Source of the DNA: Proteiniphilum saccharofermentans
GTDB taxonomy: Bacteria > Bacteroidota > Bacteroidia > Bacteroidales > Dysgonomonadaceae
DNA: 64,000 nt
Direction: 5' to 3'
Assembly: GCF_900095135.1 (NCBI RefSeq)
Contig: NZ_LT605205.1
Location: 4,092,001-4,156,000 of the forward strand
The position numbers and the translations under genes were made by a program. Position 1 is the first letter of the stretch, and each line of letters starts with the position of its first letter. Below are positions 1 to 64,000 of the stretch, one piece after another. The notes beneath the pieces are model-generated. The model did not search any database, had not been told where the DNA came from, and saw only the letters and a list, made by a program, of their open reading frames with translations.

Positions 1-1001
1 GCATTGATCTCTCTGTAGCGGGAATAATTGTCATTATCTCTCTTATTCTTTTATTTAGCAATATCCTTCCCAAGCTCTATGCTTCTCAATATCCCCTCCG
101 TTTCGTAGAAAACAATATCCTATTTATCAGATTAATAAATGCACTGGCAAGCCCCTTCTCTTCGTTGCTCGCAAAAAATGCCGCCGCCTTTAACCGTACT
201 CCATCGCAACGGCAGCATGAGATCTCGGCAAATGACCTATCCAAGGCGCTTGAAATCAGGTCTAACGAGATTACGCATGAACAGGAAAAAGAGATGTTAG
301 AGGGAATTATCCGTTTCAAGGATAAACTGGTAGATGATGTATTAGTCTCCAGAAGCGATATAGTGGCTATTGAGTTACAAAAACCTTTTACAGAACTGAT
401 TGATTTTATCGTAGATGCCGGTTTTTCACGTATTCCTGTATTTGAGGAAAATGCTGATAATATTAAAGGAATCCTCTATGTAAAAGATCTACTACCGCAC
501 TTGGGGAAAACACCCTCTTTTAAATGGCAAACGTTGATCCGACCGGCTTATTTTGTGCCGAGGACAAAACGTATCGACGACCTGCTGGAAGAGTTCCGCA
601 CCCAGAAGATCCATATGGCTATCGTAGTGGATGAATATGGAGGCACGTCGGGATTGGTCACGATGGAAGATATCCTTGAGGAAATTGTCGGCGATATCAG
701 TGATGAATATGATGAGGAACTGCCTTTTTACACTATTGAAGCAGATGGCTCTTATATTTTCGAAGGAAAAACCCAGTTAGAGGATTTTATCAAGATCACC
801 CAATTACCGGCAAAAGATTTCGAGGAGATGTCGGAAGAGGTGGACACCCTTGCCGGGTTACTGTTGGAATTGAAAGGCGATTTTCCGAAACGGAAAGAGA
901 GTTTCATTTACAAAAAGCATACTTTCCAGGCAGAAGACCTGAGCAAGAAACGGATTACCAAAGTGCGTTACATCCCTCCAACAGTAAATAATGAGGAATA
1001 A
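1..1001 (+). CDS. gldE: GldE-like CNNM/CBS/CorC membrane protein, 5' end outside window
   Basis: The reading frame is open from base 3, so this is the C-terminal part (332 codons) of a longer protein. The visible start has a hydrophobic segment followed by the end of a CNNM (DUF21) membrane domain. Then come two CBS motifs, the second containing VVDEYGGTSGLVTMEDILEE, and a C-terminal CorC/HlyC domain. This order is that of HlyC/CorC-type proteins; in Bacteroidota the family member next to a phosphopantetheinyl transferase is usually GldE, linked to gliding motility and type IX secretion. The stop codon lies directly against the next start (TAA then ATG at 1002), so the two are probably co-translated. 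The GldE name rests on family and context; a generic hemolysin-C/CorC-type efflux protein is the alternative. Confidence 0.85.
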   Translation, partial: IDLSVAGIIVIISLILLFSNILPKLYASQYPLRFVENNILFIRLINALASPFSSLLAKNAAAFNRTPSQRQHEISANDLSKALEIRSNEITHEQEKEMLEGIIRFKDKLVDDVLVSRSDIVAIELQKPFTELIDFIVDAGFSRIPVFEENADNIKGILYVKDLLPHLGKTPSFKWQTLIRPAYFVPRTKRIDDLLEEFRTQKIHMAIVVDEYGGTSGLVTMEDILEEIVGDISDEYDEELPFYTIEADGSYIFEGKTQLEDFIKITQLPAKDFEEMSEEVDTLAGLLLELKGDFPKRKESFIYKKHTFQAEDLSKKRITKVRYIPPTVNNEE

Positions 1002-1631
1002 ATGCTGATCAGAAGAGAACATACCGATAACGGAGGATTGTTGGGGATTTGGAAGATGGATGAATCTCGTGCAGAACTTTTACAACTTCTTCCGGAACAT
1101 ATGAGATCCGACGCGGTTGAACATATAAAGACCATTCGTTCCGAAAGACGCACCACCGAATGGCTCTCCACCCGTATCCTGTTGTTCATGCTGTTAAACG
1201 AGGAAAAAACCATTCTTAACCATCCGGACGGTAAACCTTATTTGGAAGACGGGACCCACCATATCAGCATATCCCACACAAAAGATTATGCGGCCATTTA
1301 TCTACATAAGACCCATCTAATAGGAATTGATATCGAGATCCGGTCGGAACGGGTCAGAAAGGTAGCCGACAAATTTATCGGGGATACTGAGTACATAGAT
1401 CCTTCACAGAAAACAGTACATCAACTATTGCATTGGTCTGCCAAAGAGAGTATGTTCAAGCTGATGGAAGAGAATGAGATCCATTTCAAGCACCATCTCC
1501 ATATCCAGCCGTTCACTCCCGTATCCAAAGGAATTATAACAGCCACGGAAACCAAAACCGACCTTAACCGTACTTTCAATATACACTATGAAGTACATCC
1601 CGACTATGTGCTTACATGGGTCGCAGGATGA
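1002..1631 (+). CDS. 4'-phosphopantetheinyl transferase (Sfp/AcpS superfamily)
   Basis: A 209-residue protein that should transfer the phosphopantetheine arm of CoA to carrier proteins in the cytoplasm. The superfamily signatures are visible: HISISH at residues 87-92, the magnesium-binding IGIDIE at 107-112 and WSAKES at 145-150. The length fits Sfp-type enzymes rather than the shorter AcpS type. It starts immediately after the gldE stop and shares that operon, a common arrangement in Bacteroidota. The natural carrier protein substrate cannot be told from sequence. Confidence 0.9.
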   Translation: MLIRREHTDNGGLLGIWKMDESRAELLQLLPEHMRSDAVEHIKTIRSERRTTEWLSTRILLFMLLNEEKTILNHPDGKPYLEDGTHHISISHTKDYAAIYLHKTHLIGIDIEIRSERVRKVADKFIGDTEYIDPSQKTVHQLLHWSAKESMFKLMEENEIHFKHHLHIQPFTPVSKGIITATETKTDLNRTFNIHYEVHPDYVLTWVAG

Positions 1632-1740
1632 CTTCAAGATTCAAGATTCAAAATTCAAGATTGAAGATTTCAGATTTCAGATTTAGAAGTTCTTCACTTT
1701 TCACTTTTAATTTTTCACTCTTAACCGGTAATTACCAAAA
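1632..1740. repeat. low-complexity intergenic word repeat
   Basis: Directly after the transferase stop the DNA consists of short imperfect iterations of ttcaagat/attcaag and tttcagat, then ttcactttt-like words. There is no credible reading frame. Similar word-like spacers occur near 14710-14866, 27030-27180, 29570-29700 and 44575-44640. Confidence 0.6.
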
Positions 1741-1768
1741 ACGCCCCGAAAAAACTTCCGGAGCGCTC
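1740..1768 (-). terminator. hairpin terminator downstream of tsf
   Basis: On the minus strand a stem of about 9 bp (CGCTCCGGAA with TTCGGGGCG, including G-U pairs) is followed by a T run. It lies about 30 bp past the tsf stop and so should end the r-protein/EF-Ts transcript. Confidence 0.7.
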
Positions 1769-1794
1769 TATTTATTAAATCGCAAAAATATATC

Positions 1795-2616
1795 TTACAC
1801 GTTCAACGATACACGTTTGAATGTAGTAACAGATAACTCTTTATCGCTTTCTTTCAGAAACTGTTCAATGGTCTTCTTGGAGTCTTTCACATATTCCTGT
1901 TGAAGAAGAGTCGATTCCTTGTAGAACTTCTGCAATGCTCCTTCCGCAATCCTGTCGAGCAGGTTTTCCGGTTTACCGGCTTCGCGTGCTTTGTCTCGTG
2001 CAATTCCCAACTCCTTTTCCTTCACTTCGGCAGGAATACCTTCGGGTGTAACAGAAATCGGATTCATGGCAGCGACCTGCATTGCCACATCTTTCGCTAC
2101 GTGCTCATCCACATCAGCCTTATTAAAACCGACGATGGTCGCCAGCTTGTTACCCATATGGATATAAGAGGTAACATAGGGAGCAGTAATGTATTCGTAG
2201 AAACCCAATTCCATTTTTTCACCTGTAGCCCCGATCTTATCGGTAATCAGTTGTGACACCGTACCGTTGGAAAGTTCCACTGCAAGCAGTTGTTCAAGAC
2301 TCTCCGGTTTGTGGGCGATGGCCGCATCAAGTATCTGCTGTGTCAAAGCGATGAATTCTTCATTCTTTGCCACAAAGTCTGTTTCACACTGTAACGCCAC
2401 TACCGCAGCGAAATCACCTTCTGTCTTTGCCAATACGCAACCTTCAGATGCTTCGCGATCTTCACGTTTTGCAGCTACAGCCTGTCCTTTTTTACGGATT
2501 ATTTCCATGGCTCCATCGAAATCCCCGTTCGCTTCATTCAGTGCATTTTTGCAATCCATCATCCCCGCACCGGTCATTTTGCGTAGATGCTGGATATCCG
2601 CCATTGTTACTGCCAT
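1795..2616 (-). CDS. tsf: translation elongation factor Ts
   Basis: A 273-residue nucleotide exchange factor for EF-Tu. The N-terminal UBA-like segment includes TGAGMMDCKNAL, and the core TDFVAKN motif is at residues 79-85. Length is normal for Bacteroidota. The chosen start gives MAVTMADI, which matches the usual N-terminus in the group. It lies 31 bp downstream of rpsB and is followed by a terminator hairpin, so rpsB-tsf form a transcription unit, as in most bacteria. Confidence 0.97.
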   Translation of the reverse strand: MAVTMADIQHLRKMTGAGMMDCKNALNEANGDFDGAMEIIRKKGQAVAAKREDREASEGCVLAKTEGDFAAVVALQCETDFVAKNEEFIALTQQILDAAIAHKPESLEQLLAVELSNGTVSQLITDKIGATGEKMELGFYEYITAPYVTSYIHMGNKLATIVGFNKADVDEHVAKDVAMQVAAMNPISVTPEGIPAEVKEKELGIARDKAREAGKPENLLDRIAEGALQKFYKESTLLQQEYVKDSKKTIEQFLKESDKELSVTTFKRVSLNV

Positions 2617-2647
2617 ATTCTATATACTTATATTTTTGATTATAATC

Positions 2648-3505
2648 TTATTCGTCAACTTCTACATCCTTCGCAAACTTGCTCACTACGGCAGCTTTCA
2701 TCGCTTCGGTATCTTCTTTCTTCACGCGCTCTTTCTTGGCTGCTTTCGATTTGCGTTCCCGGCGTTGCGGGGCGTCTTCGTCCTGCTCTTCGGCAGCGGC
2801 GGCATCTGCTTTTTCCACTTTACGCTCGTCCAGTCCTTCTTTAATGGATTCACAAAGGAAAGCAAGTATCAGGTCAACCGCTTTGGCGGCATCGTCGTTA
2901 GCGGGGATCACAAAATCAATATTGGAGGGATCTGAATTGGTATCGACAATACCAAATACAGGAATGCCGAGACGTTCAGCCTCTTTCACCGCAATCTGTT
3001 CTTTCATTACATCTACCACAAAAATTGCAGAAGGAAGACGGGTAAGATCCTGAATGGAACCCAGCATCTTCTCGAGCTTCGCACGTTGACGGGTAATTTG
3101 CAGTTTCTCACGTTTAGAGAGCGTATCGAACGTACCATCTTTGATCATCTTATCGATGCTACCCATTTTCTTCACTGCCTTGCGGATAGTGGGGAAGTTG
3201 GTAAGCATACCGCCCGGCCAACGTTCGATCACATAAGGCATATTCACGCTTTGCGCTTTCTCTTCAACCACAGGTTTCGCCTGCTTTTTAGTTGCGACAA
3301 AGAGTATTTTCTTACCTGCTTTGGCAATCTGTTTTAAAGCGGCAGCAGCTTCTTCTGCCTTAGCGATAGTTTTGTAGAGGTCAATAATATGGATTCCGTT
3401 ACGCTCCATAAAGATATAAGGAGCCATTGCAGGATTCCATTTTCTTTTTAAGTGACCGAAATGCGCTCCGGCCTCAAGAAGTTGGTCAAATTCTAATTTT
3501 GCCAT
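2648..3505 (-). CDS. rpsB: 30S ribosomal protein S2
   Basis: A 285-residue protein that begins with the characteristic S2 sequence including GAHFGHLKRKWNP, and later has RWPGGMLTNF and the VFGIVDTNSDP segment. The C-terminal 40 or so residues are a charged Lys/Glu/Ala-rich tail, longer than in E. coli but usual for Bacteroidota. It sits upstream of tsf and downstream of rplM-rpsI. A 10-bp inverted repeat lies in its leader at 3549-3605. Confidence 0.98.
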   Translation of the reverse strand: MAKLEFDQLLEAGAHFGHLKRKWNPAMAPYIFMERNGIHIIDLYKTIAKAEEAAAALKQIAKAGKKILFVATKKQAKPVVEEKAQSVNMPYVIERWPGGMLTNFPTIRKAVKKMGSIDKMIKDGTFDTLSKREKLQITRQRAKLEKMLGSIQDLTRLPSAIFVVDVMKEQIAVKEAERLGIPVFGIVDTNSDPSNIDFVIPANDDAAKAVDLILAFLCESIKEGLDERKVEKADAAAAEEQDEDAPQRRERKSKAAKKERVKKEDTEAMKAAVVSKFAKDVEVDE

Positions 3506-3548
3506 TTTTGTTTTTTAATTTATTCGTTTACATTCTTTTTCTAAACCG

Positions 3549-3605
3549 AATCGTAAGGTAAATTACCCCAATTCTCCATTGATGTCGGATAACGTCCTTA
3601 CGATT
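3549..3605 (-). promoter_or_regulatory. candidate rpsB leader stem
   Basis: The 195-bp gap between rpsI and rpsB holds a perfect 10-bp inverted repeat: AATCGTAAGG at 3549-3558 and CCTTACGATT at 3596-3605, about 45 nt upstream of the rpsB start. A second short stem (GCCAA/TTGGC) lies at about 3625-3645. There is no T run after them, so a regulatory leader seems likelier than a terminator. Autogenous control by S2 is only an inference from other bacteria. Confidence 0.45.
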
Positions 3606-3700
3606 TAGATACTAAACGTCATAACCGCCAAGCGGCTTTTATTGGCATACCCCGAAAAGATACCAACAACGGGAATCTTCCGGATCGTATGGCCAGAGTA

Positions 3701-4087
3701 TTAACGCTTGGAGAACTGGAATCTTTTCCTGGCTTTGGGCTGTCCCGGTTTCTTTCTTTCCACCACTCGGGGGTCACGGGTCATGAAGCCTGCAGCTCTC
3801 AATGCGGGTTTATCTTCAGCATTGATTTTTACCAATGCGCGGGCAATACCTAATCTGGCTGCTTCCGATTGTCCTTTGTAACCACCGCCATCGAGGTTGA
3901 TCCTGATGTCGTATTTATCAGCTACGTTCAGGGTGTTGAGCGGCTGTTTTACAATAAACTGAAGGATAGAAGAAGGGAAATAGTTCTCCAGATCGCGTTT
4001 ATTGATCACAATCTTGCCGGTACCTTCTGTAACAAAAACACGGGCTACGGCTGCTTTGCGTCTTCCTATTGCATTTACTGCTTCCAT
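3701..4087 (-). CDS. rpsI: 30S ribosomal protein S9
   Basis: A 128-residue protein with the family hallmarks: the N-terminal AIGRRKAAVARVF and the very basic C-terminus ending in KARKRFQFSKR, which reaches towards the P-site tRNA. It follows rplM with one base between stop and start, the near-universal rplM-rpsI pair. Confidence 0.98.
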   Translation of the reverse strand: MEAVNAIGRRKAAVARVFVTEGTGKIVINKRDLENYFPSSILQFIVKQPLNTLNVADKYDIRINLDGGGYKGQSEAARLGIARALVKINAEDKPALRAAGFMTRDPRVVERKKPGQPKARKRFQFSKR

Positions 4088-4088
4088 A

Positions 4089-4544
4089 TTATTTTAGCGT
4101 ATTAATATCTAATTTTTTGGGTTTCTGGGCCTGGTGGGGATGTTCGTTTCCTGCATAAACATACATGTTCTTGATGATAGCATCGCCTAATTTATTTTTC
4201 GGCAGCATCCCTTTCACTACTTTTCTGAAAAGTCTGTCGGGACCTTTTGCCATCAAATCGGCAGGAGTATATTCGCGTTGTCCGCCGGGATAACCGGAAT
4301 AACGCAAATAAATACGATCTGTCCATTTGTTACCCGAAAGCGCAACCTTGTCGGCATTCAGGATGATTACATTATCACCACAATCCACATGCGGGGTAAA
4401 GCTTGCCTTGTACTTTCCTCTCAGCAGTTTGGCTACTTTGGAACAGAGACGGCCCAACGGTTGCCCGGTGGCATCAATTTCAACCCATTCTTTCTGTGCC
4501 GTTTCCTTGTTTACAGAAATAGTTTTATAACTTAGTGTATCCAC
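4089..4544 (-). CDS. rplM: 50S ribosomal protein L13
   Basis: A 151-residue protein with the L13 core WVEIDATGQPLGRLCSKVA, the GDNVIILNA segment and VVKGMLPKNKLGD. It is the first gene of the leftward rplM-rpsI-rpsB-tsf block. A strong promoter lies at 4678-4708, giving a leader of roughly 125 nt with a possible regulatory fold. Confidence 0.98.
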   Translation of the reverse strand: MDTLSYKTISVNKETAQKEWVEIDATGQPLGRLCSKVAKLLRGKYKASFTPHVDCGDNVIILNADKVALSGNKWTDRIYLRYSGYPGGQREYTPADLMAKGPDRLFRKVVKGMLPKNKLGDAIIKNMYVYAGNEHPHQAQKPKKLDINTLK

Positions 4545-4586
4545 TTTTGTTGATTTTAATTAGTAAATTACTGTGAAGTCGATCCT

Positions 4587-4629
4587 CACCGCCCTTATTT
4601 TGCCCGGCTAAGGTGGGTTTGGCAAATAA
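4587..4629 (-). promoter_or_regulatory. candidate L13 leader with two competing stems
   Basis: In the predicted leader of rplM two pairings overlap. One joins 4595-4604 with 4621-4629 (TTATTTGCC against GGCAAAATAA, one bulge). The other joins 4593-4597 with 4609-4613 (CCTTA/TAAGG), extendable by 4587-4590 with 4612-4615. They cannot form together, as expected for a switchable r-protein leader. Seen by eye only. Confidence 0.35.
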
Positions 4630-4677
4630 AAAGCTCTGAATCAAACCTTTAATTGATAAAAACTAATAATCGGACTG

Positions 4678-4708
4678 CAAAGTTACAATAATTCAGAAAA
4701 TTAGCAAA
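4678..4708 (-). promoter_or_regulatory. promoter of the rplM operon
   Basis: On the minus strand TTTG (4705-4708) is separated by 19 nt from TAACTTTG (4678-4685). This is an exact match to the Bacteroidota primary sigma factor pattern (-33 TTTG, -7 TAnnTTTG). Confidence 0.8.
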
Positions 4709-4710
4709 CT

Positions 4711-4753
4711 ATTCATACGATTATTTTATTGTTTTATTTCGATATATGGAACC
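4711..4753. repeat. dispersed intergenic repeat, copy A
   Basis: This stretch begins CATACGATTATTTTATT and ends TATATGGAAC. It is nearly identical to 57512-57551 and related to 31441-31490. It lies just upstream of the rplM promoter. Confidence 0.6.
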
Positions 4754-4911
4754 TTTGATGACTAAAATAATTCCGGTCGCCTCCTTCGGCGATGCAGGTG
4801 TTTTTTCTGCATATCCTAAGTTCAACTTAGAAGTGCAACATCCACGTGTTGTTTTTTGAAATGATTCTTCACAACAATCATGAAAAACACCGCGGGGGTT
4901 TGCCTAACGGC

Positions 4912-4931
4912 CGGGGGCGCGCAAGCCCCCG
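4912..4931 (+). other. GC-rich hairpin upstream of transposase
   Basis: CGGGGGC (4912-4918) pairs perfectly with GCCCCCG (4925-4931) around a 6-nt loop. With the next hairpin it may block read-through transcription from neighbouring genes into the transposase, a known way for insertion sequences to limit expression. Confidence 0.55.
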
Positions 4932-4962
4932 AAGAGAGTCGGACAGCAACATAAAAGAAAAA

Positions 4963-4978
4963 GGAGACCGAAGTCTCC
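4963..4978 (+). other. tetraloop hairpin just upstream of transposase start
   Basis: GGAGAC (4963-4968) and GTCTCC (4973-4978) enclose a CGAA loop, 15 bp before the transposase ATG. It could hide the ribosome-binding region on read-through transcripts. Confidence 0.55.
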
Positions 4979-4993
4979 CTAAAATTAACTATT

Positions 4994-5953
4994 ATGTTGC
5001 TTATGAAAAAATACAAACAGTTAACTTCAGAACAAAGGTACGCGATTTATTTAGGTTTAGAAAACGGTGACACCCAGCGGACGATCGCGAGCTTGATAGG
5101 TGTCAGTCCTTCAGCGGTGTCCAGGGAGTTGCAGCGCAACAAGGACAAGCGCGGGGGCTACTCGTGGCGACTGGCCCACGAGATGGCGATGGAGAGAAGG
5201 GAACGCCTGCCCGGCAACCGGGCCACCCCGGAATGGATCAAACAAAAGGTGATCCGGCTCGTGCGCAAGGACTGGTCGCCCGGGCAAATCAGCGGACACC
5301 TGAGAAAGAAGGAGAATATCCGGGTCTCCCACGAGACCATCTACAAGTGGATCCGGGAGGACAAGAAGGCCGGGGGCGACCTTTACAAGCATTGCCGTCA
5401 CAGGCTCAAGCACCGCAAGAGACCGGTGGGCTCCGTTAGAGGCATCCCCAACCGCAGGAGCATCCGGGAAAGGCCCGTGGAGGCCGACGGGAAGCGCTTC
5501 GGCGACTTCGAGATGGACACGATGATAGGGGCCGACCAGTCGGAGGCGATACTGACGGTGACGGAAAGGAAGACGAACCTCGTGATGATCGGGGAACTGC
5601 CCCGCGGAAGGGACTCGAAAGGGTTGGCCAAGGTGCTGTGCCGCATGTTGCTACCCTACAAGGACGTGATAAGGACGATCACCACGGACAACGGCTTGGA
5701 GTTCGCGGCGCACGAACGGATCACGGAGATGCTGGAAGCCCCGGTGTACTTCACCGACCCCTATTCGGCATGGCAAAAAGGATCGATCGAAAACGCGAAC
5801 AAGCTCATCCGGCAATACATCCCCAAGGGGGCGTCCTTCAAGGACTATCCACCCGACAGATTGAAGCGGATACAGCACAGGCTGAATGAAAGACCGAGGA
5901 AAAAATTGGACTTTAACACACCCAAAGTTGAGTTTTACAAACAATTAATGTAA
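4994..5953 (+). CDS. IS30-family transposase
   Basis: A 319-residue DDE transposase. The N-terminus holds a helix-turn-helix (residues about 10-50, with RTIASLIGVSPSAVSREL typical of IS30). A DDE catalytic core follows: first Asp in FGDFEMDTMIG, second in TITTDNGLEF, and Glu in GSIENANKLIRQYIPKG. Length and motif order fit intact IS30 proteins such as the IS4351 type. ATG at 4994 was chosen; an in-frame ATG at 5003 is possible. Codons are GC-rich compared with the neighbours. No frameshift is seen, so the element may be active. Confidence 0.95.
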   Translation: MLLMKKYKQLTSEQRYAIYLGLENGDTQRTIASLIGVSPSAVSRELQRNKDKRGGYSWRLAHEMAMERRERLPGNRATPEWIKQKVIRLVRKDWSPGQISGHLRKKENIRVSHETIYKWIREDKKAGGDLYKHCRHRLKHRKRPVGSVRGIPNRRSIRERPVEADGKRFGDFEMDTMIGADQSEAILTVTERKTNLVMIGELPRGRDSKGLAKVLCRMLLPYKDVIRTITTDNGLEFAAHERITEMLEAPVYFTDPYSAWQKGSIENANKLIRQYIPKGASFKDYPPDRLKRIQHRLNERPRKKLDFNTPKVEFYKQLM

Positions 5954-6001
5954 ATTGCACTTGCTGCTTGACTCTGCCTATACAACAAATCATCAAATTA
6001 T

Positions 6002-6032
6002 TTTGCGTTTTGACAAAAATAGTGTATTTTTG
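6002..6032 (+). promoter_or_regulatory. promoter of tRNA-Arg
   Basis: TTTG (6002-6005), 19 nt, then TATTTTTG (6025-6032): an exact Bacteroidota promoter. The predicted transcript would start a few bases before the tRNA at 6047. Confidence 0.8.
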
Positions 6033-6046
6033 TACCCGCAAATGAG

Positions 6047-6120
6047 GGCTCCGTAGCTTAACTGAATAGAGCATCTGACTACGGATCAGAAGGTTACAGG
6101 TTTGAATCCTGTCGGAGTCA
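6047..6120 (+). tRNA. tRNA-Arg (anticodon ACG)
   Basis: A 74-nt cloverleaf. The acceptor stem GGCTCCG pairs with CGGAGTC (one G-U), followed by discriminator A at 6120. The anticodon stem ATCTGA/TCAGA encloses CTACGGA, with anticodon ACG at 6081-6083. The T arm reads ACAGG TTTGAAT CCTGT. CCA is not encoded. ACG is normally edited to ICG to read CGU/CGC/CGA. It has its own promoter and terminator and sits at the edge of a variable region, a typical insertion hotspot. Confidence 0.95.
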
Positions 6121-6133
6121 CGCTAACAATCAA

Positions 6134-6170
6134 ACACTTATCGATGAATTTCGGTGAGTGTTTTTTTCTT
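6134..6170 (+). terminator. intrinsic terminator of tRNA-Arg
   Basis: An 11-bp stem (6134-6144 with 6151-6161, including G-U pairs) with a 6-nt loop is followed by a run of T's. It lies 14 nt after the tRNA. Confidence 0.85.
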
Positions 6171-6197
6171 TTGAGTAAACTATGGCTCACTCGTAAA

Positions 6198-6216
6198 AAT
6201 GGGGCATAACGGGTCG
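6198..6216. repeat. fused repeat-border remnant
   Basis: CATAAC and GTTATG form a 6-bp inverted repeat around a short centre. The two halves look like the outer ends of two border palindromes (see 6655-6799) joined after loss of what lay between them. Confidence 0.4.
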
Positions 6217-6296
6217 GTTATGTGCTGGCATTTTATTCGGATTAATAGTATTTTTCAATTCCACCAAATCCTGTTATCTTTTTATTCTCTTTTGTT

Positions 6297-6608
6297 TTAC
6301 TTACGAAATGGTTTAACCGCTTTGCTTGCAATCGCATCTGCTCCTGTTAGATAGAATTCATCTATTTCGTTTTTATTAATAAAGTCTGCGAACTCCTCAC
6401 TGCTTAATGCGTTTCCTTTGTATTTTGTGAAAACTTTTTTTGATACTATTTTCAAATCCGAAGCACATAACGGTTGCGGTATGGCCAGTAACGGATTGCG
6501 GAGCGACGTTCCTATCAACCGAGACGTAAGATTGATGCGGATGATGAACTTCGCATACCCCTGAAACCCTGAATTAAAATCAGGTTTTATCTCATTAGGA
6601 TGATACAT
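6297..6608 (-). pseudogene. chimeric remnant of an isochorismatase-like cysteine hydrolase
   Basis: An open frame of 103 codons. Its second half (KVFTKYKGNALSSEEFADFI and DEFYLTGADA) resembles the middle of isochorismatase-like cysteine hydrolases. The catalytic cysteine region that should follow is missing: the frame ends a few residues after GADAIAS. The first half has no family resemblance and reads through repeat-border DNA at about 6460-6530. The likely origin is a deletion joining repeat DNA to a gene fragment. No function is expected. Confidence 0.5.
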
Positions 6609-6654
6609 TTTATCTTTTTATCTGTTCTGTTGGTTGTGTTTTTTTAATGCCCGC

Positions 6655-6799
6655 TAACAGTTTGCGGCTTTGCGTTCGGGCGGGGCTTTTACCACGAAAC
6701 TTCCTTATGAAGCCGACACACCAAATTTAGCACAAATTTTCATGCGAAGCCGTTCCCTCCCCCCCCCGCCTGACGCAAAACCGCTATGGCACGTTGTTA
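6655..6799. repeat. 145-nt imperfect palindrome, attC-like cassette border
   Basis: The outer ends are TAACA (6655-6659) and TGTTA (6795-6799). The inner arms 6664-6685 and 6764-6784 are complementary at about 18 of 22 positions (both read GCGG-TTTGCGT-GGCGGGG in the same sense). A small AAATTT palindrome lies near the tip. This resembles the folded shape of integron attC sites, but the GTTRRRY core is not matched exactly. The stop codon of the nuclease fragment overlaps the right end. Confidence 0.6.
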
Positions 6800-7096
6800 T
6801 ATCATTCGTTTGTATGGTTCTTTTTCTATAATTGCTGATTTAATCTTGTCCCGCAGGTAATTTTTAAAGTCAATCTCTCCGTCAATTACTTTGACAAATT
6901 CTTCCAAGTCAAACATTACAAGCAACGCATTTTTTACCAATGCTTCTTTTGCAGCTGTCACACCTGACGGTGAGTATCCTGATGCTGAAATAAAAATTCC
7001 ATGTGCATTTGCTCTATGATAAATTCTACCCAAATGAGAAAATATGTCATCGCTGTTGAATTTAGCACTGAACCTGCCATTTTGCCAAACTGCCTG
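6797..7096 (-). pseudogene. 5'-truncated PDDEXK-type restriction endonuclease fragment
   Basis: The frame is open from 7096, but the first plausible start is a TTG at 7033. The protein includes HLGRIYHRANAHGIFISASG followed by ALLVMFDLEEFVKVI, the second half of Mrr-like/restriction endonuclease-like domains. The N-terminal part with the catalytic Asp is absent; upstream there is only border-like DNA and then the next gene. It ends exactly at a cassette border palindrome. Probably a dead remnant of another defence gene. Confidence 0.55.
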
Positions 7097-7123
7097 TTAC
7101 CGGCTAGGCTTCTTGGCTGTCCA

Positions 7124-7738
7124 TTATGGTTCTATGCCTAAAATTAGTAGAGGAACTGGTGGGCTGTTTCGTCCTTGTCTCATTACGTTGTAAACTTCAC
7201 CTTCGTAATACGCAACACCGCTACTCATTTGTGCTTGCATTTTCTTTGTCGGCAGAATTTCAATTCCTAAATTGATAACACCTCCAGAGTAAAATAACAT
7301 ATGTTTTACAAACAGGTCAAACGCAACAAAAGCATATTTACCGAATTGAACTTCAACAGCGATTTTGTCCTTCACAAAGTCTGTTTGGTTGTAGCTATAA
7401 ATTGGTTCTTCCTCGCCATTAGCAATGAGAAATTCCTTTTGTTCTTTTGCAGACATAAGCACACTTTTTTCCATTAATTCTCGGTTGAGAGTAATGTAAT
7501 AATTGTATCTGCTTTCTGCCCATTTTCTTTTATTGAACTCGGTATTAAAGGCTTCATTCAAGTCTATTGGAGACAAAAGGCTGTTTCCAATTTTCCTTTT
7601 TTCTTTGCTGATTTTCGTTCTGAATTGGTCAGCGTTAATACTTGCAATGACTTGCTTAATTTCTTTATAAAGGTCATTGTGATGAACGATAAGGTATTCT
7701 TCTCCGTTTAAGTGTGAATATTTTTGTGCTATTTTCAT
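7124..7738 (-). CDS. type II restriction endonuclease, BstYI/BglII type
   Basis: A 204-residue protein recalling BstYI, which cuts R^GATCY, along its whole length: KYSHLNGEEYLIVHH near the start, ESRYNYYIT, SYNQTDFVKDKIAVEVQFGKY and MSSGVAYYEGEVYNVMRQGR. The catalytic set is D120, E129 and Q131: the unusual E-x-Q found in BglII and BstYI rather than E-x-K. The predicted recognition site therefore contains GATC, most likely RGATCY, but specificity is inferred from memory of the family. The ATG overlaps the methylase stop by one base (TAATG), so the nuclease is translationally coupled behind the protecting methylase. Confidence 0.88.
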   Translation of the reverse strand: MKIAQKYSHLNGEEYLIVHHNDLYKEIKQVIASINADQFRTKISKEKRKIGNSLLSPIDLNEAFNTEFNKRKWAESRYNYYITLNRELMEKSVLMSAKEQKEFLIANGEEEPIYSYNQTDFVKDKIAVEVQFGKYAFVAFDLFVKHMLFYSGGVINLGIEILPTKKMQAQMSSGVAYYEGEVYNVMRQGRNSPPVPLLILGIEP

Positions 7739-8703
7739 TAGTGTCCGTTTGTTCCGTTACCGTTTACAAATGTAAGTCCAGCCCATTCTTTTGGAATTTG
7801 AGCAACCTTATCTTTTCCTGTCGGCTTATGGATTGGTTTATTAATTGGTCTTATTTTCAATTTTCCTTCTTTTAGGTCTTCAATTCGTTTGTTGGCAATT
7901 TTGCAATATTCTTTTTCCTTTTCTATACCCATTCCGTTGCGGTTGTTTTTAATTGCACCAATTACTGTTGAGCCAACACCAGCAAAAGGGTCAAGAACCC
8001 AACTATCTTCATTTGTTAAGGCTAAAACACAACGCTCTACCAATTCAATTGGAAACTGACAAGGATGGTCTGTTTTTTCAGGGTGATTTGATTTTACATT
8101 TGGAATATCCCACATAGCCTTGTCCCAGTCTTGCTCGATTATTTCCCAAATGTCACTCGGATTTTTTCCAAGTGGATTTCCTGACGGTTGACCTTTTTTA
8201 GGACCTTTAAAATGCCTTTTACCAGGATACTTTGAAGGAACTCTTACATTGTCAAGGTTAAAAATGTAGTCGTCTGTTTTGCTAAACCAGAGTAAGGTTT
8301 CATAGCGTCCACTAAAACGGTTGCTTGCGTGTAGTCCGTGTCCGAAATGCCAAACTATGCGGTTACGAAGTTTAAGTCCGTGCTTTTTGAAAATCTGGTA
8401 GTAGAATATGTCAAGAGGAAAAATTTCACCTTTGTCAACGTAATTGCCAACTTGCCAACAAAGATTTCCCTTATCGGAAAGTGTCCTTACGAGTTCGGAT
8501 ATAATTTCTTCCTGTGTTTCGAGGTATTTTTCAATACTTGTCTTGGTCTCATATGATTTCCCCACATTGTAAGGTGGTGAAGTCAAAATGAGGTCAAATT
8601 TGCCGTCTTCAATTTTCTTGAGAACGGTCAAGCAGTCACTGTTTTTAATTGTATAATCGGTGTCTGGGCTTATGTAGTCAAATAATGGCTCTTTTACTCT
8701 CAT
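7738..8703 (-). CDS. site-specific DNA methyltransferase of the R-M pair (beta class)
   Basis: A 321-residue protein with catalytic motif TSPPYN at residues 41-46 ahead of the S-adenosylmethionine motif DPFAGVGST at 238-246. This is the motif order of beta-class enzymes. SPPY is typical of N4-cytosine methylases, so it probably modifies the cytosine of the GATC-containing site cut by the neighbour. The C-terminal 45 residues are a basic, proline-rich tail of unknown role. It is first in the operon and has its own promoter at 8727-8760, so the unit is self-contained and movable. Confidence 0.92.
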   Translation of the reverse strand: MRVKEPLFDYISPDTDYTIKNSDCLTVLKKIEDGKFDLILTSPPYNVGKSYETKTSIEKYLETQEEIISELVRTLSDKGNLCWQVGNYVDKGEIFPLDIFYYQIFKKHGLKLRNRIVWHFGHGLHASNRFSGRYETLLWFSKTDDYIFNLDNVRVPSKYPGKRHFKGPKKGQPSGNPLGKNPSDIWEIIEQDWDKAMWDIPNVKSNHPEKTDHPCQFPIELVERCVLALTNEDSWVLDPFAGVGSTVIGAIKNNRNGMGIEKEKEYCKIANKRIEDLKEGKLKIRPINKPIHKPTGKDKVAQIPKEWAGLTFVNGNGTNGH

Positions 8704-8726
8704 TTTCTTCGTCCTAAGTTATTATG

Positions 8727-8760
8727 CAAAGTTACTATTTTATGTGTTAAGTCGTTCAAA
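8727..8760 (-). promoter_or_regulatory. promoter of the R-M operon
   Basis: On the minus strand TTTG (8757-8760) is followed after 22 nt by TAACTTTG (8727-8734), about 25 bp upstream of the methylase start. This fits the Bacteroidota consensus. Confidence 0.7.
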
Positions 8761-9075
8761 ATTGTCCCTAAATTATCAACGGTTTCGCTGTCGGTTCGGG
8801 TTTTATAGCCTTGCCGCTAACGTCTTAATTACGCAATATATACAACATGCGTAAACACGAAATTTAGAACATGTGTAAATGTAATTTTGCAATCTCCTTA
8901 TTTTTTTGAATTAAACATCTATATATAAACTATATAGTTAATATCACACGTTCCTTCCTCTTGTGAGTTTACGCAGGTTATGAATACTAGAATGTGATAT
9001 ACTTCGGTTCTCAAAGATAGCAATTTTAAGGTTTCAGCACTCAAAAAACAAAAAGCTTATTCTTTTAAATATTTT
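8761..9075. other. intergenic region with cassette-border end
   Basis: No gene is seen. At about 8815-8830, GCCGCTAACGT matches the outer end of the 6655-6799 palindrome (GCCCGCTAACA), suggesting the other border of the R-M cassette. Beyond it, two similar words, ACATGCGTAAA (about 8845) and ACATGTGTAAA (about 8870), and an inverted TTTACGC near 8970 surround AT-rich DNA. The rest is plain spacer up to the recQ stop. Confidence 0.45.
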
Positions 9076-11022
9076 TTAGTTTTCTACTTTCTTTACGGAA
9101 GTCACCACATCATCTGTCAAGGTAAACTCTCCTGTATCGATGAGAAACCGGAGTACCGGAATAACTCTCTCCCGGTTTTCCTCCGAATTTTCGTTTTTAT
9201 CCAAAACAGCATCAATAAGCTCATTGAACCGCAAAGATACTTGTTGTAGTAAAGTATCCCTCAACTTGTTCGCGATCTGATGGAACAGGTAGTTGGGCAG
9301 GCCGGTCGCACTCTTCTTCAGACAAACATCGCAGTGTCCACAATCTTCCGCGGAGAGTTCCCCGAAATAGATCAGCAGCATCCTGCCACGACAGACATCT
9401 GCCTCCTCCGCATAATGGATCATAGAGAAAATCCGCTTTTCGAAGCGCTTTTTCCGCTCTTCATAGACAGTACGGGGAATGGATACGAACTGAGCATCTT
9501 CACGGGAAGTGGTAAACACGATAAAAGGTGTTTTCTTCTGCGGTATATAGCGGATATATTTTGCCCTGGAGAGGGCAATAAGCATCTCGCAAATCTCACG
9601 TCGGCTCTTTCCGGTCTTTACAGCCAGTAACGACTCGTCAATATATACATCGTCCGAGAAAACACCGGTATAATTACGCAGGACAGCATGTAAAAGGCCA
9701 TCCATCTCTTTCTCCAGATGTAACGAGTAGATATCGTCCCGGTAGATCAGAAAGCGGATACGGGAACGCATATCTATCTCTTCCGTATACTCAATATATC
9801 CCGCAAGCTCCAATATTTTAAGCGCATGATGGGTTTGAAGGAAAGGAAGTTTATATGGCTGACAAAACTCCTGAAGGCTGAAATCATATACATCGTTATA
9901 TCCTGCCCCTACGGCTATCTGGTAATAATTCCCCAGCGCTTCATAGACTCTCAGTACAAAATCACGGGCAGGAAATGAATCTGTTATCCTTTTTTTCAAT
10001 TTGGCGCTATCGGCCTTTGTGTATAGAATAATGGCATAAGAACGCTCTCCATCACGTCCTGCACGACCCGCTTCCTGAAAATACTCTTCAAGCGAATTAG
10101 GGAGATCCAGATGGACTACGGTACGCACATCGGGCTTATCGATCCCCATCCCGAAAGCATTGGTAGCGACTATCACCCTACAGTCGTTCATCTTCCAGGC
10201 ATTTTGTCTGAATACCTTGTCTTCATAAGATAGGCCTGCATGGAAGAAGTCGGCTGAAATTCCTGCTTTCCGGAGTGATTGCGCGACCTCTGCCGTCTTT
10301 TGCCGGCTCCTCACATAAACGATAGCCGATCCGGGAACCGATTGAAGAACATGCAAAAGTTCCCCCGTTTTGTTCTCCACAGTCCGTACCACATACGACA
10401 GGTTCTCCCGTTCAAAACTTACCCGGAATACATTTTTTTCCTTGAAGAGCAGCTTCTCCTGGATATCATCTACCACTTCCCTGGTAGCCGTAGCAGTAAG
10501 TGCAAGCAAAGGAACACCTTCCAACAGTTTACGGATTTCCGCAATCTTCAGGTAAGAGGGACGGAAATCATATCCCCATTGCGAGATACAATGCGATTCA
10601 TCTACTACCAGCAGACACACATTCATGGCCTGCAACTTTGCGATAAAAATTTCGGATGAGAGTCGTTCGGGGGAGACGTAGAGAAACTTATAATCCCCGA
10701 AAATACAGTTTTCAAGTGTGGTAATAATCTCTTCACGCGACATCCCCGAGTAGACGGCTGCCGCCTTGATACCCCGCTCACGCAGATTGTCCACCTGGTC
10801 TTTCATCAACGCTATCAGCGGTGTCACCACCAGACAGATCCCCTTCATGCCCAATACCGGCACCTGAAAGGTCAACGATTTACCGCCGCCGGTAGGCATT
10901 AACCCCAAGGTATCCCGTCCTTCCCATATAGACTGGATAATTTCTTCCTGCAAAGGCCGAAATGAGGAATACCCCCAGTTTTCACGCAGTATATTATGAA
11001 AAAGATCCGATTGCATATGCAA
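9076..11022 (-). CDS. recQ: ATP-dependent DNA helicase, RecQ family
   Basis: A 648-residue helicase with Walker A TGGGKS (residues 44-49), the DESH box (141-144) inside LLVVDESHCISQWGYDFRPSY, and the helicase C motif RAGRDGE. A zinc-binding cysteine set follows near CRGRMLLIYFGE and CGHCDVC. The last part lacks a clear HRDC domain, as in the shorter RecQ paralogues of Bacteroidota. The role is unwinding of 3'-tailed DNA in recombination and fork repair. It lies 13 bp downstream of recJ: the helicase and nuclease that act together in the RecF pathway are co-transcribed. Confidence 0.94.
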   Translation of the reverse strand: MHMQSDLFHNILRENWGYSSFRPLQEEIIQSIWEGRDTLGLMPTGGGKSLTFQVPVLGMKGICLVVTPLIALMKDQVDNLRERGIKAAAVYSGMSREEIITTLENCIFGDYKFLYVSPERLSSEIFIAKLQAMNVCLLVVDESHCISQWGYDFRPSYLKIAEIRKLLEGVPLLALTATATREVVDDIQEKLLFKEKNVFRVSFERENLSYVVRTVENKTGELLHVLQSVPGSAIVYVRSRQKTAEVAQSLRKAGISADFFHAGLSYEDKVFRQNAWKMNDCRVIVATNAFGMGIDKPDVRTVVHLDLPNSLEEYFQEAGRAGRDGERSYAIILYTKADSAKLKKRITDSFPARDFVLRVYEALGNYYQIAVGAGYNDVYDFSLQEFCQPYKLPFLQTHHALKILELAGYIEYTEEIDMRSRIRFLIYRDDIYSLHLEKEMDGLLHAVLRNYTGVFSDDVYIDESLLAVKTGKSRREICEMLIALSRAKYIRYIPQKKTPFIVFTTSREDAQFVSIPRTVYEERKKRFEKRIFSMIHYAEEADVCRGRMLLIYFGELSAEDCGHCDVCLKKSATGLPNYLFHQIANKLRDTLLQQVSLRFNELIDAVLDKNENSEENRERVIPVLRFLIDTGEFTLTDDVVTSVKKVEN

Positions 11023-11035
11023 ACGCCCTATATTA

Positions 11036-12751
11036 TTACTCCTTTATATCCCTAATAATAAGCTGAGTAAAGGAATTGGCACCATGCCTGTTTTCTTCGA
11101 TGGTATAACAAATATCCACCGGCAGGCCGGCTTTAATACGTTGATAGAAATTGTGCTGGCTAAAAGCGATGCCGGGAAATGGCCTGTCAGTTGTCTTATC
11201 CACAATCTCCAACTTAATATGGCGGCTTTCTTTTCCCACAAGCCTGCTGTTTCCGGCATCATACACCTCTCTGGTAAGAAATATGGGATTCTCATTTTCA
11301 GGGCCGAATGGATTAAACAAGTCGAGCCCGTTTATGAGTGCCGGGGTTATCTGTGAAAGTGATATCTCCACATCGACAGTAATCTGGGGTAACATCATCC
11401 GCGCCTCGACACCATCAAAAGAGAGCATATTAAACCGTTCGGTAAATGCCTGCAGATTCTCTTCCCGCAATGTCAGGCCTGCAGCATAGGTATGGCCTCC
11501 AAAGTTCTCCAGGATATCACGACACGATTCAATGGCTTTATATACATCAAACCCGGGAACCGAACGGGCAGACCCGGAGATCATTTCTCCCGATTTGGTA
11601 AGCACCACTGCCGGGCGATAATATTTCTCGGTCAGTCTCGATGCCACGATTCCCACGATCCCCTTATGCCATGTTTCATTATAAATTACGATACTTTTCT
11701 GTTGAATAATATCAATATGGTTATCGATATAGGCTATTGCTTCGTCTGTGATCTTCTTATCCAACTCACGCCGGTCTTCGTTATACTTATCAATATTCTT
11801 ACTCTTCTCCCTGGCAGAAGTCATGTCATTCTCGATCATCAGGTCGACCGCCTCTTTCCCGTTCATCATCCGCCCCGAAGCATTGATGCGCGGACCTATT
11901 TTGAAGACAATATCGTTAACGGTAATATGTTTGCGTTGCAACCCACAGATCTCGATAATACCTCGCAGTCCGAAACTGGGATTAGAATTAAGCTGCTTCA
12001 GGCCATGATACATCAGGATGCGATTCTCACCCGTAAGCGGGACAATATCAGACGCAATACTTACTGCCACCAAATCGAGCAGCGGTTCAATATCGGAAAA
12101 AGGATACCCATTACGCTGTGAAAAGGCGTGCACCAATTTAAAACCGACTCCGCAGCCGGACAGGTCGCTGTACGGGTAAGTGGAGTCAAGCCGCTTTGCG
12201 TCGACAACAGCTACGGCATCCGGAAGTTGATCATCCGGCATGTGATGATCGCAAATAATAAAATCAATACCTTTTTCTTTGGCATAGGCAACCTTACTTA
12301 CGGCCTTAATGCCACAATCGAGAGAGATAATGAGCTTTACGCCTGTCTCCACGGCATAATCGATTCCTTGAAACGAAATGCCATACCCTTCATCGTACCG
12401 GTCCGGAATGTAATAATCAATATTACTTGTTATTCCCCGAAAGAACTTGTATACCAACGAAACTGCGGTAGTACCATCTACATCATAATCCCCGTAAATG
12501 AGGATCCGCTCTTTGTTACCCAGAGCCCGCTCAATCCGCCGGATCGCTACATCCATGTCAGGTAGCAGAAAAGGATCATGCAACTCGTTGAGTTTAGGAT
12601 ACAAGAATCCGGTTGCTTCTTCCTTAGTCTCTATACCTCTCTTGATAAGCAATTCAGTAAGAACGGGATGTAAATTTAATTCTTTCGCTAATTCATTTTT
12701 TCTATTTTTTTGGTCGTTTGTAAGGGTTGAATAATTCCATCTGTAAGTCAT
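11036..12751 (-). CDS. recJ: single-stranded-DNA-specific exonuclease RecJ
   Basis: A 571-residue DHH-family nuclease that degrades single-stranded DNA 5' to 3'. GDYDVDG (residues 87-93) and the DHH motif (168-170) supply metal ligands; SGSARS and GGH in the second half belong to the DHHA1 domain. Length is normal. It is the first gene of a recJ-recQ unit and is divergent from mnmA, with an intervening region that holds a 22-bp near-palindrome. Confidence 0.96.
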   Translation of the reverse strand: MTYRWNYSTLTNDQKNRKNELAKELNLHPVLTELLIKRGIETKEEATGFLYPKLNELHDPFLLPDMDVAIRRIERALGNKERILIYGDYDVDGTTAVSLVYKFFRGITSNIDYYIPDRYDEGYGISFQGIDYAVETGVKLIISLDCGIKAVSKVAYAKEKGIDFIICDHHMPDDQLPDAVAVVDAKRLDSTYPYSDLSGCGVGFKLVHAFSQRNGYPFSDIEPLLDLVAVSIASDIVPLTGENRILMYHGLKQLNSNPSFGLRGIIEICGLQRKHITVNDIVFKIGPRINASGRMMNGKEAVDLMIENDMTSAREKSKNIDKYNEDRRELDKKITDEAIAYIDNHIDIIQQKSIVIYNETWHKGIVGIVASRLTEKYYRPAVVLTKSGEMISGSARSVPGFDVYKAIESCRDILENFGGHTYAAGLTLREENLQAFTERFNMLSFDGVEARMMLPQITVDVEISLSQITPALINGLDLFNPFGPENENPIFLTREVYDAGNSRLVGKESRHIKLEIVDKTTDRPFPGIAFSQHNFYQRIKAGLPVDICYTIEENRHGANSFTQLIIRDIKE

Positions 12752-12781
12752 TTATATCGTTTTTTTCTTTTCTCTCTCAAA

Positions 12782-12800
12782 TCCCGAATCGGCTTCGGGA
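12782..12800 (-). other. hairpin in recJ leader
   Basis: TCCCGAA (12782-12788) and TTCGGGA (12794-12800) form a perfect 7-bp stem with a 5-nt loop, about 30 bp upstream of the recJ start. Confidence 0.5.
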
Positions 12801-12846
12801 GCACTGCAACAGGATGTCAAAAAGTCCGGCGGCAAAAGATCTCAAT

Positions 12847-12868
12847 AATGGCATATCGATATACCATT
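12847..12868. promoter_or_regulatory. 22-bp near-palindrome between recJ and mnmA
   Basis: AATGG-ATATCGATAT-CCATT: symmetrical around ATCGAT except for one base pair on each side. It lies midway between two divergent genes, as operators often do. The binding protein is unknown. Confidence 0.45.
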
Positions 12869-12945
12869 CCGAAGTTGTAAAGGTAATACTATTTTTTCTT
12901 TTTCGTTTATTTTACACAATAAATAACCCATTTTCTCCAGATCAA

Positions 12946-12977
12946 TTCTTATTTGTACCTTCTTATTTGTACCTTTG
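12946..12977 (+). promoter_or_regulatory. mnmA promoter with 14-bp tandem duplication
   Basis: TTCTTATTTGTACC occurs twice without a gap (12946-12959 and 12960-12973). The end of the second copy builds the -7 element TACCTTTG (12970-12977). The ATG is 21 nt after the -7 element. Confidence 0.65.
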
Positions 12978-12998
12978 TACATCAAAATCAATGCAAGA

Positions 12999-14063
12999 AT
13001 GGAGATTGCGGCACTGGTATCAGGAGGAGTAGACAGTTCAGTTGTAGTACACCGGTTAAAGGAAATGGGCTACGACCCGACCATCTTTTATATAAAAATA
13101 GGGATGGAGGACAAGGACGGATATATCGACTGCCCGTCGGAAGAAGATATCGAGATCGTGTCATTCATCGCCAGAAAATATGGATGTCGCTTTGAGATAG
13201 TGTCGTTACATGAGGAGTATTGGGATAGTGTGGTACGCTACACCATCGATTCGGTCAAACGGGGATTGACGCCCAATCCCGATATGATGTGCAACAAACT
13301 GATCAAATTCGGTGTTTTTGAACAGAAATGGGGCCATCAGTTCGATAAGATTGCGACCGGGCACTATGCCACCACCACGGAGTTGGATGGATTGACATGG
13401 CTTTCCACCGCGAAAGACCACATAAAGGACCAGACCTATTTTCTGGGGCAAATAAGCTATATGCAAGTCTCTAAACTGATGTTTCCGATCGGCGATCTGC
13501 TTAAGTCGGAAGTACGGACTATTGCCGCCCGGGAGAAGTTACCGTCAGCCCAACGCAAAGACAGCCAGGGTATTTGTTTCCTGGGAAAAGTAAATTACAA
13601 CGAGTTCATTGAACGCTACCTGGGTAGAAAGGACGGCCTTATCGTGGAACTGGAGACCGGGAATATCCTGGGCAAGCATCAGGGTTTCTGGTTCCATACC
13701 ATCGGTCAGCGCAAGGGGCTGGGATTGAGTGGAGGCCCCTGGTTCGTGATCAAGAAAGATGTACAGCGGAATATCGTGTATGTTTCTAAAGGGTACGACA
13801 CGATACACCAGTATGGTGAAATCATCAACCTGCAAGGATTTGAGTTTATCACCAAAGATATCTGGGGTGATTTTGATGGAGAAAAAGAGATTACCTTCAA
13901 GATAAGGCATACACCGGAGTTCACACCGGGAAAAATTTCAAAGATCGGTGATTTATACCGTATCCATTCCTCCGAGCCGGTGCAGGGCATTGCTGCCGGA
14001 CAATTCGGGGTGGTATATGACACCGAGAAGAATTTGTGCCTGGGGAGTGGGATGATATATTGA
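12999..14063 (+). CDS. mnmA: tRNA-specific 2-thiouridylase MnmA
   Basis: A 354-residue enzyme that thiolates U34 of tRNAs for Lys, Glu and Gln. The PP-loop ATP site SGGVDSS is at residues 8-14. The two catalytic cysteines appear in [14 protein letters not shown] and [10 protein letters not shown]. The ATG at 12999 was chosen because [10 protein letters not shown] matches the usual N-terminus; the frame can be read further upstream only through the promoter. Downstream is an unrelated outer-membrane protein, so the gene is probably transcribed alone. Confidence 0.95.
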
Positions 14064-14084
14064 AGTGGAAAGGTGCCTGAGTGA

Positions 14085-14172
14085 TTGAGCGGATAAGCGG
14101 ATAATGCACTTCGTGCGATAAATGATATATGCTTCGCATGATAATAGTTGCGCCGATACACACTTCGGCGAT
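14085..14172. repeat. cluster of small hairpins with TTCG-type loops
   Basis: Three short palindromes in a row: GCACTTCGTGC (about 14106-14116), ATGCTTCGCAT (about 14129-14139) and CGCCG...CGGCG (14151-14170), separated by gataa-like words. Inverted relatives occur at 47310-47331 and 34248-34269. Confidence 0.55.
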
Positions 14173-14208
14173 AGTTCTTTCTTAATTTTTAGTTTTTAGT
14201 TTTACAAT

Positions 14209-14709
14209 ATGAGACGAATATTTATTGTAGTTTTCCTCTTTTTGCTGTTATCTATCCCAAAGATACAAGCGCAATTTGAGGGTACCTTAGGATTGGGTGT
14301 ACATGCAGGATATGGAGCGGAGGTCAACAATCTGGGTGGTGGAATACATATTCATTTCTACCGGACAAATAATATCCGGTTCGCGCCTTCATTTACCTAT
14401 TTTCTGGAAGACAAAGGAGAAAATATGTGGATGACGGACCTGGATGCACATTACATCCTGCCGGTTTCCTACTCTGCCTCACTATATCCGATTGCCGGTC
14501 TGCATTACTCCCAATGGAAGTACGATGCTTCAAAAGGGAACGGAGATTCCGAGAAGGACTGGACAAAGAATCGTCTGGGTGCGAATCTTGGCCTCGGGTT
14601 TCAGCATGACATAGCCTACAGGGTACGGGCTAACTTCGAGCTGAAATACCAATTTATCAAGGATTACTCGCAGGTATTTTTCAGTGCGGGAATAGGATTC
14701 TGGTTTTAA
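14209..14709 (+). CDS. outer-membrane beta-barrel protein
   Basis: A 166-residue protein with a clear signal peptide (MRRIFIVVFLFLLLSIPKIQA, then Q) and alternating hydrophobic strands through to a C-terminal aromatic ending (GIGFWF), the usual signal for outer-membrane insertion. The size suggests an eight-stranded barrel of the OmpX/OmpA N-terminal kind. No catalytic motif is visible and the specific role is unknown. It is flanked by repeat-rich spacers on both sides, so it is probably a single-gene unit. Confidence 0.75.
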   Translation: MRRIFIVVFLFLLLSIPKIQAQFEGTLGLGVHAGYGAEVNNLGGGIHIHFYRTNNIRFAPSFTYFLEDKGENMWMTDLDAHYILPVSYSASLYPIAGLHYSQWKYDASKGNGDSEKDWTKNRLGANLGLGFQHDIAYRVRANFELKYQFIKDYSQVFFSAGIGFWF

Positions 14710-14710
14710 A

Positions 14711-14866
14711 TGAGAACCAAGAACCAAGAGCCAAGAACCAAGACAATTTAGAAATTAATGAGAATATGGAAAGCGGGCTTCAATCAATCTATTACACCCC
14801 AAATCAAACAACCAGGATTCCAAATCCCAAATCTTGGGTCTTGATTCTTGGCTCTAAAAGTCTATA
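14711..14866. repeat. inverted word repeat around AGAGCCAAGAA
   Basis: The spacer opens with iterations of gaaccaagagccaag (14711-14745) and closes with the inverted words cttgattcttggctct (about 14837-14855). The same words recur at 29576-29600. The spacer shows no coding signal. Confidence 0.6.
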
Positions 14867-14869
14867 AAT

Positions 14870-16096
14870 ATGAAAGATCTCATTACTAACGAAATAAAAA
14901 AAGAAAACGCCATACTCGTAGGACTTATTACACCCGAACAAAACGAAGAGAAGGTGAATGAATACCTCTACGAGCTGGCATTCTTGGCAGAAACAGCAGG
15001 TCTTACTCCCGCAAAACGTTTTGTGCAGCGCTTAGAGACACCCAATACAGTGACGTTTGTGGGTAGCGGAAAACTGCAGGAGATAAAGAATTACGTGGAA
15101 GAGGAGGAGAATGAGATCGGTGTGGTTATCTTTGATGACGAATTGTCCGCCCGCCAACTCCGTAACATCGAGAGAGAGCTCAAGATCCGCATCATGGATC
15201 GTACCAGCCTGATTCTCGACATCTTTGCCATGCGTGCCCAGACAGCACATGCCAAGGCGCAGGTGGAACTGGCGCAGTACCAGTATCTGCTGCCGCGATT
15301 AACCCGTATGTGGACCCACCTCGAACGGCAACGGGGCGGTGGCGGTACCATCATGCGCGGACCGGGGGAAACACAGTTGGAGACCGACCGCCGTATTATC
15401 CTCGACAAGATATCGCGCCTGAAGCAGGAGTTGAAAGAGATCGACAAACAGAAAAGCGTCCAGCGTAAGAACCGGGGAAAACTGGTGCGGGTAGCATTAG
15501 TGGGATATACCAACGTAGGGAAATCCACATTGATGAACCTGTTGAGCAAAAGTGAGGTATTTGCAGAGAATAAGCTCTTTGCCACGCTCGACACGACCGT
15601 GCGCAAGGTGACCATCGAGAACCTGCCGTTCCTGCTTACCGACACCGTCGGCTTTATCCGCAAACTCCCCACCCACCTGATCGAGTCTTTCAAGTCGACC
15701 CTCGACGAGGTACGCGAGGCCGATATCCTGGTACATGTGGTGGATATTTCACATCCCGCCTTTGAAGAACAGATAGAAGTGGTAGAAAAAACCCTGTTCG
15801 AGATCGACGAAACAGAAAAACCCTCCATCCTTGTCTTCAATAAGATTGACGCTTTTTCACATGTCGAGAAAGATGAAGACGATCTCACTCCGAAGAAACG
15901 GGAGAATTACACACTCGAAGAGCTAAAACAGACCTGGATGCACAAGATGAAGGAGAACTGCATCTTTATCTCGGCCAGGGAGAAAACAAACATCGACAAC
16001 CTGAAACAGATTATCTATGATAAGGTAAAAGAGATTCATATCACCCGCTTTCCCTATAACGACTTCCTGTATCAGAATTACGAAGAGGAGGAATAG
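14870..16096 (+). CDS. hflX: ribosome-associated GTPase HflX
   Basis: A 408-residue GTPase that splits or rescues stalled ribosomes. An N-terminal HflX domain carries the family signature RGPGETQLETDRR. The G domain follows: G1 GYTNVGKST, G3 DTVGFIRKLP and G4 NKID. The C-terminal tail is acidic. The start ATG at 14870 lies after a short AT-rich spacer. It converges on the next gene with only 10 bp between stops. Confidence 0.96.
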   Translation: MKDLITNEIKKENAILVGLITPEQNEEKVNEYLYELAFLAETAGLTPAKRFVQRLETPNTVTFVGSGKLQEIKNYVEEEENEIGVVIFDDELSARQLRNIERELKIRIMDRTSLILDIFAMRAQTAHAKAQVELAQYQYLLPRLTRMWTHLERQRGGGGTIMRGPGETQLETDRRIILDKISRLKQELKEIDKQKSVQRKNRGKLVRVALVGYTNVGKSTLMNLLSKSEVFAENKLFATLDTTVRKVTIENLPFLLTDTVGFIRKLPTHLIESFKSTLDEVREADILVHVVDISHPAFEEQIEVVEKTLFEIDETEKPSILVFNKIDAFSHVEKDEDDLTPKKRENYTLEELKQTWMHKMKENCIFISAREKTNIDNLKQIIYDKVKEIHITRFPYNDFLYQNYEEEE

Positions 16097-16106
16097 AATT
16101 CCGGTC

Positions 16107-17570
16107 CTACACCAACTCCTCAAGCCGGATAATTCCTGCACGGGTAAAGGAAACCCGGAAGCGCTTGTAATCCATCTGGTCTTCAAATTGCAACTGCATC
16201 AGAATATTCAGATAGTAAATCTTTTCTCCGTATATCTCAACGGATTCGCCTTCTTCATTGAGGTAGTAAATCGCCTCTTCGGGGTTATCCGTCTTTTGCA
16301 TGAAACGGGAGAGGTGGAAACGCATGATATCATTTATCCCTGCAATCGGATATTCACTGTTCTTGTTGATTTCCACCCGGTCCAGAAATACTTGCTTGCG
16401 GTAAAGGATAATTTTTTCGTCGGTTATACGATTCTCTGCTTCCACCAAAGCACTCCTGCTCCTCATATTCATCACTTCCCGGGGCACTTTGTCCTCAGTA
16501 ATAAAATCAACCGCTTCCTTGATCCATCCTATTGAAGCATCCTTGATGCCTATTTCGGTCTTATTGTCAAAATACCGGTTAAGCCGCTTGTGTGCAAAAT
16601 AGTAACGCATCAGTTCCTTGATACGGTCTTTCAGCATATAGCTTACCACCAGCGCGATGAACAGCGGCATTGTAAAGTTGCCGTACTTCATCTGGAACGA
16701 GAATGCCACGGTCGTGGCAAAAATCATGGAGAGTCCGGCGGCAAGGCTGTAATAAATTTGCTCCACCAGCACACCATCTTTCTTTTTACGTGCCCGTAAA
16801 AAGAGATCGCTTTCGGCATATTTCTTCAAGATGCTTCTCCTGAAAATAAACTCCCTGTTTTTTAATGGATTATCCTTATCCACGCTGATATATTTCATCT
16901 CTTGCCGGTATGCTGCCTCATCGTGCCATAATGAAGTCAGAAGACCGATAGATTGCTCATACTTCCCCGCATCCTTTCTCTGCAGAAAACCGATAAGATA
17001 ACACGTTCTTTGGTCTACCAGGTTGCTGATATATTCATCGGCAAAGAAAAAATAATTGAGATATTCGGAAGAGATGGTCGGCACATTGATAATTTTCCGG
17101 AGATACCTGAATTTCAAAAGGATATTCCTGACACTCTCCACATAAGAAGCAATCAGGTATTCCATATCATCTTTGATATTATTTTTCAGCAGATGGACCA
17201 CTTCATCGCGGATAGCACTTTTAAAGATGGCGGTGAACATTTTTATCTGGGATTCATACTCCTTGATGGCGGTACGTGTAGGCTCACTGGCAGTCTTATG
17301 GAAAACCCGTTCCAGATTCTTCAATGGAATAGCCTCACCTTCACATATCTCTCGCAACAAAAAAACGGGAGTTATCAACCGGATATAACTCTTTACATCC
17401 CGGTAAAAATGGCTTTTATCATAGGTAAGGGAATTGATATCGAGGCTATTCGGAATGAACATCCAGGTGTTGATAGAAAAATTGCTCTGGTCGCGTTTAC
17501 GGCGAACATGGAATCCTACCTTGAACTCAATGGAAAACTTATCATGTATCTTAGCTGCAATATCAATCAT
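16107..17570 (-). CDS. conserved-looking membrane protein of unknown function
   Basis: A 487-residue protein I do not recognise. The first half is soluble, helical and charged. Near residues 275-320 there are two adjacent hydrophobic segments (SLAAGLSMIFATTVAFSF and FTMPLFIALVVSYML), then a basic stretch and a second soluble half with strand-like segments. That suggests a cytoplasmic protein anchored by a membrane hairpin. There is no signal peptide and no known catalytic motif. It lies 23 bp behind the DASS carrier and may be co-transcribed with it. Confidence 0.65.
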   Translation of the reverse strand: MIDIAAKIHDKFSIEFKVGFHVRRKRDQSNFSINTWMFIPNSLDINSLTYDKSHFYRDVKSYIRLITPVFLLREICEGEAIPLKNLERVFHKTASEPTRTAIKEYESQIKMFTAIFKSAIRDEVVHLLKNNIKDDMEYLIASYVESVRNILLKFRYLRKIINVPTISSEYLNYFFFADEYISNLVDQRTCYLIGFLQRKDAGKYEQSIGLLTSLWHDEAAYRQEMKYISVDKDNPLKNREFIFRRSILKKYAESDLFLRARKKKDGVLVEQIYYSLAAGLSMIFATTVAFSFQMKYGNFTMPLFIALVVSYMLKDRIKELMRYYFAHKRLNRYFDNKTEIGIKDASIGWIKEAVDFITEDKVPREVMNMRSRSALVEAENRITDEKIILYRKQVFLDRVEINKNSEYPIAGINDIMRFHLSRFMQKTDNPEEAIYYLNEEGESVEIYGEKIYYLNILMQLQFEDQMDYKRFRVSFTRAGIIRLEELV

Positions 17571-17593
17571 TTTATCAACCTTCTCCTATCTTT

Positions 17594-19189
17594 TTAAAAG
17601 AATAATCCGTTAGTGTATCCCAACCATCTGAATACCGTCTCTCCCCAGACAATAATCATCACCCAGGCAATGATCATCATCGTAAAGCCAAATTTAAATG
17701 TATCGCTCCAACTATACTGGTCAGTTGTATATAACAACGCAGCGGGTTTACTGTTGAACGGCAACACATATACGTGATTGTTCAGCAATGCCACCGGAAA
17801 GGCGAGGCTCAACGGATGGAAGCCAAACTGTTGTTCAATACCCAGTGCAATAGGGATGAATATCAGTGTACGCATCGTCTTGGACTGGAATATCAATGCG
17901 CTGAAAAGCATCAGGAATGTCAGCACCAGATAGATTACCCAGAAAGGGGTAGCCGCGGTGATTCCCAGCTTGGCAAAAGAAACATTGACGATTGTCCCGG
18001 GTAAGCCGGTGGCATCAAGACCTACGCCCAACGCATACGCGCCTGCGGAGAACAGCATCAGGTGCCAGGGAATATCCACTTCGTTCCAGTTCACAATCCC
18101 TATTTTGGGAAGTAATGCCACGATAGCACCCGCGAAGGCTACCGTTGTCTGACTGATACCGTGTTGCTTGTCTGTCGCCCACAGCACAAGTACCGCCACA
18201 AATATGGCAATAGCCTTATATTCCTGCACACCCATCTTCCCCATGTTGTGAAGTTCCTCTTTAAGGCGTTCCATTCCTCCTTCAATCTGGGGGACTTTTT
18301 CTTCTTCCTTTAGCGGGAAAATAATTTTGGATCCCACAAACCATGCAATAAGGATCAGGATAATAGCCAACGGGAACCCGGCGACAAACCAGTCCTGATA
18401 GCTGAATATCCTTCCGCCGATCGCTCCCGCCATCAATGCCGCGGCCAACAGGTTGGAACCGGCACCGGTGAGGAAACCTGAGGCCCCCACATTGATCTGG
18501 AACAGGTTTTGCAAGACCAGGTTCCTCCCGAAGTTATTTCGTTTGCTTCCTCCGGTAGCCCCATAGATGGCAGCAATGACCATAAAGATAGGCAATAAAA
18601 TGGCAGCTTTGGCTGTTGTGGCCGAAATAAAAGCAGAAAGGACAATATTGATAATGATAAAACTGAAAATTATCCACGACGCCGATTTCCCGAAGCGTAC
18701 CATAAACCACAATGCAAAACGCTTGGCCACCTGCGTCTTCACCAGCATACTGGCAAGCACAAAAGAGAGGATATTCAACCACATCACCGGATGTCCAAGT
18801 TGTGCAAAAGCGGTCTTCTCGGTGGTAACCCCAAAAACAACAATGCCGAAGATCACCAGTAACGATGTCAGGTAGTTGGGCAGGGCCTCGGTAATCCACA
18901 GCACGATAGCTGCAGCAAATATGGCAAGCATGGCGTAATTGATCCTGATAAACGCCTCATAACCCAGAATATCCAGGCGTGCTGTCGCTGTGGTATCCAG
19001 GCCATCCGCCGAGAGCGTATTCAGGAAAGGTATATCGATAACCCAGTAGATCAGTGCAAAAACGATGATAGCCAAAGGGGCTCCCACCATAGCCATCCAT
19101 TTTTCAACACCGGATTTTTGCATCTTAGGCAGTTTCTCTATCCGGTAATTATTCATGTCGATCGGATCGAACTTCGTCTCTTTTTCCAT
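17594..19189 (-). CDS. DASS/SLC13-family sodium-coupled anion carrier
   Basis: A polytopic membrane protein of about 531 residues with around 11-12 hydrophobic segments. The SLC13-type repeats each include an SNT-like loop: TTAKAAILLPI in the first half and FQSKTMRTLIFIPIALG in the second. Substrates in the family are dicarboxylates, citrate, sulfate or, in some members, phosphate; the sequence does not decide. The start at 19189 (MEKETKF) follows an AGAGAG-type purine run and is preferred to the longer frame from 19234. It is upstream of the unknown membrane protein and follows the CYTH operon terminator. Confidence 0.85.
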   Translation of the reverse strand: MEKETKFDPIDMNNYRIEKLPKMQKSGVEKWMAMVGAPLAIIVFALIYWVIDIPFLNTLSADGLDTTATARLDILGYEAFIRINYAMLAIFAAAIVLWITEALPNYLTSLLVIFGIVVFGVTTEKTAFAQLGHPVMWLNILSFVLASMLVKTQVAKRFALWFMVRFGKSASWIIFSFIIINIVLSAFISATTAKAAILLPIFMVIAAIYGATGGSKRNNFGRNLVLQNLFQINVGASGFLTGAGSNLLAAALMAGAIGGRIFSYQDWFVAGFPLAIILILIAWFVGSKIIFPLKEEEKVPQIEGGMERLKEELHNMGKMGVQEYKAIAIFVAVLVLWATDKQHGISQTTVAFAGAIVALLPKIGIVNWNEVDIPWHLMLFSAGAYALGVGLDATGLPGTIVNVSFAKLGITAATPFWVIYLVLTFLMLFSALIFQSKTMRTLIFIPIALGIEQQFGFHPLSLAFPVALLNNHVYVLPFNSKPAALLYTTDQYSWSDTFKFGFTMMIIAWVMIIVWGETVFRWLGYTNGLFF

Positions 19190-19298
19190 TCTCTCTTCTG
19201 TTTGGGAAATTTTCAGGTACGGGACACGTGTCATACAGACTACGTCTCCCGAAAAAGCTTGTAACTATGTCTCAGGTAGTATAAAAATAACGTTTATA

Positions 19299-19333
19299 AA
19301 GAGTCGTGACTACCACATGGCAGCACGACTCTT
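19299..19333 (-). terminator. terminator after the phosphate/CYTH gene cluster
   Basis: AAGAGTCGTG (19299-19308) and CACGACTCTT (19324-19333) form a perfect 10-bp stem, 25 bp past the CYTH gene stop. On the minus strand it is followed by TTTATAAACGTTATTTTT. Confidence 0.7.
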
Positions 19334-19357
19334 CATGAAAACAGATTCAAATTGACT

Positions 19358-19828
19358 CTACCACTTGGTATAAGGATTCTTCATCAACATCGAATTGTAA
19401 AAACGGGCATCGCCGGTCACTTCTTCACCCAGCCATTCCGGTTTTTCAAACTGGTCACCTTCGCTGGATAATTCTATCTCCGCTACAACCAGTCCCTGGT
19501 TTTCACCATAGAACTCATCCACTTCAAAAGTAAACTTGCCCGATTTTACTTCATAACGGGTTTTGTCGATCACGCCCGGTTCGCAGATCTTAAGCAGCTC
19601 CTCTACTTCCGTTACCGGGATCTCTTTTTCCCACTCATAGCGGGATGCTCCGCTTGCGCTGCCCATTCCCTTTATGGTGATATAACCCTTGTCGCCTTTG
19701 ATACGTACCCGAACGGTGCGTTCGGGAACCGACGAGAGGTATCCCTGGGTAATACGCATCTGCCTGGCCGCTTCATTCTTAAAAGCATCAGACGTCACCA
19801 AAAACTTTCTTTCTATTTCCTGTGCCAT
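19358..19828 (-). CDS. CYTH-domain protein, probable inorganic triphosphatase
   Basis: A 156-residue protein made of one CYTH domain. The N-terminal EIERK at residues 4-8 is the ExExK metal/phosphate motif. Further tunnel residues appear in RTVRVRIKGDKGYITIKG, EWEKEIP and TRYEV. The family hydrolyses tripolyphosphate or thiamine triphosphate, and related folds include class IV adenylate cyclases and the VTC polyphosphate polymerase. Length is that of short bacterial triphosphatases. It is the last gene of a cluster that starts with phosphate transport genes, which favours a role in polyphosphate metabolism. Confidence 0.85.
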   Translation of the reverse strand: MAQEIERKFLVTSDAFKNEAARQMRITQGYLSSVPERTVRVRIKGDKGYITIKGMGSASGASRYEWEKEIPVTEVEELLKICEPGVIDKTRYEVKSGKFTFEVDEFYGENQGLVVAEIELSSEGDQFEKPEWLGEEVTGDARFYNSMLMKNPYTKW

Positions 19829-19841
19829 GATTGTTATATAA

Positions 19842-20516
19842 TTAATTTGCCAATGGTTTGTTGATCATTCCGATCACACGTTTGATCGCCTGCAGGTAAT
19901 TGATATTTTCCACACCTCCCAGACCGACTTCCTGAATGGTTTTTTTAATATCTTCCACTTCGGTCGATTCGGAGTTGATGGTTTTCACCATCGCACCGTT
20001 GATATACACTTCTCCGGTTTCACAGATCGTGTCGTTCACCATATATCCATAGCGATGTTTCTCCACTGTCACAGCCTGCAGGTCGGGATGCGCATCGATC
20101 ATACCCAGGAACTCCTCCAGTGTATAGGTATCTTTGGTGAGTTGGGGCAGGTTATCTACTTTGAAAGCGGGAAATACCTCTTCGTTCAGCACGGTAGCGG
20201 AGATAGGGAATTCACCTTTCATCAGCGGATTCCATTGTTCCAATCCGTCAACAGTCTGTACGTAGGTCTTGATATCCATTTTTCCGTCGCGTATCTTTGT
20301 ATTATTTACATCGTTCGTACGACTCACGATGTAGGTTTCCGTGCTGCGACGCTCCCATACTTTCTCGGGTACGGGAATGGAAAGACGGGCCATCCGTTTT
20401 TCCGCCTCACAAAAACAACGTCCGAATGAACGGAACTCAAATCTCGGTTTCGAGATTGCACCAATCTCCATCTTTTCTTTGCTCATATTATTTTGATATT
20501 TATTATTACAACTCAT
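19842..20516 (-). CDS. uncharacterised protein, possibly CYTH-like
   Basis: A 224-residue soluble protein. It has no database-grade signature, but features recall a second, diverged CYTH tunnel: FEFRSFG near residue 26, RRSTETYIVSR near 57 and KIRDGKMDIK near 75. It lies 13 bp upstream of the clear CYTH gene, so the two are surely co-transcribed. The start could be 20516 (ATG) or the in-frame ATG ten codons later (MSKEKMEIG). It might form a pair with its neighbour. The function remains unknown. Confidence 0.55.
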   Translation of the reverse strand: MSCNNKYQNNMSKEKMEIGAISKPRFEFRSFGRCFCEAEKRMARLSIPVPEKVWERRSTETYIVSRTNDVNNTKIRDGKMDIKTYVQTVDGLEQWNPLMKGEFPISATVLNEEVFPAFKVDNLPQLTKDTYTLEEFLGMIDAHPDLQAVTVEKHRYGYMVNDTICETGEVYINGAMVKTINSESTEVEDIKKTIQEVGLGGVENINYLQAIKRVIGMINKPLAN

Positions 20517-20609
20517 ACGACAACCTCAGAAAGGACCGGAATAAACAAACCGAATCGGCATGCAACATCCCGGTCTTCCGTCTGATTTACATATCGAGAA
20601 ATTGTTTTA

Positions 20610-21446
20610 TTAGCTTTGAGGAATATCGTTTCCTGTGGCTGGATTAGCAGCACCGTTTGTCGGCGTGGCCAACTTCCAGTCTCCGGTTCCATTGGGAATC
20701 CGTTGATAGGAATTGGGTGCGGTATCACTGATACCAACACCAAGATTCGATTCATCTCCACGCAGGAAGACGCCTAAACTCGCTCCATCAGGTCCGAACA
20801 ATTCAAATTTCAGGTTTTGCTTTGGTGAAATTCCGCTTCCTCCTGACAAATGCGGATTGTCAGGGTTACTCTGGATAATAAGCACATATCCTCCTGCGGG
20901 TATTTTACCGCTCTCCGCCGTTCCTGTCCACCAGGCACTTGAACCATTATTCTTCACAAGTGATACGCCGGTCAATGAAAGCTCCACCGATCCCTTGTTA
21001 AATAACTCAATAGCTTTGCTATTGCCATCAATTTCATTTAATACCAGATTGTTATAATCAATAGGAGGTGCTCCCACCGTATACGTCAGTTCATTTGAGA
21101 CGGCAGAGACCCCTGCTTTATTATCGGCTGACACAGTAAATGTAACAACTGCCTTATCGGCCTGTTTTGGAATTACCCCGGTATAGGTATCACCGTTTCC
21201 TTTTGTCATGGTTACCTCCGACTGGCTTCCGCCGTTTACCTTATATTGAATCTTGGCTCCGGTCACGCCTTGCAGGTCGGTAATGGTCGCCGTTATGGTC
21301 ACGTCATCAGCAGGAGTTACTTCCAGCGGGGCGAACTCTACTTTCTCTATGTTTGCCGGGCCTTTATACATCTCGTCTTCCACGCATGATACAGCCAGTA
21401 ATACCAGTACAATAAATATATTTGCTATTAAAAATTTAGTCTTCAT
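20610..21446 (-). CDS. lipoprotein with Ig-like and lamin-tail (LTD) domains
   Basis: A 278-residue lipoprotein: signal peptide ending in the lipobox LLAVSC, so Cys21 or thereabouts is lipidated. Residues about 35-125 look like a bacterial Ig-like sandwich (VTPADDVTITATITDLQGVTG). Residues about 130-240 resemble a lamin-tail domain (LVLNEIDGNSKAIELFNKG, then PAGGYVLIIQ). LTD domains in secreted bacterial proteins are often beside nucleases or phosphatases. Here it follows a phosphate-type porin by 24 bp, suggesting a cell-surface partner of that porin or a phosphate-source binding protein. This role is inferred from context. Confidence 0.75.
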   Translation of the reverse strand: MKTKFLIANIFIVLVLLAVSCVEDEMYKGPANIEKVEFAPLEVTPADDVTITATITDLQGVTGAKIQYKVNGGSQSEVTMTKGNGDTYTGVIPKQADKAVVTFTVSADNKAGVSAVSNELTYTVGAPPIDYNNLVLNEIDGNSKAIELFNKGSVELSLTGVSLVKNNGSSAWWTGTAESGKIPAGGYVLIIQSNPDNPHLSGGSGISPKQNLKFELFGPDGASLGVFLRGDESNLGVGISDTAPNSYQRIPNGTGDWKLATPTNGAANPATGNDIPQS

Positions 21447-21470
21447 TATGATTGTAAATTTAGAGGATTA

Positions 21471-22847
21471 TTAGAAAACAATTTCACAACGCAGTGATAC
21501 CATGCTGTAATCTATACCCGCTTTGCCTTTCGACTCGGTCACTTTTGTATAGTCTTTCGTAGGTTTACCGGCCGCATCATGGCCTACCAACAATTTACCT
21601 TTACCATTCGCATAACGGTCGTTGTTGTTATACTGGTAGTTGAGCATGAATTTCACATTATTATTCACCCAGAAGTTCATGCCCAGGGCATAAGCTTCGG
21701 ATGCCCCACCATAGACACCTCCATCGAAATCGTTCAGGTCGATACTCTCATAACGGGCAGTCAATTCCAAATCACCCCATTTTTGTCCGCGCTGTACACG
21801 ATTGTATTTTGCTCCTCCGTAATCGTAGCGTTGCTGACCGCCGAAAAGAAGATATCCGGCCTGTGCATACCATCCGCCGAAATTCTTGTTATCCTTGTTC
21901 ACCATGGGGGAATCGTCCTTAAGGGAAACGGTACTCCCAATATAGGCGGTTTCCACGCGAAGCCCTTTATAATGGCCTGCCAACTCTGCTGTATAGAGCA
22001 ATGAGTGATCTACCCCTTTAATCACATCGGTATCGACATACTTTTTCCGGTTGATAGAAGTAGAGTTCCTGGCACTGTAGCGTACACCGCCAAAATCGGA
22101 TGGCGCATCAGTAGATTTGGGAGTCCGGTATGATACCGCTCCTCCTATATGCAACCCCATGTCATTGTATTTGTGTAACGGGCGTAAAACCAGTTTTCCG
22201 GTGTACGACTCTCCGGTACCGCGACCATAATCCTTATTGTTATCCTGTACATTGGTCACTTCTTCCAATCCTGCAATCTCCTGAAAGAAAATACCGGCTG
22301 ACGCCCAGATCAATGGGATACTGTACTTGATATTGGCTCCCAGATGACGGGATGGCGCGAGATATGTCACCATAGGACGCTCCATAAACTGAAGGTAACG
22401 GGATGAGGTATTCCTTTGCATGGAAAAATTTTCTTTGAAGTTACCCACTTGTATTTCCACATTCTTGATCCCGTCGTAACGGAGAATGGCATCTTTCAAC
22501 TCCGCAGTCCCGTCAGCCATGTCGATATCAAATTCACCGTACCAGTTCCGCGTTACCTGGGCTTTTACCGCAAAACGGGCACGACGGATACTGGCTCCGT
22601 TTCCAATCTCGTCATAATCATCATCCACACCGAAAAAGCCTGCGTAGTCGGCCTGAACCCGTCCATCAAGCCATATCTTGTAATCAGAATCTTCCGATTC
22701 GAAAACAAGCCTTCCATCCTGCATTTCAGTCTTAATCTTCTTAGACTGTACTTCCATTCCATACTGGTCGTATTTTACCCCGTCCTGTGCGAAAGCGGAG
22801 CCTGTAACAAAAAGTACCAGCAATAAACAAATTGTTTTTCTTCTCAT
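21471..22847 (-). CDS. phosphate-selective porin, OprO/OprP type
   Basis: A 458-residue outer-membrane barrel with signal peptide MRRKTICLLLVLFVTGSAFA. The start at 22847 is preferred over the frame from 22874 because it gives a clean signal peptide. Family features: IRRARFAVKAQVTRNWYGEF, ADGTAELKDAILRYDG, SRYLQFMERP and a C-terminal strand ending CEIVF. The Pseudomonas relatives are channels for phosphate and polyphosphate. Many Bacteroidota homologues have no proven substrate, but here the gene lies directly behind a PiT permease and so probably serves phosphate. Confidence 0.88.
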   Translation of the reverse strand: MRRKTICLLLVLFVTGSAFAQDGVKYDQYGMEVQSKKIKTEMQDGRLVFESEDSDYKIWLDGRVQADYAGFFGVDDDYDEIGNGASIRRARFAVKAQVTRNWYGEFDIDMADGTAELKDAILRYDGIKNVEIQVGNFKENFSMQRNTSSRYLQFMERPMVTYLAPSRHLGANIKYSIPLIWASAGIFFQEIAGLEEVTNVQDNNKDYGRGTGESYTGKLVLRPLHKYNDMGLHIGGAVSYRTPKSTDAPSDFGGVRYSARNSTSINRKKYVDTDVIKGVDHSLLYTAELAGHYKGLRVETAYIGSTVSLKDDSPMVNKDNKNFGGWYAQAGYLLFGGQQRYDYGGAKYNRVQRGQKWGDLELTARYESIDLNDFDGGVYGGASEAYALGMNFWVNNNVKFMLNYQYNNNDRYANGKGKLLVGHDAAGKPTKDYTKVTESKGKAGIDYSMVSLRCEIVF

Positions 22848-22875
22848 TCGTAATATTATTTTTAAATTAAACATG

Positions 22876-24630
22876 TTATAGTGATTGAATAAACTGTGTC
22901 AGACTGTCGTTTCTATTCAGCCCCATTTTGGTTCTTAACCGGTAACGCGATATCTCTACGCTTTTGGTTGAAATATTAAGCAGTGGCGCCATTTCTTTTG
23001 ATGACAAACCGATTCGCAGCAGGACCAGAATTTTCTTTTCTTTATTTGTCAGGTTAGGATAGGATTCATTTAGTTTTTCGATGAATTCCATATGCACTTG
23101 TTCGGCCTGGCGATAGATCTCATCTACTTCACCCGAAAAACTCATACGCTGTTTTATCTCTATCAACTGGTTTCTCAGTAGTTTATTCTTTTCCTCGGCA
23201 GTACTAGCCCTGATAGCCTGCTCTATGGAGTCCGAAATAAGTTCCAGGTATCTGCGCTGTTCACCGATGTTTAACGAATAGGTTATCAGCTGATTTTTTT
23301 TCTCCTCCAAACGGGTGGCCAGACTCACATTTTCCAATTGAACGGTACTGACTTCTATTTCATTCAATGCTTTCTGGTAATCGCTAAACTGATTCTGTTC
23401 GGCTTGCCGATAACCCTCGGCACGCGCTTTCGCGTAATTACGCTTGTTCAGGACAACAGTATAAATAATAAAAGCTATTACCAGAAGGATCAGCGCCATA
23501 AGGAAAAATTTATTGGTTGCATTTACAGGTATGTAGTATGTCACAGCAGCAGCTTGCTCCGCATGAACTACCGGATCGGGGATGATCTCATTATCCGACA
23601 CCGGGATTCCGAAAACCCTGTCCACAAAGAATAAACTGACAAACGTGAAAGCAGCCGACAGGATGGGAGTAGTAATCCAACTCAGCATAATATTCCCAAG
23701 CATCTTCATCTTCAGTTCCTGTACTCCCTTCACAAGTCCTACGCCGATCAAGGCACCGACCAACACTTGGGTGCTGGAAACCGGCACCAAAGGTATCGGC
23801 GGCAAACCGGTACTTATTAACGCGTTGGACAGGGATGTAGAAGAAAAGATAAATAAAACCAAAGCTTGCGCCAGTACTGCCACGATCGCCATTTCCGGAG
23901 TCATTGACAGAACACCGTTGCCTATTGTGTACATTACTTTCTTGCTATAGGTAAAAATACCTAAGGCGATCGCGAGGGAGCCGATGAAAAACAGCAATTG
24001 TGTTGAAGAAATATACAACGAGCCGATACTGAGTGAAACAGAAAACGAATTCACGAATACCCCCATCACATTGGCGATATTATTTGCACCCAGACTGTAG
24101 GCGGCAAACGCGCCGACAATTATTAATGAAGTCCTGATGATTGACTCCATCTTCAGCATGTGCATACGCGATGAATGGATAAATTTGCGAACCAGCAAAT
24201 ACAAGACAAAAGAGAATACGGCGCCCAGGATCGGGCCAAAAACCCACGAGCCCACTATTTTTACCAAAATGCCGTATTCAACAGGATTTGAAGTGTAATA
24301 GCACCAGCCGATAATAGCCCCGACAATGGCTTGGCCTGTTGAAATAGGCAAGCGATACTTTGTCATTATCGTCACGATAATAGCGGCGCACAGTGCGACC
24401 GTAAAAGCGCCCCCAATCATATTTACGGAACCCAGTTCAGATAAGGTCTTCGTGGTACCGGCCCCCTGTATTACCGCCCCCAGTATAACGAATATGCTTC
24501 CGATGATAGCGGCTGTCCTGAATTTGACCATCCGGGTTCCGACTGCCGTACCAAAGATATTGGATGCGTCATTGGCGCCTAATGACCAGCCTAGAAACAG
24601 CCCACTTACAAGGAAAAGGTATATAAACAT
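22876..24630 (-). CDS. PiT-family phosphate permease fused to a LuxR-type HTH domain
   Basis: A single uninterrupted 584-residue frame. Residues 1 to about 393 are a PiT permease: the two inverted-repeat signatures LGANDASNIFGTAVG (N-terminal) and SLGANNIANVMG (middle), with PISTGQAIVGA and VPVSSTQVLVGA. After a final membrane span (about 375-394), residues 395-520 form a charged, helical coiled-coil-like linker. Residues 526-584 are a LuxR/GerE helix-turn-helix: LTNKEKKILVLLRIGLSSKEMAPLL then STKSVEISRYRLRTKMGL. The tail resembles that of Bacteroidota Y_Y_Y regulators. It is therefore a membrane-tethered regulator whose sensor may be the transporter itself. It lies 12 bp after the DUF47 gene and before the porin. 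Direct DNA binding is inferred. Confidence 0.9.
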   Translation of the reverse strand: MFIYLFLVSGLFLGWSLGANDASNIFGTAVGTRMVKFRTAAIIGSIFVILGAVIQGAGTTKTLSELGSVNMIGGAFTVALCAAIIVTIMTKYRLPISTGQAIVGAIIGWCYYTSNPVEYGILVKIVGSWVFGPILGAVFSFVLYLLVRKFIHSSRMHMLKMESIIRTSLIIVGAFAAYSLGANNIANVMGVFVNSFSVSLSIGSLYISSTQLLFFIGSLAIALGIFTYSKKVMYTIGNGVLSMTPEMAIVAVLAQALVLFIFSSTSLSNALISTGLPPIPLVPVSSTQVLVGALIGVGLVKGVQELKMKMLGNIMLSWITTPILSAAFTFVSLFFVDRVFGIPVSDNEIIPDPVVHAEQAAAVTYYIPVNATNKFFLMALILLVIAFIIYTVVLNKRNYAKARAEGYRQAEQNQFSDYQKALNEIEVSTVQLENVSLATRLEEKKNQLITYSLNIGEQRRYLELISDSIEQAIRASTAEEKNKLLRNQLIEIKQRMSFSGEVDEIYRQAEQVHMEFIEKLNESYPNLTNKEKKILVLLRIGLSSKEMAPLLNISTKSVEISRYRLRTKMGLNRNDSLTQFIQSL

Positions 24631-24642
24631 ATCTCCTAAATA

Positions 24643-25287
24643 TTATACCATTCGTTTAATTGCCATAATAGAGAGCAGATCCGCTACTTTTTCGGCCGTG
24701 TCCGAGATATTTTCTATATGCAATGTGAAATACCGCAAATGGAACTTTTCACTCAACTTTAGATCCGGCATTTCTTTAAATATCTTTCGCCGGATGATAT
24801 CTGCCATCAGGTCAGTTTCCTTTTCATAAAAATAAACCCTGTGTATCTTTTCATTTACATTTACAGGCTCATTAAAGTATGACTTCGCGGCAGGTATCGT
24901 GGATTCGGCAGCAGAGACCGATGTTTGGGTAAGGCGGATAAAGTCGGATATCAACTCTGCAGGAATATTGGGTGTCTCCACCTCAAATTGGAATAAATTC
25001 TTTTTTGCCTGATCAATCAGATTGTCCATCTCTTCAAGCAGGCGCATGATATCTCCCCGTACCTGTGGCATCAACGATTGGACATACAAGGTCGTTTCAA
25101 TCTCTCGACGCAACTTATCAGAATCTCTCTCTGAGTTAGCGAGTTCCAATATATCGTTATTGAATTTCTCTGTATTATTATACAGGTAATTTTTCACTCC
25201 TTCTTTAAAAAGCAACAAACTCTGGTCAACACAATTCAAGAATTTATCAATGAGTTCTATGGATTGATTGGTTCGGGAAAATAACAT
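24643..25287 (-). CDS. DUF47 / PhoU-like regulator of the phosphate permease
   Basis: A 214-residue, mostly helical protein of the DUF47 (TIGR00153, PhoU-related) family, which in many bacteria sits next to PiT permeases and modulates them. The ATG at 25287 (MLFSRTNQSIELIDKF) is preferred: the frame extends 43 codons further, but that part has no family character. It is the first gene of the leftward cluster. The promoter should lie within 25288-25500, but no clear consensus match was found there. Confidence 0.85.
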   Translation of the reverse strand: MLFSRTNQSIELIDKFLNCVDQSLLLFKEGVKNYLYNNTEKFNNDILELANSERDSDKLRREIETTLYVQSLMPQVRGDIMRLLEEMDNLIDQAKKNLFQFEVETPNIPAELISDFIRLTQTSVSAAESTIPAAKSYFNEPVNVNEKIHRVYFYEKETDLMADIIRRKIFKEMPDLKLSEKFHLRYFTLHIENISDTAEKVADLLSIMAIKRMV

Positions 25288-25510
25288 GATTGATATAGCA
25301 ATTAAAATGTGATTGGTTATAACTAAAATAAAAACTGTTACACGACAACAATTTTTCTGCAATGTTACGAAACTTTTCAATGACGACACCTCAATATCAG
25401 GAAAAATACATAACACACAATCAAAGGGAATAAGGCCGGAATGTATGGTTAACTATTACAATATAAACTTAATTATCACCATATTGAAAAATTAGATGTA
25501 TAGTTGTTAA

Positions 25511-25550
25511 TTAAAAAAATCAACTCTACATTCAAAAATGTAGAGTTGAT
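25511..25550 (-). terminator. strong intrinsic terminator of creD
   Basis: ATCAACTCTACATT (25519-25532) and its complement (25537-25550) form a perfect 14-bp stem around a CAAA loop. On the minus strand a T run follows (25511-25518). It lies 34 bp after the creD stop. Confidence 0.88.
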
Positions 25551-25583
25551 GTAAAGGTGTAAATATGAACCTACTAATAATTC

Positions 25584-27032
25584 TCATATCCTTATCTTCC
25601 TCGCATAATACATGATCACTGCCAGAATAGCAAACAACCCCAAACTACCGACTAACAGGGAGTAGCTTTCCATCCGGATCAACAGGAAGACAAAGACATA
25701 CAGAAAAGCCAACAGTGATCCCACCAATACCCCCTGTTTCCGATTTCCAAGGATAGCCGCCATATGGAGCGTGATCATCACAATGGTCATGAGTGCTGCC
25801 ACAGCGTACGCAAGATTAAATCCCCATATTTCGGACATGGAGAGGAGCAGAGCGTAAAAGAGCACCAATGCCAATCCGACAAGTAAATAGTGGAACGGAT
25901 TGACCGGATTTTTCTTAATCAATTCAATAAAAAGCACTACCACAAACGTAAGCAAAATAATCAGTACACCATATTTCACACTTCGTAAATTCTGATGGTA
26001 CTGATCGACCGATTGAATGAATTTCACCCCAAAGAGCGACGAAGCCATCAGATTGATCGCTGCACTGTCATCGCCCCCTACTGCCTGTCCGTAACTGCGA
26101 TTAAGATCCAACACTTTCCAGGCGGCCGAAAAACCTTCATCCGTGATATCGTGGTTCACGGGCAGGAAATCGCCGCCGAAACTCGGTGTTGCCCAATCCG
26201 ATTGAAAAGTTGCCGTCGTCACTTTTCCCACCGGCACAACGTACAACCCCATCGATCCGTTCAGATACAACGTTACGGAAAAGGATGTATTTCCATCCCT
26301 CATTGCAGTTATGACCGACGAATCGGTACGGGCATTCAGCCCCGCTGCAAAGATCCCGGAAAAAACATTCGGTGCTGCCACCGATTTTTCTGTGTCGGGA
26401 ATATATATATTCATGTCCGGATTCGGGCCGGTAAATAAATTTTCCACCGGAATTCCGGGTTCCATAAGGAAGGTCTCCCCGTTAAGTTGTAATGAGACTA
26501 CCTCACGAATGCCTCTCAGATCGGTTATTCCCATGATAACACGGGCTTTATCAAACTTTATATCTTCTTCTTTAATACCGGCCTTCTCAATCTCACTCAT
26601 ATCAAAAGTACCCTCCAAAGTGATCTCGGATTTATAGACCGACGCATCATAAATGCCGCGCTTGCGTTTTTCCACTGCCGCATTAGCTTGTATATCCAGC
26701 GTTTCAGGAAACAAAAGGATATCCCTGTTAACTATTTCACGCTTATCGTTCACAATCCGCTCCTGAGTATACGGAATAGCGATACACGGTCCGGCCACGA
26801 TCTGCTCACCACTCCATTTTGAAGTAATATCCTGAACTGCACTGGATTTCGTTAATTTTCGCTCATTGATAAGCCCGCGGATCATTCCTAACGGAATCAA
26901 CAACAGAAGAGTTAAGAATCCAATTATCACCAGCTTAATACTTGCAGAGTAGCGTTCAATAAAACTCCTTTTATTTCCGTTCCCTTCCGACGGTAACGGT
27001 GTCATTGGATTTGAAGAATCCATTGTTTCCAT
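25584..27032 (-). CDS. creD: inner-membrane protein CreD
   Basis: A protein of about 482 residues with an N-terminal membrane span (residues about 30-52), a large periplasmic domain, and four or five spans in the last third. This is the CreD layout. Family sequence includes GPCIAIPY and the internal FSVTLYLNGS. In Gammaproteobacteria CreD belongs to the CreBC regulon and affects envelope integrity; here the regulator is instead the small winged-helix gene just upstream. The ATG at 27032 is preferred to a TTG five codons earlier. Confidence 0.92.
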   Translation of the reverse strand: METMDSSNPMTPLPSEGNGNKRSFIERYSASIKLVIIGFLTLLLLIPLGMIRGLINERKLTKSSAVQDITSKWSGEQIVAGPCIAIPYTQERIVNDKREIVNRDILLFPETLDIQANAAVEKRKRGIYDASVYKSEITLEGTFDMSEIEKAGIKEEDIKFDKARVIMGITDLRGIREVVSLQLNGETFLMEPGIPVENLFTGPNPDMNIYIPDTEKSVAAPNVFSGIFAAGLNARTDSSVITAMRDGNTSFSVTLYLNGSMGLYVVPVGKVTTATFQSDWATPSFGGDFLPVNHDITDEGFSAAWKVLDLNRSYGQAVGGDDSAAINLMASSLFGVKFIQSVDQYHQNLRSVKYGVLIILLTFVVVLFIELIKKNPVNPFHYLLVGLALVLFYALLLSMSEIWGFNLAYAVAALMTIVMITLHMAAILGNRKQGVLVGSLLAFLYVFVFLLIRMESYSLLVGSLGLFAILAVIMYYARKIRI

Positions 27033-27155
27033 ATTGTCAATTATCAATTACAAATTATCAATTACGAATTACCAAATCGGTAGATAATTATCCTGTTTGT
27101 CTTCCATTTCACAGTTCCACTGTCCCACACCTTTTCACCATCTTTTTCCACCTCT

Positions 27156-27458
27156 TCACCGTTCCACCTTATTCAAAAAAGACTCCAATGCCTGAAGATG
27201 TTCCCGAAACGCCTTCTCTCCTTTTCCGGTTCGAGCGAATGTGGTCCTCGGTTTTCTGCCGACAAATTGTTTCTTCACAACGATGTATTCCAGGCTTTCC
27301 AGTGCCCGGGTATGGCTCGCCAGATTACCGTCGGTCACTCCCAGCAATTCCTTCAGTGAATTAAAATCGATCTCATCATTCACCATGAGAACCGACATAA
27401 TCCCAAGCCGGACTTTGCTCTCGAATGCTTTATTGATATCTTCCAGATGTTCAATCAT
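27156..27458 (-). CDS. winged-helix transcriptional regulator
   Basis: A 100-residue protein formed almost wholly by a winged helix: SKVRLGIMSVLM, then DFNSLKELLGVTDGNLASHTRALE (helix-turn-helix) and GRKPRTTFARTGKGEKAF (wing). The family (MarR/ArsR-like, PF13601 type) commonly pairs with small membrane proteins and creD in Bacteroidota. It overlaps the upstream membrane-protein gene by 4 bp (ATGA), so both are made together. It probably regulates its own operon. Confidence 0.88.
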   Translation of the reverse strand: MIEHLEDINKAFESKVRLGIMSVLMVNDEIDFNSLKELLGVTDGNLASHTRALESLEYIVVKKQFVGRKPRTTFARTGKGEKAFREHLQALESFLNKVER

Positions 27459-28084
27459 GCTGCAGAATATCTTTCAACGCGAAAATAGAAGTAAATACCA
27501 TACACAATATGCAGGACACCAAATCCGATCGCCCATAACAACAGTCCCTTTCCGGGAAAGAATGCGCATATCAGTCCGAGAAGCAATTCACTACATCCCA
27601 ACCAGAAAATATTTCCGTACGTGTACTTTGATGCATTAATGAGCGATAGTCCGTAAAACAGCAACATGACCGGAGCAATAATTCCTACATCTCCTCCGAC
27701 AAGAAGTGCAACACAGAAAATTCCACCTACGGTAAGGGGCAGGAAAAAGTTCAGAAATGTGCGGTAAGCCGGACCATTGATGAAAGAATGATTCATTTTT
27801 TTCGCTTTCCGGGCTGAGAAGAACAGAATTGTAGACAATGATAATACGAATACAATAAGAGCCACAAGAATAATATGAGGGGCAATGGTAATCCAGCCGG
27901 GGGTAGAATACTCACCAGGAATCTCTTTAACCGGTGATATAATGCCACGGGCTACAAATGCTCCCGCCAACGCATATAAACCGATAAGAATGGCAGATGT
28001 GCCACTGAACGATAAGAAACGAGATGATTTCTCCATCATTACCCGTATCTCTTTTACTGCTTCGACCGCTTCGTTATTCTTCAT
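27455..28084 (-). CDS. small polytopic membrane protein of the creD operon
   Basis: A 209-residue protein starting MKNNEAVEAVKEIRVMMEKSS, followed by about six hydrophobic segments (GTSAILIGLYALAGAFVA, IILVALIVFVLSLSTILFF and others). The ATG at 28084 is preferred to a start eight codons upstream. There is no recognisable catalytic motif. It is the first gene of a three-gene unit with the winged-helix regulator (4-bp overlap) and creD, so it may be the membrane partner or signal input of that system. Confidence 0.75.
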   Translation of the reverse strand: MKNNEAVEAVKEIRVMMEKSSRFLSFSGTSAILIGLYALAGAFVARGIISPVKEIPGEYSTPGWITIAPHIILVALIVFVLSLSTILFFSARKAKKMNHSFINGPAYRTFLNFFLPLTVGGIFCVALLVGGDVGIIAPVMLLFYGLSLINASKYTYGNIFWLGCSELLLGLICAFFPGKGLLLWAIGFGVLHIVYGIYFYFRVERYSAA

Positions 28085-28176
28085 AATTAAAAGTACTTTG
28101 AAATACAAAGTAAATATATAAAAATAAACTCTCCAATATACGGAGAGCCCATTTAAGAATATTTAATATATATTTT

Positions 28177-29556
28177 TCACCTGCACAACGCTTCGTTCAG
28201 TGCGATCACCGCATCTTCATACCGTTCACGTTGGATCACGAACTGCATATTGACCTGCATCAGTGACTGGGCAAAACTTTCCACGTTGATCCCTTTCTCA
28301 TACAATGCTTTCGTCGCCCTGTAAAGGAATCCGGGAAGTGCAATATTGGAACCCATGGCACAAATAATGGCCATCGGCTCTGCTCTAACCTGATAAAACT
28401 GTTCCTGAAGGACTTTGACTAATTCCCTGCTCTTCTCATGATCCCACACCACCATTGTAATAGAGTTGGCGTTGGTCGATTTCAGAATATAGCTCACCTC
28501 ATGCTTCACAAAATATTGCATGAGATGCCCGTCGAAACCCACTTCACCCACCATCATCGGGTCGTGCACTTCGATGGCAAGCACTTTTCGCGAACCGGAA
28601 ACGATTTCCACACGGGGTTCGGGTGAGATATAATCACGTGATATAAGTGTTCCGGGATGATTGGGCTCAAAGGTATTCTTTATACGGATATTGATACCTG
28701 CCAGTTCCAATGGTTTAGCTGCCTTGGGATGAATGGCCTCCATGCCGATGTCGGCCAACTGGTCAGCAATGATATAATTGGTATGTCCTACGGGAATACT
28801 ATTCTCCACTCCCACAATCTTGGGATCTGCACTTGAGAGATGGTACTCCTTATGAATGACCGCTTCATCGGCCTTCACTTCCACAGCGATCTTACTGAAG
28901 GTCACTTCGCTATATCCCCGGTCAAATGCACGCATAATCCCCTCGGTACCTTTGGTGTACCCTGTAGCGATACAAAGTACACTGCTGAAATCTATATCGC
29001 TGAATTCCTTATGGATTCGTTCATCAATAGTCAACGATTCATTATCATTAAATCCGCACAGATCCACAAAACGGGCATTGATACCGTTGTTATTAAGAAT
29101 GTTGACGGAATTCCATCCTGAATGAGCTTCTCCGATGGATGCCAGAATTTCGCGTGCAGCCAGATGTATCGCTTTCGGATCTACATAACCCGATGCCAAC
29201 ACTTTCCCGAGGCTGTAAAGCACCGTTTTGGCCTGATCCACCCGAAAACGAATAAAGTCGCGTGCCTCTTTCAGGTCGAGCCCGTAATCGGCAAAACCAT
29301 CATTGATCAGAAGTAAACGCTGACAAAACGCATCCAGTGCGCTACTATAATCCTCTCCATTCAGGAATTTATTGTAAATGCCCGGCTCACCGGTCTTCTT
29401 GTGTTCAAGTAACCAGTTGGTTACGTTATTATAGGCCGAAACCACAAAGATGCGGTTATATAGTTCATCTCCCTTGCGATCCCCTTTGATAATGTTTTGA
29501 AGCACATCCTGAAATTGAGACATGGAGGTACCCCCGATTTTTTCTACTGTCAGCAT
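28177..29556 (-). CDS. aspartate kinase, Ask_Ect-like variant
   Basis: A 459-residue aspartokinase. Instead of the usual KFGGTS, the nucleotide loop reads VEKIGGTSM, as in the aspartokinases associated with ectoine synthesis. Later motifs include GYTKGTEGIMRAFDRGYSE and two C-terminal ACT-type segments (MMVGEVGFDGHLMQYF and CAMGSNIALPGFLYRATKALYEKGINVESFAQS). No ect genes lie nearby. The reaction is ATP-dependent phosphorylation of aspartate, the entry to lysine, threonine and methionine synthesis. It is probably monocistronic, with a -7 element at 29711-29718. Confidence 0.9.
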   Translation of the reverse strand: MLTVEKIGGTSMSQFQDVLQNIIKGDRKGDELYNRIFVVSAYNNVTNWLLEHKKTGEPGIYNKFLNGEDYSSALDAFCQRLLLINDGFADYGLDLKEARDFIRFRVDQAKTVLYSLGKVLASGYVDPKAIHLAAREILASIGEAHSGWNSVNILNNNGINARFVDLCGFNDNESLTIDERIHKEFSDIDFSSVLCIATGYTKGTEGIMRAFDRGYSEVTFSKIAVEVKADEAVIHKEYHLSSADPKIVGVENSIPVGHTNYIIADQLADIGMEAIHPKAAKPLELAGINIRIKNTFEPNHPGTLISRDYISPEPRVEIVSGSRKVLAIEVHDPMMVGEVGFDGHLMQYFVKHEVSYILKSTNANSITMVVWDHEKSRELVKVLQEQFYQVRAEPMAIICAMGSNIALPGFLYRATKALYEKGINVESFAQSLMQVNMQFVIQRERYEDAVIALNEALCR

Positions 29557-29569
29557 ATATATTATGAAT

Positions 29570-29700
29570 TAAAAAGAGTCAAGAACCAAGAGCCAAGACG
29601 ATTTATCAAATTGATGATTTACTGATTAGCAGATTACACCTATAATAATTACCAATTATTAAATCAATACATCATCTCATTAGCATATTAACTCATTAGT
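29570..29700. repeat. low-complexity spacer with AGAGCCAAGA words
   Basis: Contains gtcaagaaccaagagccaaga (the same words as 14711-14745) followed by repeated gattagcagatta/attaccaattatta/ctcattagcatatta words. No gene is seen. Confidence 0.5.
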
Positions 29701-29710
29701 ACCCGGGGCG

Positions 29711-29718
29711 CAAAGATA
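29711..29718 (-). promoter_or_regulatory. -7 element upstream of the aspartokinase gene
   Basis: TATCTTTG on the minus strand matches TAnnTTTG. No TTTG lies at the ideal distance, so the promoter is only moderately supported. The 5' leader would be about 145 nt. Confidence 0.45.
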
Positions 29719-29764
29719 CATTTTTTTATTTTTCTCATGCTAACACATAGGAAAAAAGTGGCTT

Positions 29765-30346
29765 CTAAAACCGTCTCAATTCCCGGTATACCTTGAAAAT
29801 GGGCAATCCCATCACGTTGAAGTAAGAACCTTCTATTCTCTCTACTCCAACATAGCCAATCCACTCCTGCACACCGTAAGCACCTGCCTTGTCCGATGGA
29901 TTATATTTTTCCACATAATAATCGATCTCATCGTCCGTCAACTGTCCGAATGTAACATGAGCCGTATCCGAAAAACAGACCTGTTTTTGTTTCGAGGTCA
30001 GGGAAACTCCCGTAACCACACGATGTGTTTCTCCGGAGAGTTTTTTAAGCATCCGTTTTGCATCTCTCTTGTTTAACGGTTTACCAAGAATACGGCCATG
30101 CAACAATACCACCGTATCGGCAGTAATGAGCAGCGTGTCATCTTGCATCATTGAAATATATGCTGATGCTTTTTTCTTTGCAAGGTATTCCGGAATTTCC
30201 TCATGTGGGATGTCGTCGGGATACGACTCGTCGATATCCGGTAAAGTCAGCACTTCATATTCCACGTCAATTCCAGAAAGCAACTCTTTTCTCCGCGGAG
30301 AATTGGAAGCGAGGATGAGGTGATATTTATTTGTAAAAAGACTCAT
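29765..30346 (-). CDS. maf: Maf-family nucleotide pyrophosphatase
   Basis: A 193-residue protein that hydrolyses non-canonical or modified nucleoside triphosphates (dTTP/UTP-type Maf). Signature LASNSPRRKELL (residues 12-23), LITADTVV and the KRDAKRMLKKLSGETHRVVTGV region; the C-terminus has GSYFNVMGLPI. It follows the S4-domain gene by 53 bp and probably belongs to the rplY-pth unit. Confidence 0.94.
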   Translation of the reverse strand: MSLFTNKYHLILASNSPRRKELLSGIDVEYEVLTLPDIDESYPDDIPHEEIPEYLAKKKASAYISMMQDDTLLITADTVVLLHGRILGKPLNKRDAKRMLKKLSGETHRVVTGVSLTSKQKQVCFSDTAHVTFGQLTDDEIDYYVEKYNPSDKAGAYGVQEWIGYVGVERIEGSYFNVMGLPIFKVYRELRRF

Positions 30347-30399
30347 AAATTAATGGGTTTATCCTATTGTCTTAAACTCCTGTCAACCTAGATAGTTTT

Positions 30400-30798
30400 T
30401 TAAAAATCAAATTCGTCAAAATCGAAGGAGTCGGTAAACTGCTCCAGGTCGCGCCGCTCTTTCTTGGTAGGACGGCCGGCTCCCCTTTGCCTGTCGACAA
30501 ATCCGCTGATCCGGTTCAACTCCAGCAGTTCGTATTGGTCGGGAGGGGTCACGTTTTCCATGAACTCGGGCACTTTGGTTGCACCCATGCGTTTATCGGT
30601 CAATGCCAGCACCTTGAATGAAAAAGTGACCGGCGGTTTTCGCACTTCAATGATCTCCCCTGCCCTGATATTCCTTGAAGGTTTTACGGCAACACTACTG
30701 ATCACCACCCGCCCTTTCTTGCAGGCTTCGGAAGCAGCAGTACGTGTCTTAAAGATACGCACTGCCCATAACCATTTATCTATCCTTACTTCATCCAT
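30400..30798 (-). CDS. hslR: S4-domain RNA-binding protein (Hsp15/HslR type)
   Basis: A 132-residue basic protein. The N-terminal S4 domain (RIDKWLWAVRIFKTRTAASEACKKGRV) is the HslR signature; relatives bind free 50S subunits carrying stalled peptidyl-tRNA. That fits the neighbour pth, which releases such peptides. The C-terminus is a charged tail ending FDFDEFDF. The ATG at 30798 gives the standard MDEVRIDKWLW start. Confidence 0.9.
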   Translation of the reverse strand: MDEVRIDKWLWAVRIFKTRTAASEACKKGRVVISSVAVKPSRNIRAGEIIEVRKPPVTFSFKVLALTDKRMGATKVPEFMENVTPPDQYELLELNRISGFVDRQRGAGRPTKKERRDLEQFTDSFDFDEFDF

Positions 30799-30884
30799 TT
30801 CTTTCAGATTAGTAGATTAACAGAACGAAGACTATCATCAGACGGGAAAATTCACAGCAGACAGCCTGCCCATACAGGCAGGAT

Positions 30885-31445
30885 CTACCGGTTATTGTAC
30901 TGATTCATTGTAATATGAATACCCGCCAGACAAAAGCTGCGGATCATGTCTACTGCCATATCGATCCGTTCGGGTAACAATCGCTGTTCTTCTTCCGAAA
31001 ACCGGTCCAGGACATAATCTACCTGTCCGCCTCGCGGGAAATTATCTCCAATCCCGAATCTGAGCCGTGGATAATTCTGTCCTATCAGATCCTGGATATG
31101 CTTTAAACCATTATGGCCTGCATCACTCCCCTTCAATTTCATTCGTAATGCACCGAAGGGTAAAGCCAGATCATCAACCACCACCAGTAGATTCCGGTTT
31201 TCGATCTTTTCCTTCTGCAACCAGTAGCGGATAGCATTCCCGCTCAGATTCATAAAGGTAGAAGGTTTGAGCAGGATAAGCGATTTATTTCTAAGCCGCA
31301 TCTCTGTAACAAACCCGTATCGCCTGTCCTCAAAAACAGCATTGGACGCTTTAGCAAAAGCGTCCAATACCATAAATCCAATATTGTGGCGGGTTTGCTC
31401 ATAATCGGGTCCGATATTGCCCAATCCCGCAATCAAATATTTCAT
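30885..31445 (-). CDS. pth: peptidyl-tRNA hydrolase
   Basis: A 186-residue enzyme that frees tRNA from aborted peptidyl-tRNA. Key features: [21 protein letters not shown] with the catalytic His, FMNLSG, and [27 protein letters not shown]. Length is standard. It lies about 106 bp behind rplY. Its start codon falls inside a dispersed repeat (31441-31500). Confidence 0.97.
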
Positions 31446-31500
31446 TTGACTGAAATTATTTATTCAAAATGTGTCATATGGAACTCGCTTTAATCATATA
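31441..31500. repeat. dispersed intergenic repeat, copy B
   Basis: Contains attatttattcaaaatgtgtcatatggaactcgctttaatcat-type sequence; TATGGAACTCGC and the preceding AT-rich block match 57600-57650. CATTTGAC at 31443-31450 can pair with GTCATATG near 31473-31480 except for one position. The repeat overlaps the pth start codon. Confidence 0.5.
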
Positions 31501-31551
31501 CTTTACCAGTAATAATTCTTAAGCTCGTTTTATGCGATAATATTCAATTTC

Positions 31552-32133
31552 TTAATTATCAGCCTTTGCTGCTGCCCCTCTTGCGGCACGTGTCAACTGC
31601 ACACGGCAAACAACCGCATTTTTGGCATTCAATATTTCAACATCCTCGAAGTTTAACTGGCCAACCTGAATAGATTTACCCAATTCCAGCTTCTCTACGT
31701 TTACTACAAGTTCTTCAGGCAATTTAGACGGCAACGCCTTCACTTTCAGCTTACGTGTATCGAGCGACAACTTACCACCGGCTCTCACACCAGCAGCCAG
31801 ACCAGTCAGACGAACAGGGATTTCAATCACTACAGGTGCATTTTCAACCACATGCAGGAAGTCGATATGAAGAATAGTATCTTTTACCGGATGAAATTGC
31901 AATTCTTTTACAATGGCTTGTAATTTCTTTTCTCCAAGGTCGAGATTTACCAGGAAGACCTCCGGAGTATAAATCAACTTGCGAACATCTCCTTGCTTCA
32001 CAACGAAGTTCACATTCCCTTCGCCATGTCCGCCATATACAACACACGGGATCAGCCCTTCGCTGCGATATGCCCTGGCCGCTTTTTTTCCGAAATCGTC
32101 TCTGATCTCGCCTTTCAATTCAAATGTTTTCAT
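31552..32133 (-). CDS. rplY: 50S ribosomal protein L25 (Ctc form)
   Basis: A 193-residue 5S-rRNA-binding protein with an N-terminal L25 domain (GKKAARAYRSEGLIPCVVYG) and the longer C-terminal TL5/Ctc domain (VNVEKLELGKSIQVGQL). The length fits the two-domain Ctc type. The tail is alanine-rich. A -7 element lies at 32213-32220. The first gene of a probable rplY-pth-hslR-maf unit concerned with translation upkeep. Confidence 0.96.
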   Translation of the reverse strand: MKTFELKGEIRDDFGKKAARAYRSEGLIPCVVYGGHGEGNVNFVVKQGDVRKLIYTPEVFLVNLDLGEKKLQAIVKELQFHPVKDTILHIDFLHVVENAPVVIEIPVRLTGLAAGVRAGGKLSLDTRKLKVKALPSKLPEELVVNVEKLELGKSIQVGQLNFEDVEILNAKNAVVCRVQLTRAARGAAAKADN

Positions 32134-32212
32134 TTTTACAATTTGTTTGTGTTACTCAAAATAAAGTGCTTTCTTTATTTCCCATCACACGGGAGCTTTC
32201 AAAAAAGCGGCG

Positions 32213-32220
32213 CAAAGGTA
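32213..32220 (-). promoter_or_regulatory. -7 element upstream of rplY
   Basis: TACCTTTG on the minus strand, about 80 bp before the start codon; the -33 element is weak. Confidence 0.5.
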
Positions 32221-32269
32221 ATGATTTTCTTTTTATTAAACAACAGTCCAATATTTTTTAAGAGATTAT

Positions 32270-34174
32270 TTATTTTACTCTTTTCCTGAGTTCCTCTGCG
32301 GAAATACTCATCAGTCGCCCGATAGGTTTCCCGTCACGATAAGTAATAATCCTCATTACATAAGCATCTTTCGGAATCCGTAAAGGTTCCTTATAGACCG
32401 GATAGAAATTGTCAGGAGTAGAAGCATCGAAACTGGTGTAAATATCCAGTCCTTCGATTTCTGTGGTGAGTGTCACCACAAGTTCCTCCCCTTCCTTTGT
32501 GACTGTTACAATAGGATCGTACATCGCCGGGGAATATTTAGTCTGCGCAAAATCGAAACGTGCAAAATGATCTTCTGTCTTAGCAACGAAACGATTCCAT
32601 TCCTTTTTTTCTTTTGGAGACCAGAGTGATTCAGCCACAGCAAATCCGCGCGGCCAGACCATGTATTCCACCTGACGGATATTATATACCTGTTCAGTCC
32701 ACAAGTTTGCCTGTCCACCCAATATATACTGTGCATTGGCACCTTCCGGTATAGGGTCGAATTGATAGGTTTGATTCAATCGCAGACTGTTATATACAAT
32801 TGGCTCAGTAGAACGATCACCCTGCATATAATCGATATATACATAATTAGTCGGACTCATCACTACATAATGTCCCGATTTGGAAGCTTCAATCCCATGT
32901 TCAATCCCACGCCAACTCATCAATGCGGTAGTGGGTGTGATACCGCCTTCAAGGATCTCGTCCCAACCCATCATTTTTTTCCTTTTGGAAAGAATGATCT
33001 GTTCTACCCGTTTACCGAAATAGGATTGTACGCCAGCCATATTTTCTATTCCTTCACGGGCCATTAACTGTTTGACAGCCGGGCTCTTTTCCCAGAAAGT
33101 ATAGGGAGCTTCGTCGCCACCGGTATGAATGTACTCAAACGGGAAAAGTTCCGCCACTTCAGTAATCACCTTATCCATGAATTCATAGACGTTTTCATTG
33201 GCAGGGCAAAGCGTATTCTCATAAATGGCAGCAGGTCGCCCTCCGGTATTCCAGTCGAGGAAAGGAGCACCCGTACGCACAAAATGGTCTCCACTCTCCG
33301 GGAAACAGGCCAATTCGGGATAGGCTGCGAGTATCGCAGAAGCGTGTCCCGGCACGTCTATTTCAGGCATCACCTGGACATTGCGCTCCATAGCATAGTT
33401 AATCACCTCTTTAATTTCATCCTGGGTATAAAAACCGCCATAGCTCTTAGCAGCATCGGGATCAGGATCGGAAAGGCTGCCGAACCAGCCTATCTGCCCG
33501 GTGCGCCAGGCCCCCACCTCTGTCAGTTTCGGCAGGCTCTTGATCTCAATACGCCAACCTTCGTCATCAGTAAGGTGCCAGTGAAATATATTGTATTTAT
33601 ATTTCACCATATTATCGATAAATTGCTTTACCTCATCTACCGTGAAAAAATGACGTGAGACATCAAGCATCAATCCCCTCCATTTTACCCGGGGATAATC
33701 CACAATCTCCACCACCGGTATCTGCCATGAAACATTCTCCTCCCTTTTATCACTCTCGATCTGGGGAGGTAAAAGCTGGAAAAACGTTTGCACCCCATAC
33801 AACAGGCCGGCAGGCTTATTGGCTTTTAGTACCACTTTCCCGGGTGCAACCTCTAACCGGTATCCTTCGTTGCCAATCTCCTTATCGGCCGTCTTATTCA
33901 ATAAGATCTGGATATTCGCATTGGCAGCGGAGGTGGTTACCTTCACTTTTTTCCCGGGTGCCGTTGAAAGTTTTTCTTTCAATAATCGGCTTATGTAGGC
34001 AGTCTCTTTGTCTGCCGGACTTGAAATAATTATTTCATCGGGCAACACATAATGCCCTCCTTTCTTAAGAAGCGAAACAGGTTCGGGGATAATAGAAATA
34101 TTCCGTTCCTGTTGCTGTGCCATAACCGATATACCGACCAACATAAGTACAAGTATAAAAATTCTTTTCTTCAT
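32270..34174 (-). CDS. secreted beta-N-acetylhexosaminidase, GH20
   Basis: A 634-residue exo-enzyme that removes terminal GlcNAc or GalNAc. Signal peptide MKKRIFILVLMLVGISVMAQ sets the start at 34174 rather than 34195. An N-terminal GH20b domain (IPEPVSLLKKGGHYVL) precedes the catalytic barrel: RGLMLDVSRHFF, WHLTDDEGWR, and the Asp-Glu pair in HTGGDEAPY, where Asp polarises the substrate acetamido group and Glu is the acid. A short C-terminal domain follows. It is probably periplasmic and used on peptidoglycan, chitin or host glycans. It stands alone, not in a Sus locus. Confidence 0.94.
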   Translation of the reverse strand: MKKRIFILVLMLVGISVMAQQQERNISIIPEPVSLLKKGGHYVLPDEIIISSPADKETAYISRLLKEKLSTAPGKKVKVTTSAANANIQILLNKTADKEIGNEGYRLEVAPGKVVLKANKPAGLLYGVQTFFQLLPPQIESDKREENVSWQIPVVEIVDYPRVKWRGLMLDVSRHFFTVDEVKQFIDNMVKYKYNIFHWHLTDDEGWRIEIKSLPKLTEVGAWRTGQIGWFGSLSDPDPDAAKSYGGFYTQDEIKEVINYAMERNVQVMPEIDVPGHASAILAAYPELACFPESGDHFVRTGAPFLDWNTGGRPAAIYENTLCPANENVYEFMDKVITEVAELFPFEYIHTGGDEAPYTFWEKSPAVKQLMAREGIENMAGVQSYFGKRVEQIILSKRKKMMGWDEILEGGITPTTALMSWRGIEHGIEASKSGHYVVMSPTNYVYIDYMQGDRSTEPIVYNSLRLNQTYQFDPIPEGANAQYILGGQANLWTEQVYNIRQVEYMVWPRGFAVAESLWSPKEKKEWNRFVAKTEDHFARFDFAQTKYSPAMYDPIVTVTKEGEELVVTLTTEIEGLDIYTSFDASTPDNFYPVYKEPLRIPKDAYVMRIITYRDGKPIGRLMSISAEELRKRVK

Positions 34175-34412
34175 ATAACTTAGTTTTAATTTCAAATGTA
34201 AGACTTCAGATGTAGGATGTAGATCTCCTTGTCTCCCCAGTCCACTTTTATCGTGCGAAGCACACCATCATTTCCCCTCCAGTCTCTCCCACTTTTCCAC
34301 AATACACGCAAATCTACGAAATTTGTTGAAATAATTCACCGGTCACTGTCCTAATTTCACCCCCATATGCTTACTTTTCGTCCAACAGTGTGTTTAATAC
34401 CAAAAAAATAGC

Positions 34413-34420
34413 TACTTTTG
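34413..34420 (+). promoter_or_regulatory. -7 element of the nusB operon promoter
   Basis: TACTTTTG matches TAnnTTTG; a weaker GTTTA stands in for the -33 element. The leader would be about 135 nt. Confidence 0.55.
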
Positions 34421-34495
34421 CAACTCTAAAACTAAGTTTACTAAAGTTAGACAATTTGAGTCGCCTTCGCTCCTCGATTTTCAATTCTCGCTATG

Positions 34496-34523
34496 GCATA
34501 ATACACGCAAGTTTGTATTATGC
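34496..34523 (+). other. perfect 10-bp hairpin in nusB leader
   Basis: GCATAATACA (34496-34505) and TGTATTATGC (34514-34523) enclose CGCAAGTT. There is no T run, so it is not a terminator. The word AATACACGCAA also occurs near 34301. It may control nusB translation or mRNA stability; that is conjecture. Confidence 0.55.
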
Positions 34524-34556
34524 TCATTTAGCTTAACGAAAACGTTCATTAAAACA

Positions 34557-35483
34557 ATGATTAACAGGAATTTAATTCGTATCAGGGTTGTACAATTGGT
34601 TTATGCTTGGTACCAAAATACGAATAGAGATTTGCGTAACGCTGAAAAAGAATTATTGTTCGGCTTACAAAAATCATATGATCTTTATTATTTTCTACTT
34701 CTTCTGATGGTAGAGCTCACCGATACGTATCAAAACAGAATTGAGACAAAACGGAATAAATTTTTGCCGACGGAGGAGGATCTGCATCCCAACACCCATC
34801 TTATTGACAATAAGTTCATCCTGCAGTTGCGCGAGAACAAACAGTTCCAAAAACAGCTTGCGGAACGTCCTATGTCATGGGAGTCTAACGAGGCATTTAT
34901 CAAGAGCCTGTTAGACGAGATTTTATCTTCGGAAACTTACAAAGAGTATACGGCGATTGCTTCTCCCTCTTACGAAGAGGACCAGGAGTTCTGGCGGAAA
35001 ACGTTCAAACAGTTTATCTACGTGAACGAAGAGCTGGATGATATTTTGGAGGATGAGTGCATTTATTGGAATGACGATGTGGAGATCGTACAAACTTTTG
35101 TAATGAAGACCATCAAGCGGTTTTCTCCAAAGAATGGCGATAAACAACCTCTGCTACCAATGTTTAAGGACGAAGAAGATAAGGAGTACGCGTTGAAGTT
35201 ACTCCATAATTCCATATTGGACGAGAAGGAATATCGCGGACTCATCGAGAAACATACCGAAAAGTGGGACTTCGACCGCATTGCATTCATGGATCTTATC
35301 ATAATGCAGGTAGCACTTACCGAAATATTTACATTTGAGTCTATTCCAACCAATGTTTCACTAAACGAATATATCGAGATCGCCAAATCATACAGTACAC
35401 CCAAAAGCGGCACCTTTATCAATGGAATTTTGGATGCGATTGTACAGGAGATAAAAAAAGAAAAGCGTATCTTTAAAAATTAA
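34557..35483 (+). CDS. nusB: transcription antitermination factor NusB (long form)
   Basis: A 308-residue protein. The classical NusB fold occupies the last third or so (KEYRGLIEKHTEKWDFDRIAFMDLIIMQVALTEI then NVSLNEYIEIAKSYSTPKSGTFINGILD). The first 190 residues are a helical, charged extension not found in the 140-residue E. coli protein but usual in Bacteroidota. The N-terminus MINRNLIRIRVVQLVYAWYQ itself resembles the first NusB helix. It begins a nusB-yajC-ybbR-coaE operon. Confidence 0.93.
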   Translation: MINRNLIRIRVVQLVYAWYQNTNRDLRNAEKELLFGLQKSYDLYYFLLLLMVELTDTYQNRIETKRNKFLPTEEDLHPNTHLIDNKFILQLRENKQFQKQLAERPMSWESNEAFIKSLLDEILSSETYKEYTAIASPSYEEDQEFWRKTFKQFIYVNEELDDILEDECIYWNDDVEIVQTFVMKTIKRFSPKNGDKQPLLPMFKDEEDKEYALKLLHNSILDEKEYRGLIEKHTEKWDFDRIAFMDLIIMQVALTEIFTFESIPTNVSLNEYIEIAKSYSTPKSGTFINGILDAIVQEIKKEKRIFKN

Positions 35484-35509
35484 TTATAAACACCTAAACA
35501 ATAATTTTT

Positions 35510-35824
35510 ATGAATGTTTTATTACAAGCAGCGCCAGGTGGTGCAGGAGGCATGGGCGGTACCCTGTTAATGATGGTTGCCATTTTCGCCGTATTTTATT
35601 TCTTTATGATACGTCCGCAACAGAAAAAACAGAAAGAATTGCAGAAAAGCCGCGAAGCAATGAAAGCGGGAGATAAGGTTGTTACTTCAGGGGGTATCCA
35701 TGGAAGGATCAGAGAGGTAGGCGACACATGGTTTTTAGTGGAAGTAGCTGATGGCGTAAAATTAAAATTTGAAAAGGGTTCAGTATACGCCTCACCGGCC
35801 GACGTAGCACAACAGACCAAGTAA
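35510..35824 (+). CDS. yajC: preprotein translocase accessory subunit YajC
   Basis: A 104-residue protein with one membrane span near the N-terminus (LLMMVAIFAVFYFFMIRPQQKKQKE, the family signature) and a small cytoplasmic beta domain (VVTSGGIHGRIREVGDTWFLVEVADGVKLKFEKGSV). It associates with SecDF. It lies between nusB and the YbbR-domain gene, 26 bp behind nusB. Confidence 0.95.
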   Translation: MNVLLQAAPGGAGGMGGTLLMMVAIFAVFYFFMIRPQQKKQKELQKSREAMKAGDKVVTSGGIHGRIREVGDTWFLVEVADGVKLKFEKGSVYASPADVAQQTK

Positions 35825-35836
35825 ACTACGTTTGTG

Positions 35837-36832
35837 ATGGAAGTAAAAGCTATCATCAAGAAATGGCTCCCTGGGATTAAGGCCTTTTTTTCCACTGTCC
35901 AGTGGAAAAATGTACTGGCTTTCCTTTTCTTCCTGGTGCTGGCTTTTATTTTCTGGTTAATGCTCTTCTTTCAGAAAGAAAACGTAGAGGGCACTTACAG
36001 GATACCGTTAAAATATACGAACATCCCCGACGATGTGGTGTTTGACAACCCCTTACCTTCCTTTTTAGAGGTAAGTGTAGCCGATAATGGAGCGCAGATC
36101 TTTCGTCTCGATATGAGAAAAAGAGATTCACTCGAAATCGATGTTGCCGAAATTACTGAAGGCAACAATACGGTACTTCAGGGCGACCAGTACAGGCAAC
36201 TCATTAGGAACCAGCTGTTTCCCAGCACCACTATAAGGGGTTATTATCCTATGAATATCTCTTTGGCAACCTCTAAGTTACAAAACAAAGAATTGCCTGT
36301 AATTTTTGATGGTGAGATTACCACAAGCAGGGCCAATTTAGTGGCAGACAGTGCGACCTTTATACCGGAAGTAGTAATGGCATACGGTTCCCAGCAGTCG
36401 CTAGAAAAGTTGAAAGGTGCCGTAACCGAATATACCGTATTCAAAAACCTGAAGGCCACTTCGCAACTGCCAGTCAAAATAAACAATGTAGAAGGGGTAA
36501 AATTTATACCTTCACGGGTAGATATATATATTCCCATACGTGAATATACAGAACGGACCATCGAGGTCCCCATTACCGCCACCCATATACCGTCAAACCT
36601 CGATGTAAAATTTTTCCCGTCACGCGCCAATGTCACTTTCTCTGTCACACTTGATGAGTATAAGAAGATCGTCCCGGAAGATTTCTCCATTAAGCTCGAC
36701 TACAGGAAGTTTCATTCTAACGAGGATGGGCGTGTGGAACTTGAACTCACCGACGCACCCTCTTCTATTATCAATCCCCGTATTTCTCCCACTTCGGTGG
36801 AATTCCTGTTTGAAAGTAAGACTAAAAGATGA
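35837..36832 (+). CDS. YbbR-domain membrane-anchored protein
   Basis: A 331-residue protein with one N-terminal membrane span (residues about 28-45) and an extracytoplasmic part made of YbbR-like beta repeats (for example LEVSVADNGAQIF and VKFIPSRVDIYIPI). GTG-ATG occurs at the start; the ATG at 35837 is preferred. Firmicute relatives (CdaR) regulate a c-di-AMP cyclase; no such cyclase gene is next to it here, so that role should not be assumed. Its stop overlaps the coaE start by 4 bp. Confidence 0.85.
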   Translation: MEVKAIIKKWLPGIKAFFSTVQWKNVLAFLFFLVLAFIFWLMLFFQKENVEGTYRIPLKYTNIPDDVVFDNPLPSFLEVSVADNGAQIFRLDMRKRDSLEIDVAEITEGNNTVLQGDQYRQLIRNQLFPSTTIRGYYPMNISLATSKLQNKELPVIFDGEITTSRANLVADSATFIPEVVMAYGSQQSLEKLKGAVTEYTVFKNLKATSQLPVKINNVEGVKFIPSRVDIYIPIREYTERTIEVPITATHIPSNLDVKFFPSRANVTFSVTLDEYKKIVPEDFSIKLDYRKFHSNEDGRVELELTDAPSSIINPRISPTSVEFLFESKTKR

Positions 36833-37413
36833 TAAGGATTGGTATCACAGGAGGAATAGGGAGTGGCAAGTCTGTTGTATCAGAAATTTTCCATCTGCAC
36901 GGGATTCCTTTGTACAATGCTGATCTGGAAGCAAAAAAACTGAACGATTCATCACCTTATATCCGAGAACAACTGACATTACAAATTGGAAAAGACCTCT
37001 ATATAGATGACAAGCTCGATAGAAAAAAGTTAGCTTCTATCATATTTCATGATAGCCGCAAGTTGGCCATTGTCAATTCCATTATCCATCCCGAACTGGC
37101 AAGGCATTTTACGGCATGGTGCCTGCAACGGAGACATTACCCTATGGTGATCCTCGACGCCGCCCTGCTTATAGAGGCGGGTTTTCACCAATTTGTAGAT
37201 AAAGTGATTATGGTACAAGCCCCAAAAGAGCTTCGCATTGAAAGGGTCATTCAACGTGACGGGTCGGTACGCAATGAGGTAGAAGCCCGGATGGACAGCC
37301 AACTCCCTGAAGAGGAAAAAATAAAATATGCCGATTATGTGATCTGTAATGACAACCGGCATTCACTCATCAGGCAAGTCTCAGACCTGATGAAAGAGGT
37401 AACTAAAAATTGA
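36829..37413 (+). CDS. coaE: dephospho-CoA kinase
   Basis: A 194-residue P-loop kinase for the last step of CoA synthesis. The Walker A loop is in GITGGIGSGKS (residues 5-15); also visible are DLEAKKL and the lid region QRDGSVRNEVEARMDSQLPEEEK. It overlaps the YbbR gene by ATGA, indicating coupling. Confidence 0.96.
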   Translation: MIRIGITGGIGSGKSVVSEIFHLHGIPLYNADLEAKKLNDSSPYIREQLTLQIGKDLYIDDKLDRKKLASIIFHDSRKLAIVNSIIHPELARHFTAWCLQRRHYPMVILDAALLIEAGFHQFVDKVIMVQAPKELRIERVIQRDGSVRNEVEARMDSQLPEEEKIKYADYVICNDNRHSLIRQVSDLMKEVTKN

Positions 37414-37447
37414 TATGAAAACACTACCTGATTGATTATCATCCTGA

Positions 37448-37482
37448 TTTGTTGTTTTTCTGCAAATATAACTGTAACTTTG
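37448..37482 (+). promoter_or_regulatory. promoter of the small winged-helix gene
   Basis: TTTG (37448-37451), 23 nt, TAACTTTG (37475-37482). The gene starts 42 nt later. Confidence 0.65.
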
Positions 37483-37523
37483 CTCCGAAATTATTAGGTT
37501 ATTACTATTAAAAATCAAAATGA

Positions 37524-37721
37524 ATGGTTGAACAAATTGGAATCAACGCCGGTAAGGTATGGACAATTCTGGACGAGAATGGCCGGCAGAATGTAAAAGA
37601 GATCAAAAAAGCAACGAAATTAACCGACAAAGACCTCTACGCAGCACTGGGATGGCTGGCAAGAGAAGGAAAAGTTGCTTTGGAAGCCGAAGAAAAAGAA
37701 GTCTTCGCATCATTGAGCTGA
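37524..37721 (+). CDS. small winged-helix protein, DUF2582 type
   Basis: A 65-residue protein consisting of one winged helix: GKVWTILDENGRQNVKEIKKATKL, then DLYAALGWLAREGKVALEAE. It matches the DUF2582 family found throughout Bacteroidota. Possibly a nucleoid or regulatory protein; targets are unknown. It has its own promoter and a strong terminator, so it is transcribed alone. Confidence 0.85.
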   Translation: MVEQIGINAGKVWTILDENGRQNVKEIKKATKLTDKDLYAALGWLAREGKVALEAEEKEVFASLS

Positions 37722-37755
37722 CAAGGAAACTCATCGTTTAAATGAAAAAGTGTGT

Positions 37756-37785
37756 AAAAGCTGTCCGAAACGACAGCTTTTTTTA
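37756..37785 (+). terminator. intrinsic terminator of the winged-helix gene
   Basis: AAAAGCTGTC (37756-37765) pairs with GACAGCTTTT (37772-37781) around a 6-nt loop, continuing into a T run. Confidence 0.88.
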
Positions 37786-37926
37786 TTCTTTCGTTTGTCG
37801 GTTCATAATAAAGAATGACTGCACCATCGCTAAACGTTTTGTAAAAAGTTTTTAATAGGTTTCATATCAATATTTTAGTGCCATATCTTCCAATACATAT
37901 TTATTGCGTTTTTAAGAATATATACG

Positions 37927-37934
37927 TAGCTTTG
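37927..37934 (+). promoter_or_regulatory. -7 element touching the start of the FAD/Fe-S gene
   Basis: TAGCTTTG ends only 4 bp before the ATG at 37939. The transcript would begin at or very near the start codon, which predicts a leaderless or nearly leaderless mRNA. Confidence 0.55.
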
Positions 37935-37938
37935 CAGT

Positions 37939-40767
37939 ATGGAAGTTAAACAATTACGCAACCGGCTCTTACAATTACTCCCTCAGGATCAGGTGTTCAC
38001 TGATGAACTTTCGCGTCTTGTCAAAGGAACTGACGCAGGGCTCTACCGGCTTATCCCCAAAGCGGTGGTAAGGGTGAACTCGGAAGATGAGGTAATCCGC
38101 TTATTGGAATTCTGCCGGACAGAAAATATGCCTGTAACATTTAAAGCTGCCGGCACCAGCTTAAGCGGACAGACCATCTCCGATTCCATATTAATGGAAG
38201 CAGGGAATGGTTTTGAATTCTCCACCATCACTGATAAGGGAGCTACTGCCACATTCGGCTGCGCACTCACCGGTGCTGCCGCCAACCGTATATTGATAAG
38301 ATATAAACGTAAACTGGGCCCCAAACCGGCTTCCATCAATTCTGCCAAGATTGGAGGGATCATTGCCAATAACGCGAGTGGATCGAGCTACGGTATCCGG
38401 TATAACAGTTACAATACTATCAGGTCGATGCGTATTATTTTTGCCGACGGCTCGTTATTGGATACCGCAGATAAAGAGAGTTGCCGTGCCTTCATTGCCG
38501 ACCATCCTCAGCTTATTGCAGAAATAGAACAGTTGCACAAAGAGACTGTCAATAACGAAGCTATCCGGGAAAAGATTACATCAAAATTCCAATTGAAAAA
38601 CACTTGCGGTTACGGGGTGAACTCGCTGATCGATTTCAGCGATCCCATCCAGATTATCCAGCACCTGATGATCGGTTCGGAAGGAACCCTGGGTTTTGTT
38701 TCACAGGCCACCTTCGAGACAGTTCACGATGCGCCTCTTAAAGCTACGGCGATGATCTATTTCTCCAACCTTCACGATGTGAGTAATACGATCATTCCGC
38801 TGCGGAGTTGCCAGGTAAGCGCTGCCGAGTTGATGGACCGTAACGCGTTACGTGCCGTGGAAGACCAAGAGGGTATGCCCGAAGAGTTGAGGTCATTACC
38901 GGAGGGTGCTGCCGCACTGTTAATCGACACCTCAGCCGACGACGAAGGGACTTTATTGGCACAAATGGCTGAGATTGAAGAAAAGCTGGCACATATAGAT
39001 ACGCTTACTCCGATCAGATTCACTACCGACAAACATCTATACAACCTCTACTGGAATGTCCGGAACGGGCTTTTCACTTCGGCAGCCGCTACCCGCCCAC
39101 CCCGTACAGCCAGTATTATTGAAGATATCGCATTCAGGGCCGAGTCTCTGGGTGATGCACTTACCGACGTTCGCGAATTACTTGTCCGTACCGGTTATGG
39201 AAATGCAGTGATGTGGGGACATCTGTTAGACGGGAATGTACACTTCACTGTATTCCCTGACATCAATGTTCCCGAGGAAGTAGAAAAATATGCCGTTTTC
39301 ATGCAGGAACTCTGCGAACTGGTCGCAGTAAAACATAATGGCAGCCTCAAGGCTGAACATGGTACCGGCCGGAATATGGCTCCTTTTGTAGAAAAAGAAT
39401 GGGGTGGAGAAGTTTATGGATTGATGAAGCGCATCAAAAAAGCCTTCGATCCTGAAAATATACTCAACCCGGGCGTATTGATCAATGATGACCATGAAAT
39501 CTTTATCAAGAACCTGAAACGGATCCCGGAGGCCAATCCTATTATTGATAAATGTATCGAGTGTGGTTTTTGTGAAGTGAGCTGCCCATCAAAGGATCTG
39601 ACCCTTACCCCCCGGCAACGGATCATCGCTTACCGGCATCTGTCAGAGCAGGCTGTTTCCGGGAATAAGAAAAAGGATCCGGTACAGGAACAGTTGAGAA
39701 ATATCTCCTATCCTATGGAAGAGACCTGTGCTACCGACGGATTGTGCGGTATTGCCTGCCCGGTAGGGATTGATACAGGAAAACTTATCAAAGAGTTGCG
39801 ATGGCAGCAAAACAACAGGCTCGCCAACCGGGTTGCCGATACCATTGCCGATAATATGGCAGGAATGACTTCCTTGTTACGCAGATTGTTACCGATCCCT
39901 CATTACATCGGAAAGAGTGTAGGGTACCGGACGATGGAAAGCGTGACAAAAGGGCTTTACCGGTTAGGTGACGGAGCATTCCCGCTATGGACACGCCATA
40001 CGCCCTCCGGCAGTAAAAAAATCAAACGCAATATTTTCCCTGCCACCAACCCCGATGCACCTATGGTTGTTTATTTCCCTGCATGTATCACCCGTGCCAT
40101 GGGTGGTCCTTCATCCGGTTATGAAGAGAAGGAAGATATACCTCAAAAAATGCTTTCAGTGCTGAAAAAAGCAGGCTATGCGGTTATTATTCCTGAGGGA
40201 AAAGATGACCTGTGTTGCGGAATGGCTTTTAGCAGTAAGGGATTCCGGAAGCAGGCACAAAAAAAGGAGAATGAGTTGAACGAGGCACTATTGAAAGCTA
40301 GTCGAAACGGTGAATTGCCCATTGTCTGTGATATGAGTCCCTGCCTGCTGCATATGCGCGAAACACTCGACAAGCGCCTTAGGCTGTATGACCAGGTAGA
40401 GTTTATCCACGATTTTTTACTCGACCGGCTGCAATTTACCCTACAACCTATATCTATTGCCATCCATACTACCTGCAGCTCTACGAAGATGCATCTGGAA
40501 GAGAAACTTCGTGCAGTGGCGTCACGTTGTGCAGAAAAGGTGATCATCCCCGAAAATATCAACTGTTGTGGTTGGGCGGGCGATAGGGGGTTTTTCTATC
40601 CTGAGCTCAACAACTCGGCACTTGCACCACTAAGGCAAGGAATTCGAGATGCCACAGAGGGATACTCCAACAGTCGAACATGTGAGATAGGATTATCAAT
40701 AAACAGTGGTATTTCCTATAAATCTATGATCTATCTGGTGGATAAGGCGAGTAGTGGAAAGTCCTGA
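37939..40767 (+). CDS. FAD-linked oxidase with Fe-S and CCG domains (YdiJ/D-lactate dehydrogenase type)
   Basis: A 942-residue fused oxidoreductase. Residues about 35-230 are an FAD-binding 4 domain (TFKAAGTSLSGQTISDSILM). The FAD-oxidase C-terminal domain follows (MWGHLLDGNVHFTV and ..LKAEHGTGRN..). Two 4Fe-4S motifs come next (CIECGFCEVSCPSKDL and CATDGLCGIACPVGID), then two CCG domains (DDLCCGMAFSSKGF and NINCCGWAGDRGF). It resembles one-chain glycolate/D-lactate/D-2-hydroxyglutarate dehydrogenases that pass electrons to quinone. The exact substrate is not clear. All expected cysteines look present. Confidence 0.9.
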   Translation: MEVKQLRNRLLQLLPQDQVFTDELSRLVKGTDAGLYRLIPKAVVRVNSEDEVIRLLEFCRTENMPVTFKAAGTSLSGQTISDSILMEAGNGFEFSTITDKGATATFGCALTGAAANRILIRYKRKLGPKPASINSAKIGGIIANNASGSSYGIRYNSYNTIRSMRIIFADGSLLDTADKESCRAFIADHPQLIAEIEQLHKETVNNEAIREKITSKFQLKNTCGYGVNSLIDFSDPIQIIQHLMIGSEGTLGFVSQATFETVHDAPLKATAMIYFSNLHDVSNTIIPLRSCQVSAAELMDRNALRAVEDQEGMPEELRSLPEGAAALLIDTSADDEGTLLAQMAEIEEKLAHIDTLTPIRFTTDKHLYNLYWNVRNGLFTSAAATRPPRTASIIEDIAFRAESLGDALTDVRELLVRTGYGNAVMWGHLLDGNVHFTVFPDINVPEEVEKYAVFMQELCELVAVKHNGSLKAEHGTGRNMAPFVEKEWGGEVYGLMKRIKKAFDPENILNPGVLINDDHEIFIKNLKRIPEANPIIDKCIECGFCEVSCPSKDLTLTPRQRIIAYRHLSEQAVSGNKKKDPVQEQLRNISYPMEETCATDGLCGIACPVGIDTGKLIKELRWQQNNRLANRVADTIADNMAGMTSLLRRLLPIPHYIGKSVGYRTMESVTKGLYRLGDGAFPLWTRHTPSGSKKIKRNIFPATNPDAPMVVYFPACITRAMGGPSSGYEEKEDIPQKMLSVLKKAGYAVIIPEGKDDLCCGMAFSSKGFRKQAQKKENELNEALLKASRNGELPIVCDMSPCLLHMRETLDKRLRLYDQVEFIHDFLLDRLQFTLQPISIAIHTTCSSTKMHLEEKLRAVASRCAEKVIIPENINCCGWAGDRGFFYPELNNSALAPLRQGIRDATEGYSNSRTCEIGLSINSGISYKSMIYLVDKASSGKS

Positions 40768-40769
40768 AA

Positions 40770-41642
40770 TTATTTCATCCGGTCAAATCCCTGTCCATAG
40801 ACGCCCACCACATTGCTTTGTGAGATAAAGGCATTGCCATCGATCTGTTTTACCAGCCGGAAAATGGATGTCGACTCATTTCGCTTGGCCATCACCAAAA
40901 GTACCTTTTGTGGCTTTTGGGAGTACCATCCGACGCCATCCAATACGGTACAGCCACGGTGTAACTGGAGATTGATCTGGGTAGCGATCTCTTCATACTT
41001 GGTTGAGAAGATAAAGAACTGCACCGATTGTCGAATACCGTTCAGCACCCAATCGACCGAAGTAGCCATCACCGCAATAATAATGATTCCAAATACAATG
41101 GTCTCCATACTCTTGAAAATAAGAAAAGAAGAGGCCACAATGACAAGGTCGACAAACAACATTGTGCGGCCGGGGGTAATATTCCTGTACTTATTGATAA
41201 TAAGCACTACAATATCAGTTCCACCACTACTACCGTTGACCGACATTACCAACCCTACTCCCGAACCCGCCACGATGGAGCCGATCAGTCCTGCCATAAG
41301 CGGCTCGTCCATCATAATCGGTTGCCATTGAAAACTCTCGAACATACCCAGGAAAAAGGACAGTAATGAAACTCCCACGATAGTTTTTACCAGAAACTGC
41401 CATCCCAGCACCTTAAAGGCTACCAATAACAGCACGGCATTCATTACAAATACCATCAACGACACAGGTAACCCGAAAGCATAATTTAAAAGCAAAGCGG
41501 CTCCTGCAAGTCCACCCATCACAAAATGGTGCGGCATAATGAACTGGGTAACACCCAATGCATACATGAAAGTACCCAGGACGATGACCAGGTAGTCTTT
41601 CCAGTAAAACCTCTTCAGGCTGAATTCAGGTAATTTTCCCAT
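40770..41642 (-). CDS. YitT-family membrane protein (DUF161 + DUF2179)
   Basis: A 290-residue protein with five or six membrane spans (YLVIVLGTFMYALGVTQFIMP is the first; MNAVLLLVAFKVLGW and GSIVAGSGVGLVMS follow) and a cytoplasmic C-terminal DUF2179 domain (GCTVLDGVGWYSQKPQKVLLVMAKR). The function of the family is unsettled. Its ATG abuts the leuS stop, so it is co-transcribed with leuS, though no functional link is obvious. It converges with the FAD/Fe-S gene 2 bp away. Confidence 0.9.
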   Translation of the reverse strand: MGKLPEFSLKRFYWKDYLVIVLGTFMYALGVTQFIMPHHFVMGGLAGAALLLNYAFGLPVSLMVFVMNAVLLLVAFKVLGWQFLVKTIVGVSLLSFFLGMFESFQWQPIMMDEPLMAGLIGSIVAGSGVGLVMSVNGSSGGTDIVVLIINKYRNITPGRTMLFVDLVIVASSFLIFKSMETIVFGIIIIAVMATSVDWVLNGIRQSVQFFIFSTKYEEIATQINLQLHRGCTVLDGVGWYSQKPQKVLLVMAKRNESTSIFRLVKQIDGNAFISQSNVVGVYGQGFDRMK

Positions 41643-44396
41643 TTATATCACCACATTCACGATTTTCTTTGGTACAATAATTATTTTTTTCGGGCTTTTG
41701 CCTTCTATCCATTTTTGGGAATTGGGATGGTCAAGCACTGCTTTTTCGATCTCTTCGTTGGTTGCATCTGTCGGGAATTCCAATACAAACCGTGATTTCC
41801 CGTTAAAAGAGATCGCATAAGGGAAGGCATCCTCCTTGAGGAACTCTTCGTTCCACACCGGCCATTCCGCATCACATACCGTTGTGTTGTTACCTAACGC
41901 GTGCCAGAGCTCTTCTGCCATATGTGGAGCAAAAGGAGCAAGGCAAACAACCAGATCGCCCAGGATCGCTCTTTTGGAGCATTTCAATGAGGTGAGTTCA
42001 TTCGCACAAATCATAAAGGCGGAAACCGACGTATTAAAAGAAAAATGTTCGATATCGAACGACACCTTTTTAATCAGTTTATGCAGCGCCTTTAACTCCT
42101 CTCTCGTCGGCTCGTCGTCAGTCACTGATAAATTGCCCTCTTTATAAAAGAGATTCCATACCCTGCGGAGGAAGCGGTGTACACCATCAATTCCGTTAGT
42201 ATCCCACGGTTTGGATTGCTCAAGCGGCCCAAGGAACATCTCATAAAGACGGAGCGTATCGGCACCATACTTCTCCACTATATCATCGGGATTGACCACG
42301 TTGAACATCGATTTCGACATTTTCTCAATAGCCCATCCACAGATATATTTTCCATCCTCCAGGATAAATTCCGCCGTCTTGTACTCGGGGTTCCAGTTCC
42401 TGAATGCTTCTATATCGAGGATATCGTTGTGCACGATGTTAACATCCACATGAATAGGTGTCACATCATACTGCTCTTTCAGATTCAGCGACACAAATGT
42501 ATTGGATCCTTTTATCCGGTATACGAAATTGCTCCTTCCCTGGATCATCCCCTGGTTCACCAGCTTTTTAAAGGGTTCCTCCTCGCAGGAGACACCCAGG
42601 TCAAACAGGAATTTATTCCAGAAACGGCTATAGACAAGGTGTCCGGTAGCATGCTCCGTCCCCCCTATATAAAGGTCTACATTGCGCCAGTAGCTGCCGG
42701 CATCTTCCGATACCAATGCATTGTCGTTCTGCGGATCCATATAGCGCAGGTAATAGGCCGACGATCCCGCAAATCCGGGCATCGTATTCAATTCCAGCGG
42801 ATAGCCCTCTTTGGTATACCAGTTTGCAGCACGCCCCAACGGAGGTTCACCTGTTTCAGTAGGGAGGTATTTATCCACTTCCGGAAGTTCCAGCGGCAAT
42901 TCACTTTCATCAAGAGTGTAGGGCATTCCGTCCTTGTAATAGACAGGAAAAGGTTCACCCCAGTAGCGTTGTCTGGAGAAAATAGCATCCCTGAGTCGGA
43001 AATTGATCTTCCTATAACCCAGTCCTCGTTTCTCTACCTCATCAATGGCTGCGGGGATAGCTTCCTTTACGGTCATTCCATTCAGGAAATCTGAGTTTAT
43101 CATGATCCCCTCTTTGGCATCGAAACTCTCTTCCGACACATCACATCCCTCGACCAGGGGGATGACAGGCAGGTTGAAATGCCTGGCAAAGGTATAGTCA
43201 CGGCTGTCATGCGCCGGTACTGCCATAATGGCTCCGGTCCCATATCCCGCCAGCACATAATCCGAAATCCATATCTGAAGTTGTTCTCCCGTAAAGGGAT
43301 GTATGGCATACGACCCGGAAAATACGCCACTGACCGATTTGTCGGCAATACGTTCCCGTTCGGTTTTTTTCTTGGTTTTGATGATATATTCCTCTACCGC
43401 TTCACGCTGTCTATCGGTAGTCAGCTCGCCCACCAGTTCACTTTCGGGCGCAAGCACCATAAATGTCACGCCGAAGATGGTATCAGCACGGGTGGTGAAA
43501 ATATCGAAAGTGCTACCCCGGGAGGTCTTAAAATGCATCACAGCCCCTTCACTGCGTCCTATCCAGTTCCGCTGTGTTTCTTTCAAAGAGTCGGTCCAGT
43601 CTACTTTATCCAATCCATCGAGCAAGCGTTGCGCATAAGCCGATACCCGCAGGCACCACTGCCGCATTTTCTTCTGTTCCACAGGATAACCTCCGCGAAT
43701 AGAAAGGCCTTCACTTACCTCGTCATTGGCGAGTACCGTTCCCAACTCCGGACACCAGTTTACCATGGTATCTCCCAGATAGGCGATACGGTAGTTCATC
43801 AATATCTCTTGTTGCTCTTTTTCTGATTTGGCATTCCACTCTTCGGCAGAAAACTCCATCGGTTCATTACAGGCAAGGTCGAGACCGGCAGTTCCCTGTT
43901 GTGAGAAGACCTCTGTCAATTCGTCGATGGGGCGGGCTTGTTGTGCCTGATTACAATAGTAGGAATGGAACATACGGATGAATGCCCATTGGGTCCACTT
44001 ATAATAGGCAGGATCACAGGTACGTACTTCACGGCTCCAGTCGTAAGAGAACCCTATTTTGTCCAGTTGCTCACGGTAACGTCTGATATTGTTTTCAGTA
44101 GTAATGGCCGGATGTTGTCCGGTTTGAATGGCATACTGCTCGGCCGGCAAACCATAGGCATCATATCCCATGGGATGCAACACATTGAATCCCTGTAGTC
44201 TCTTATATCTTGAAAAGATATCCGATGCGATATATCCCAGTGGATGCCCTACATGCAACCCTGCTCCCGAAGGGTACGGGAACATATCAAGCACATAAAA
44301 CTTGGGTTTCGACCGGTCTTCGCCCACCTTATATATCTGATGATCAATCCAGTACTGCTGCCAACGAGTTTCTATCTCTCTAAAATTGTAATCCAT
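41643..44396 (-). CDS. leuS: leucyl-tRNA synthetase
   Basis: A 917-residue class I synthetase. The HIGH-type motif HVGH is at residues 48-51 and KMSKS is in the segment [13 protein letters not shown]. The long insertion between them holds the editing domain (for example [19 protein letters not shown]). The start at 44396 (MDYNFREIE) is preferred over 44423, because the longer frame would run into the promoter. The Bacteroidota enzyme's usual length fits. The promoter and two hairpin repeats lie immediately upstream. Confidence 0.97.
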
Positions 44397-44420
44397 TCCT
44401 TTACACTTTAAAAAACGGTG

Positions 44421-44452
44421 CAAATATAGCGAAAGCCGAGAGAAAAGCCAAA
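44421..44452 (-). promoter_or_regulatory. leuS promoter embedded in a hairpin repeat
   Basis: On the minus strand TTTG (44449-44452) and TATATTTG (44421-44428) with 20 nt between. The -33 element lies in the apical stem of hairpin copy 1 and the -7 element at its base. The leader is about 20 nt. Confidence 0.75.
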
Positions 44453-44486
44453 CTTGTTTGAGCTTTTCCGAGGTGCATCCTATATT
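44423..44486. repeat. 64-nt hairpin repeat, copy 1
   Basis: The ends AATATAG and CTATATT pair. Inside, GAAAAGC (44442-44448) pairs with GCTTTTC (44462-44468), and CAAA (44449-44452) with TTTG (44457-44460) around CTTG. Conserved unpaired blocks are GAAAGCCGAG and CCGAGG-GCATC. Confidence 0.8.
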
Positions 44487-44491
44487 ATGAA

Positions 44492-44555
44492 AATATAGTG
44501 AAAGCCGAGGGAATAACCAAGCTTGCTTGAGTTATTCCGAGGCGCATCCTATATT
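44492..44555. repeat. 64-nt hairpin repeat, copy 2
   Basis: Exactly the same length as copy 1, offset by 69 nt. The stem is GGAATAAC (44510-44517) with GTTATTCC (44531-44538), and CAAG with CTTG at the tip. Three pairs differ from copy 1 on both sides, preserving pairing. AAAGATAGTG at about 44560 looks like the start of a lost third copy. Confidence 0.8.
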
Positions 44556-44642
44556 CTCTAAAGATAGTGATTTAATGGGATAATGGGATTAATGTGCCAA
44601 TGAGACTAATATGGTAATTAGTAATTGGTAATCTTCAACACT

Positions 44643-46445
44643 CTATACATAAAGCTTATCAATAATATCGGCGTACCTCTCCAGAATCACTTTTCTCCGT
44701 AGTTTAAGGGTATTGGTCAACTCACCGGTTTCCATCCGGAATGGCTCGGATAGCAGAGCGAAGCGTTTAATTTTCTCATAGGAAGTGAACTGTGCCTGCA
44801 GCAGTTCGATGCGGCCGAAAATAAAAGCGTGGATATCAGGATTGTTCACCAACCCTTCCATCGAATCGAACGCAATACCCTGTTGGTTGGCATAGGCTTT
44901 GAGGGCTTCATAGTTAGGAACGATCAACGCGCTTACAAATTTGCGCTCGTCTCCAATCACCGCTACCTGATCAATATATTTATCCTCCCCTATACGCGTT
45001 TCGATCATTTGCGGTGCAATATATTTTCCATTGGAAGTTTTGTAGAGGTCCTTAATCCGATCGGTGAGAATAATCTCATTATTTTCCGTAAGGGAACCGG
45101 CGTCTCCTGTCCTGAAATAGCCATCCCCGGTAAAAGCAGCCTTCGTTGCCTCCGGTTTATTATAATACCCACACGTCACTGTTGCCCCCTTTACCAATAT
45201 CTCATTGTTCTCCCCGATCTTCACATCCACATCAGGCATTACTTTTCCCACGGTACCGATACGGAATCCCCTTGCAGGAAAACAACTCACTGTGGCGGTA
45301 GTTTCTGTAAGGCCGTAACCATATATCAGGTGCACATCTATCGACTGCATGAATTCGTTAATGGTATCCGACAAAGGAGCCCCTGCTACAGGAAAGAAAT
45401 TTCCACGGTCAATACCCACTACCCGTTTTACCAGATAAAAAACGGTATGCCTGTAGAGAAAGAATTTTATCCTGTTACCTATCGGAGGCCTCTTCCCTTC
45501 GTTTATAAATTCCAAATTATGACGGCGGCCTGTTTTCACGGCATCTGTAAACAGCCATTTCATAACTCCCGAAGCGCTGTCCATTTTCTCTTTCACACCA
45601 TCATATACCTTTTCCCAGAAACGGGGGACATTGCTCATCAATGTGGGACGCACCTGTTTAATGGTTTCCCTGATTTCCCCCGGCTCCTTGTTCACTGCCA
45701 CAGTTATTCCTTTGTATAGACAGTAATAACTCCAGGCCTTTTCAAAGATATGGGTAAGAGGAAGAAAACACATGGAAAGATCTTTTTCCGACAAATCGGT
45801 AAGCCGGATATCATGTATCCTGAATATTTCAGAGAAGTTGGCATGTGTCAGCATCACTCCTTTCGGCTCACCGGTAGTCCCTGAAGTATAGATAATAGTC
45901 GCCAGGTCGTTATTATCCAGTTGCTTCAACCTGGCATTCACCAATGCCAACGACTCGGAATTATCCCCGGTAGTAATGAAATCATCAAAATAGACCGACG
46001 TCTTGTCGTCAGGTTTCAAAACGACATTCCTGTCGAAGACAATCAGTTTTTCAAGCAAATTATTCTCTTGTTGAACCTTATATGCATTATTATATTGGAA
46101 CTGCTCTCCCACAAAAAGTAGTTTTATCCGGGCATCATTCACAATATAACTTACCTGCATCGGCGAAGAAGTCGCATACATCGGTACCATCACCGCCTTG
46201 TTGGCATATACTGCAAAATCGGTGATCAGATATTTTCCCATATTCTGGGAATATATCCCGATATTATCTCCCGGTTCCACTGCCATTTCCGCCAGGGCTT
46301 GGGCAGCTTTCATGATCTTATCCGATAGATCGTTCCATGACAAATGCAACCACTCGCCAGCCGGCCCCTGATACATGACTGCTGTTTTTTTACCATATTT
46401 TTGTGCCTGCCTGTGAACAAGTCCGCCTAAATGAGAATATGCCAT
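44643..46445 (-). CDS. long-chain fatty acid--CoA ligase (AMP-forming)
   Basis: A 600-residue adenylate-forming enzyme. The AMP/ATP loop reads TIIYTSGTTGEPKGVMLTH, followed by LPLTHIFEKAW, the YGLTETTATVS motif and TGDAG...DRIKDLYKTSNGKYIAPQMIE near the C-terminus. It activates fatty acids to acyl-CoA, probably at the inner face of the membrane. The homologues in Bacteroidota (FadD15-like) commonly show this layout. It has its own promoter (46466-46499). Confidence 0.93.
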   Translation of the reverse strand: MAYSHLGGLVHRQAQKYGKKTAVMYQGPAGEWLHLSWNDLSDKIMKAAQALAEMAVEPGDNIGIYSQNMGKYLITDFAVYANKAVMVPMYATSSPMQVSYIVNDARIKLLFVGEQFQYNNAYKVQQENNLLEKLIVFDRNVVLKPDDKTSVYFDDFITTGDNSESLALVNARLKQLDNNDLATIIYTSGTTGEPKGVMLTHANFSEIFRIHDIRLTDLSEKDLSMCFLPLTHIFEKAWSYYCLYKGITVAVNKEPGEIRETIKQVRPTLMSNVPRFWEKVYDGVKEKMDSASGVMKWLFTDAVKTGRRHNLEFINEGKRPPIGNRIKFFLYRHTVFYLVKRVVGIDRGNFFPVAGAPLSDTINEFMQSIDVHLIYGYGLTETTATVSCFPARGFRIGTVGKVMPDVDVKIGENNEILVKGATVTCGYYNKPEATKAAFTGDGYFRTGDAGSLTENNEIILTDRIKDLYKTSNGKYIAPQMIETRIGEDKYIDQVAVIGDERKFVSALIVPNYEALKAYANQQGIAFDSMEGLVNNPDIHAFIFGRIELLQAQFTSYEKIKRFALLSEPFRMETGELTNTLKLRRKVILERYADIIDKLYV

Positions 46446-46465
46446 TGCCTTCTGTTTAATTCAGT

Positions 46466-46499
46466 CAAAAATACACTTTTTTCCCGATTATGCCTCAAA
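46466..46499 (-). promoter_or_regulatory. promoter of the acyl-CoA ligase gene
   Basis: On the minus strand TTTG (46496-46499), 22 nt, TATTTTTG (46466-46473); 20 bp from the ATG. Confidence 0.65.
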
Positions 46500-46631
46500 A
46501 TAATGTGCTTTTTTTATAGTTTTGCCCTGTTTTATTCTCTGTTGGTTCAATTTTACTTAACAATCTAAAAACTCGAAGATTAATTAACTACACTTAACGT
46601 GTTTTTTTGACAGAAAATAAAAGTGACCCAT

Positions 46632-46639
46632 TATCTTTG
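46632..46639 (+). promoter_or_regulatory. -7 element close to the DUF4294 gene start
   Basis: TATCTTTG lies 7 bp before the ATG at 46647, again predicting a leaderless or very short-leader transcript. It also shows that the in-frame GTG at 46623 cannot be the start. Confidence 0.6.
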
Positions 46640-46646
46640 CATTGTT

Positions 46647-47291
46647 ATGGAAAGACTGAGCATTATATCCCTTACACTATTGACAACTCTTTTATCCCCT
46701 GCGATAAAAGCACAGGGGTATTATGCAGCTAACATAAGCCCCGACTCAAACACACCGGCATCTACTATTTTTTTAATGCCGAATGTGTATCCTGCCGTGG
46801 TATTGGAAGGTGACACTGTCGCCTGTATGTGGTTGAAGGATTTTATTAAGTATTCTCCGCTTACCTTCCGCAACACCAAAGATCAGATAGCCTATACCAG
46901 GCTGGTTCGTGATGTAAAGAAAACACTCCCTTACGCGAAAGAAATTGCGGCCATTATCCTGGAAACATATGAATATATGGAGACGCTTCCCAACGATAAA
47001 GAGCGGCAAAAACACCTCAATCGGATGGAGAAATACCTTATGGATCAATATACCCCCAAAATGAAAAAACTTACCCGGTCGCAGGGACAACTATTAATGA
47101 AATTAGTTGACCGGGAAACCAACTCCTCCTCCTATCACATTATCGACGCCTTTATGGGTAGTTTTAAAGCGTGGTCCTACAACCTGTTTGCCGGAATGTT
47201 CGGCAATAGCCTCAAGACCAGGTATAACCCCTTTGGAGAAGACCGTGTAACAGAGCGTGTCTGCGTCCTTGTGGAACAAGGAGCGGTGTGA
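46647..47291 (+). CDS. exported DUF4294-like protein
   Basis: A 214-residue protein with signal peptide MERLSIISLTLLTTLLSPAIKA. The mature part is helical, with features of the Bacteroidota DUF4294 family: VVLEGDTVACMWLKDF, YTRLVRDVKKTLPYAKEIA, and LTRSQGQLLMKLVDRETNSSSY. Function unknown; the family is found as single genes. It should be periplasmic or attached to the outer membrane. Confidence 0.82.
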   Translation: MERLSIISLTLLTTLLSPAIKAQGYYAANISPDSNTPASTIFLMPNVYPAVVLEGDTVACMWLKDFIKYSPLTFRNTKDQIAYTRLVRDVKKTLPYAKEIAAIILETYEYMETLPNDKERQKHLNRMEKYLMDQYTPKMKKLTRSQGQLLMKLVDRETNSSSYHIIDAFMGSFKAWSYNLFAGMFGNSLKTRYNPFGEDRVTERVCVLVEQGAV

Positions 47292-47309
47292 TGAATTTAG
47301 TAATTACTA

Positions 47310-47331
47310 ATTATCGCATGAAGTGCATTAT
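47310..47331. repeat. mini-hairpin of the TTATCG-type family
   Basis: attatcgcatgaagtgcatta-type sequence; it is the inverted form of 14101-14120 with a single change in the loop arm. Confidence 0.5.
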
Positions 47332-47355
47332 CATCAAATCATCACATTAATTTGT

Positions 47356-47363
47356 TACCTTTG
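47356..47363 (+). promoter_or_regulatory. -7 element of the SulP carrier gene
   Basis: TACCTTTG, 56 bp before the ATG. In between is an imperfect palindrome, CCGGG...CCCGG (about 47379-47398). Confidence 0.5.
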
Positions 47364-47418
47364 CATTGTCATTTTTCCGGGCACCTAGGCACCCGGGTAT
47401 ATTATTCACGTTATTTTC

Positions 47419-49134
47419 ATGAGGATAAATTTCTTGCAGGATTTTCAACCTGTACTTTTTCAATCATTAAAAACCTATAACAAAGAGAAATTCTTTGCCG
47501 ACCTGATGTCAGGATTAATTGTGGGAGTGGTAGCATTGCCACTGGCCATTGCTTTTGGGATTGCATCAGGAGTTGCGCCGGAGAAGGGGATCTATACAGC
47601 CATAATCGCCGGATTCATCATCTCATTCCTGGGTGGCAGTAAAGTTCAGATCGGTGGTCCTACCGGCGCCTTTATCGTGATTGTCTATGGTATTGTAGAG
47701 CAATACGGAGTGCAAGGCCTTGCCATTGCGACCGTACTGGCCGGCATAATGCTTTTGGCAATGGGTTTCCTGAAACTGGGAGCAGTCATCAAATTTATCC
47801 CCTATCCCATTGTTATCGGCTTCACAAGTGGTATCGCCCTGACCATCTTCTCCACACAGATAAAAGATTTTTTCGGACTTACCACTCCAGCATTGCCGTC
47901 CGGCTTCATTGAAAAATGGGGTGTCTACCTCCAGCATTTCGGCTCGATCAATTGGTGGGCTGCACTCATCGCCATGATAAGCGTAGTCATTATCATATTC
48001 ACCCCAAAAATATCAAGAAAGGTGCCGGGCTCACTGGTAGCACTTGTCGTGATGACTTTGGCGGCTTACCTGATGAAAACCTACGGAGGCATTACAACCA
48101 TAGAGACTATTGGCGACAGGTTTATCATCAACAACCAGTTGCCTGATATGGAACAAATACCGCTAAGTCTCGAAAGCATCCGGTTGCTGTCCCCTGCCGC
48201 ATTTACCATAGCCATGCTGGGAGCTATCGAATCACTATTATCGGCTACGGTAGCGGATGGAGCAACCGGACACAAGCACAATTCGAATATGGAACTGGTG
48301 GCACAGGGCGCGGCCAATATCATCACCCCATTTTTTGGAGGTATCCCGGCTACCGGAGCCATTGCACGCACAATGACCAACATCAACAATGGCGGAAGGA
48401 CACCTGTCGCGGGAATTATCCACGCCGTGGTACTCCTGTTGATAGTCCTGTTCCTGGGTGATCTTACCCGGCATATCCCCATGGCTTGCCTTGCAGGGGT
48501 ATTGGTGGTTGTAGCATACAACATGAGTGAGTGGCGTACATTCGTATTACTCACCAGACAGTCGAAATCGACTATGGGTATTCTGATGACCACCTTTTTG
48601 CTTACTGTTATTTTCGATCTGACCATCGCCATAGGAGTCGGTTTGATGCTTGCGATTTTCGGCTTTCTCAAGAGAATGAATGAAAGTACCCAGATATCCC
48701 GTACTACCGGAAGTATTGATCTGGCAAAAGAGATGGAATCCCAATCTGCCGACACTCAGGAAGAAGTACTTCATCTGCCCGATGGTGTGGAAGTCTATGA
48801 AATTGAAGGGCCTTTCTTTTTTGGAGTAGCCAGTAAATTCGATGAGATAACACGGGAATTGGGGGATCATCCACGTATTCGGATTATCCGTATGCGAATG
48901 GTGCCTTTCATCGACTCAACCGGATTGAACAACCTCGAAATGTTGTGTAGACGGTCAAAGAAAGAGAAGATACAAATCATTCTTTCAGGAGTGAAAGAGA
49001 ATGTACGCGAAAGTATCGAAAAGTCGGATATTCCACAGATCATCGGGAGTGAGAATATCTGTTCCAATATCCACCTGGCAGTAGAGAGAGCTGTATTATT
49101 GAATGCAGGGCAAAAACAGGCTAACGATGGTTGA
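47419..49134 (+). CDS. SulP-family anion transporter with STAS domain
   Basis: A 571-residue carrier. Residues about 25-420 contain 12-14 membrane segments with the SulP signatures (LMSGLIVGVVALPLAIAFGIASGVAPEKGIYTAIIAGF, GGPTGAF, ATGAIARTMTNINNGGRTPVAGIIHAV). A C-terminal cytoplasmic STAS domain follows (EVYEIEGPFFFGVASKFDEI and RIIRMRMVPFIDSTGLNNLE). Substrates in the family include sulfate and bicarbonate; sequence does not choose. Its end overlaps the next gene by 8 bp. Confidence 0.93.
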   Translation: MRINFLQDFQPVLFQSLKTYNKEKFFADLMSGLIVGVVALPLAIAFGIASGVAPEKGIYTAIIAGFIISFLGGSKVQIGGPTGAFIVIVYGIVEQYGVQGLAIATVLAGIMLLAMGFLKLGAVIKFIPYPIVIGFTSGIALTIFSTQIKDFFGLTTPALPSGFIEKWGVYLQHFGSINWWAALIAMISVVIIIFTPKISRKVPGSLVALVVMTLAAYLMKTYGGITTIETIGDRFIINNQLPDMEQIPLSLESIRLLSPAAFTIAMLGAIESLLSATVADGATGHKHNSNMELVAQGAANIITPFFGGIPATGAIARTMTNINNGGRTPVAGIIHAVVLLLIVLFLGDLTRHIPMACLAGVLVVVAYNMSEWRTFVLLTRQSKSTMGILMTTFLLTVIFDLTIAIGVGLMLAIFGFLKRMNESTQISRTTGSIDLAKEMESQSADTQEEVLHLPDGVEVYEIEGPFFFGVASKFDEITRELGDHPRIRIIRMRMVPFIDSTGLNNLEMLCRRSKKEKIQIILSGVKENVRESIEKSDIPQIIGSENICSNIHLAVERAVLLNAGQKQANDG

Positions 49135-50974
49135 TCCGATTAACAACCGATCCTACCAACCCACAGACTGGTTACCTACCACTAAGAAAGAATTGGATCT
49201 TCGTGGATGGGATACCCTGGATGTGATCCTTTTCTCCGGTGATGCCTATATCGATCACCCCTCTTTTGGCACAGCAGTAATTGGCCGCCTGCTCGAAAGC
49301 CAGGGCTTACGTGTGGCGATTGTACCACAACCCAACTGGCGGGACGATTTACGTGATTTCAAGAAACTGGGCACTCCCCGCCTCTTCTTTGCAGTGACCG
49401 CCGGCGTAATGGATTCAATGATCAATCATTACACAGCCAATAAAAGGCTCCGATCACAGGATGCTTACACCCCTGACGGCCGGGCCGATATGCGCCCCGA
49501 CAGGGCAGTAACTGTCTATTCCCGTATCCTGAAAGAACTCTATCCCGACATACCGGTCGTAATCGGCGGAGTGGAAGCTTCACTGCGCCGGGTCACCCAT
49601 TACGATTATTGGGATGATAAACTCCACAAAAGCATCCTGACAGATGCAAAAGCCGACCTGCTGATATACGGAATGGGGGAACTCCCCCTGAAACAACTGA
49701 TACGTGAGATCCACAGCGGAAAATCCATCCAGAAGATCAATGATATTCCGCAAACCGCCTTTCTATGCACTGAAGCTCCGGAAAATCCGTTCAATGAAGA
49801 AATCTCCCTTTTTTCGCATGAGGAGTGTGCGAAAGATAAATTGAAACAGGCTAAAAATTTCCGTGTGGTAGAGGAACAATCCAACCGGCTCCGTGCTGCA
49901 CGCATTCTTCAAAAGGTAGATGGCAGAACGCTTGTCGTCAATCCCCCCTATCCCCCGATGGGAGAGGAAGAGATTGACGCCTCGTTCGACCTTCCTTATA
50001 CCCGGCTACCCCATCCAAAATACAAGGGCAAGCATATCCCGGCTTATGAGATGATCAAATTCTCGGTCAATCTCCATAGAGGATGTTTCGGGGGATGTGC
50101 TTTCTGCACTATCTCTGCACACCAGGGGAAATTCATTGCTTCACGCTCCAAACAATCTATTTTGGATGAAGTGGAGAAAATCACCCAGATGCCCGACTTC
50201 AAAGGATATATCAGTGATCTGGGAGGCCCCTCTGCTAATATGTACCGGATGCAAGGGAAGGATCTCTCTATTTGCGAAAAGTGTAAAAAACCCTCCTGCA
50301 TCTTCCCGAAGGTCTGTTTTAACCTGAATACCGATCATTCCGACCTGATAGAGATATACAGGGCGGTGGATGCATTGCCGGGAATAAAGAAATCATTTAT
50401 CGGAAGCGGCATCCGCTACGATATGCTGTTGCAGGAGAGCAACGATGAGAAAACCAATGAATCGTACCGGACATACCTCGGCGAACTGATCAGGAATCAT
50501 GTCTCAGGCAGATTGAAAGTGGCTCCTGAACACACATCGGATGATACCCTGAAAATAATGCGGAAACCTTCTTTCGGTTATTTCGACCGGTTCAAACAAA
50601 TCTTCGATGAAGTGAATAAAAAACATTCACTGAATCAACAATTAATTCCTTACTTCATTTCATCGCATCCGGGATGTAGAGAGGAAGATATGGCTGAACT
50701 GGCCGTTATCACAAAAAAACTGAACTTCAAGCTGGAACAGATACAGGACTTCACTCCTTCTCCCATGACACTGGCTACCGAAATCTATTACACCGGTTAT
50801 CATCCTTATACATTGCAACCAGTATATACGGCCAAAACCAAAGAGGAAAAAAATGAGCAACGTCAATTTTTCTTTTGGTATGATCCTAAACAGAGACAAT
50901 CGGTAATCAAAAGACTTAAACGAATAGGTAGGCCCGACCTGATCAAAAAACTTTATTCAAAAGATATTCTATAA
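49127..50974 (+). CDS. YgiQ-family radical SAM protein
   Basis: A 615-residue protein. An N-terminal B12-binding-like region (residues about 20-180, with IVPQPNWRDDLRDF and VVIGGVEASLRRVTHYDYWD) precedes the radical SAM core, whose cluster cysteines are C320, C324 and C327 in HRGCFGGCAFC. A C-terminal DUF3362-like part carries more cysteines upstream (CEKCKKPSCIFPKVC). The UPF0313/YgiQ family has no settled reaction. The ATG at 49127 was preferred to an earlier frame start that would lie deeper in the SulP gene; the 8-bp overlap suggests coupling. Confidence 0.9.
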   Translation: MVDPINNRSYQPTDWLPTTKKELDLRGWDTLDVILFSGDAYIDHPSFGTAVIGRLLESQGLRVAIVPQPNWRDDLRDFKKLGTPRLFFAVTAGVMDSMINHYTANKRLRSQDAYTPDGRADMRPDRAVTVYSRILKELYPDIPVVIGGVEASLRRVTHYDYWDDKLHKSILTDAKADLLIYGMGELPLKQLIREIHSGKSIQKINDIPQTAFLCTEAPENPFNEEISLFSHEECAKDKLKQAKNFRVVEEQSNRLRAARILQKVDGRTLVVNPPYPPMGEEEIDASFDLPYTRLPHPKYKGKHIPAYEMIKFSVNLHRGCFGGCAFCTISAHQGKFIASRSKQSILDEVEKITQMPDFKGYISDLGGPSANMYRMQGKDLSICEKCKKPSCIFPKVCFNLNTDHSDLIEIYRAVDALPGIKKSFIGSGIRYDMLLQESNDEKTNESYRTYLGELIRNHVSGRLKVAPEHTSDDTLKIMRKPSFGYFDRFKQIFDEVNKKHSLNQQLIPYFISSHPGCREEDMAELAVITKKLNFKLEQIQDFTPSPMTLATEIYYTGYHPYTLQPVYTAKTKEEKNEQRQFFFWYDPKQRQSVIKRLKRIGRPDLIKKLYSKDIL

Positions 50975-50978
50975 AGAA

Positions 50979-51023
50979 ACTCAAGTTTCACAAGTTGTGT
51001 GATTACGACTAAATCATCCGGCT
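50979..51023. repeat. 43-nt dispersed repeat, copy 1
   Basis: TCAAGTTTC...CATCCGGCT: matches 55478-55521 at 34 of 43 positions, with seven of nine differences being transitions. It lies just after the YgiQ stop. The remainder of the 51024-51217 spacer is AT-rich and shows no gene. Confidence 0.6.
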
Positions 51024-51217
51024 TTTTTAATCCTTTTAATCATACATATTTCTCAAATATACTTACCAAAAGTAATGTAAAGAAATAATAGCTCTAATTG
51101 GGCTGAACAACTTAAACAATGTTAAATATTAAAATTTCCCTGTTTCTTCATGCAGCGTTTTCTCTTTTTATGCATCTGTTATAATAAAGAAAAGAAAACA
51201 AAATAGAATATAGTTGC

Positions 51218-51955
51218 ATGAAGAAATCAGTATTAAAAATCAGTATCCTTTTGATGGGGTTTTTACTGGCTATTCCCTCCTGTGACGATAATGGAAGGTC
51301 ATTGGGAGATATTTACATCAGTATAGCCACAGTCGTACCGGAAGGCGAAAACAACTATTCATTCTTATTGGACAATGGCAAACGCCTATGGCCTGCGGCC
51401 AGTAATATAAGATATACCCCGAAGGACAACCAGCGTGTCTTTCTTAATTATACTATTCTTTGGGACAGCCCGGGAACAACATACGATTATGACATCAAAG
51501 TAAATGATATCTGGAATATCCTTACAAAGCAACCAATTGAGTTAAATGCGGAGAACGAAGACAGCATAGGCAACGATCCGGTAAGGATCAAGGACATATG
51601 GGTAGGGGGTGATTATCTGAATGTATCGTTTTTGTTCAATTATGGTGGTGTAAAACCGCACCTGATCAACCTTGTAGAGAATACACTTTCAGAAGGATCA
51701 TCACCCAACGCAATTGATCTGGAGTTCCGTCACAATGCTTATGAGAGTACACAGACAAAATTATATGAAGGTTTTGTTTGTTTCGATCTGAAACCCTTCA
51801 GGGATGATAACGCCGACTCTGTAAACCTTTCCATTAAAGTGAAAGGATGGAACGGAGAAACAACATACGACTTGGTTTACAGGTATAACCAACCCGTTGC
51901 GGAAAAAACCGCCCGGACACTTACACCTGTAATATCATCGAATGAATACTATTAA
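51218..51955 (+). CDS. NigD-like lipoprotein
   Basis: A 245-residue lipoprotein with lipobox IPSC (signal peptide residues 1-21). The family features are DDNGRSLGDIYISIATVVPEGENNYSFLLDNGKRLWPA and the late Y-D-L-V-Y-R-Y strand. NigD-like proteins are encoded beside bacteriocin or surface loci in Bacteroidales and have unknown roles; two beta domains are typical. It points towards the polysaccharide locus but is separated from it by a terminator. Confidence 0.85.
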   Translation: MKKSVLKISILLMGFLLAIPSCDDNGRSLGDIYISIATVVPEGENNYSFLLDNGKRLWPAASNIRYTPKDNQRVFLNYTILWDSPGTTYDYDIKVNDIWNILTKQPIELNAENEDSIGNDPVRIKDIWVGGDYLNVSFLFNYGGVKPHLINLVENTLSEGSSPNAIDLEFRHNAYESTQTKLYEGFVCFDLKPFRDDNADSVNLSIKVKGWNGETTYDLVYRYNQPVAEKTARTLTPVISSNEYY

Positions 51956-52015
51956 ATATCGAAACCACAACTTAATTAGTTCTATTTCTTATATGACTTT
52001 TTGATTTTCCAATAG

Positions 52016-52050
52016 CCGGGTGGTCTCTGTGAAGAAACCACCCGGTTTGC
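52016..52050 (+). terminator. terminator of the NigD-like gene
   Basis: CCGGGTGGT (52016-52024) pairs with ACCACCCGG (52037-52045), a perfect 9-bp stem followed by TTTGCTTTA. Confidence 0.8.
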
Positions 52051-52109
52051 TTTATTGACTATAATGAATATTTCATGACCGAATAGAGGTTTTCAAGATA
52101 CTTAATATT

Positions 52110-53726
52110 TTATTCTCCATGCTGATAATCAAACCAGTCGAAATATGCTTTAGCATTACTCGATTTGCCATTGGATGAAGCATACAGCCCAATCATTACT
52201 CCGGTGAATCCTCCGGCAACTTCAGTACTCAGATAGCGCGTATCCTGTTTACCTAATTCAATGTATTCTTTTTTTTGCGGGTCAGCAAAATAGAATGAAT
52301 ATTGATCCGGGGAACCTTCTATCTTGAGCAAAACTTTATTTCCGTCAACCACTTTTTCAGCAGCAATATATGATAGCGAACCTATACGGACACGTAACTG
52401 GATAATCCTGTTTTTATCTGATTTTTTTAATAACAAGTCATAATGATGCGTATTATTTTGTATCAAAGTCATCCCGGCTTCTTCATTATCGTTTAAAGAA
52501 TTGAATTCCAGATGTGTTGCAGCTGTGAAATCGTGCCCTGTCTGTCTTCTGCAAACCATAGAAACAGCTTCGGCATCATTCAGTGTGTAAGGGGATGCGG
52601 TTATTCTTAAATGTCCTTTCTCTTCTATTAAGGAATAATTATCTCTTATAGGATTTCGTAAATATTGCCAATCAAAGTTCAACTTGTCTTCATTGAATTC
52701 AGTTCGAGTAGGCACCATCTCAAACGGCTTAAGAGGTAATGTCGGGACATTCATTTGGATTGATACTGTGCCATTACCGTTAACCTGAGGCCATCCACCT
52801 GTAGGCCAATCAACGGGAGCAAGGAATGTCTCCCGTCCAAGCACATGATAATAAGCCCACTTATGAGTTACCCGAAACCCCAGAAATACCATCCACCATG
52901 AACCATCCTGAGCCTGGACAAGATCGGCATGTCCCACACCCTGAATCTGGTTGGCCTGACCTAAACGATTAGCGTGTGTGAGAATCGGATTAAGAGGACA
53001 GGATTCGTAGGGGCCATAAAGATGTTTACTGCGTCCGATGGTAGCGCTATGCATATATTCAGTCCCACCTTCTCCCAACAATAAATAATAATATCCATCT
53101 TTCTTGTATATGTGAGGTGCTTCAGGGAAACGGCCACCTATACCTCCCCAGACAAGACGTTCGGGCGCCAATCTCTTTCCTGTATTTATATCTATTTCAG
53201 TAACACGGATGCCTTCATCTCCCTGGGTAACAAAATAGGTTCTTCCATCATCATCCCAAAATATATCCGGGTCGATACTATTTATATCAATCCATACAGG
53301 CTCAGTCCATGAACCGGCAGGATCGGTAGCTGTACAAAAGAAATTTCCTCCTCCAGACACATTGGTGCAGATTACATAGAACAACCCATCATGATAACGT
53401 AAAGAAGGTGCAAATAGACCCGCAGACGCAGGTGCTTTATGCAATGGCAGTTGGGAGTCCCTAGTAAGGCAATGTCCTATTTGCTGCCAGTTGACAAGAT
53501 CTTTACTGTGATAAATAGGCAATCCCGGGAAATATTCGAAAGAAGAGGTCACGAGATAAAAGTCGTCATTCACCCTACAAATACTTGGATCAGGATTAAA
53601 TCCCCTTATTACAGGGTTTTTATACCCGTTTTGAGCCTGCATATTGTTGATAGCACATACGGTCATCGCTATGCAAATAATAGTTTTCACTAAATTGATT
53701 GCCCTCATATAATTATTATTTTTCAT
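52110..53726 (-). CDS. secreted glycoside hydrolase family 43 enzyme (beta-xylosidase/arabinofuranosidase)
   Basis: A 538-residue enzyme with a signal peptide ending NNMQAQ. The five-bladed catalytic domain shows GFNPDPSICRV (general base Asp), IDPDIFWDDDGRTYFV (pKa-modulating Asp) and PEAPHIYKKDGYYYLLLGEGGTEY (acid Glu). Residues about 350-535 are the beta-sandwich domain seen in two-domain GH43 xylosidases. In xyloglucan loci GH43 enzymes remove arabinose; in xylan loci they cut xylose ends. The start at 53726 is preferred because it gives the signal peptide. It follows the GH5 gene by about 20 bp. Confidence 0.9.
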   Translation of the reverse strand: MKNNNYMRAINLVKTIICIAMTVCAINNMQAQNGYKNPVIRGFNPDPSICRVNDDFYLVTSSFEYFPGLPIYHSKDLVNWQQIGHCLTRDSQLPLHKAPASAGLFAPSLRYHDGLFYVICTNVSGGGNFFCTATDPAGSWTEPVWIDINSIDPDIFWDDDGRTYFVTQGDEGIRVTEIDINTGKRLAPERLVWGGIGGRFPEAPHIYKKDGYYYLLLGEGGTEYMHSATIGRSKHLYGPYESCPLNPILTHANRLGQANQIQGVGHADLVQAQDGSWWMVFLGFRVTHKWAYYHVLGRETFLAPVDWPTGGWPQVNGNGTVSIQMNVPTLPLKPFEMVPTRTEFNEDKLNFDWQYLRNPIRDNYSLIEEKGHLRITASPYTLNDAEAVSMVCRRQTGHDFTAATHLEFNSLNDNEEAGMTLIQNNTHHYDLLLKKSDKNRIIQLRVRIGSLSYIAAEKVVDGNKVLLKIEGSPDQYSFYFADPQKKEYIELGKQDTRYLSTEVAGGFTGVMIGLYASSNGKSSNAKAYFDWFDYQHGE

Positions 53727-53747
53727 GAAAGTATCTTCCACTCAGTT

Positions 53748-55451
53748 TCAGAAAGGATATTTTCCCTCTTTTGCTCCTTTCAAAATGCCGTCCATCGCGT
53801 AATTGTCTTTAATTTCACCCGTATTTCGATTTACCACTCCGCCTGTCTCCCAATAGAAAGGAACCATTCCGTGATTCTTGGCTTCGCGTGTCACGGTTTC
53901 GTCGTAGAGATTGCGGGACTTGTTATGTGCCTCCTGATGTTCTCCCAATCCGGTACGCATCGTGATAGCACCATACTCACCCAGGATGACAGGGATACCT
54001 TTATCCACGAACTTCGTCTTCATTTTGGCAAACAATGATTTCATTTCTGCTTCGTCACCGGAAGTGGCATTGCGATCCGATCCGGTTACAGAGTGGGTTC
54101 CCCAGAAGTAAGCCATCCTACCCCAGCTTTCATCCTGCGTCAGACCACAGAATGTCCACGGATTGTAATAATGCACTTCGAGCATCAACCGGTTGGGCAC
54201 AACATCCGTCGGCATATCGCCAAACAGATTATTGGTTATGTCGATATCGGTATTAGGGCCTTGTACAATCAGGTTGCGTACGGCATTGTTTCCGCCTGTG
54301 GCTCGCACCGCATCGATGAACGTCTGCAGGTATGATTTCAATACGACCATCTTCTGGGCGTTATCCACGTTCGGTTCGTTGGTGCCGGCAAAGAGCAGAT
54401 GTTCGTCGTAATGCTTGAGCTTATTGGCGATCTGCGTCCATAAAGCATGTTGTTTCTTATTGTTTTCCTCCTGCTTGTCGGGCGTACAGTTGTTTTCCAA
54501 CCATCCTCCGTCCCAATGGATATTAACGATGGCATACATACCGTTGGTAACACAATAGCCCACTGCCTCGTTTACGCGGTTCAGCCAACTATCCTTAATT
54601 TTATACGTTTCAGCATCTTCGATATACTGGTCCCATGCACACGGAATGCGTATAGCATTAAAACCGAGTTCTTTTATTTTCTTTATATAGTCTTCGGTTA
54701 CTTTGGGATTACCCCAGGCCGTCTCGCCACCAATGGCTTCGAGTGTATTTCCTATATTCCAGCCCGCATACATTTTAGCCGCCAATACCAGGGCGTCGCT
54801 CTCCATTCCTACGTTCGGGATATTGCCTGCAAGCTGGTTTACGGTTACAGTTTCCGTAAGGTCTCCCAAAGTGAAGGTGATACTTCCCGTGCGAGGATCG
54901 CCATAGTTGGCTGCCACGTTAAAAGTCAGGGTTCGTTCCGTCATCGCGGCACGACTGCTTATTTCGGTAATCCAGCTATCGTTGCAGGTGACGGTAACCG
55001 CACCATTTGTCGTCAACCTGACTTCAATCTGAGTGCCCTCTCCGGTTATATCATCGAATGTAGTTGGCGTTACCATCAATCCATCGGCAGCGGTTTGAGC
55101 TACGTTTATGGTTTGGGTAATATTACCCCCTTTTACTGTTATCGTAGTGGAACGGTCATCGGTATCCGGATTGGCATCTACCGTAACAGTGTATTTATAA
55201 ACGGCATCCGAAGCAGAAAAAGCCGGTGCCACCCGGCACCAGCTTTCGTCGTTACTTTTTACCTCCAATGCTACATTTGATTTTACAGACAGTGTCTCGG
55301 TTCCTCCTGTTTTGGAGAAAGTCATCTCCGATTTGGCCGGTATGATTTCCGGCGCTACCGGCTCATCATTGCCGGAACAGGCTGTCGCGTAAAAGAAAAT
55401 CGCCAGGAGCAAAGAAACTCCCATAAAATATTGCCTAATGAGATCCATCAT
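53748..55451 (-). CDS. BACON-domain GH5 endo-glucanase lipoprotein
   Basis: A 567-residue lipoprotein (lipidated Cys25 in ATAC). Two BACON-like domains occupy residues about 38-120 and 126-208. The GH5 barrel follows (225-565): WNIGNTLEAIGGETAWGNP, the acid/base E359 in GTNEPN, HYYNPW, and nucleophile E492 in ILGEYGA. The architecture BACON plus GH5 is that of the Bacteroides xyloglucanase type (GH5 subfamily 4), which is anchored on the cell surface and cuts the polymer before import. Mixed-linkage glucanase or mannanase activity cannot be excluded. Confidence 0.92.
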   Translation of the reverse strand: MMDLIRQYFMGVSLLLAIFFYATACSGNDEPVAPEIIPAKSEMTFSKTGGTETLSVKSNVALEVKSNDESWCRVAPAFSASDAVYKYTVTVDANPDTDDRSTTITVKGGNITQTINVAQTAADGLMVTPTTFDDITGEGTQIEVRLTTNGAVTVTCNDSWITEISSRAAMTERTLTFNVAANYGDPRTGSITFTLGDLTETVTVNQLAGNIPNVGMESDALVLAAKMYAGWNIGNTLEAIGGETAWGNPKVTEDYIKKIKELGFNAIRIPCAWDQYIEDAETYKIKDSWLNRVNEAVGYCVTNGMYAIVNIHWDGGWLENNCTPDKQEENNKKQHALWTQIANKLKHYDEHLLFAGTNEPNVDNAQKMVVLKSYLQTFIDAVRATGGNNAVRNLIVQGPNTDIDITNNLFGDMPTDVVPNRLMLEVHYYNPWTFCGLTQDESWGRMAYFWGTHSVTGSDRNATSGDEAEMKSLFAKMKTKFVDKGIPVILGEYGAITMRTGLGEHQEAHNKSRNLYDETVTREAKNHGMVPFYWETGGVVNRNTGEIKDNYAMDGILKGAKEGKYPF

Positions 55452-55477
55452 TCTATTTTTACAGAAATGTTAGTGAT

Positions 55478-55521
55478 TCAAGTTTCGTAAGTCGTATGAT
55501 TGCAACTAAAGCATTCGTCTG
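55478..55521. repeat. 43-nt dispersed repeat, copy 2
   Basis: Matches 50979-51023. It lies between the GH5 and the glycan-binding lipoprotein genes. Confidence 0.6.
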
Positions 55522-55552
55522 ACGATATTTTGTGACCCATTAGTTACCCTCT

Positions 55553-57514
55553 TTATTCAGCTAACACGTAATGGAAGATCAAAACTTCATCATTTTCATC
55601 TCCTGCGGCAATAGAAGAGGTATAGCGTCCTAACCAGAAGCCCTGGGTATCTATATTCGATAAATTAGATCCTCCATGAGAAACAAAAAACCAGTCGGAA
55701 GAGTTTCCCGTGGGAGATTTATCATTCACAGTTCCCAGCCATGAGGCTGCTGTCCCTGCATAATCTACTAATGGTATGCTTATATTCAGTATGTTATCAG
55801 CGGCATTAATTGTCACATCACCTGTCGCAGAATAATCAACTCCCTCTTTTAATTGATTCAATGTTACTTTCAGCTTATCACCCTCTAAGCCGAACTTAAG
55901 AGTGGCACTCTCAGCAACTGCTCTCACATTGGCATCCCATACCCAACCGTTGGACGTATAATCATCTCCGAAAGTGGAAGAACTTGTCCATCCTCCTGAG
56001 AAACCGGGTGCGCCACCTACCCAGTCGACAAACCAGTGAACATCGGGTTTGAAGGTCTTTCCTGCAAAGGCATTTTTCCATGCTTTTAAGGGATCGGCAG
56101 ACGTACTGCCGCCAGCAGATGGGATCAGGTGATAGGCCATATATTCCGGTTTTTCCGGATCGCGGGCTCCCAGCCATATCCCCGAAACGCTTCCAGAAGC
56201 ATCTTTTTCGATACTCATAATACGCAATTGACGGTTGGCATCGAGATGGAAAGATGCCCAACTGATAATCGAAAAATCAGGAACAGTCTCATCAAAAGTA
56301 TAGATCCCTTTATCGTCCAATGAATAGCCCATTGTCAGTTCCGTTCCGTCAGGCAGCTTGAAAGCTGCCTCCATATCCTCGGAGTTGAGTGTCAGGCTGA
56401 AATCTCCATAAACGGTAGGATCTGGGGTTCCCAACCAATCCGGATAATCTTCGGGTTTATTCCATCCGTTCATTTTTGCTCCGTCCAAACCACACCAATC
56501 CAGCGGATTGGCTTCCGATAATTTCCATACAATGGTTTTCTGAACGGTCTGTGACACATCATCCATCCAGTTATCGGGAAGCGATGGCTCGGGTTCTTCC
56601 TGCTCACCCGGAGTCCAGTTGTCATAATATTCCTTGCTGATGAAATTATAAACCAGCAAACAGGCTCCCTCTCCCGACAGTTCGGGATCTCGTAATACAG
56701 CCAATTGCAATGTATTTTCGGTAAGCGACATGATCTTGATGTCTCCCCAATCTATTACTACCCCGTCACGGTTGATATCGTGCAAAGGTGAGGCATCTGT
56801 CATCCTTAAAGTATGGTCATCCACATCGAGCATATAGCTACCCCTTTCTATTCCTCTCGACGGGATCGTTTTATGTTCTACCACCACATTTGCACCGTCT
56901 CTCAAATCGAAAGTCATTGAGCCAAAGTCGGCTGCATCCATCAACCAGCTATTGCCAGGCCAGTCGGGATTCCAGTTCCATGAGTCACTCCCTTCAGGCA
57001 GTGTAACGCCATTGGTCACTGTTTCCCAGCTATCATCGGTTCCATAAAAATACAATGGTCCAATGAAGTAACGGCTCACTCCATCTGCATCGAGATCGAG
57101 ATACCATGTTTTAGCATTGCCTACACCGCCTGAAAGCAATGTCCATAATTCATCACTTACAAACTCGGCATAGAAGTCATCAATCGTAAAAGTAACGGGA
57201 TTTCCATATACTACCCCTCCCCGTGTTTCTACGCCGAATTTTACTTCGTATGTGCCGGGGAAAGCTATTTTTAATGTTATTTTCTGCTTTTGACTGCGTC
57301 CCTGAGGGTGACTCCACAGGGGGGTATATCTGCTATCCATCAGACTGGAAAGATAGACGATATTGGGGTTTGATGCATCATGTTCTATTTTGAATGCAAT
57401 TCCTTCCACCAGATCGTCCGGTGTTACATCCTTTACACCCAAATCATATTGTTCGGGCGTACAAGCGGAAAAAAGTATAATTACGCTTGCTATAAATATG
57501 TATATAGATTTCAT
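55553..57514 (-). CDS. surface glycan-binding lipoprotein (SusE-position, SGBP)
   Basis: A 653-residue lipoprotein with lipobox FSAC. The mature protein starts with an Ig-like PKD segment (about 30-110) followed by several aromatic-rich beta domains (for example YFYGTDDSWETV, WNWNPDWPGNSWLM, WLGTPDPTVYGDF). No catalytic motif is apparent. The position just after susD and the many Trp/Tyr residues suggest it holds the target glycan at the surface for the neighbouring GH5 enzyme. It is about 145 residues longer than ordinary SusE. Its start codon lies in a dispersed repeat (57511-57551). Confidence 0.8.
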   Translation of the reverse strand: MKSIYIFIASVIILFSACTPEQYDLGVKDVTPDDLVEGIAFKIEHDASNPNIVYLSSLMDSRYTPLWSHPQGRSQKQKITLKIAFPGTYEVKFGVETRGGVVYGNPVTFTIDDFYAEFVSDELWTLLSGGVGNAKTWYLDLDADGVSRYFIGPLYFYGTDDSWETVTNGVTLPEGSDSWNWNPDWPGNSWLMDAADFGSMTFDLRDGANVVVEHKTIPSRGIERGSYMLDVDDHTLRMTDASPLHDINRDGVVIDWGDIKIMSLTENTLQLAVLRDPELSGEGACLLVYNFISKEYYDNWTPGEQEEPEPSLPDNWMDDVSQTVQKTIVWKLSEANPLDWCGLDGAKMNGWNKPEDYPDWLGTPDPTVYGDFSLTLNSEDMEAAFKLPDGTELTMGYSLDDKGIYTFDETVPDFSIISWASFHLDANRQLRIMSIEKDASGSVSGIWLGARDPEKPEYMAYHLIPSAGGSTSADPLKAWKNAFAGKTFKPDVHWFVDWVGGAPGFSGGWTSSSTFGDDYTSNGWVWDANVRAVAESATLKFGLEGDKLKVTLNQLKEGVDYSATGDVTINAADNILNISIPLVDYAGTAASWLGTVNDKSPTGNSSDWFFVSHGGSNLSNIDTQGFWLGRYTSSIAAGDENDEVLIFHYVLAE

Positions 57515-57690
57515 ACGATTATTTTATTTTTTATATTTCGGTGTATGGAACTCGCGATAATCATGAACTTGGGTGAAATCATTTTCATGCTCGTTTCATA
57601 CGATTAAAATTATTTATTTTCAATGGTGTCGTATGGAACTCGCATTTAGTCATGAACTCGGGTGAGAACAGTTATCATGCTCGTTTCATA
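57511..57690. repeat. two tandem palindromic units plus repeat copy C
   Basis: 57512-57551 matches 4714-4753. Units 57544-57600 and 57632-57690 both begin TATGGAACTCGC and end CATGCTCGTTTCATA; the ends pair over 8 bp. The sgbp ATG lies inside the first block. Confidence 0.65.
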
Positions 57691-57722
57691 TTCATTCCTG
57701 TATTAATTGTTAATGATGGCGA

Positions 57723-59408
57723 TTACCATCCCGGGTTTTGAACCAGCATACCGTTTGCCAGCGTTATTTGATTATACGGGATCTGACTAAGACCTTTCGT
57801 CGCACGGATCCGGTCAGCCCTGATAGAGACTACATCCTGGGAACCCCCACTATACACGGGGATCTCAGCCGCAAGTTTATTGGCTGCGTAGTCTATTCCC
57901 TGGCGGAGCAAATCCCAATAATTGATACTTTCGAACGCAAATTCCAGACGGCGCTCCTGTATAATATTCTCTTTGGTTACAGGAAGTGCCGCGTAATTAG
58001 AAGAAAGCACGCCGTCGGAAGTATAAGCACGCTTACGAACAGCGTCAAAGTAAGCCTGTGCGTTCGGGCTTCCCAGCTCGGCCGCCATCAGTAATACATC
58101 GGCATACCGAATAATTACATAATCCTGATGGTTGGAAATCTGGAAATCGCCCGATCCATCTGCTTTCGATGCGGAAGTCCCGTCGGCAAAGCAGAGCGGT
58201 GCATATTTTTTCACGGCATAGCCGGTATATTCACGTTGGTCTTTGTAGCTGGCTTCATAATCAGCAAGCCCGGTAATACCTTCGCCGACCACGTCGATGA
58301 TGGAAGCACTACGGCGAGTATCACCGGTTTGGAATTCGCTTACGAATGCCGGATTCACAGTCAACCCTCCCCAGCCTTTTCCGTAAGGGGGCGCATTCAG
58401 ACTTCGCATACCGACCATTACCTGCCAACGGTTGCCGTCGTTATTCCCATTGTAATCTTGCGAACTGGTAAATTTCATGACAAGAATGGTTTCGCTGTTA
58501 CCATCACCGGCATACGTTCCGAGCAGGGTTTCCATATCACCGATTTCAGCCACACCGGCCGATGCGGCAGGCCATAAGTTCTTGAATTCGCCTACGAGGT
58601 TGTATTCATTGGAAGAAATGATCTCTTCCAGTGCAGCCAGGGCTTCCGCTTTTGTGGCGCCTGCTGGCTCGGTACCGTAGTATCCTGTATAATAAAGATA
58701 TGCGCGTGCAAAAAGCGCTGCAGCAGCATATTTAGTAATATGGCCGTCGTTGCTCAAAGCATTTGCCTTGGGATAAGCATCTGCGGGGATGTTTTGCATG
58801 GCATACTTCAGATCTTCAAAGATAAGTGTAAACACATCCGAAGGATCAGCTTGCGGACGGTTCTCATTCACCGGTTCGTCAAACAGGGGGATATTTTCCC
58901 AAAGGCGAACCATGTCAAAATAAAGCAGGGCCCGGATGGTGCGGCATTCACCCATATAGGTGCCACGTTTACTGTCTGTCTCATTCCAGCTAATTTGTTC
59001 TTCGCGGGATATCAATTCATTACAGCGATAAACCGCGGCATAATAGTTCCTCCAATCATTTTCGTAGATATTCAGGTCGGCGGGCGATTGAGAGATGTCG
59101 AAACGGTCAATGGCCTGATAGTTACGTCCGTCGGCATTGCCGGTTCCACCGAAGCATTCATAGCCCATAGTTTCAGCACCCAGATAGAAACCCACCTGTA
59201 TAGCCGAGGAGGTCTGACGCCATCCGTCGTAACAACCGATCAAAGCGCGCCAGGCATCTTTCTCGTTTTTATAGGATGTACCGGTAGTAGATTCCGTTTT
59301 GGACTCTACGTCCAAGAAGCTTTCGGTACAGGAGGCTATTCCCAGCATCAGGGAGAGTATGACTGCTACTACTATATTGTATTTCATCTTGTTCATTTTA
59401 TTATCCAT
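57723..59408 (-). CDS. SusD/RagB-family starch-binding-like lipoprotein
   Basis: A 561-residue lipoprotein (lipobox GIASC). TPR-like helices include NYYAAVYRCNELISREEQI and GECRTIRALLYFDMVRLWENIPL, the family hallmark. The C-terminus has RRLEFAFESINYWDLLRQG. It forms the lid of the SusC channel and helps bind the glycan. Start: 59408, with in-frame ATGs at 59396 and 59387 also possible. It lies 7 bp downstream of susC. Confidence 0.95.
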   Translation of the reverse strand: MDNKMNKMKYNIVVAVILSLMLGIASCTESFLDVESKTESTTGTSYKNEKDAWRALIGCYDGWRQTSSAIQVGFYLGAETMGYECFGGTGNADGRNYQAIDRFDISQSPADLNIYENDWRNYYAAVYRCNELISREEQISWNETDSKRGTYMGECRTIRALLYFDMVRLWENIPLFDEPVNENRPQADPSDVFTLIFEDLKYAMQNIPADAYPKANALSNDGHITKYAAAALFARAYLYYTGYYGTEPAGATKAEALAALEEIISSNEYNLVGEFKNLWPAASAGVAEIGDMETLLGTYAGDGNSETILVMKFTSSQDYNGNNDGNRWQVMVGMRSLNAPPYGKGWGGLTVNPAFVSEFQTGDTRRSASIIDVVGEGITGLADYEASYKDQREYTGYAVKKYAPLCFADGTSASKADGSGDFQISNHQDYVIIRYADVLLMAAELGSPNAQAYFDAVRKRAYTSDGVLSSNYAALPVTKENIIQERRLEFAFESINYWDLLRQGIDYAANKLAAEIPVYSGGSQDVVSIRADRIRATKGLSQIPYNQITLANGMLVQNPGW

Positions 59409-59415
59409 TAGTTAA

Positions 59416-62400
59416 TTAGAATTTAAGACTTACACCGAAAAGGATTGTTCTTGGACGAGGATAGTATCCTACATCAATACCTGTTACCCAACCGTCGACA
59501 CCATAGCCGATTTCCGGGTCCATACCTTCGTACTTTGTAAATGTAAAGGCATTTTGCACCTGGGTATAAATACGCGCCTGGCTGATGAACTTCTGTTTGA
59601 TAAATCTGGAAAAGTCATAACCAAGGGTGATATTACTGATACGTAAATAGTCTGCGTCGTGCACAAAGAGGTCGGAGAACTGCCAGTTGATATTCTGTTC
59701 TGTTACGCGGGGAATTTTATTGCTTGTGCCTTCACCTGTCCAACGGTTAAGAATTGCCGTTGTATAGTTGGCATACTTATTTGTGTGTGACCGGTAAGAC
59801 TGTACAATCTGTTGACCTACAGCACCACTGGTGAAAACAGAAAAGTCAAAACCTTTGTACTCGAAACTGAGATTGAAACCGAATGTGAAGTCGGGCATTC
59901 CTTTACCCAGATTTACCTTGTCGTTATCGTCGATTACACCGTCATGATTCACGTCGGTATATTTCACATCACCGGGTTTTACATCATTCTGGAGTACACC
60001 GTTACCGGCAGCGATCCAATCTGTGATTTCCTGTTCGTTCTGGAACAGGCCATTTGTTTTGTATCCCCAGAAATACCCAATGGGTTTACCATTTTCCGCA
60101 CGATAAAATTCGGGGGTATTATCATATAACTGGTTGGTTTGTCCGTGAATGATACCGTCTTCGGTAGGGATCTCTCCTACTGTGTTTTTATTATAGGCAC
60201 CATTCAGCCCAATATTATAACTGAAGTCTTTGTTTATACGATCGTTCCAGGTCAATGCCAGTTCAATCCCGCTATTCTTTACACTACCACCGTTGATATA
60301 AGGAGCTCCCGCGCCTACTGTCGCCAGGATAGGTGCCTGAACCAGCCAGTCTTTGGTATTTTTCGTATAGAGATCGAGATTTACTCCAAGGCGGGTGTTG
60401 AGCAAGTAGGCATCCAACCCGATATTAGCTTGTTCGGAGGTTTCCCACGTTACATTTTCATTGGCTAAGCGATTGGGATATGCACCCCAATTGGTGGCCA
60501 GTTCTTTCGCAGCATTCTCATCGTTATATCCGCCTGTCCCGAACAGATAGTGGGTATTGCTGTTTTTCATCGGAGCCAGATACTGGTAGTTGGCTATGTT
60601 TTGGTTACCCACTTGTCCCCAACTGACCCGTAGCTTGAGGAAATTGAGCCACGATGGAGCGTTCTCCATAAACGGTTCATTGGTAAGTGTCCAACCGGCA
60701 GAGATAGAAGGGAAGTATCCGAAACGGTTACCTCTGGCAAACCGGGAAGAACCGTCGGCACGTAACGTAGCATTCACCATATAGGTCTCTTTCCAGTTCC
60801 AACCCAAACGACCGAAATAAGAAACACTGCGCGATTCATCATGAGGGTTGCCTGACGCACTTAACCCATCCGTACTGGAAGAAGCCGTTCCATTATCGAT
60901 ATAGGCATATTTCCATGTGTCGAAACCTTCTTTCAATATGCCATTTCCCGCTCCCAGGTAAGTGCCTTCATAACGATAGGCTTCCATACCCAGCAATGTA
61001 TTGAAAGCATGGTTATTCATTGTCCAATCGTAAGTCGCCGTGTTTGTCCAGGTCATGCCGAGTCCACGGTTCATATTCTGTGAAACACTGGTACGGGTAT
61101 CGTTATAGCTATAAATACTGAAATGATAGAGAGGGGTAAAGCTGCGGTATTCACTTGCATTGTAGACAGCACCAAATACAGTACGCAATTTCAACCGCTT
61201 TATCGGCTCAATTTCGGCATACAGGTTACCGTTGAATGTGCCTGCCTTGTCTTCGTTGTTCGTATTGGTCATCATAAGACCATACGGGTTACCGTCTCCG
61301 TTATACCAGTCGCTGTTGCTTGTGTCATTGTATGGTGAATCATACATATTATTGTCACTATAAACCGGGGTCAGCGGTGATACACCAAAAGCGCCTCTTA
61401 ACGTATTGTTATACTGGTTACCTACGTTGATACCATTATTTATCCTGTATATGAAACTCACCTGTTCGCCGACTTTCACGAAGCCGTTAAACAGTTTATG
61501 TTCGGAGTTGACCCGGAAATTATAGCGTTCATAGTTGGAGACATCGGCACCACCAACGATCCCTTCCTGATTCAAGTAACCCAATGAGATGGCGTATGTG
61601 GAAGTGGCCGATCCTCCGGTAATGCCTAATGAATAACTTTCAGTTTTTGCATTCTTTTTAAACATCGTATCCACCCAGTCGATATCATAGAGATTGCTGC
61701 CTGGATCATAAATAGATTGGAAACTATTCCAATCATAAGCCGCATTACCACTGTTCAATGCCTGTTCGTCCATGATAGTCATATACTGGGTCGCATTCAA
61801 CATATCTGCTTTACGGGCTACATTTTGCACTCCATAATAGGCATCGAAGTTGACTTGCGCTTTCCCTTCCCTTCCGCTTTTTGTGGTGATGAGGATTACA
61901 CCATTGGCAGCCTGTGCACCATAAATAGCGGCAGATGCTGCATCTTTCAAAACGTCGATGCTCTCGATGTCGGCAGGATTCAGGGTTGATATATCTCCAC
62001 CAATTCCGTCGATCAGGTAGAGAGGGCTGTGGTTTCCGACTGTACCCAAACCGCGGATTACCACCTTCATATTCGAACCGGGTTGTCCGGAGGTAGAGGT
62101 GATATTTACCCCGGGAGTTTTTCCTTGCAGGGCCTGCAAGGGACTGATAGTGTTCATTTTATTCAGTTCGTCGCCTTTTACCTGAATGGTTGCCCCGGTA
62201 GATAATTTCTTTGCCTGTACGCCATAACCGATTACAATTAATTCCTCGAGGACTTCAGTATCTTCTGCCAGGCTTACATTGATTACATTTTCACGTACGG
62301 TCACTTCCTGGGAAATAAATCCGATGTAAGAAAAGACAAGTGTTTGCCCTGTATTTACGTTGATCGAATAGTTCCCATCGATATCGGTTACCGTACCGTT

Positions 62401-62598
62401 ATTTGTCCCCTTCACAAAAATGCTTACCCCGATCAACGGCTCCCCGTCGGTTGCCGAGACCACCGTACCTGTAATGGTATTATTTTGCAAAGGTTCCGCA
62501 TGCAGCGTCACCGGTTTTAACAAGATCAGTGACACACCGATTAATAAACAGTATAAATAATGATTATTTATACTTCGTTTGCAATTCATGTTTATCAT
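59416..62598 (-). CDS. SusC/RagA-family TonB-dependent outer-membrane transporter
   Basis: A 1060-residue receptor. Signal sequence (residues about 1-35), an N-terminal carboxypeptidase-like domain (ITGTVVSATDGEPLIGVSIFVKGT...), the SusC plug signature (LEELIVIGYGVQAKKLSTGA, GSNMKVVIRGLGTVGNHSPLYLIDGI, DAASAAIYGAQAANGVILITTKSG), and a 22-strand barrel ending in a C-terminal aromatic strand (FGVSLKF). It imports oligosaccharides using TonB energy. First gene of the leftward susC-susD-sgbp-GH5-GH43 run; no regulator gene is in view. Confidence 0.96.
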   Translation of the reverse strand: MINMNCKRSINNHYLYCLLIGVSLILLKPVTLHAEPLQNNTITGTVVSATDGEPLIGVSIFVKGTNNGTVTDIDGNYSINVNTGQTLVFSYIGFISQEVTVRENVINVSLAEDTEVLEELIVIGYGVQAKKLSTGATIQVKGDELNKMNTISPLQALQGKTPGVNITSTSGQPGSNMKVVIRGLGTVGNHSPLYLIDGIGGDISTLNPADIESIDVLKDAASAAIYGAQAANGVILITTKSGREGKAQVNFDAYYGVQNVARKADMLNATQYMTIMDEQALNSGNAAYDWNSFQSIYDPGSNLYDIDWVDTMFKKNAKTESYSLGITGGSATSTYAISLGYLNQEGIVGGADVSNYERYNFRVNSEHKLFNGFVKVGEQVSFIYRINNGINVGNQYNNTLRGAFGVSPLTPVYSDNNMYDSPYNDTSNSDWYNGDGNPYGLMMTNTNNEDKAGTFNGNLYAEIEPIKRLKLRTVFGAVYNASEYRSFTPLYHFSIYSYNDTRTSVSQNMNRGLGMTWTNTATYDWTMNNHAFNTLLGMEAYRYEGTYLGAGNGILKEGFDTWKYAYIDNGTASSSTDGLSASGNPHDESRSVSYFGRLGWNWKETYMVNATLRADGSSRFARGNRFGYFPSISAGWTLTNEPFMENAPSWLNFLKLRVSWGQVGNQNIANYQYLAPMKNSNTHYLFGTGGYNDENAAKELATNWGAYPNRLANENVTWETSEQANIGLDAYLLNTRLGVNLDLYTKNTKDWLVQAPILATVGAGAPYINGGSVKNSGIELALTWNDRINKDFSYNIGLNGAYNKNTVGEIPTEDGIIHGQTNQLYDNTPEFYRAENGKPIGYFWGYKTNGLFQNEQEITDWIAAGNGVLQNDVKPGDVKYTDVNHDGVIDDNDKVNLGKGMPDFTFGFNLSFEYKGFDFSVFTSGAVGQQIVQSYRSHTNKYANYTTAILNRWTGEGTSNKIPRVTEQNINWQFSDLFVHDADYLRISNITLGYDFSRFIKQKFISQARIYTQVQNAFTFTKYEGMDPEIGYGVDGWVTGIDVGYYPRPRTILFGVSLKF

Positions 62599-62709
62599 AC
62601 TTTAATAATTAATTAGTTTAATAGTAAGCGTATTAGTCGTCATTCCCTTTGGCTTGACAACTCAATAAAAAATAATACGTATTAGATTACGAATAGCCGG
62701 TCTCCGACA

Positions 62710-64000
62710 TTACTTCGTCACCTTTATTTCAATGGCATCTTTTATCAATCCATCCGACTCTGCCGCCAGATGAATAACTCCTTCTCTCTTTTCACTTTTC
62801 ACAACAACCATGCATTTCCCATAAAATGCTTTCCGTTCCGATGCTTTGAACCGTTCCATACTTGTCGGGTTCCCATTGTCCACACCGACGACCTTTCCGT
62901 TACCCGACAGGTTGAAACGGATCAGGTTCTCTGCATTAGGGCAGATAGTGCCCTCTTTGTCCAAAACTTCCACTGTAATAAAACTAAGATCTTGTCCGTT
63001 GCCCCTGATCACACGCCTGTCAGGCGTTAAACGGATCTGCGACGGTTCTCCGGCCGTTTTTATTTCTTTCGATAATACCTCTTTTCCATTTTTCCTGGAA
63101 ATCACTTTTATTGTGCCGGTTTCATAAGCCAGTCGCCAAAAGACATGGTGCTTGCCGCCCTCTTTTCTTTTGATGCCCTGAGAGACGCCGTTCAAAAATA
63201 ACTCCACTTCATCTGCCTTGCTGTAATAGGCCCAGACGTCCACAGTTTCTCCCGGTTGCCAGTTCCAGTGCGGAAAAACATGCAATACCTCTTTATCGGT
63301 CCATTCCGATTGATACATGTAATAGACATCTTTCGGGAACCCCGCCAGATCCACAATGCCAAAATAAGAACTCCGTGCAGGAAACCAGAAAGGGGTCGGT
63401 TCGCCGAGATAGTCAAAACCTGTCCAGATATACATTCCACTAATGAAGTCACTGTTTTTCACGTCGTTCCATGCCTGCTCGTGCGTACATCCCCAAGGGA
63501 CGTGGCAATTATCGTAGGAAGAGCAGGCATAGGAAGGATCGGTAAACGGGATATCCCAACGTACCGGCCAGATATACATGGAGTCGCTTGGCATCCGGTA
63601 ATAACCGCGGGTCATCAGTCCTGAAGTGGTTTCCGCTGCAATAAACGGTTTTCCCGGGAAGTTCTCCGGCACGTTCTTATAGTCATATCCATGATAATTG
63701 AATCCGATCAGGTCGAGCGCTCCCGATCTGAAGAGGTGATTGGCCGGATTGGTTTCATTGTTTCCGGTTGTCACGGGTCGGGTCGGATCCAAACTTTTTA
63801 CGATATCCGCCAGTTTTTTTGTCAGGAGAGCATTCACACTCATCGTCTCCCCATCTGTCCCCGCCAGTGCCGTTTCATCGCGTTTAAGGTTCAACAGGAG
63901 ATTAGCCTGCTGGATATCGAGTGTATCGGCTTCGGCGTGGGTCCATTGTTCAAGGACTTCATTCCCGATGCTCCACATAAATACCGAGGGATGATTACGG
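62710..64000 (-). CDS. glycoside hydrolase family 2 enzyme, N-terminal part outside window
   Basis: The frame is open to the window edge, so only the last 430 residues or so are seen. They begin with the GH2 acid/base block RNHPSVFMWSIGNEV, then the FIAAETTSG block, where the Glu is the likely nucleophile. After the barrel come the GH2 C-terminal beta domains (RVIRGNGQDLSFITVEVLDKEG). Beta-galactosidase is the commonest activity with these motifs, which fits galactose on xyloglucan side chains; beta-mannosidase or glucuronidase are alternatives. It is upstream of susC by 111 bp and belongs to the same locus. Confidence 0.9.
   Translation of the reverse strand, partial: RNHPSVFMWSIGNEVLEQWTHAEADTLDIQQANLLLNLKRDETALAGTDGETMSVNALLTKKLADIVKSLDPTRPVTTGNNETNPANHLFRSGALDLIGFNYHGYDYKNVPENFPGKPFIAAETTSGLMTRGYYRMPSDSMYIWPVRWDIPFTDPSYACSSYDNCHVPWGCTHEQAWNDVKNSDFISGMYIWTGFDYLGEPTPFWFPARSSYFGIVDLAGFPKDVYYMYQSEWTDKEVLHVFPHWNWQPGETVDVWAYYSKADEVELFLNGVSQGIKRKEGGKHHVFWRLAYETGTIKVISRKNGKEVLSKEIKTAGEPSQIRLTPDRRVIRGNGQDLSFITVEVLDKEGTICPNAENLIRFNLSGNGKVVGVDNGNPTSMERFKASERKAFYGKCMVVVKSEKREGVIHLAAESDGLIKDAIEIKVTK

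Follow-up and report, generated by a model that had tools for sequence, protein, structure and literature searches.

A PiT-family permease joined to a LuxR-type DNA-binding domain: a candidate transceptor of the Bacteroidales

Fusions of a carrier with a sensor have been described in CbrA of Pseudomonas, an SLC5 transporter joined to a histidine kinase, and in Ks-Amt5 of Kuenenia, an ammonium transporter domain joined to a histidine kinase (excerpts of PMC13022988 and PMC5764959). The transporter domain of CbrA is not required for signalling, according to an excerpt of PMC7096432, and hence a fused carrier need not be a sensor. In Ks-Amt5 the carrier fold serves as the sensor and transport has been lost. 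The carrier-signalling fusions that we found in the literature end in kinases. In the PstSCAB-PhoU-PhoR-PhoB system a carrier and a PhoU-like protein likewise inform transcription, with the carrier, the kinase and the DNA-binding protein as separate chains. Two further groups are related to the protein described here by one half each. PiT/SLC20 carriers, such as TmPiT (6l85), share its fold and first GAND signature, and the Bacteroidota membrane LuxR regulators share a transmembrane helix, a long helix and a LuxR-type domain over residues ~376-584.

We analysed a window of 64,000 nucleotides from the genome of Proteiniphilum saccharofermentans, in which a PiT permease and a conserved LuxR-type DNA-binding domain are joined in one chain. 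Like CbrA, the protein combines a nutrient carrier and a signalling output; it differs in that the carrier is PiT rather than SLC5, and in that it has a DNA-binding domain where the kinase of CbrA needs a response regulator. Ks-Amt5 differs in its Amt fold and its kinase output. The Bacteroidota membrane LuxR regulators take their input from propeller/Y_Y_Y (Reg_prop/Y_Y_Y) domains or TPRs, not from a transporter, and the protein departs from PiT/SLC20 carriers such as TmPiT in its second signature, GANN, its added transmembrane helix and its helix-turn-helix (HTH). We know of no earlier description of a PiT carrier with a LuxR domain, and the open-access literature searched for this architecture yielded none.

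We favour, with moderate confidence, the reading that the protein is a membrane-tethered one-component regulator in which a PiT-family anion permease acts as the sensor, that is, a transceptor with its own DNA-binding domain that regulates its own operon. The carrier, probably with a DUF47 protein bound, would change shape on anion occupancy or transport; helix 13 and the helix that continues it in the cytoplasm would pass this change on to a pair of HTH domains. The pair would then bind DNA and adjust the transcription of its own operon to the supply. LuxR-type domains in general form dimers, and a dimer is assumed here. More tentatively, and with some doubt prevailing, we extend this reading to the order as a whole: Bacteroidota transporters that are at the same time transcription factors, each a PiT carrier with a PhoU-like partner that would act through helix 13 on the DNA of its own uptake operon, with L177 as a sensing-only and L179 as a transport-only member. 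If true, hardly any path from nutrient handling to transcription could be shorter than a carrier with a DNA-binding domain at its end, and a standing question, whether a transceptor reports substrate binding or transport, would become directly testable. Members that seemingly lack one half or the other are ready-made natural controls, and P. saccharofermentans, a bacterium from biogas production, is in culture, which makes tests feasible.

Domains, topology and models of the fusion protein

Table 1 Features of the locus (positions in the window)
Feature	Position	Strand	Basis and remarks
PiT-LuxR fusion gene	22876..24630	-	584 aa; PHO4 and GerE by Pfam; 30-member family
PiT/PHO4 permease module, residues 1-345	23596..24630	-	Pfam PHO4; top fold match TmPiT 6l85
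Additional (13th) transmembrane helix, residues 376-394	23449..23505	-	Hydropathy; peak in 30/30 members
Signalling-helix linker, residues 396-515	23086..23445	-	Predicted helix; aligns with linker of other membrane LuxR regulators
LuxR-type (GerE) HTH, about residues 526-584	22879..23055	-	Pfam and Foldseek
DUF47/PhoU_div gene	24643..25287	-	214 aa from ATG at 25287; Pfam PhoU_div 2.9e-23; start from homologues
Porin_O_P outer-membrane porin	21471..22874	-	Pfam 3.3e-41; conserved neighbour
Lipoprotein-like protein with lamin-tail domain	20610..21446	-	Pfam LTD 8.2e-10; conserved neighbour
c3, orphan conserved protein	19842..20486	-	Start inferred from homologues; conserved neighbour
CYTH-domain protein	19358..19828	-	Pfam CYTH 1.8e-19
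DASS/SLC13-type sodium:anion symporter	17594..19234	-	Na_sulph_symp 5.5e-54; TIGR00785 over cut-off
c7, orphan protein, 487 aa	16107..17570	-	No family match; probable last operon gene
Hairpin with T tract	25519..25550	-	14-pair stem, then T run; read as intrinsic terminator

The initial annotation, which named no strand, had proposed a continuous frame from permease to HTH, and the uninterrupted minus-strand frame agrees with this (Table 1). The PHO4 profile of Pfam matches best over residues 18-328 (E 1.6e-64, 218.6 bits against a cut-off of 33.7) and GerE over residues 526-574 (E 1.5e-9, 37.8 bits against 23.5). A complete PiT permease with both GAND/GANN signatures had also been claimed. 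The PHO4 profile and the canonical first signature, GANDASN, uphold this claim, but the second signature, GANNIAN, departs from the canonical GAND. The critical Asp of the GAND type is found in the first signature only, one of the two asked for in the PiT family. Profile and fold still place the protein in the PHO4/PiT superfamily, as a divergent branch. In an alignment of 30 fused PiT-LuxR proteins, the window protein included (A1; L numbers denote loci and G numbers genomes), PHO4 is matched in 30/30 (at E 0.01) and GerE in 29/30, the exception presumably being L179.

What had been called a coiled-coil-like linker of 130 residues is indeed a long predicted helix, but it starts with a transmembrane helix, and its heptad periodicity is not significant (93 of 500 shuffles of residues 396-475 are equally strong in the heptad test). 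Residues 396-475 are modelled as part of one long helix. The transmembrane helix is the strongest hydropathy peak of the window protein (Kyte-Doolittle 3.09), and a peak of at least 2.3 is found at this position in 30/30 members of A1. It forms the end of a variable region that follows the PiT core, residues 346-395 having a mean pairwise identity of 0.17 in A1. Lys and Arg are commoner after than before the helix in 29/30 members, which favours a cytoplasmic C-terminus. In an older topology model of PiT both carrier ends are inside, and some authors have concluded from C-terminal tags that human PiT1 and PiT2 have external ends (both from an excerpt of PMC3126765). With both ends inside, one extra helix would put the HTH outside, which weighs against a transceptor; with external ends, one extra helix would bring the tail inside, in agreement with the charge pattern. 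The charge pattern and the external-ends model thus favour a cytoplasmic HTH.

The full-length model (mean pLDDT 80.7, pTM 0.56; pLDDT below 50 at residues 350-371) has one helix spanning residues 369-473, followed by a helical C-terminal domain. Its top fold match is the one given in Table 1 (Foldseek E 2.4e-12, TM by target 0.64, rmsd 9.0). An isolated output module was modelled from alignment A2, which holds all fused proteins but L098 and L179 (28 of 30) and four regulators. This model (mean pLDDT 88.7, pTM 0.49) matches LuxR-type domains including LiaR-DNA, NarL-DNA, VraR and DosR with a Foldseek probability of 1.00, all at E >0.01, and superimposes on LiaR bound to DNA with an rmsd of 1.2 over 58 columns. 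In addition, the sequence profile of the output module finds StyR, EsrB and the Bacteroides regulator 3clo, and in PHROGs the HTH part matches a transcription-regulator and a sigma-factor family.

Conservation, distribution and origin

The HTH is under purifying selection. In the two pairs for which dS could be estimated with our own counting script, dN and dS of the HTH are 0.046 and 1.017 (window against L095) and 0.019 and 0.147 (L097 against L098). The recognition-helix residues K556, S557, R562, Y563 and R564 are each kept in 29/30 fused members, L179 being the exception. An intact LuxR-type HTH, as initially annotated, is therefore well founded on the GerE match over its cut-off, the modelled LuxR fold and purifying selection, and the DNA-contact residues are not missing from a modelled fold with a conserved recognition helix. 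Within the protein, conservation is highest in the PiT module, with a mean pairwise identity of 0.61; that of the HTH is 0.55.

Four further genomes from the genus (G019, G1095, G1096, G1099) have the fused architecture at 75-84% identity, and more distant members of A1 are 40-64% identical to the window protein. The initial annotation had suggested looking for such fusions across Bacteroidota; within the order they belong to 18 families. The order survey (E 1e-60 or better) gave 41 close PiT matches in 40/393 genomes. By hand count 25 of these are fused, among them G613, whose HTH has decayed, and G692, truncated where its contig starts. Another 13 are unfused; for three of these (G400, G688 and the second G434 copy) the call uses only the length of the frame. 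One is interrupted by a stop (G393), one runs off its contig before the HTH (G577) and one is a contig-edge fragment (G508). Within the family, close matches occur in 5/101 genomes, each of them a fused protein from the genus of the window, a patchiness that tells against a transceptor. The class survey matched 3/395 genomes, the window's own among them, with a fused protein in G856, of another order, and an unfused one in G830. In the phylum survey, window aside, close PiT proteins occur in 10/296 genomes and are unfused in 10/10, which again speaks against the transceptor reading. Among 84,980 named species, a pattern scan with the window protein found 121 relatives; of the best 80 of these, 5 are fused (L095-L099) and 75 unfused. 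The L099 sequence is that of L179, and the L095 sequence that of G1095. A plasmid search with the window protein matched 34 records, none over >80% of the query.

It had been considered that the fusion might be an assembly join absent from close relatives; instead it is widespread across the order. The unfamiliar architecture is the sole argument for an assembly artefact or a non-functional read-through, explanations ruled out by the 30 aligned members, by selection on the HTH and by the same architecture in a complete genome (the source genome is one contig of 4,414,963 bp) and in draft genomes; we give them next to no probability.

Residues ~376-584 align with the output half of Bacteroidota membrane LuxR regulators at roughly 30% identity, anchor included, so that a ready-made cassette seems to have been joined to PiT. 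Of the three such proteins scanned for domains, L007 has Y_Y_Y, Reg_prop and GerE matches, all under their cut-offs, and L045 has strong TPRs and no GerE call. The third (L008:1462-2079) is a stand-alone protein of 206 aa in which the output cassette, with its membrane anchor, helix and GerE domain, has no sensor attached. A plasmid relative is annotated 'triple tyrosine motif-containing protein'. The PiT tree held the 30 fused proteins together with unfused ones: 11 of the order, 10 of the phylum, and 21 that were selected by hand, for breadth, among the 75 unfused named loci. In it 25 fused proteins form a clade (SH-aLRT 98), the other five stand among unfused members of the order, and the fusion label needs four changes. 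The same 25 group together at SH-aLRT 98 in the output-module tree (30 fused proteins and 40 membrane LuxR regulators), in which a single clade for all 30 output modules is not rejected (p-AU 0.558). One old fusion followed by several losses would fit these trees. Two unfused proteins of the order (L203, L204) keep the extra helix and have no HTH, as expected of losses.

The operon and natural variants

From DUF47 to c7 the genes lie on a single strand with gaps of 1-123 bases, in the order DUF47, PiT-LuxR, porin, lipoprotein, c3, CYTH and SLC13-type symporter; gene calls around the compared loci come from a simple longest-ORF script. DUF47 lies directly upstream of PiT in 79/80 named loci (the best 80 of the 121 relatives); the remaining locus sits at a contig edge. 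Porin, lipoprotein, c3 and DASS accompany the fusion in 25 of the 26 fused loci with >2 kb downstream, the exception being L179 with its decayed HTH. In the order 8 of 11 unfused loci have >2 kb downstream; the porin is found in one of these 8 (L208, where the contig ends after c3) and DASS in none. When phylogeny is taken into account (34 rows), the association of HTH and operon comes down to only 3 independent pairs, all in the same direction, with a median p of 0.25. Since similar gene clusters of other phyla lack an HTH (L107, L115), the operon can do without it. Both points weigh against the transceptor reading.

An operator was searched for in 29 fused loci (L201, whose HTH is off the contig, was included; L098, a near-copy, and L179, with its decayed HTH, were left out) and 20 unfused loci. 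The best inverted repeats within at most 300 bases upstream of DUF47 (96 bases only at L185), compared by eye, reveal no shared operator-like dyad, and this counts against a transceptor. The hairpin with T tract is matched only in the near relative L095 and reads as the terminator of the upstream gene and the 5' border of the operon.

In some natural variants one half of the protein is altered. In L177 the first signature GAND is changed to GAQG, the PiT branch is 0.86 long against 0.29 for the output module, and the HTH remains 85.5% identical to that of the window; a second PHO4 gene was not found in its genome (99% complete). L177 may thus have lost transport, as Ks-Amt5 has. L196 has GSKD as its first signature and keeps the HTH, and L197 retains N and D within altered surroundings. 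L179 is the reverse of L177, with carrier signatures intact and the recognition helix decayed; porin, lipoprotein, c3 and DASS were not found beside its PiT gene. These few cases would fit sensing and transport as separable functions.

Two genes of the operon are orphans. c3 matches no family in Pfam, none over cut-off in NCBIfam and no PDB profile; in PHROGs it has a weak match to a family of unknown function. It is 44-88% identical to the window sequence across 22 other aligned sequences (33 in the set; the window row starts from ORF residue 30), and some of its motifs recall, by eye, CYTH/triphosphate tunnel enzymes. c7, without a family match in Pfam and NCBIfam, lies downstream in 13/30 fused loci, several of these loci ending before its place, and recurs near PiT in a Chlorobiota locus and a Shewanella locus. 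A CYTH gene is found downstream of PiT in 5/11 unfused loci of the order and upstream in one more (L205-L212), besides its place in the fused operon, which may point to a tie between this PiT branch and polyphosphate or triphosphate metabolism. Between an aspartokinase-like gene and the operon, positions 25584-28108 of the minus strand hold CreD, an HTH_34 protein and a membrane-like protein. DUF47 of G019 (L175) has the homologue of the aspartokinase-like gene as its direct neighbour, so the CreD/HTH_34 block looks inserted or lost.

Ligand and alternative explanations

D506 and H502 of human PiT2 are both reported as critical for Pi transport (excerpt of PMC3126765). At the equivalent of D506, 30/30 fused proteins and 42/42 unfused relatives have Asn, the second signature being GANN in 72/72, and at the equivalent of H502 Leu is found in 30/30 fused proteins and 40/42 unfused relatives; these equivalences are our own reading of the alignment and of that excerpt. 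TmPiT has His and Asp at the H502- and D506-equivalent positions. The Asp of the first signature is kept in 29/30 fused members. With the GANN signature, phosphate transport may be altered or absent, which weighs against the transceptor reading. Phosphate is the likeliest ligand, given the porin and DUF47 as partner; sulfate or a different oxyanion may take its place. That the ligand is sulfate or another anion, with the protein nearer to CysP-type permeases, appears rather unlikely to us, and it would be compatible with a transceptor as well as with the other alternatives. It draws on CysP (NF053884) being the only permease model matched in NCBIfam, far under its cut-off (76.9 bits, E 1.3e-21, cut-off 400), on the DASS-family symporter within the operon and on a Bacillus carrier encoded between phosphoadenylyl-sulfate reductase and sat-cysC, which also has an Asn-Asn second signature. 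Against it, TmPiT, which carries phosphate, gives the best structural match, the PhoU-like DUF47 is the constant partner, and the N-terminal GAND is canonical in the window protein, unlike in the Bacillus carrier, whose first signature is not GAND. This carrier, from the sulfate-assimilation cluster of Bacillus velezensis (L219:3974-5038), is annotated 'inorganic phosphate transporter' and is probably CysP.

Two alternatives give the carrier a lesser part than in a transceptor. PiT might be a receptor only, binding the anion without transport and sensing for the tethered LuxR domain, in the way that Ks-Amt5 senses ammonium, with uptake left to the SLC13-type symporter. The replaced D506 and H502 equivalents throughout the fused proteins would agree with this, as would L177 and L196, which lost residues of the first signature and kept the HTH, and L197, altered around them. 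Yet the same GANN occurs in all 42 unfused relatives compared, which have no sensor domain and are presumably carriers, and both the nearly constant Asp of the first signature and the high conservation of the PiT module count against this alternative; we regard a pure receptor as unlikely. Alternatively, PiT might be a co-expressed membrane anchor, with the HTH regulating in response to DUF47, proteolysis or the state of the membrane. The independence of CbrA signalling from its transporter domain is a precedent, and similar cassettes stand behind unrelated inputs (propeller/Y_Y_Y, TPR) or, in L008, alone. The joining of PiT and HTH in 18 families and the near-constant place of DUF47 beside PiT suggest functional coupling instead, and a mere tether seems distinctly unlikely.

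The genome of the window holds a second PHO4 gene (G000:C1:4409360-4410727; L002, L214) in a 780-aa frame. It also has a separate PhoU gene (259-aa frame), so the fusion would not be the only phosphate-related control in this genome.
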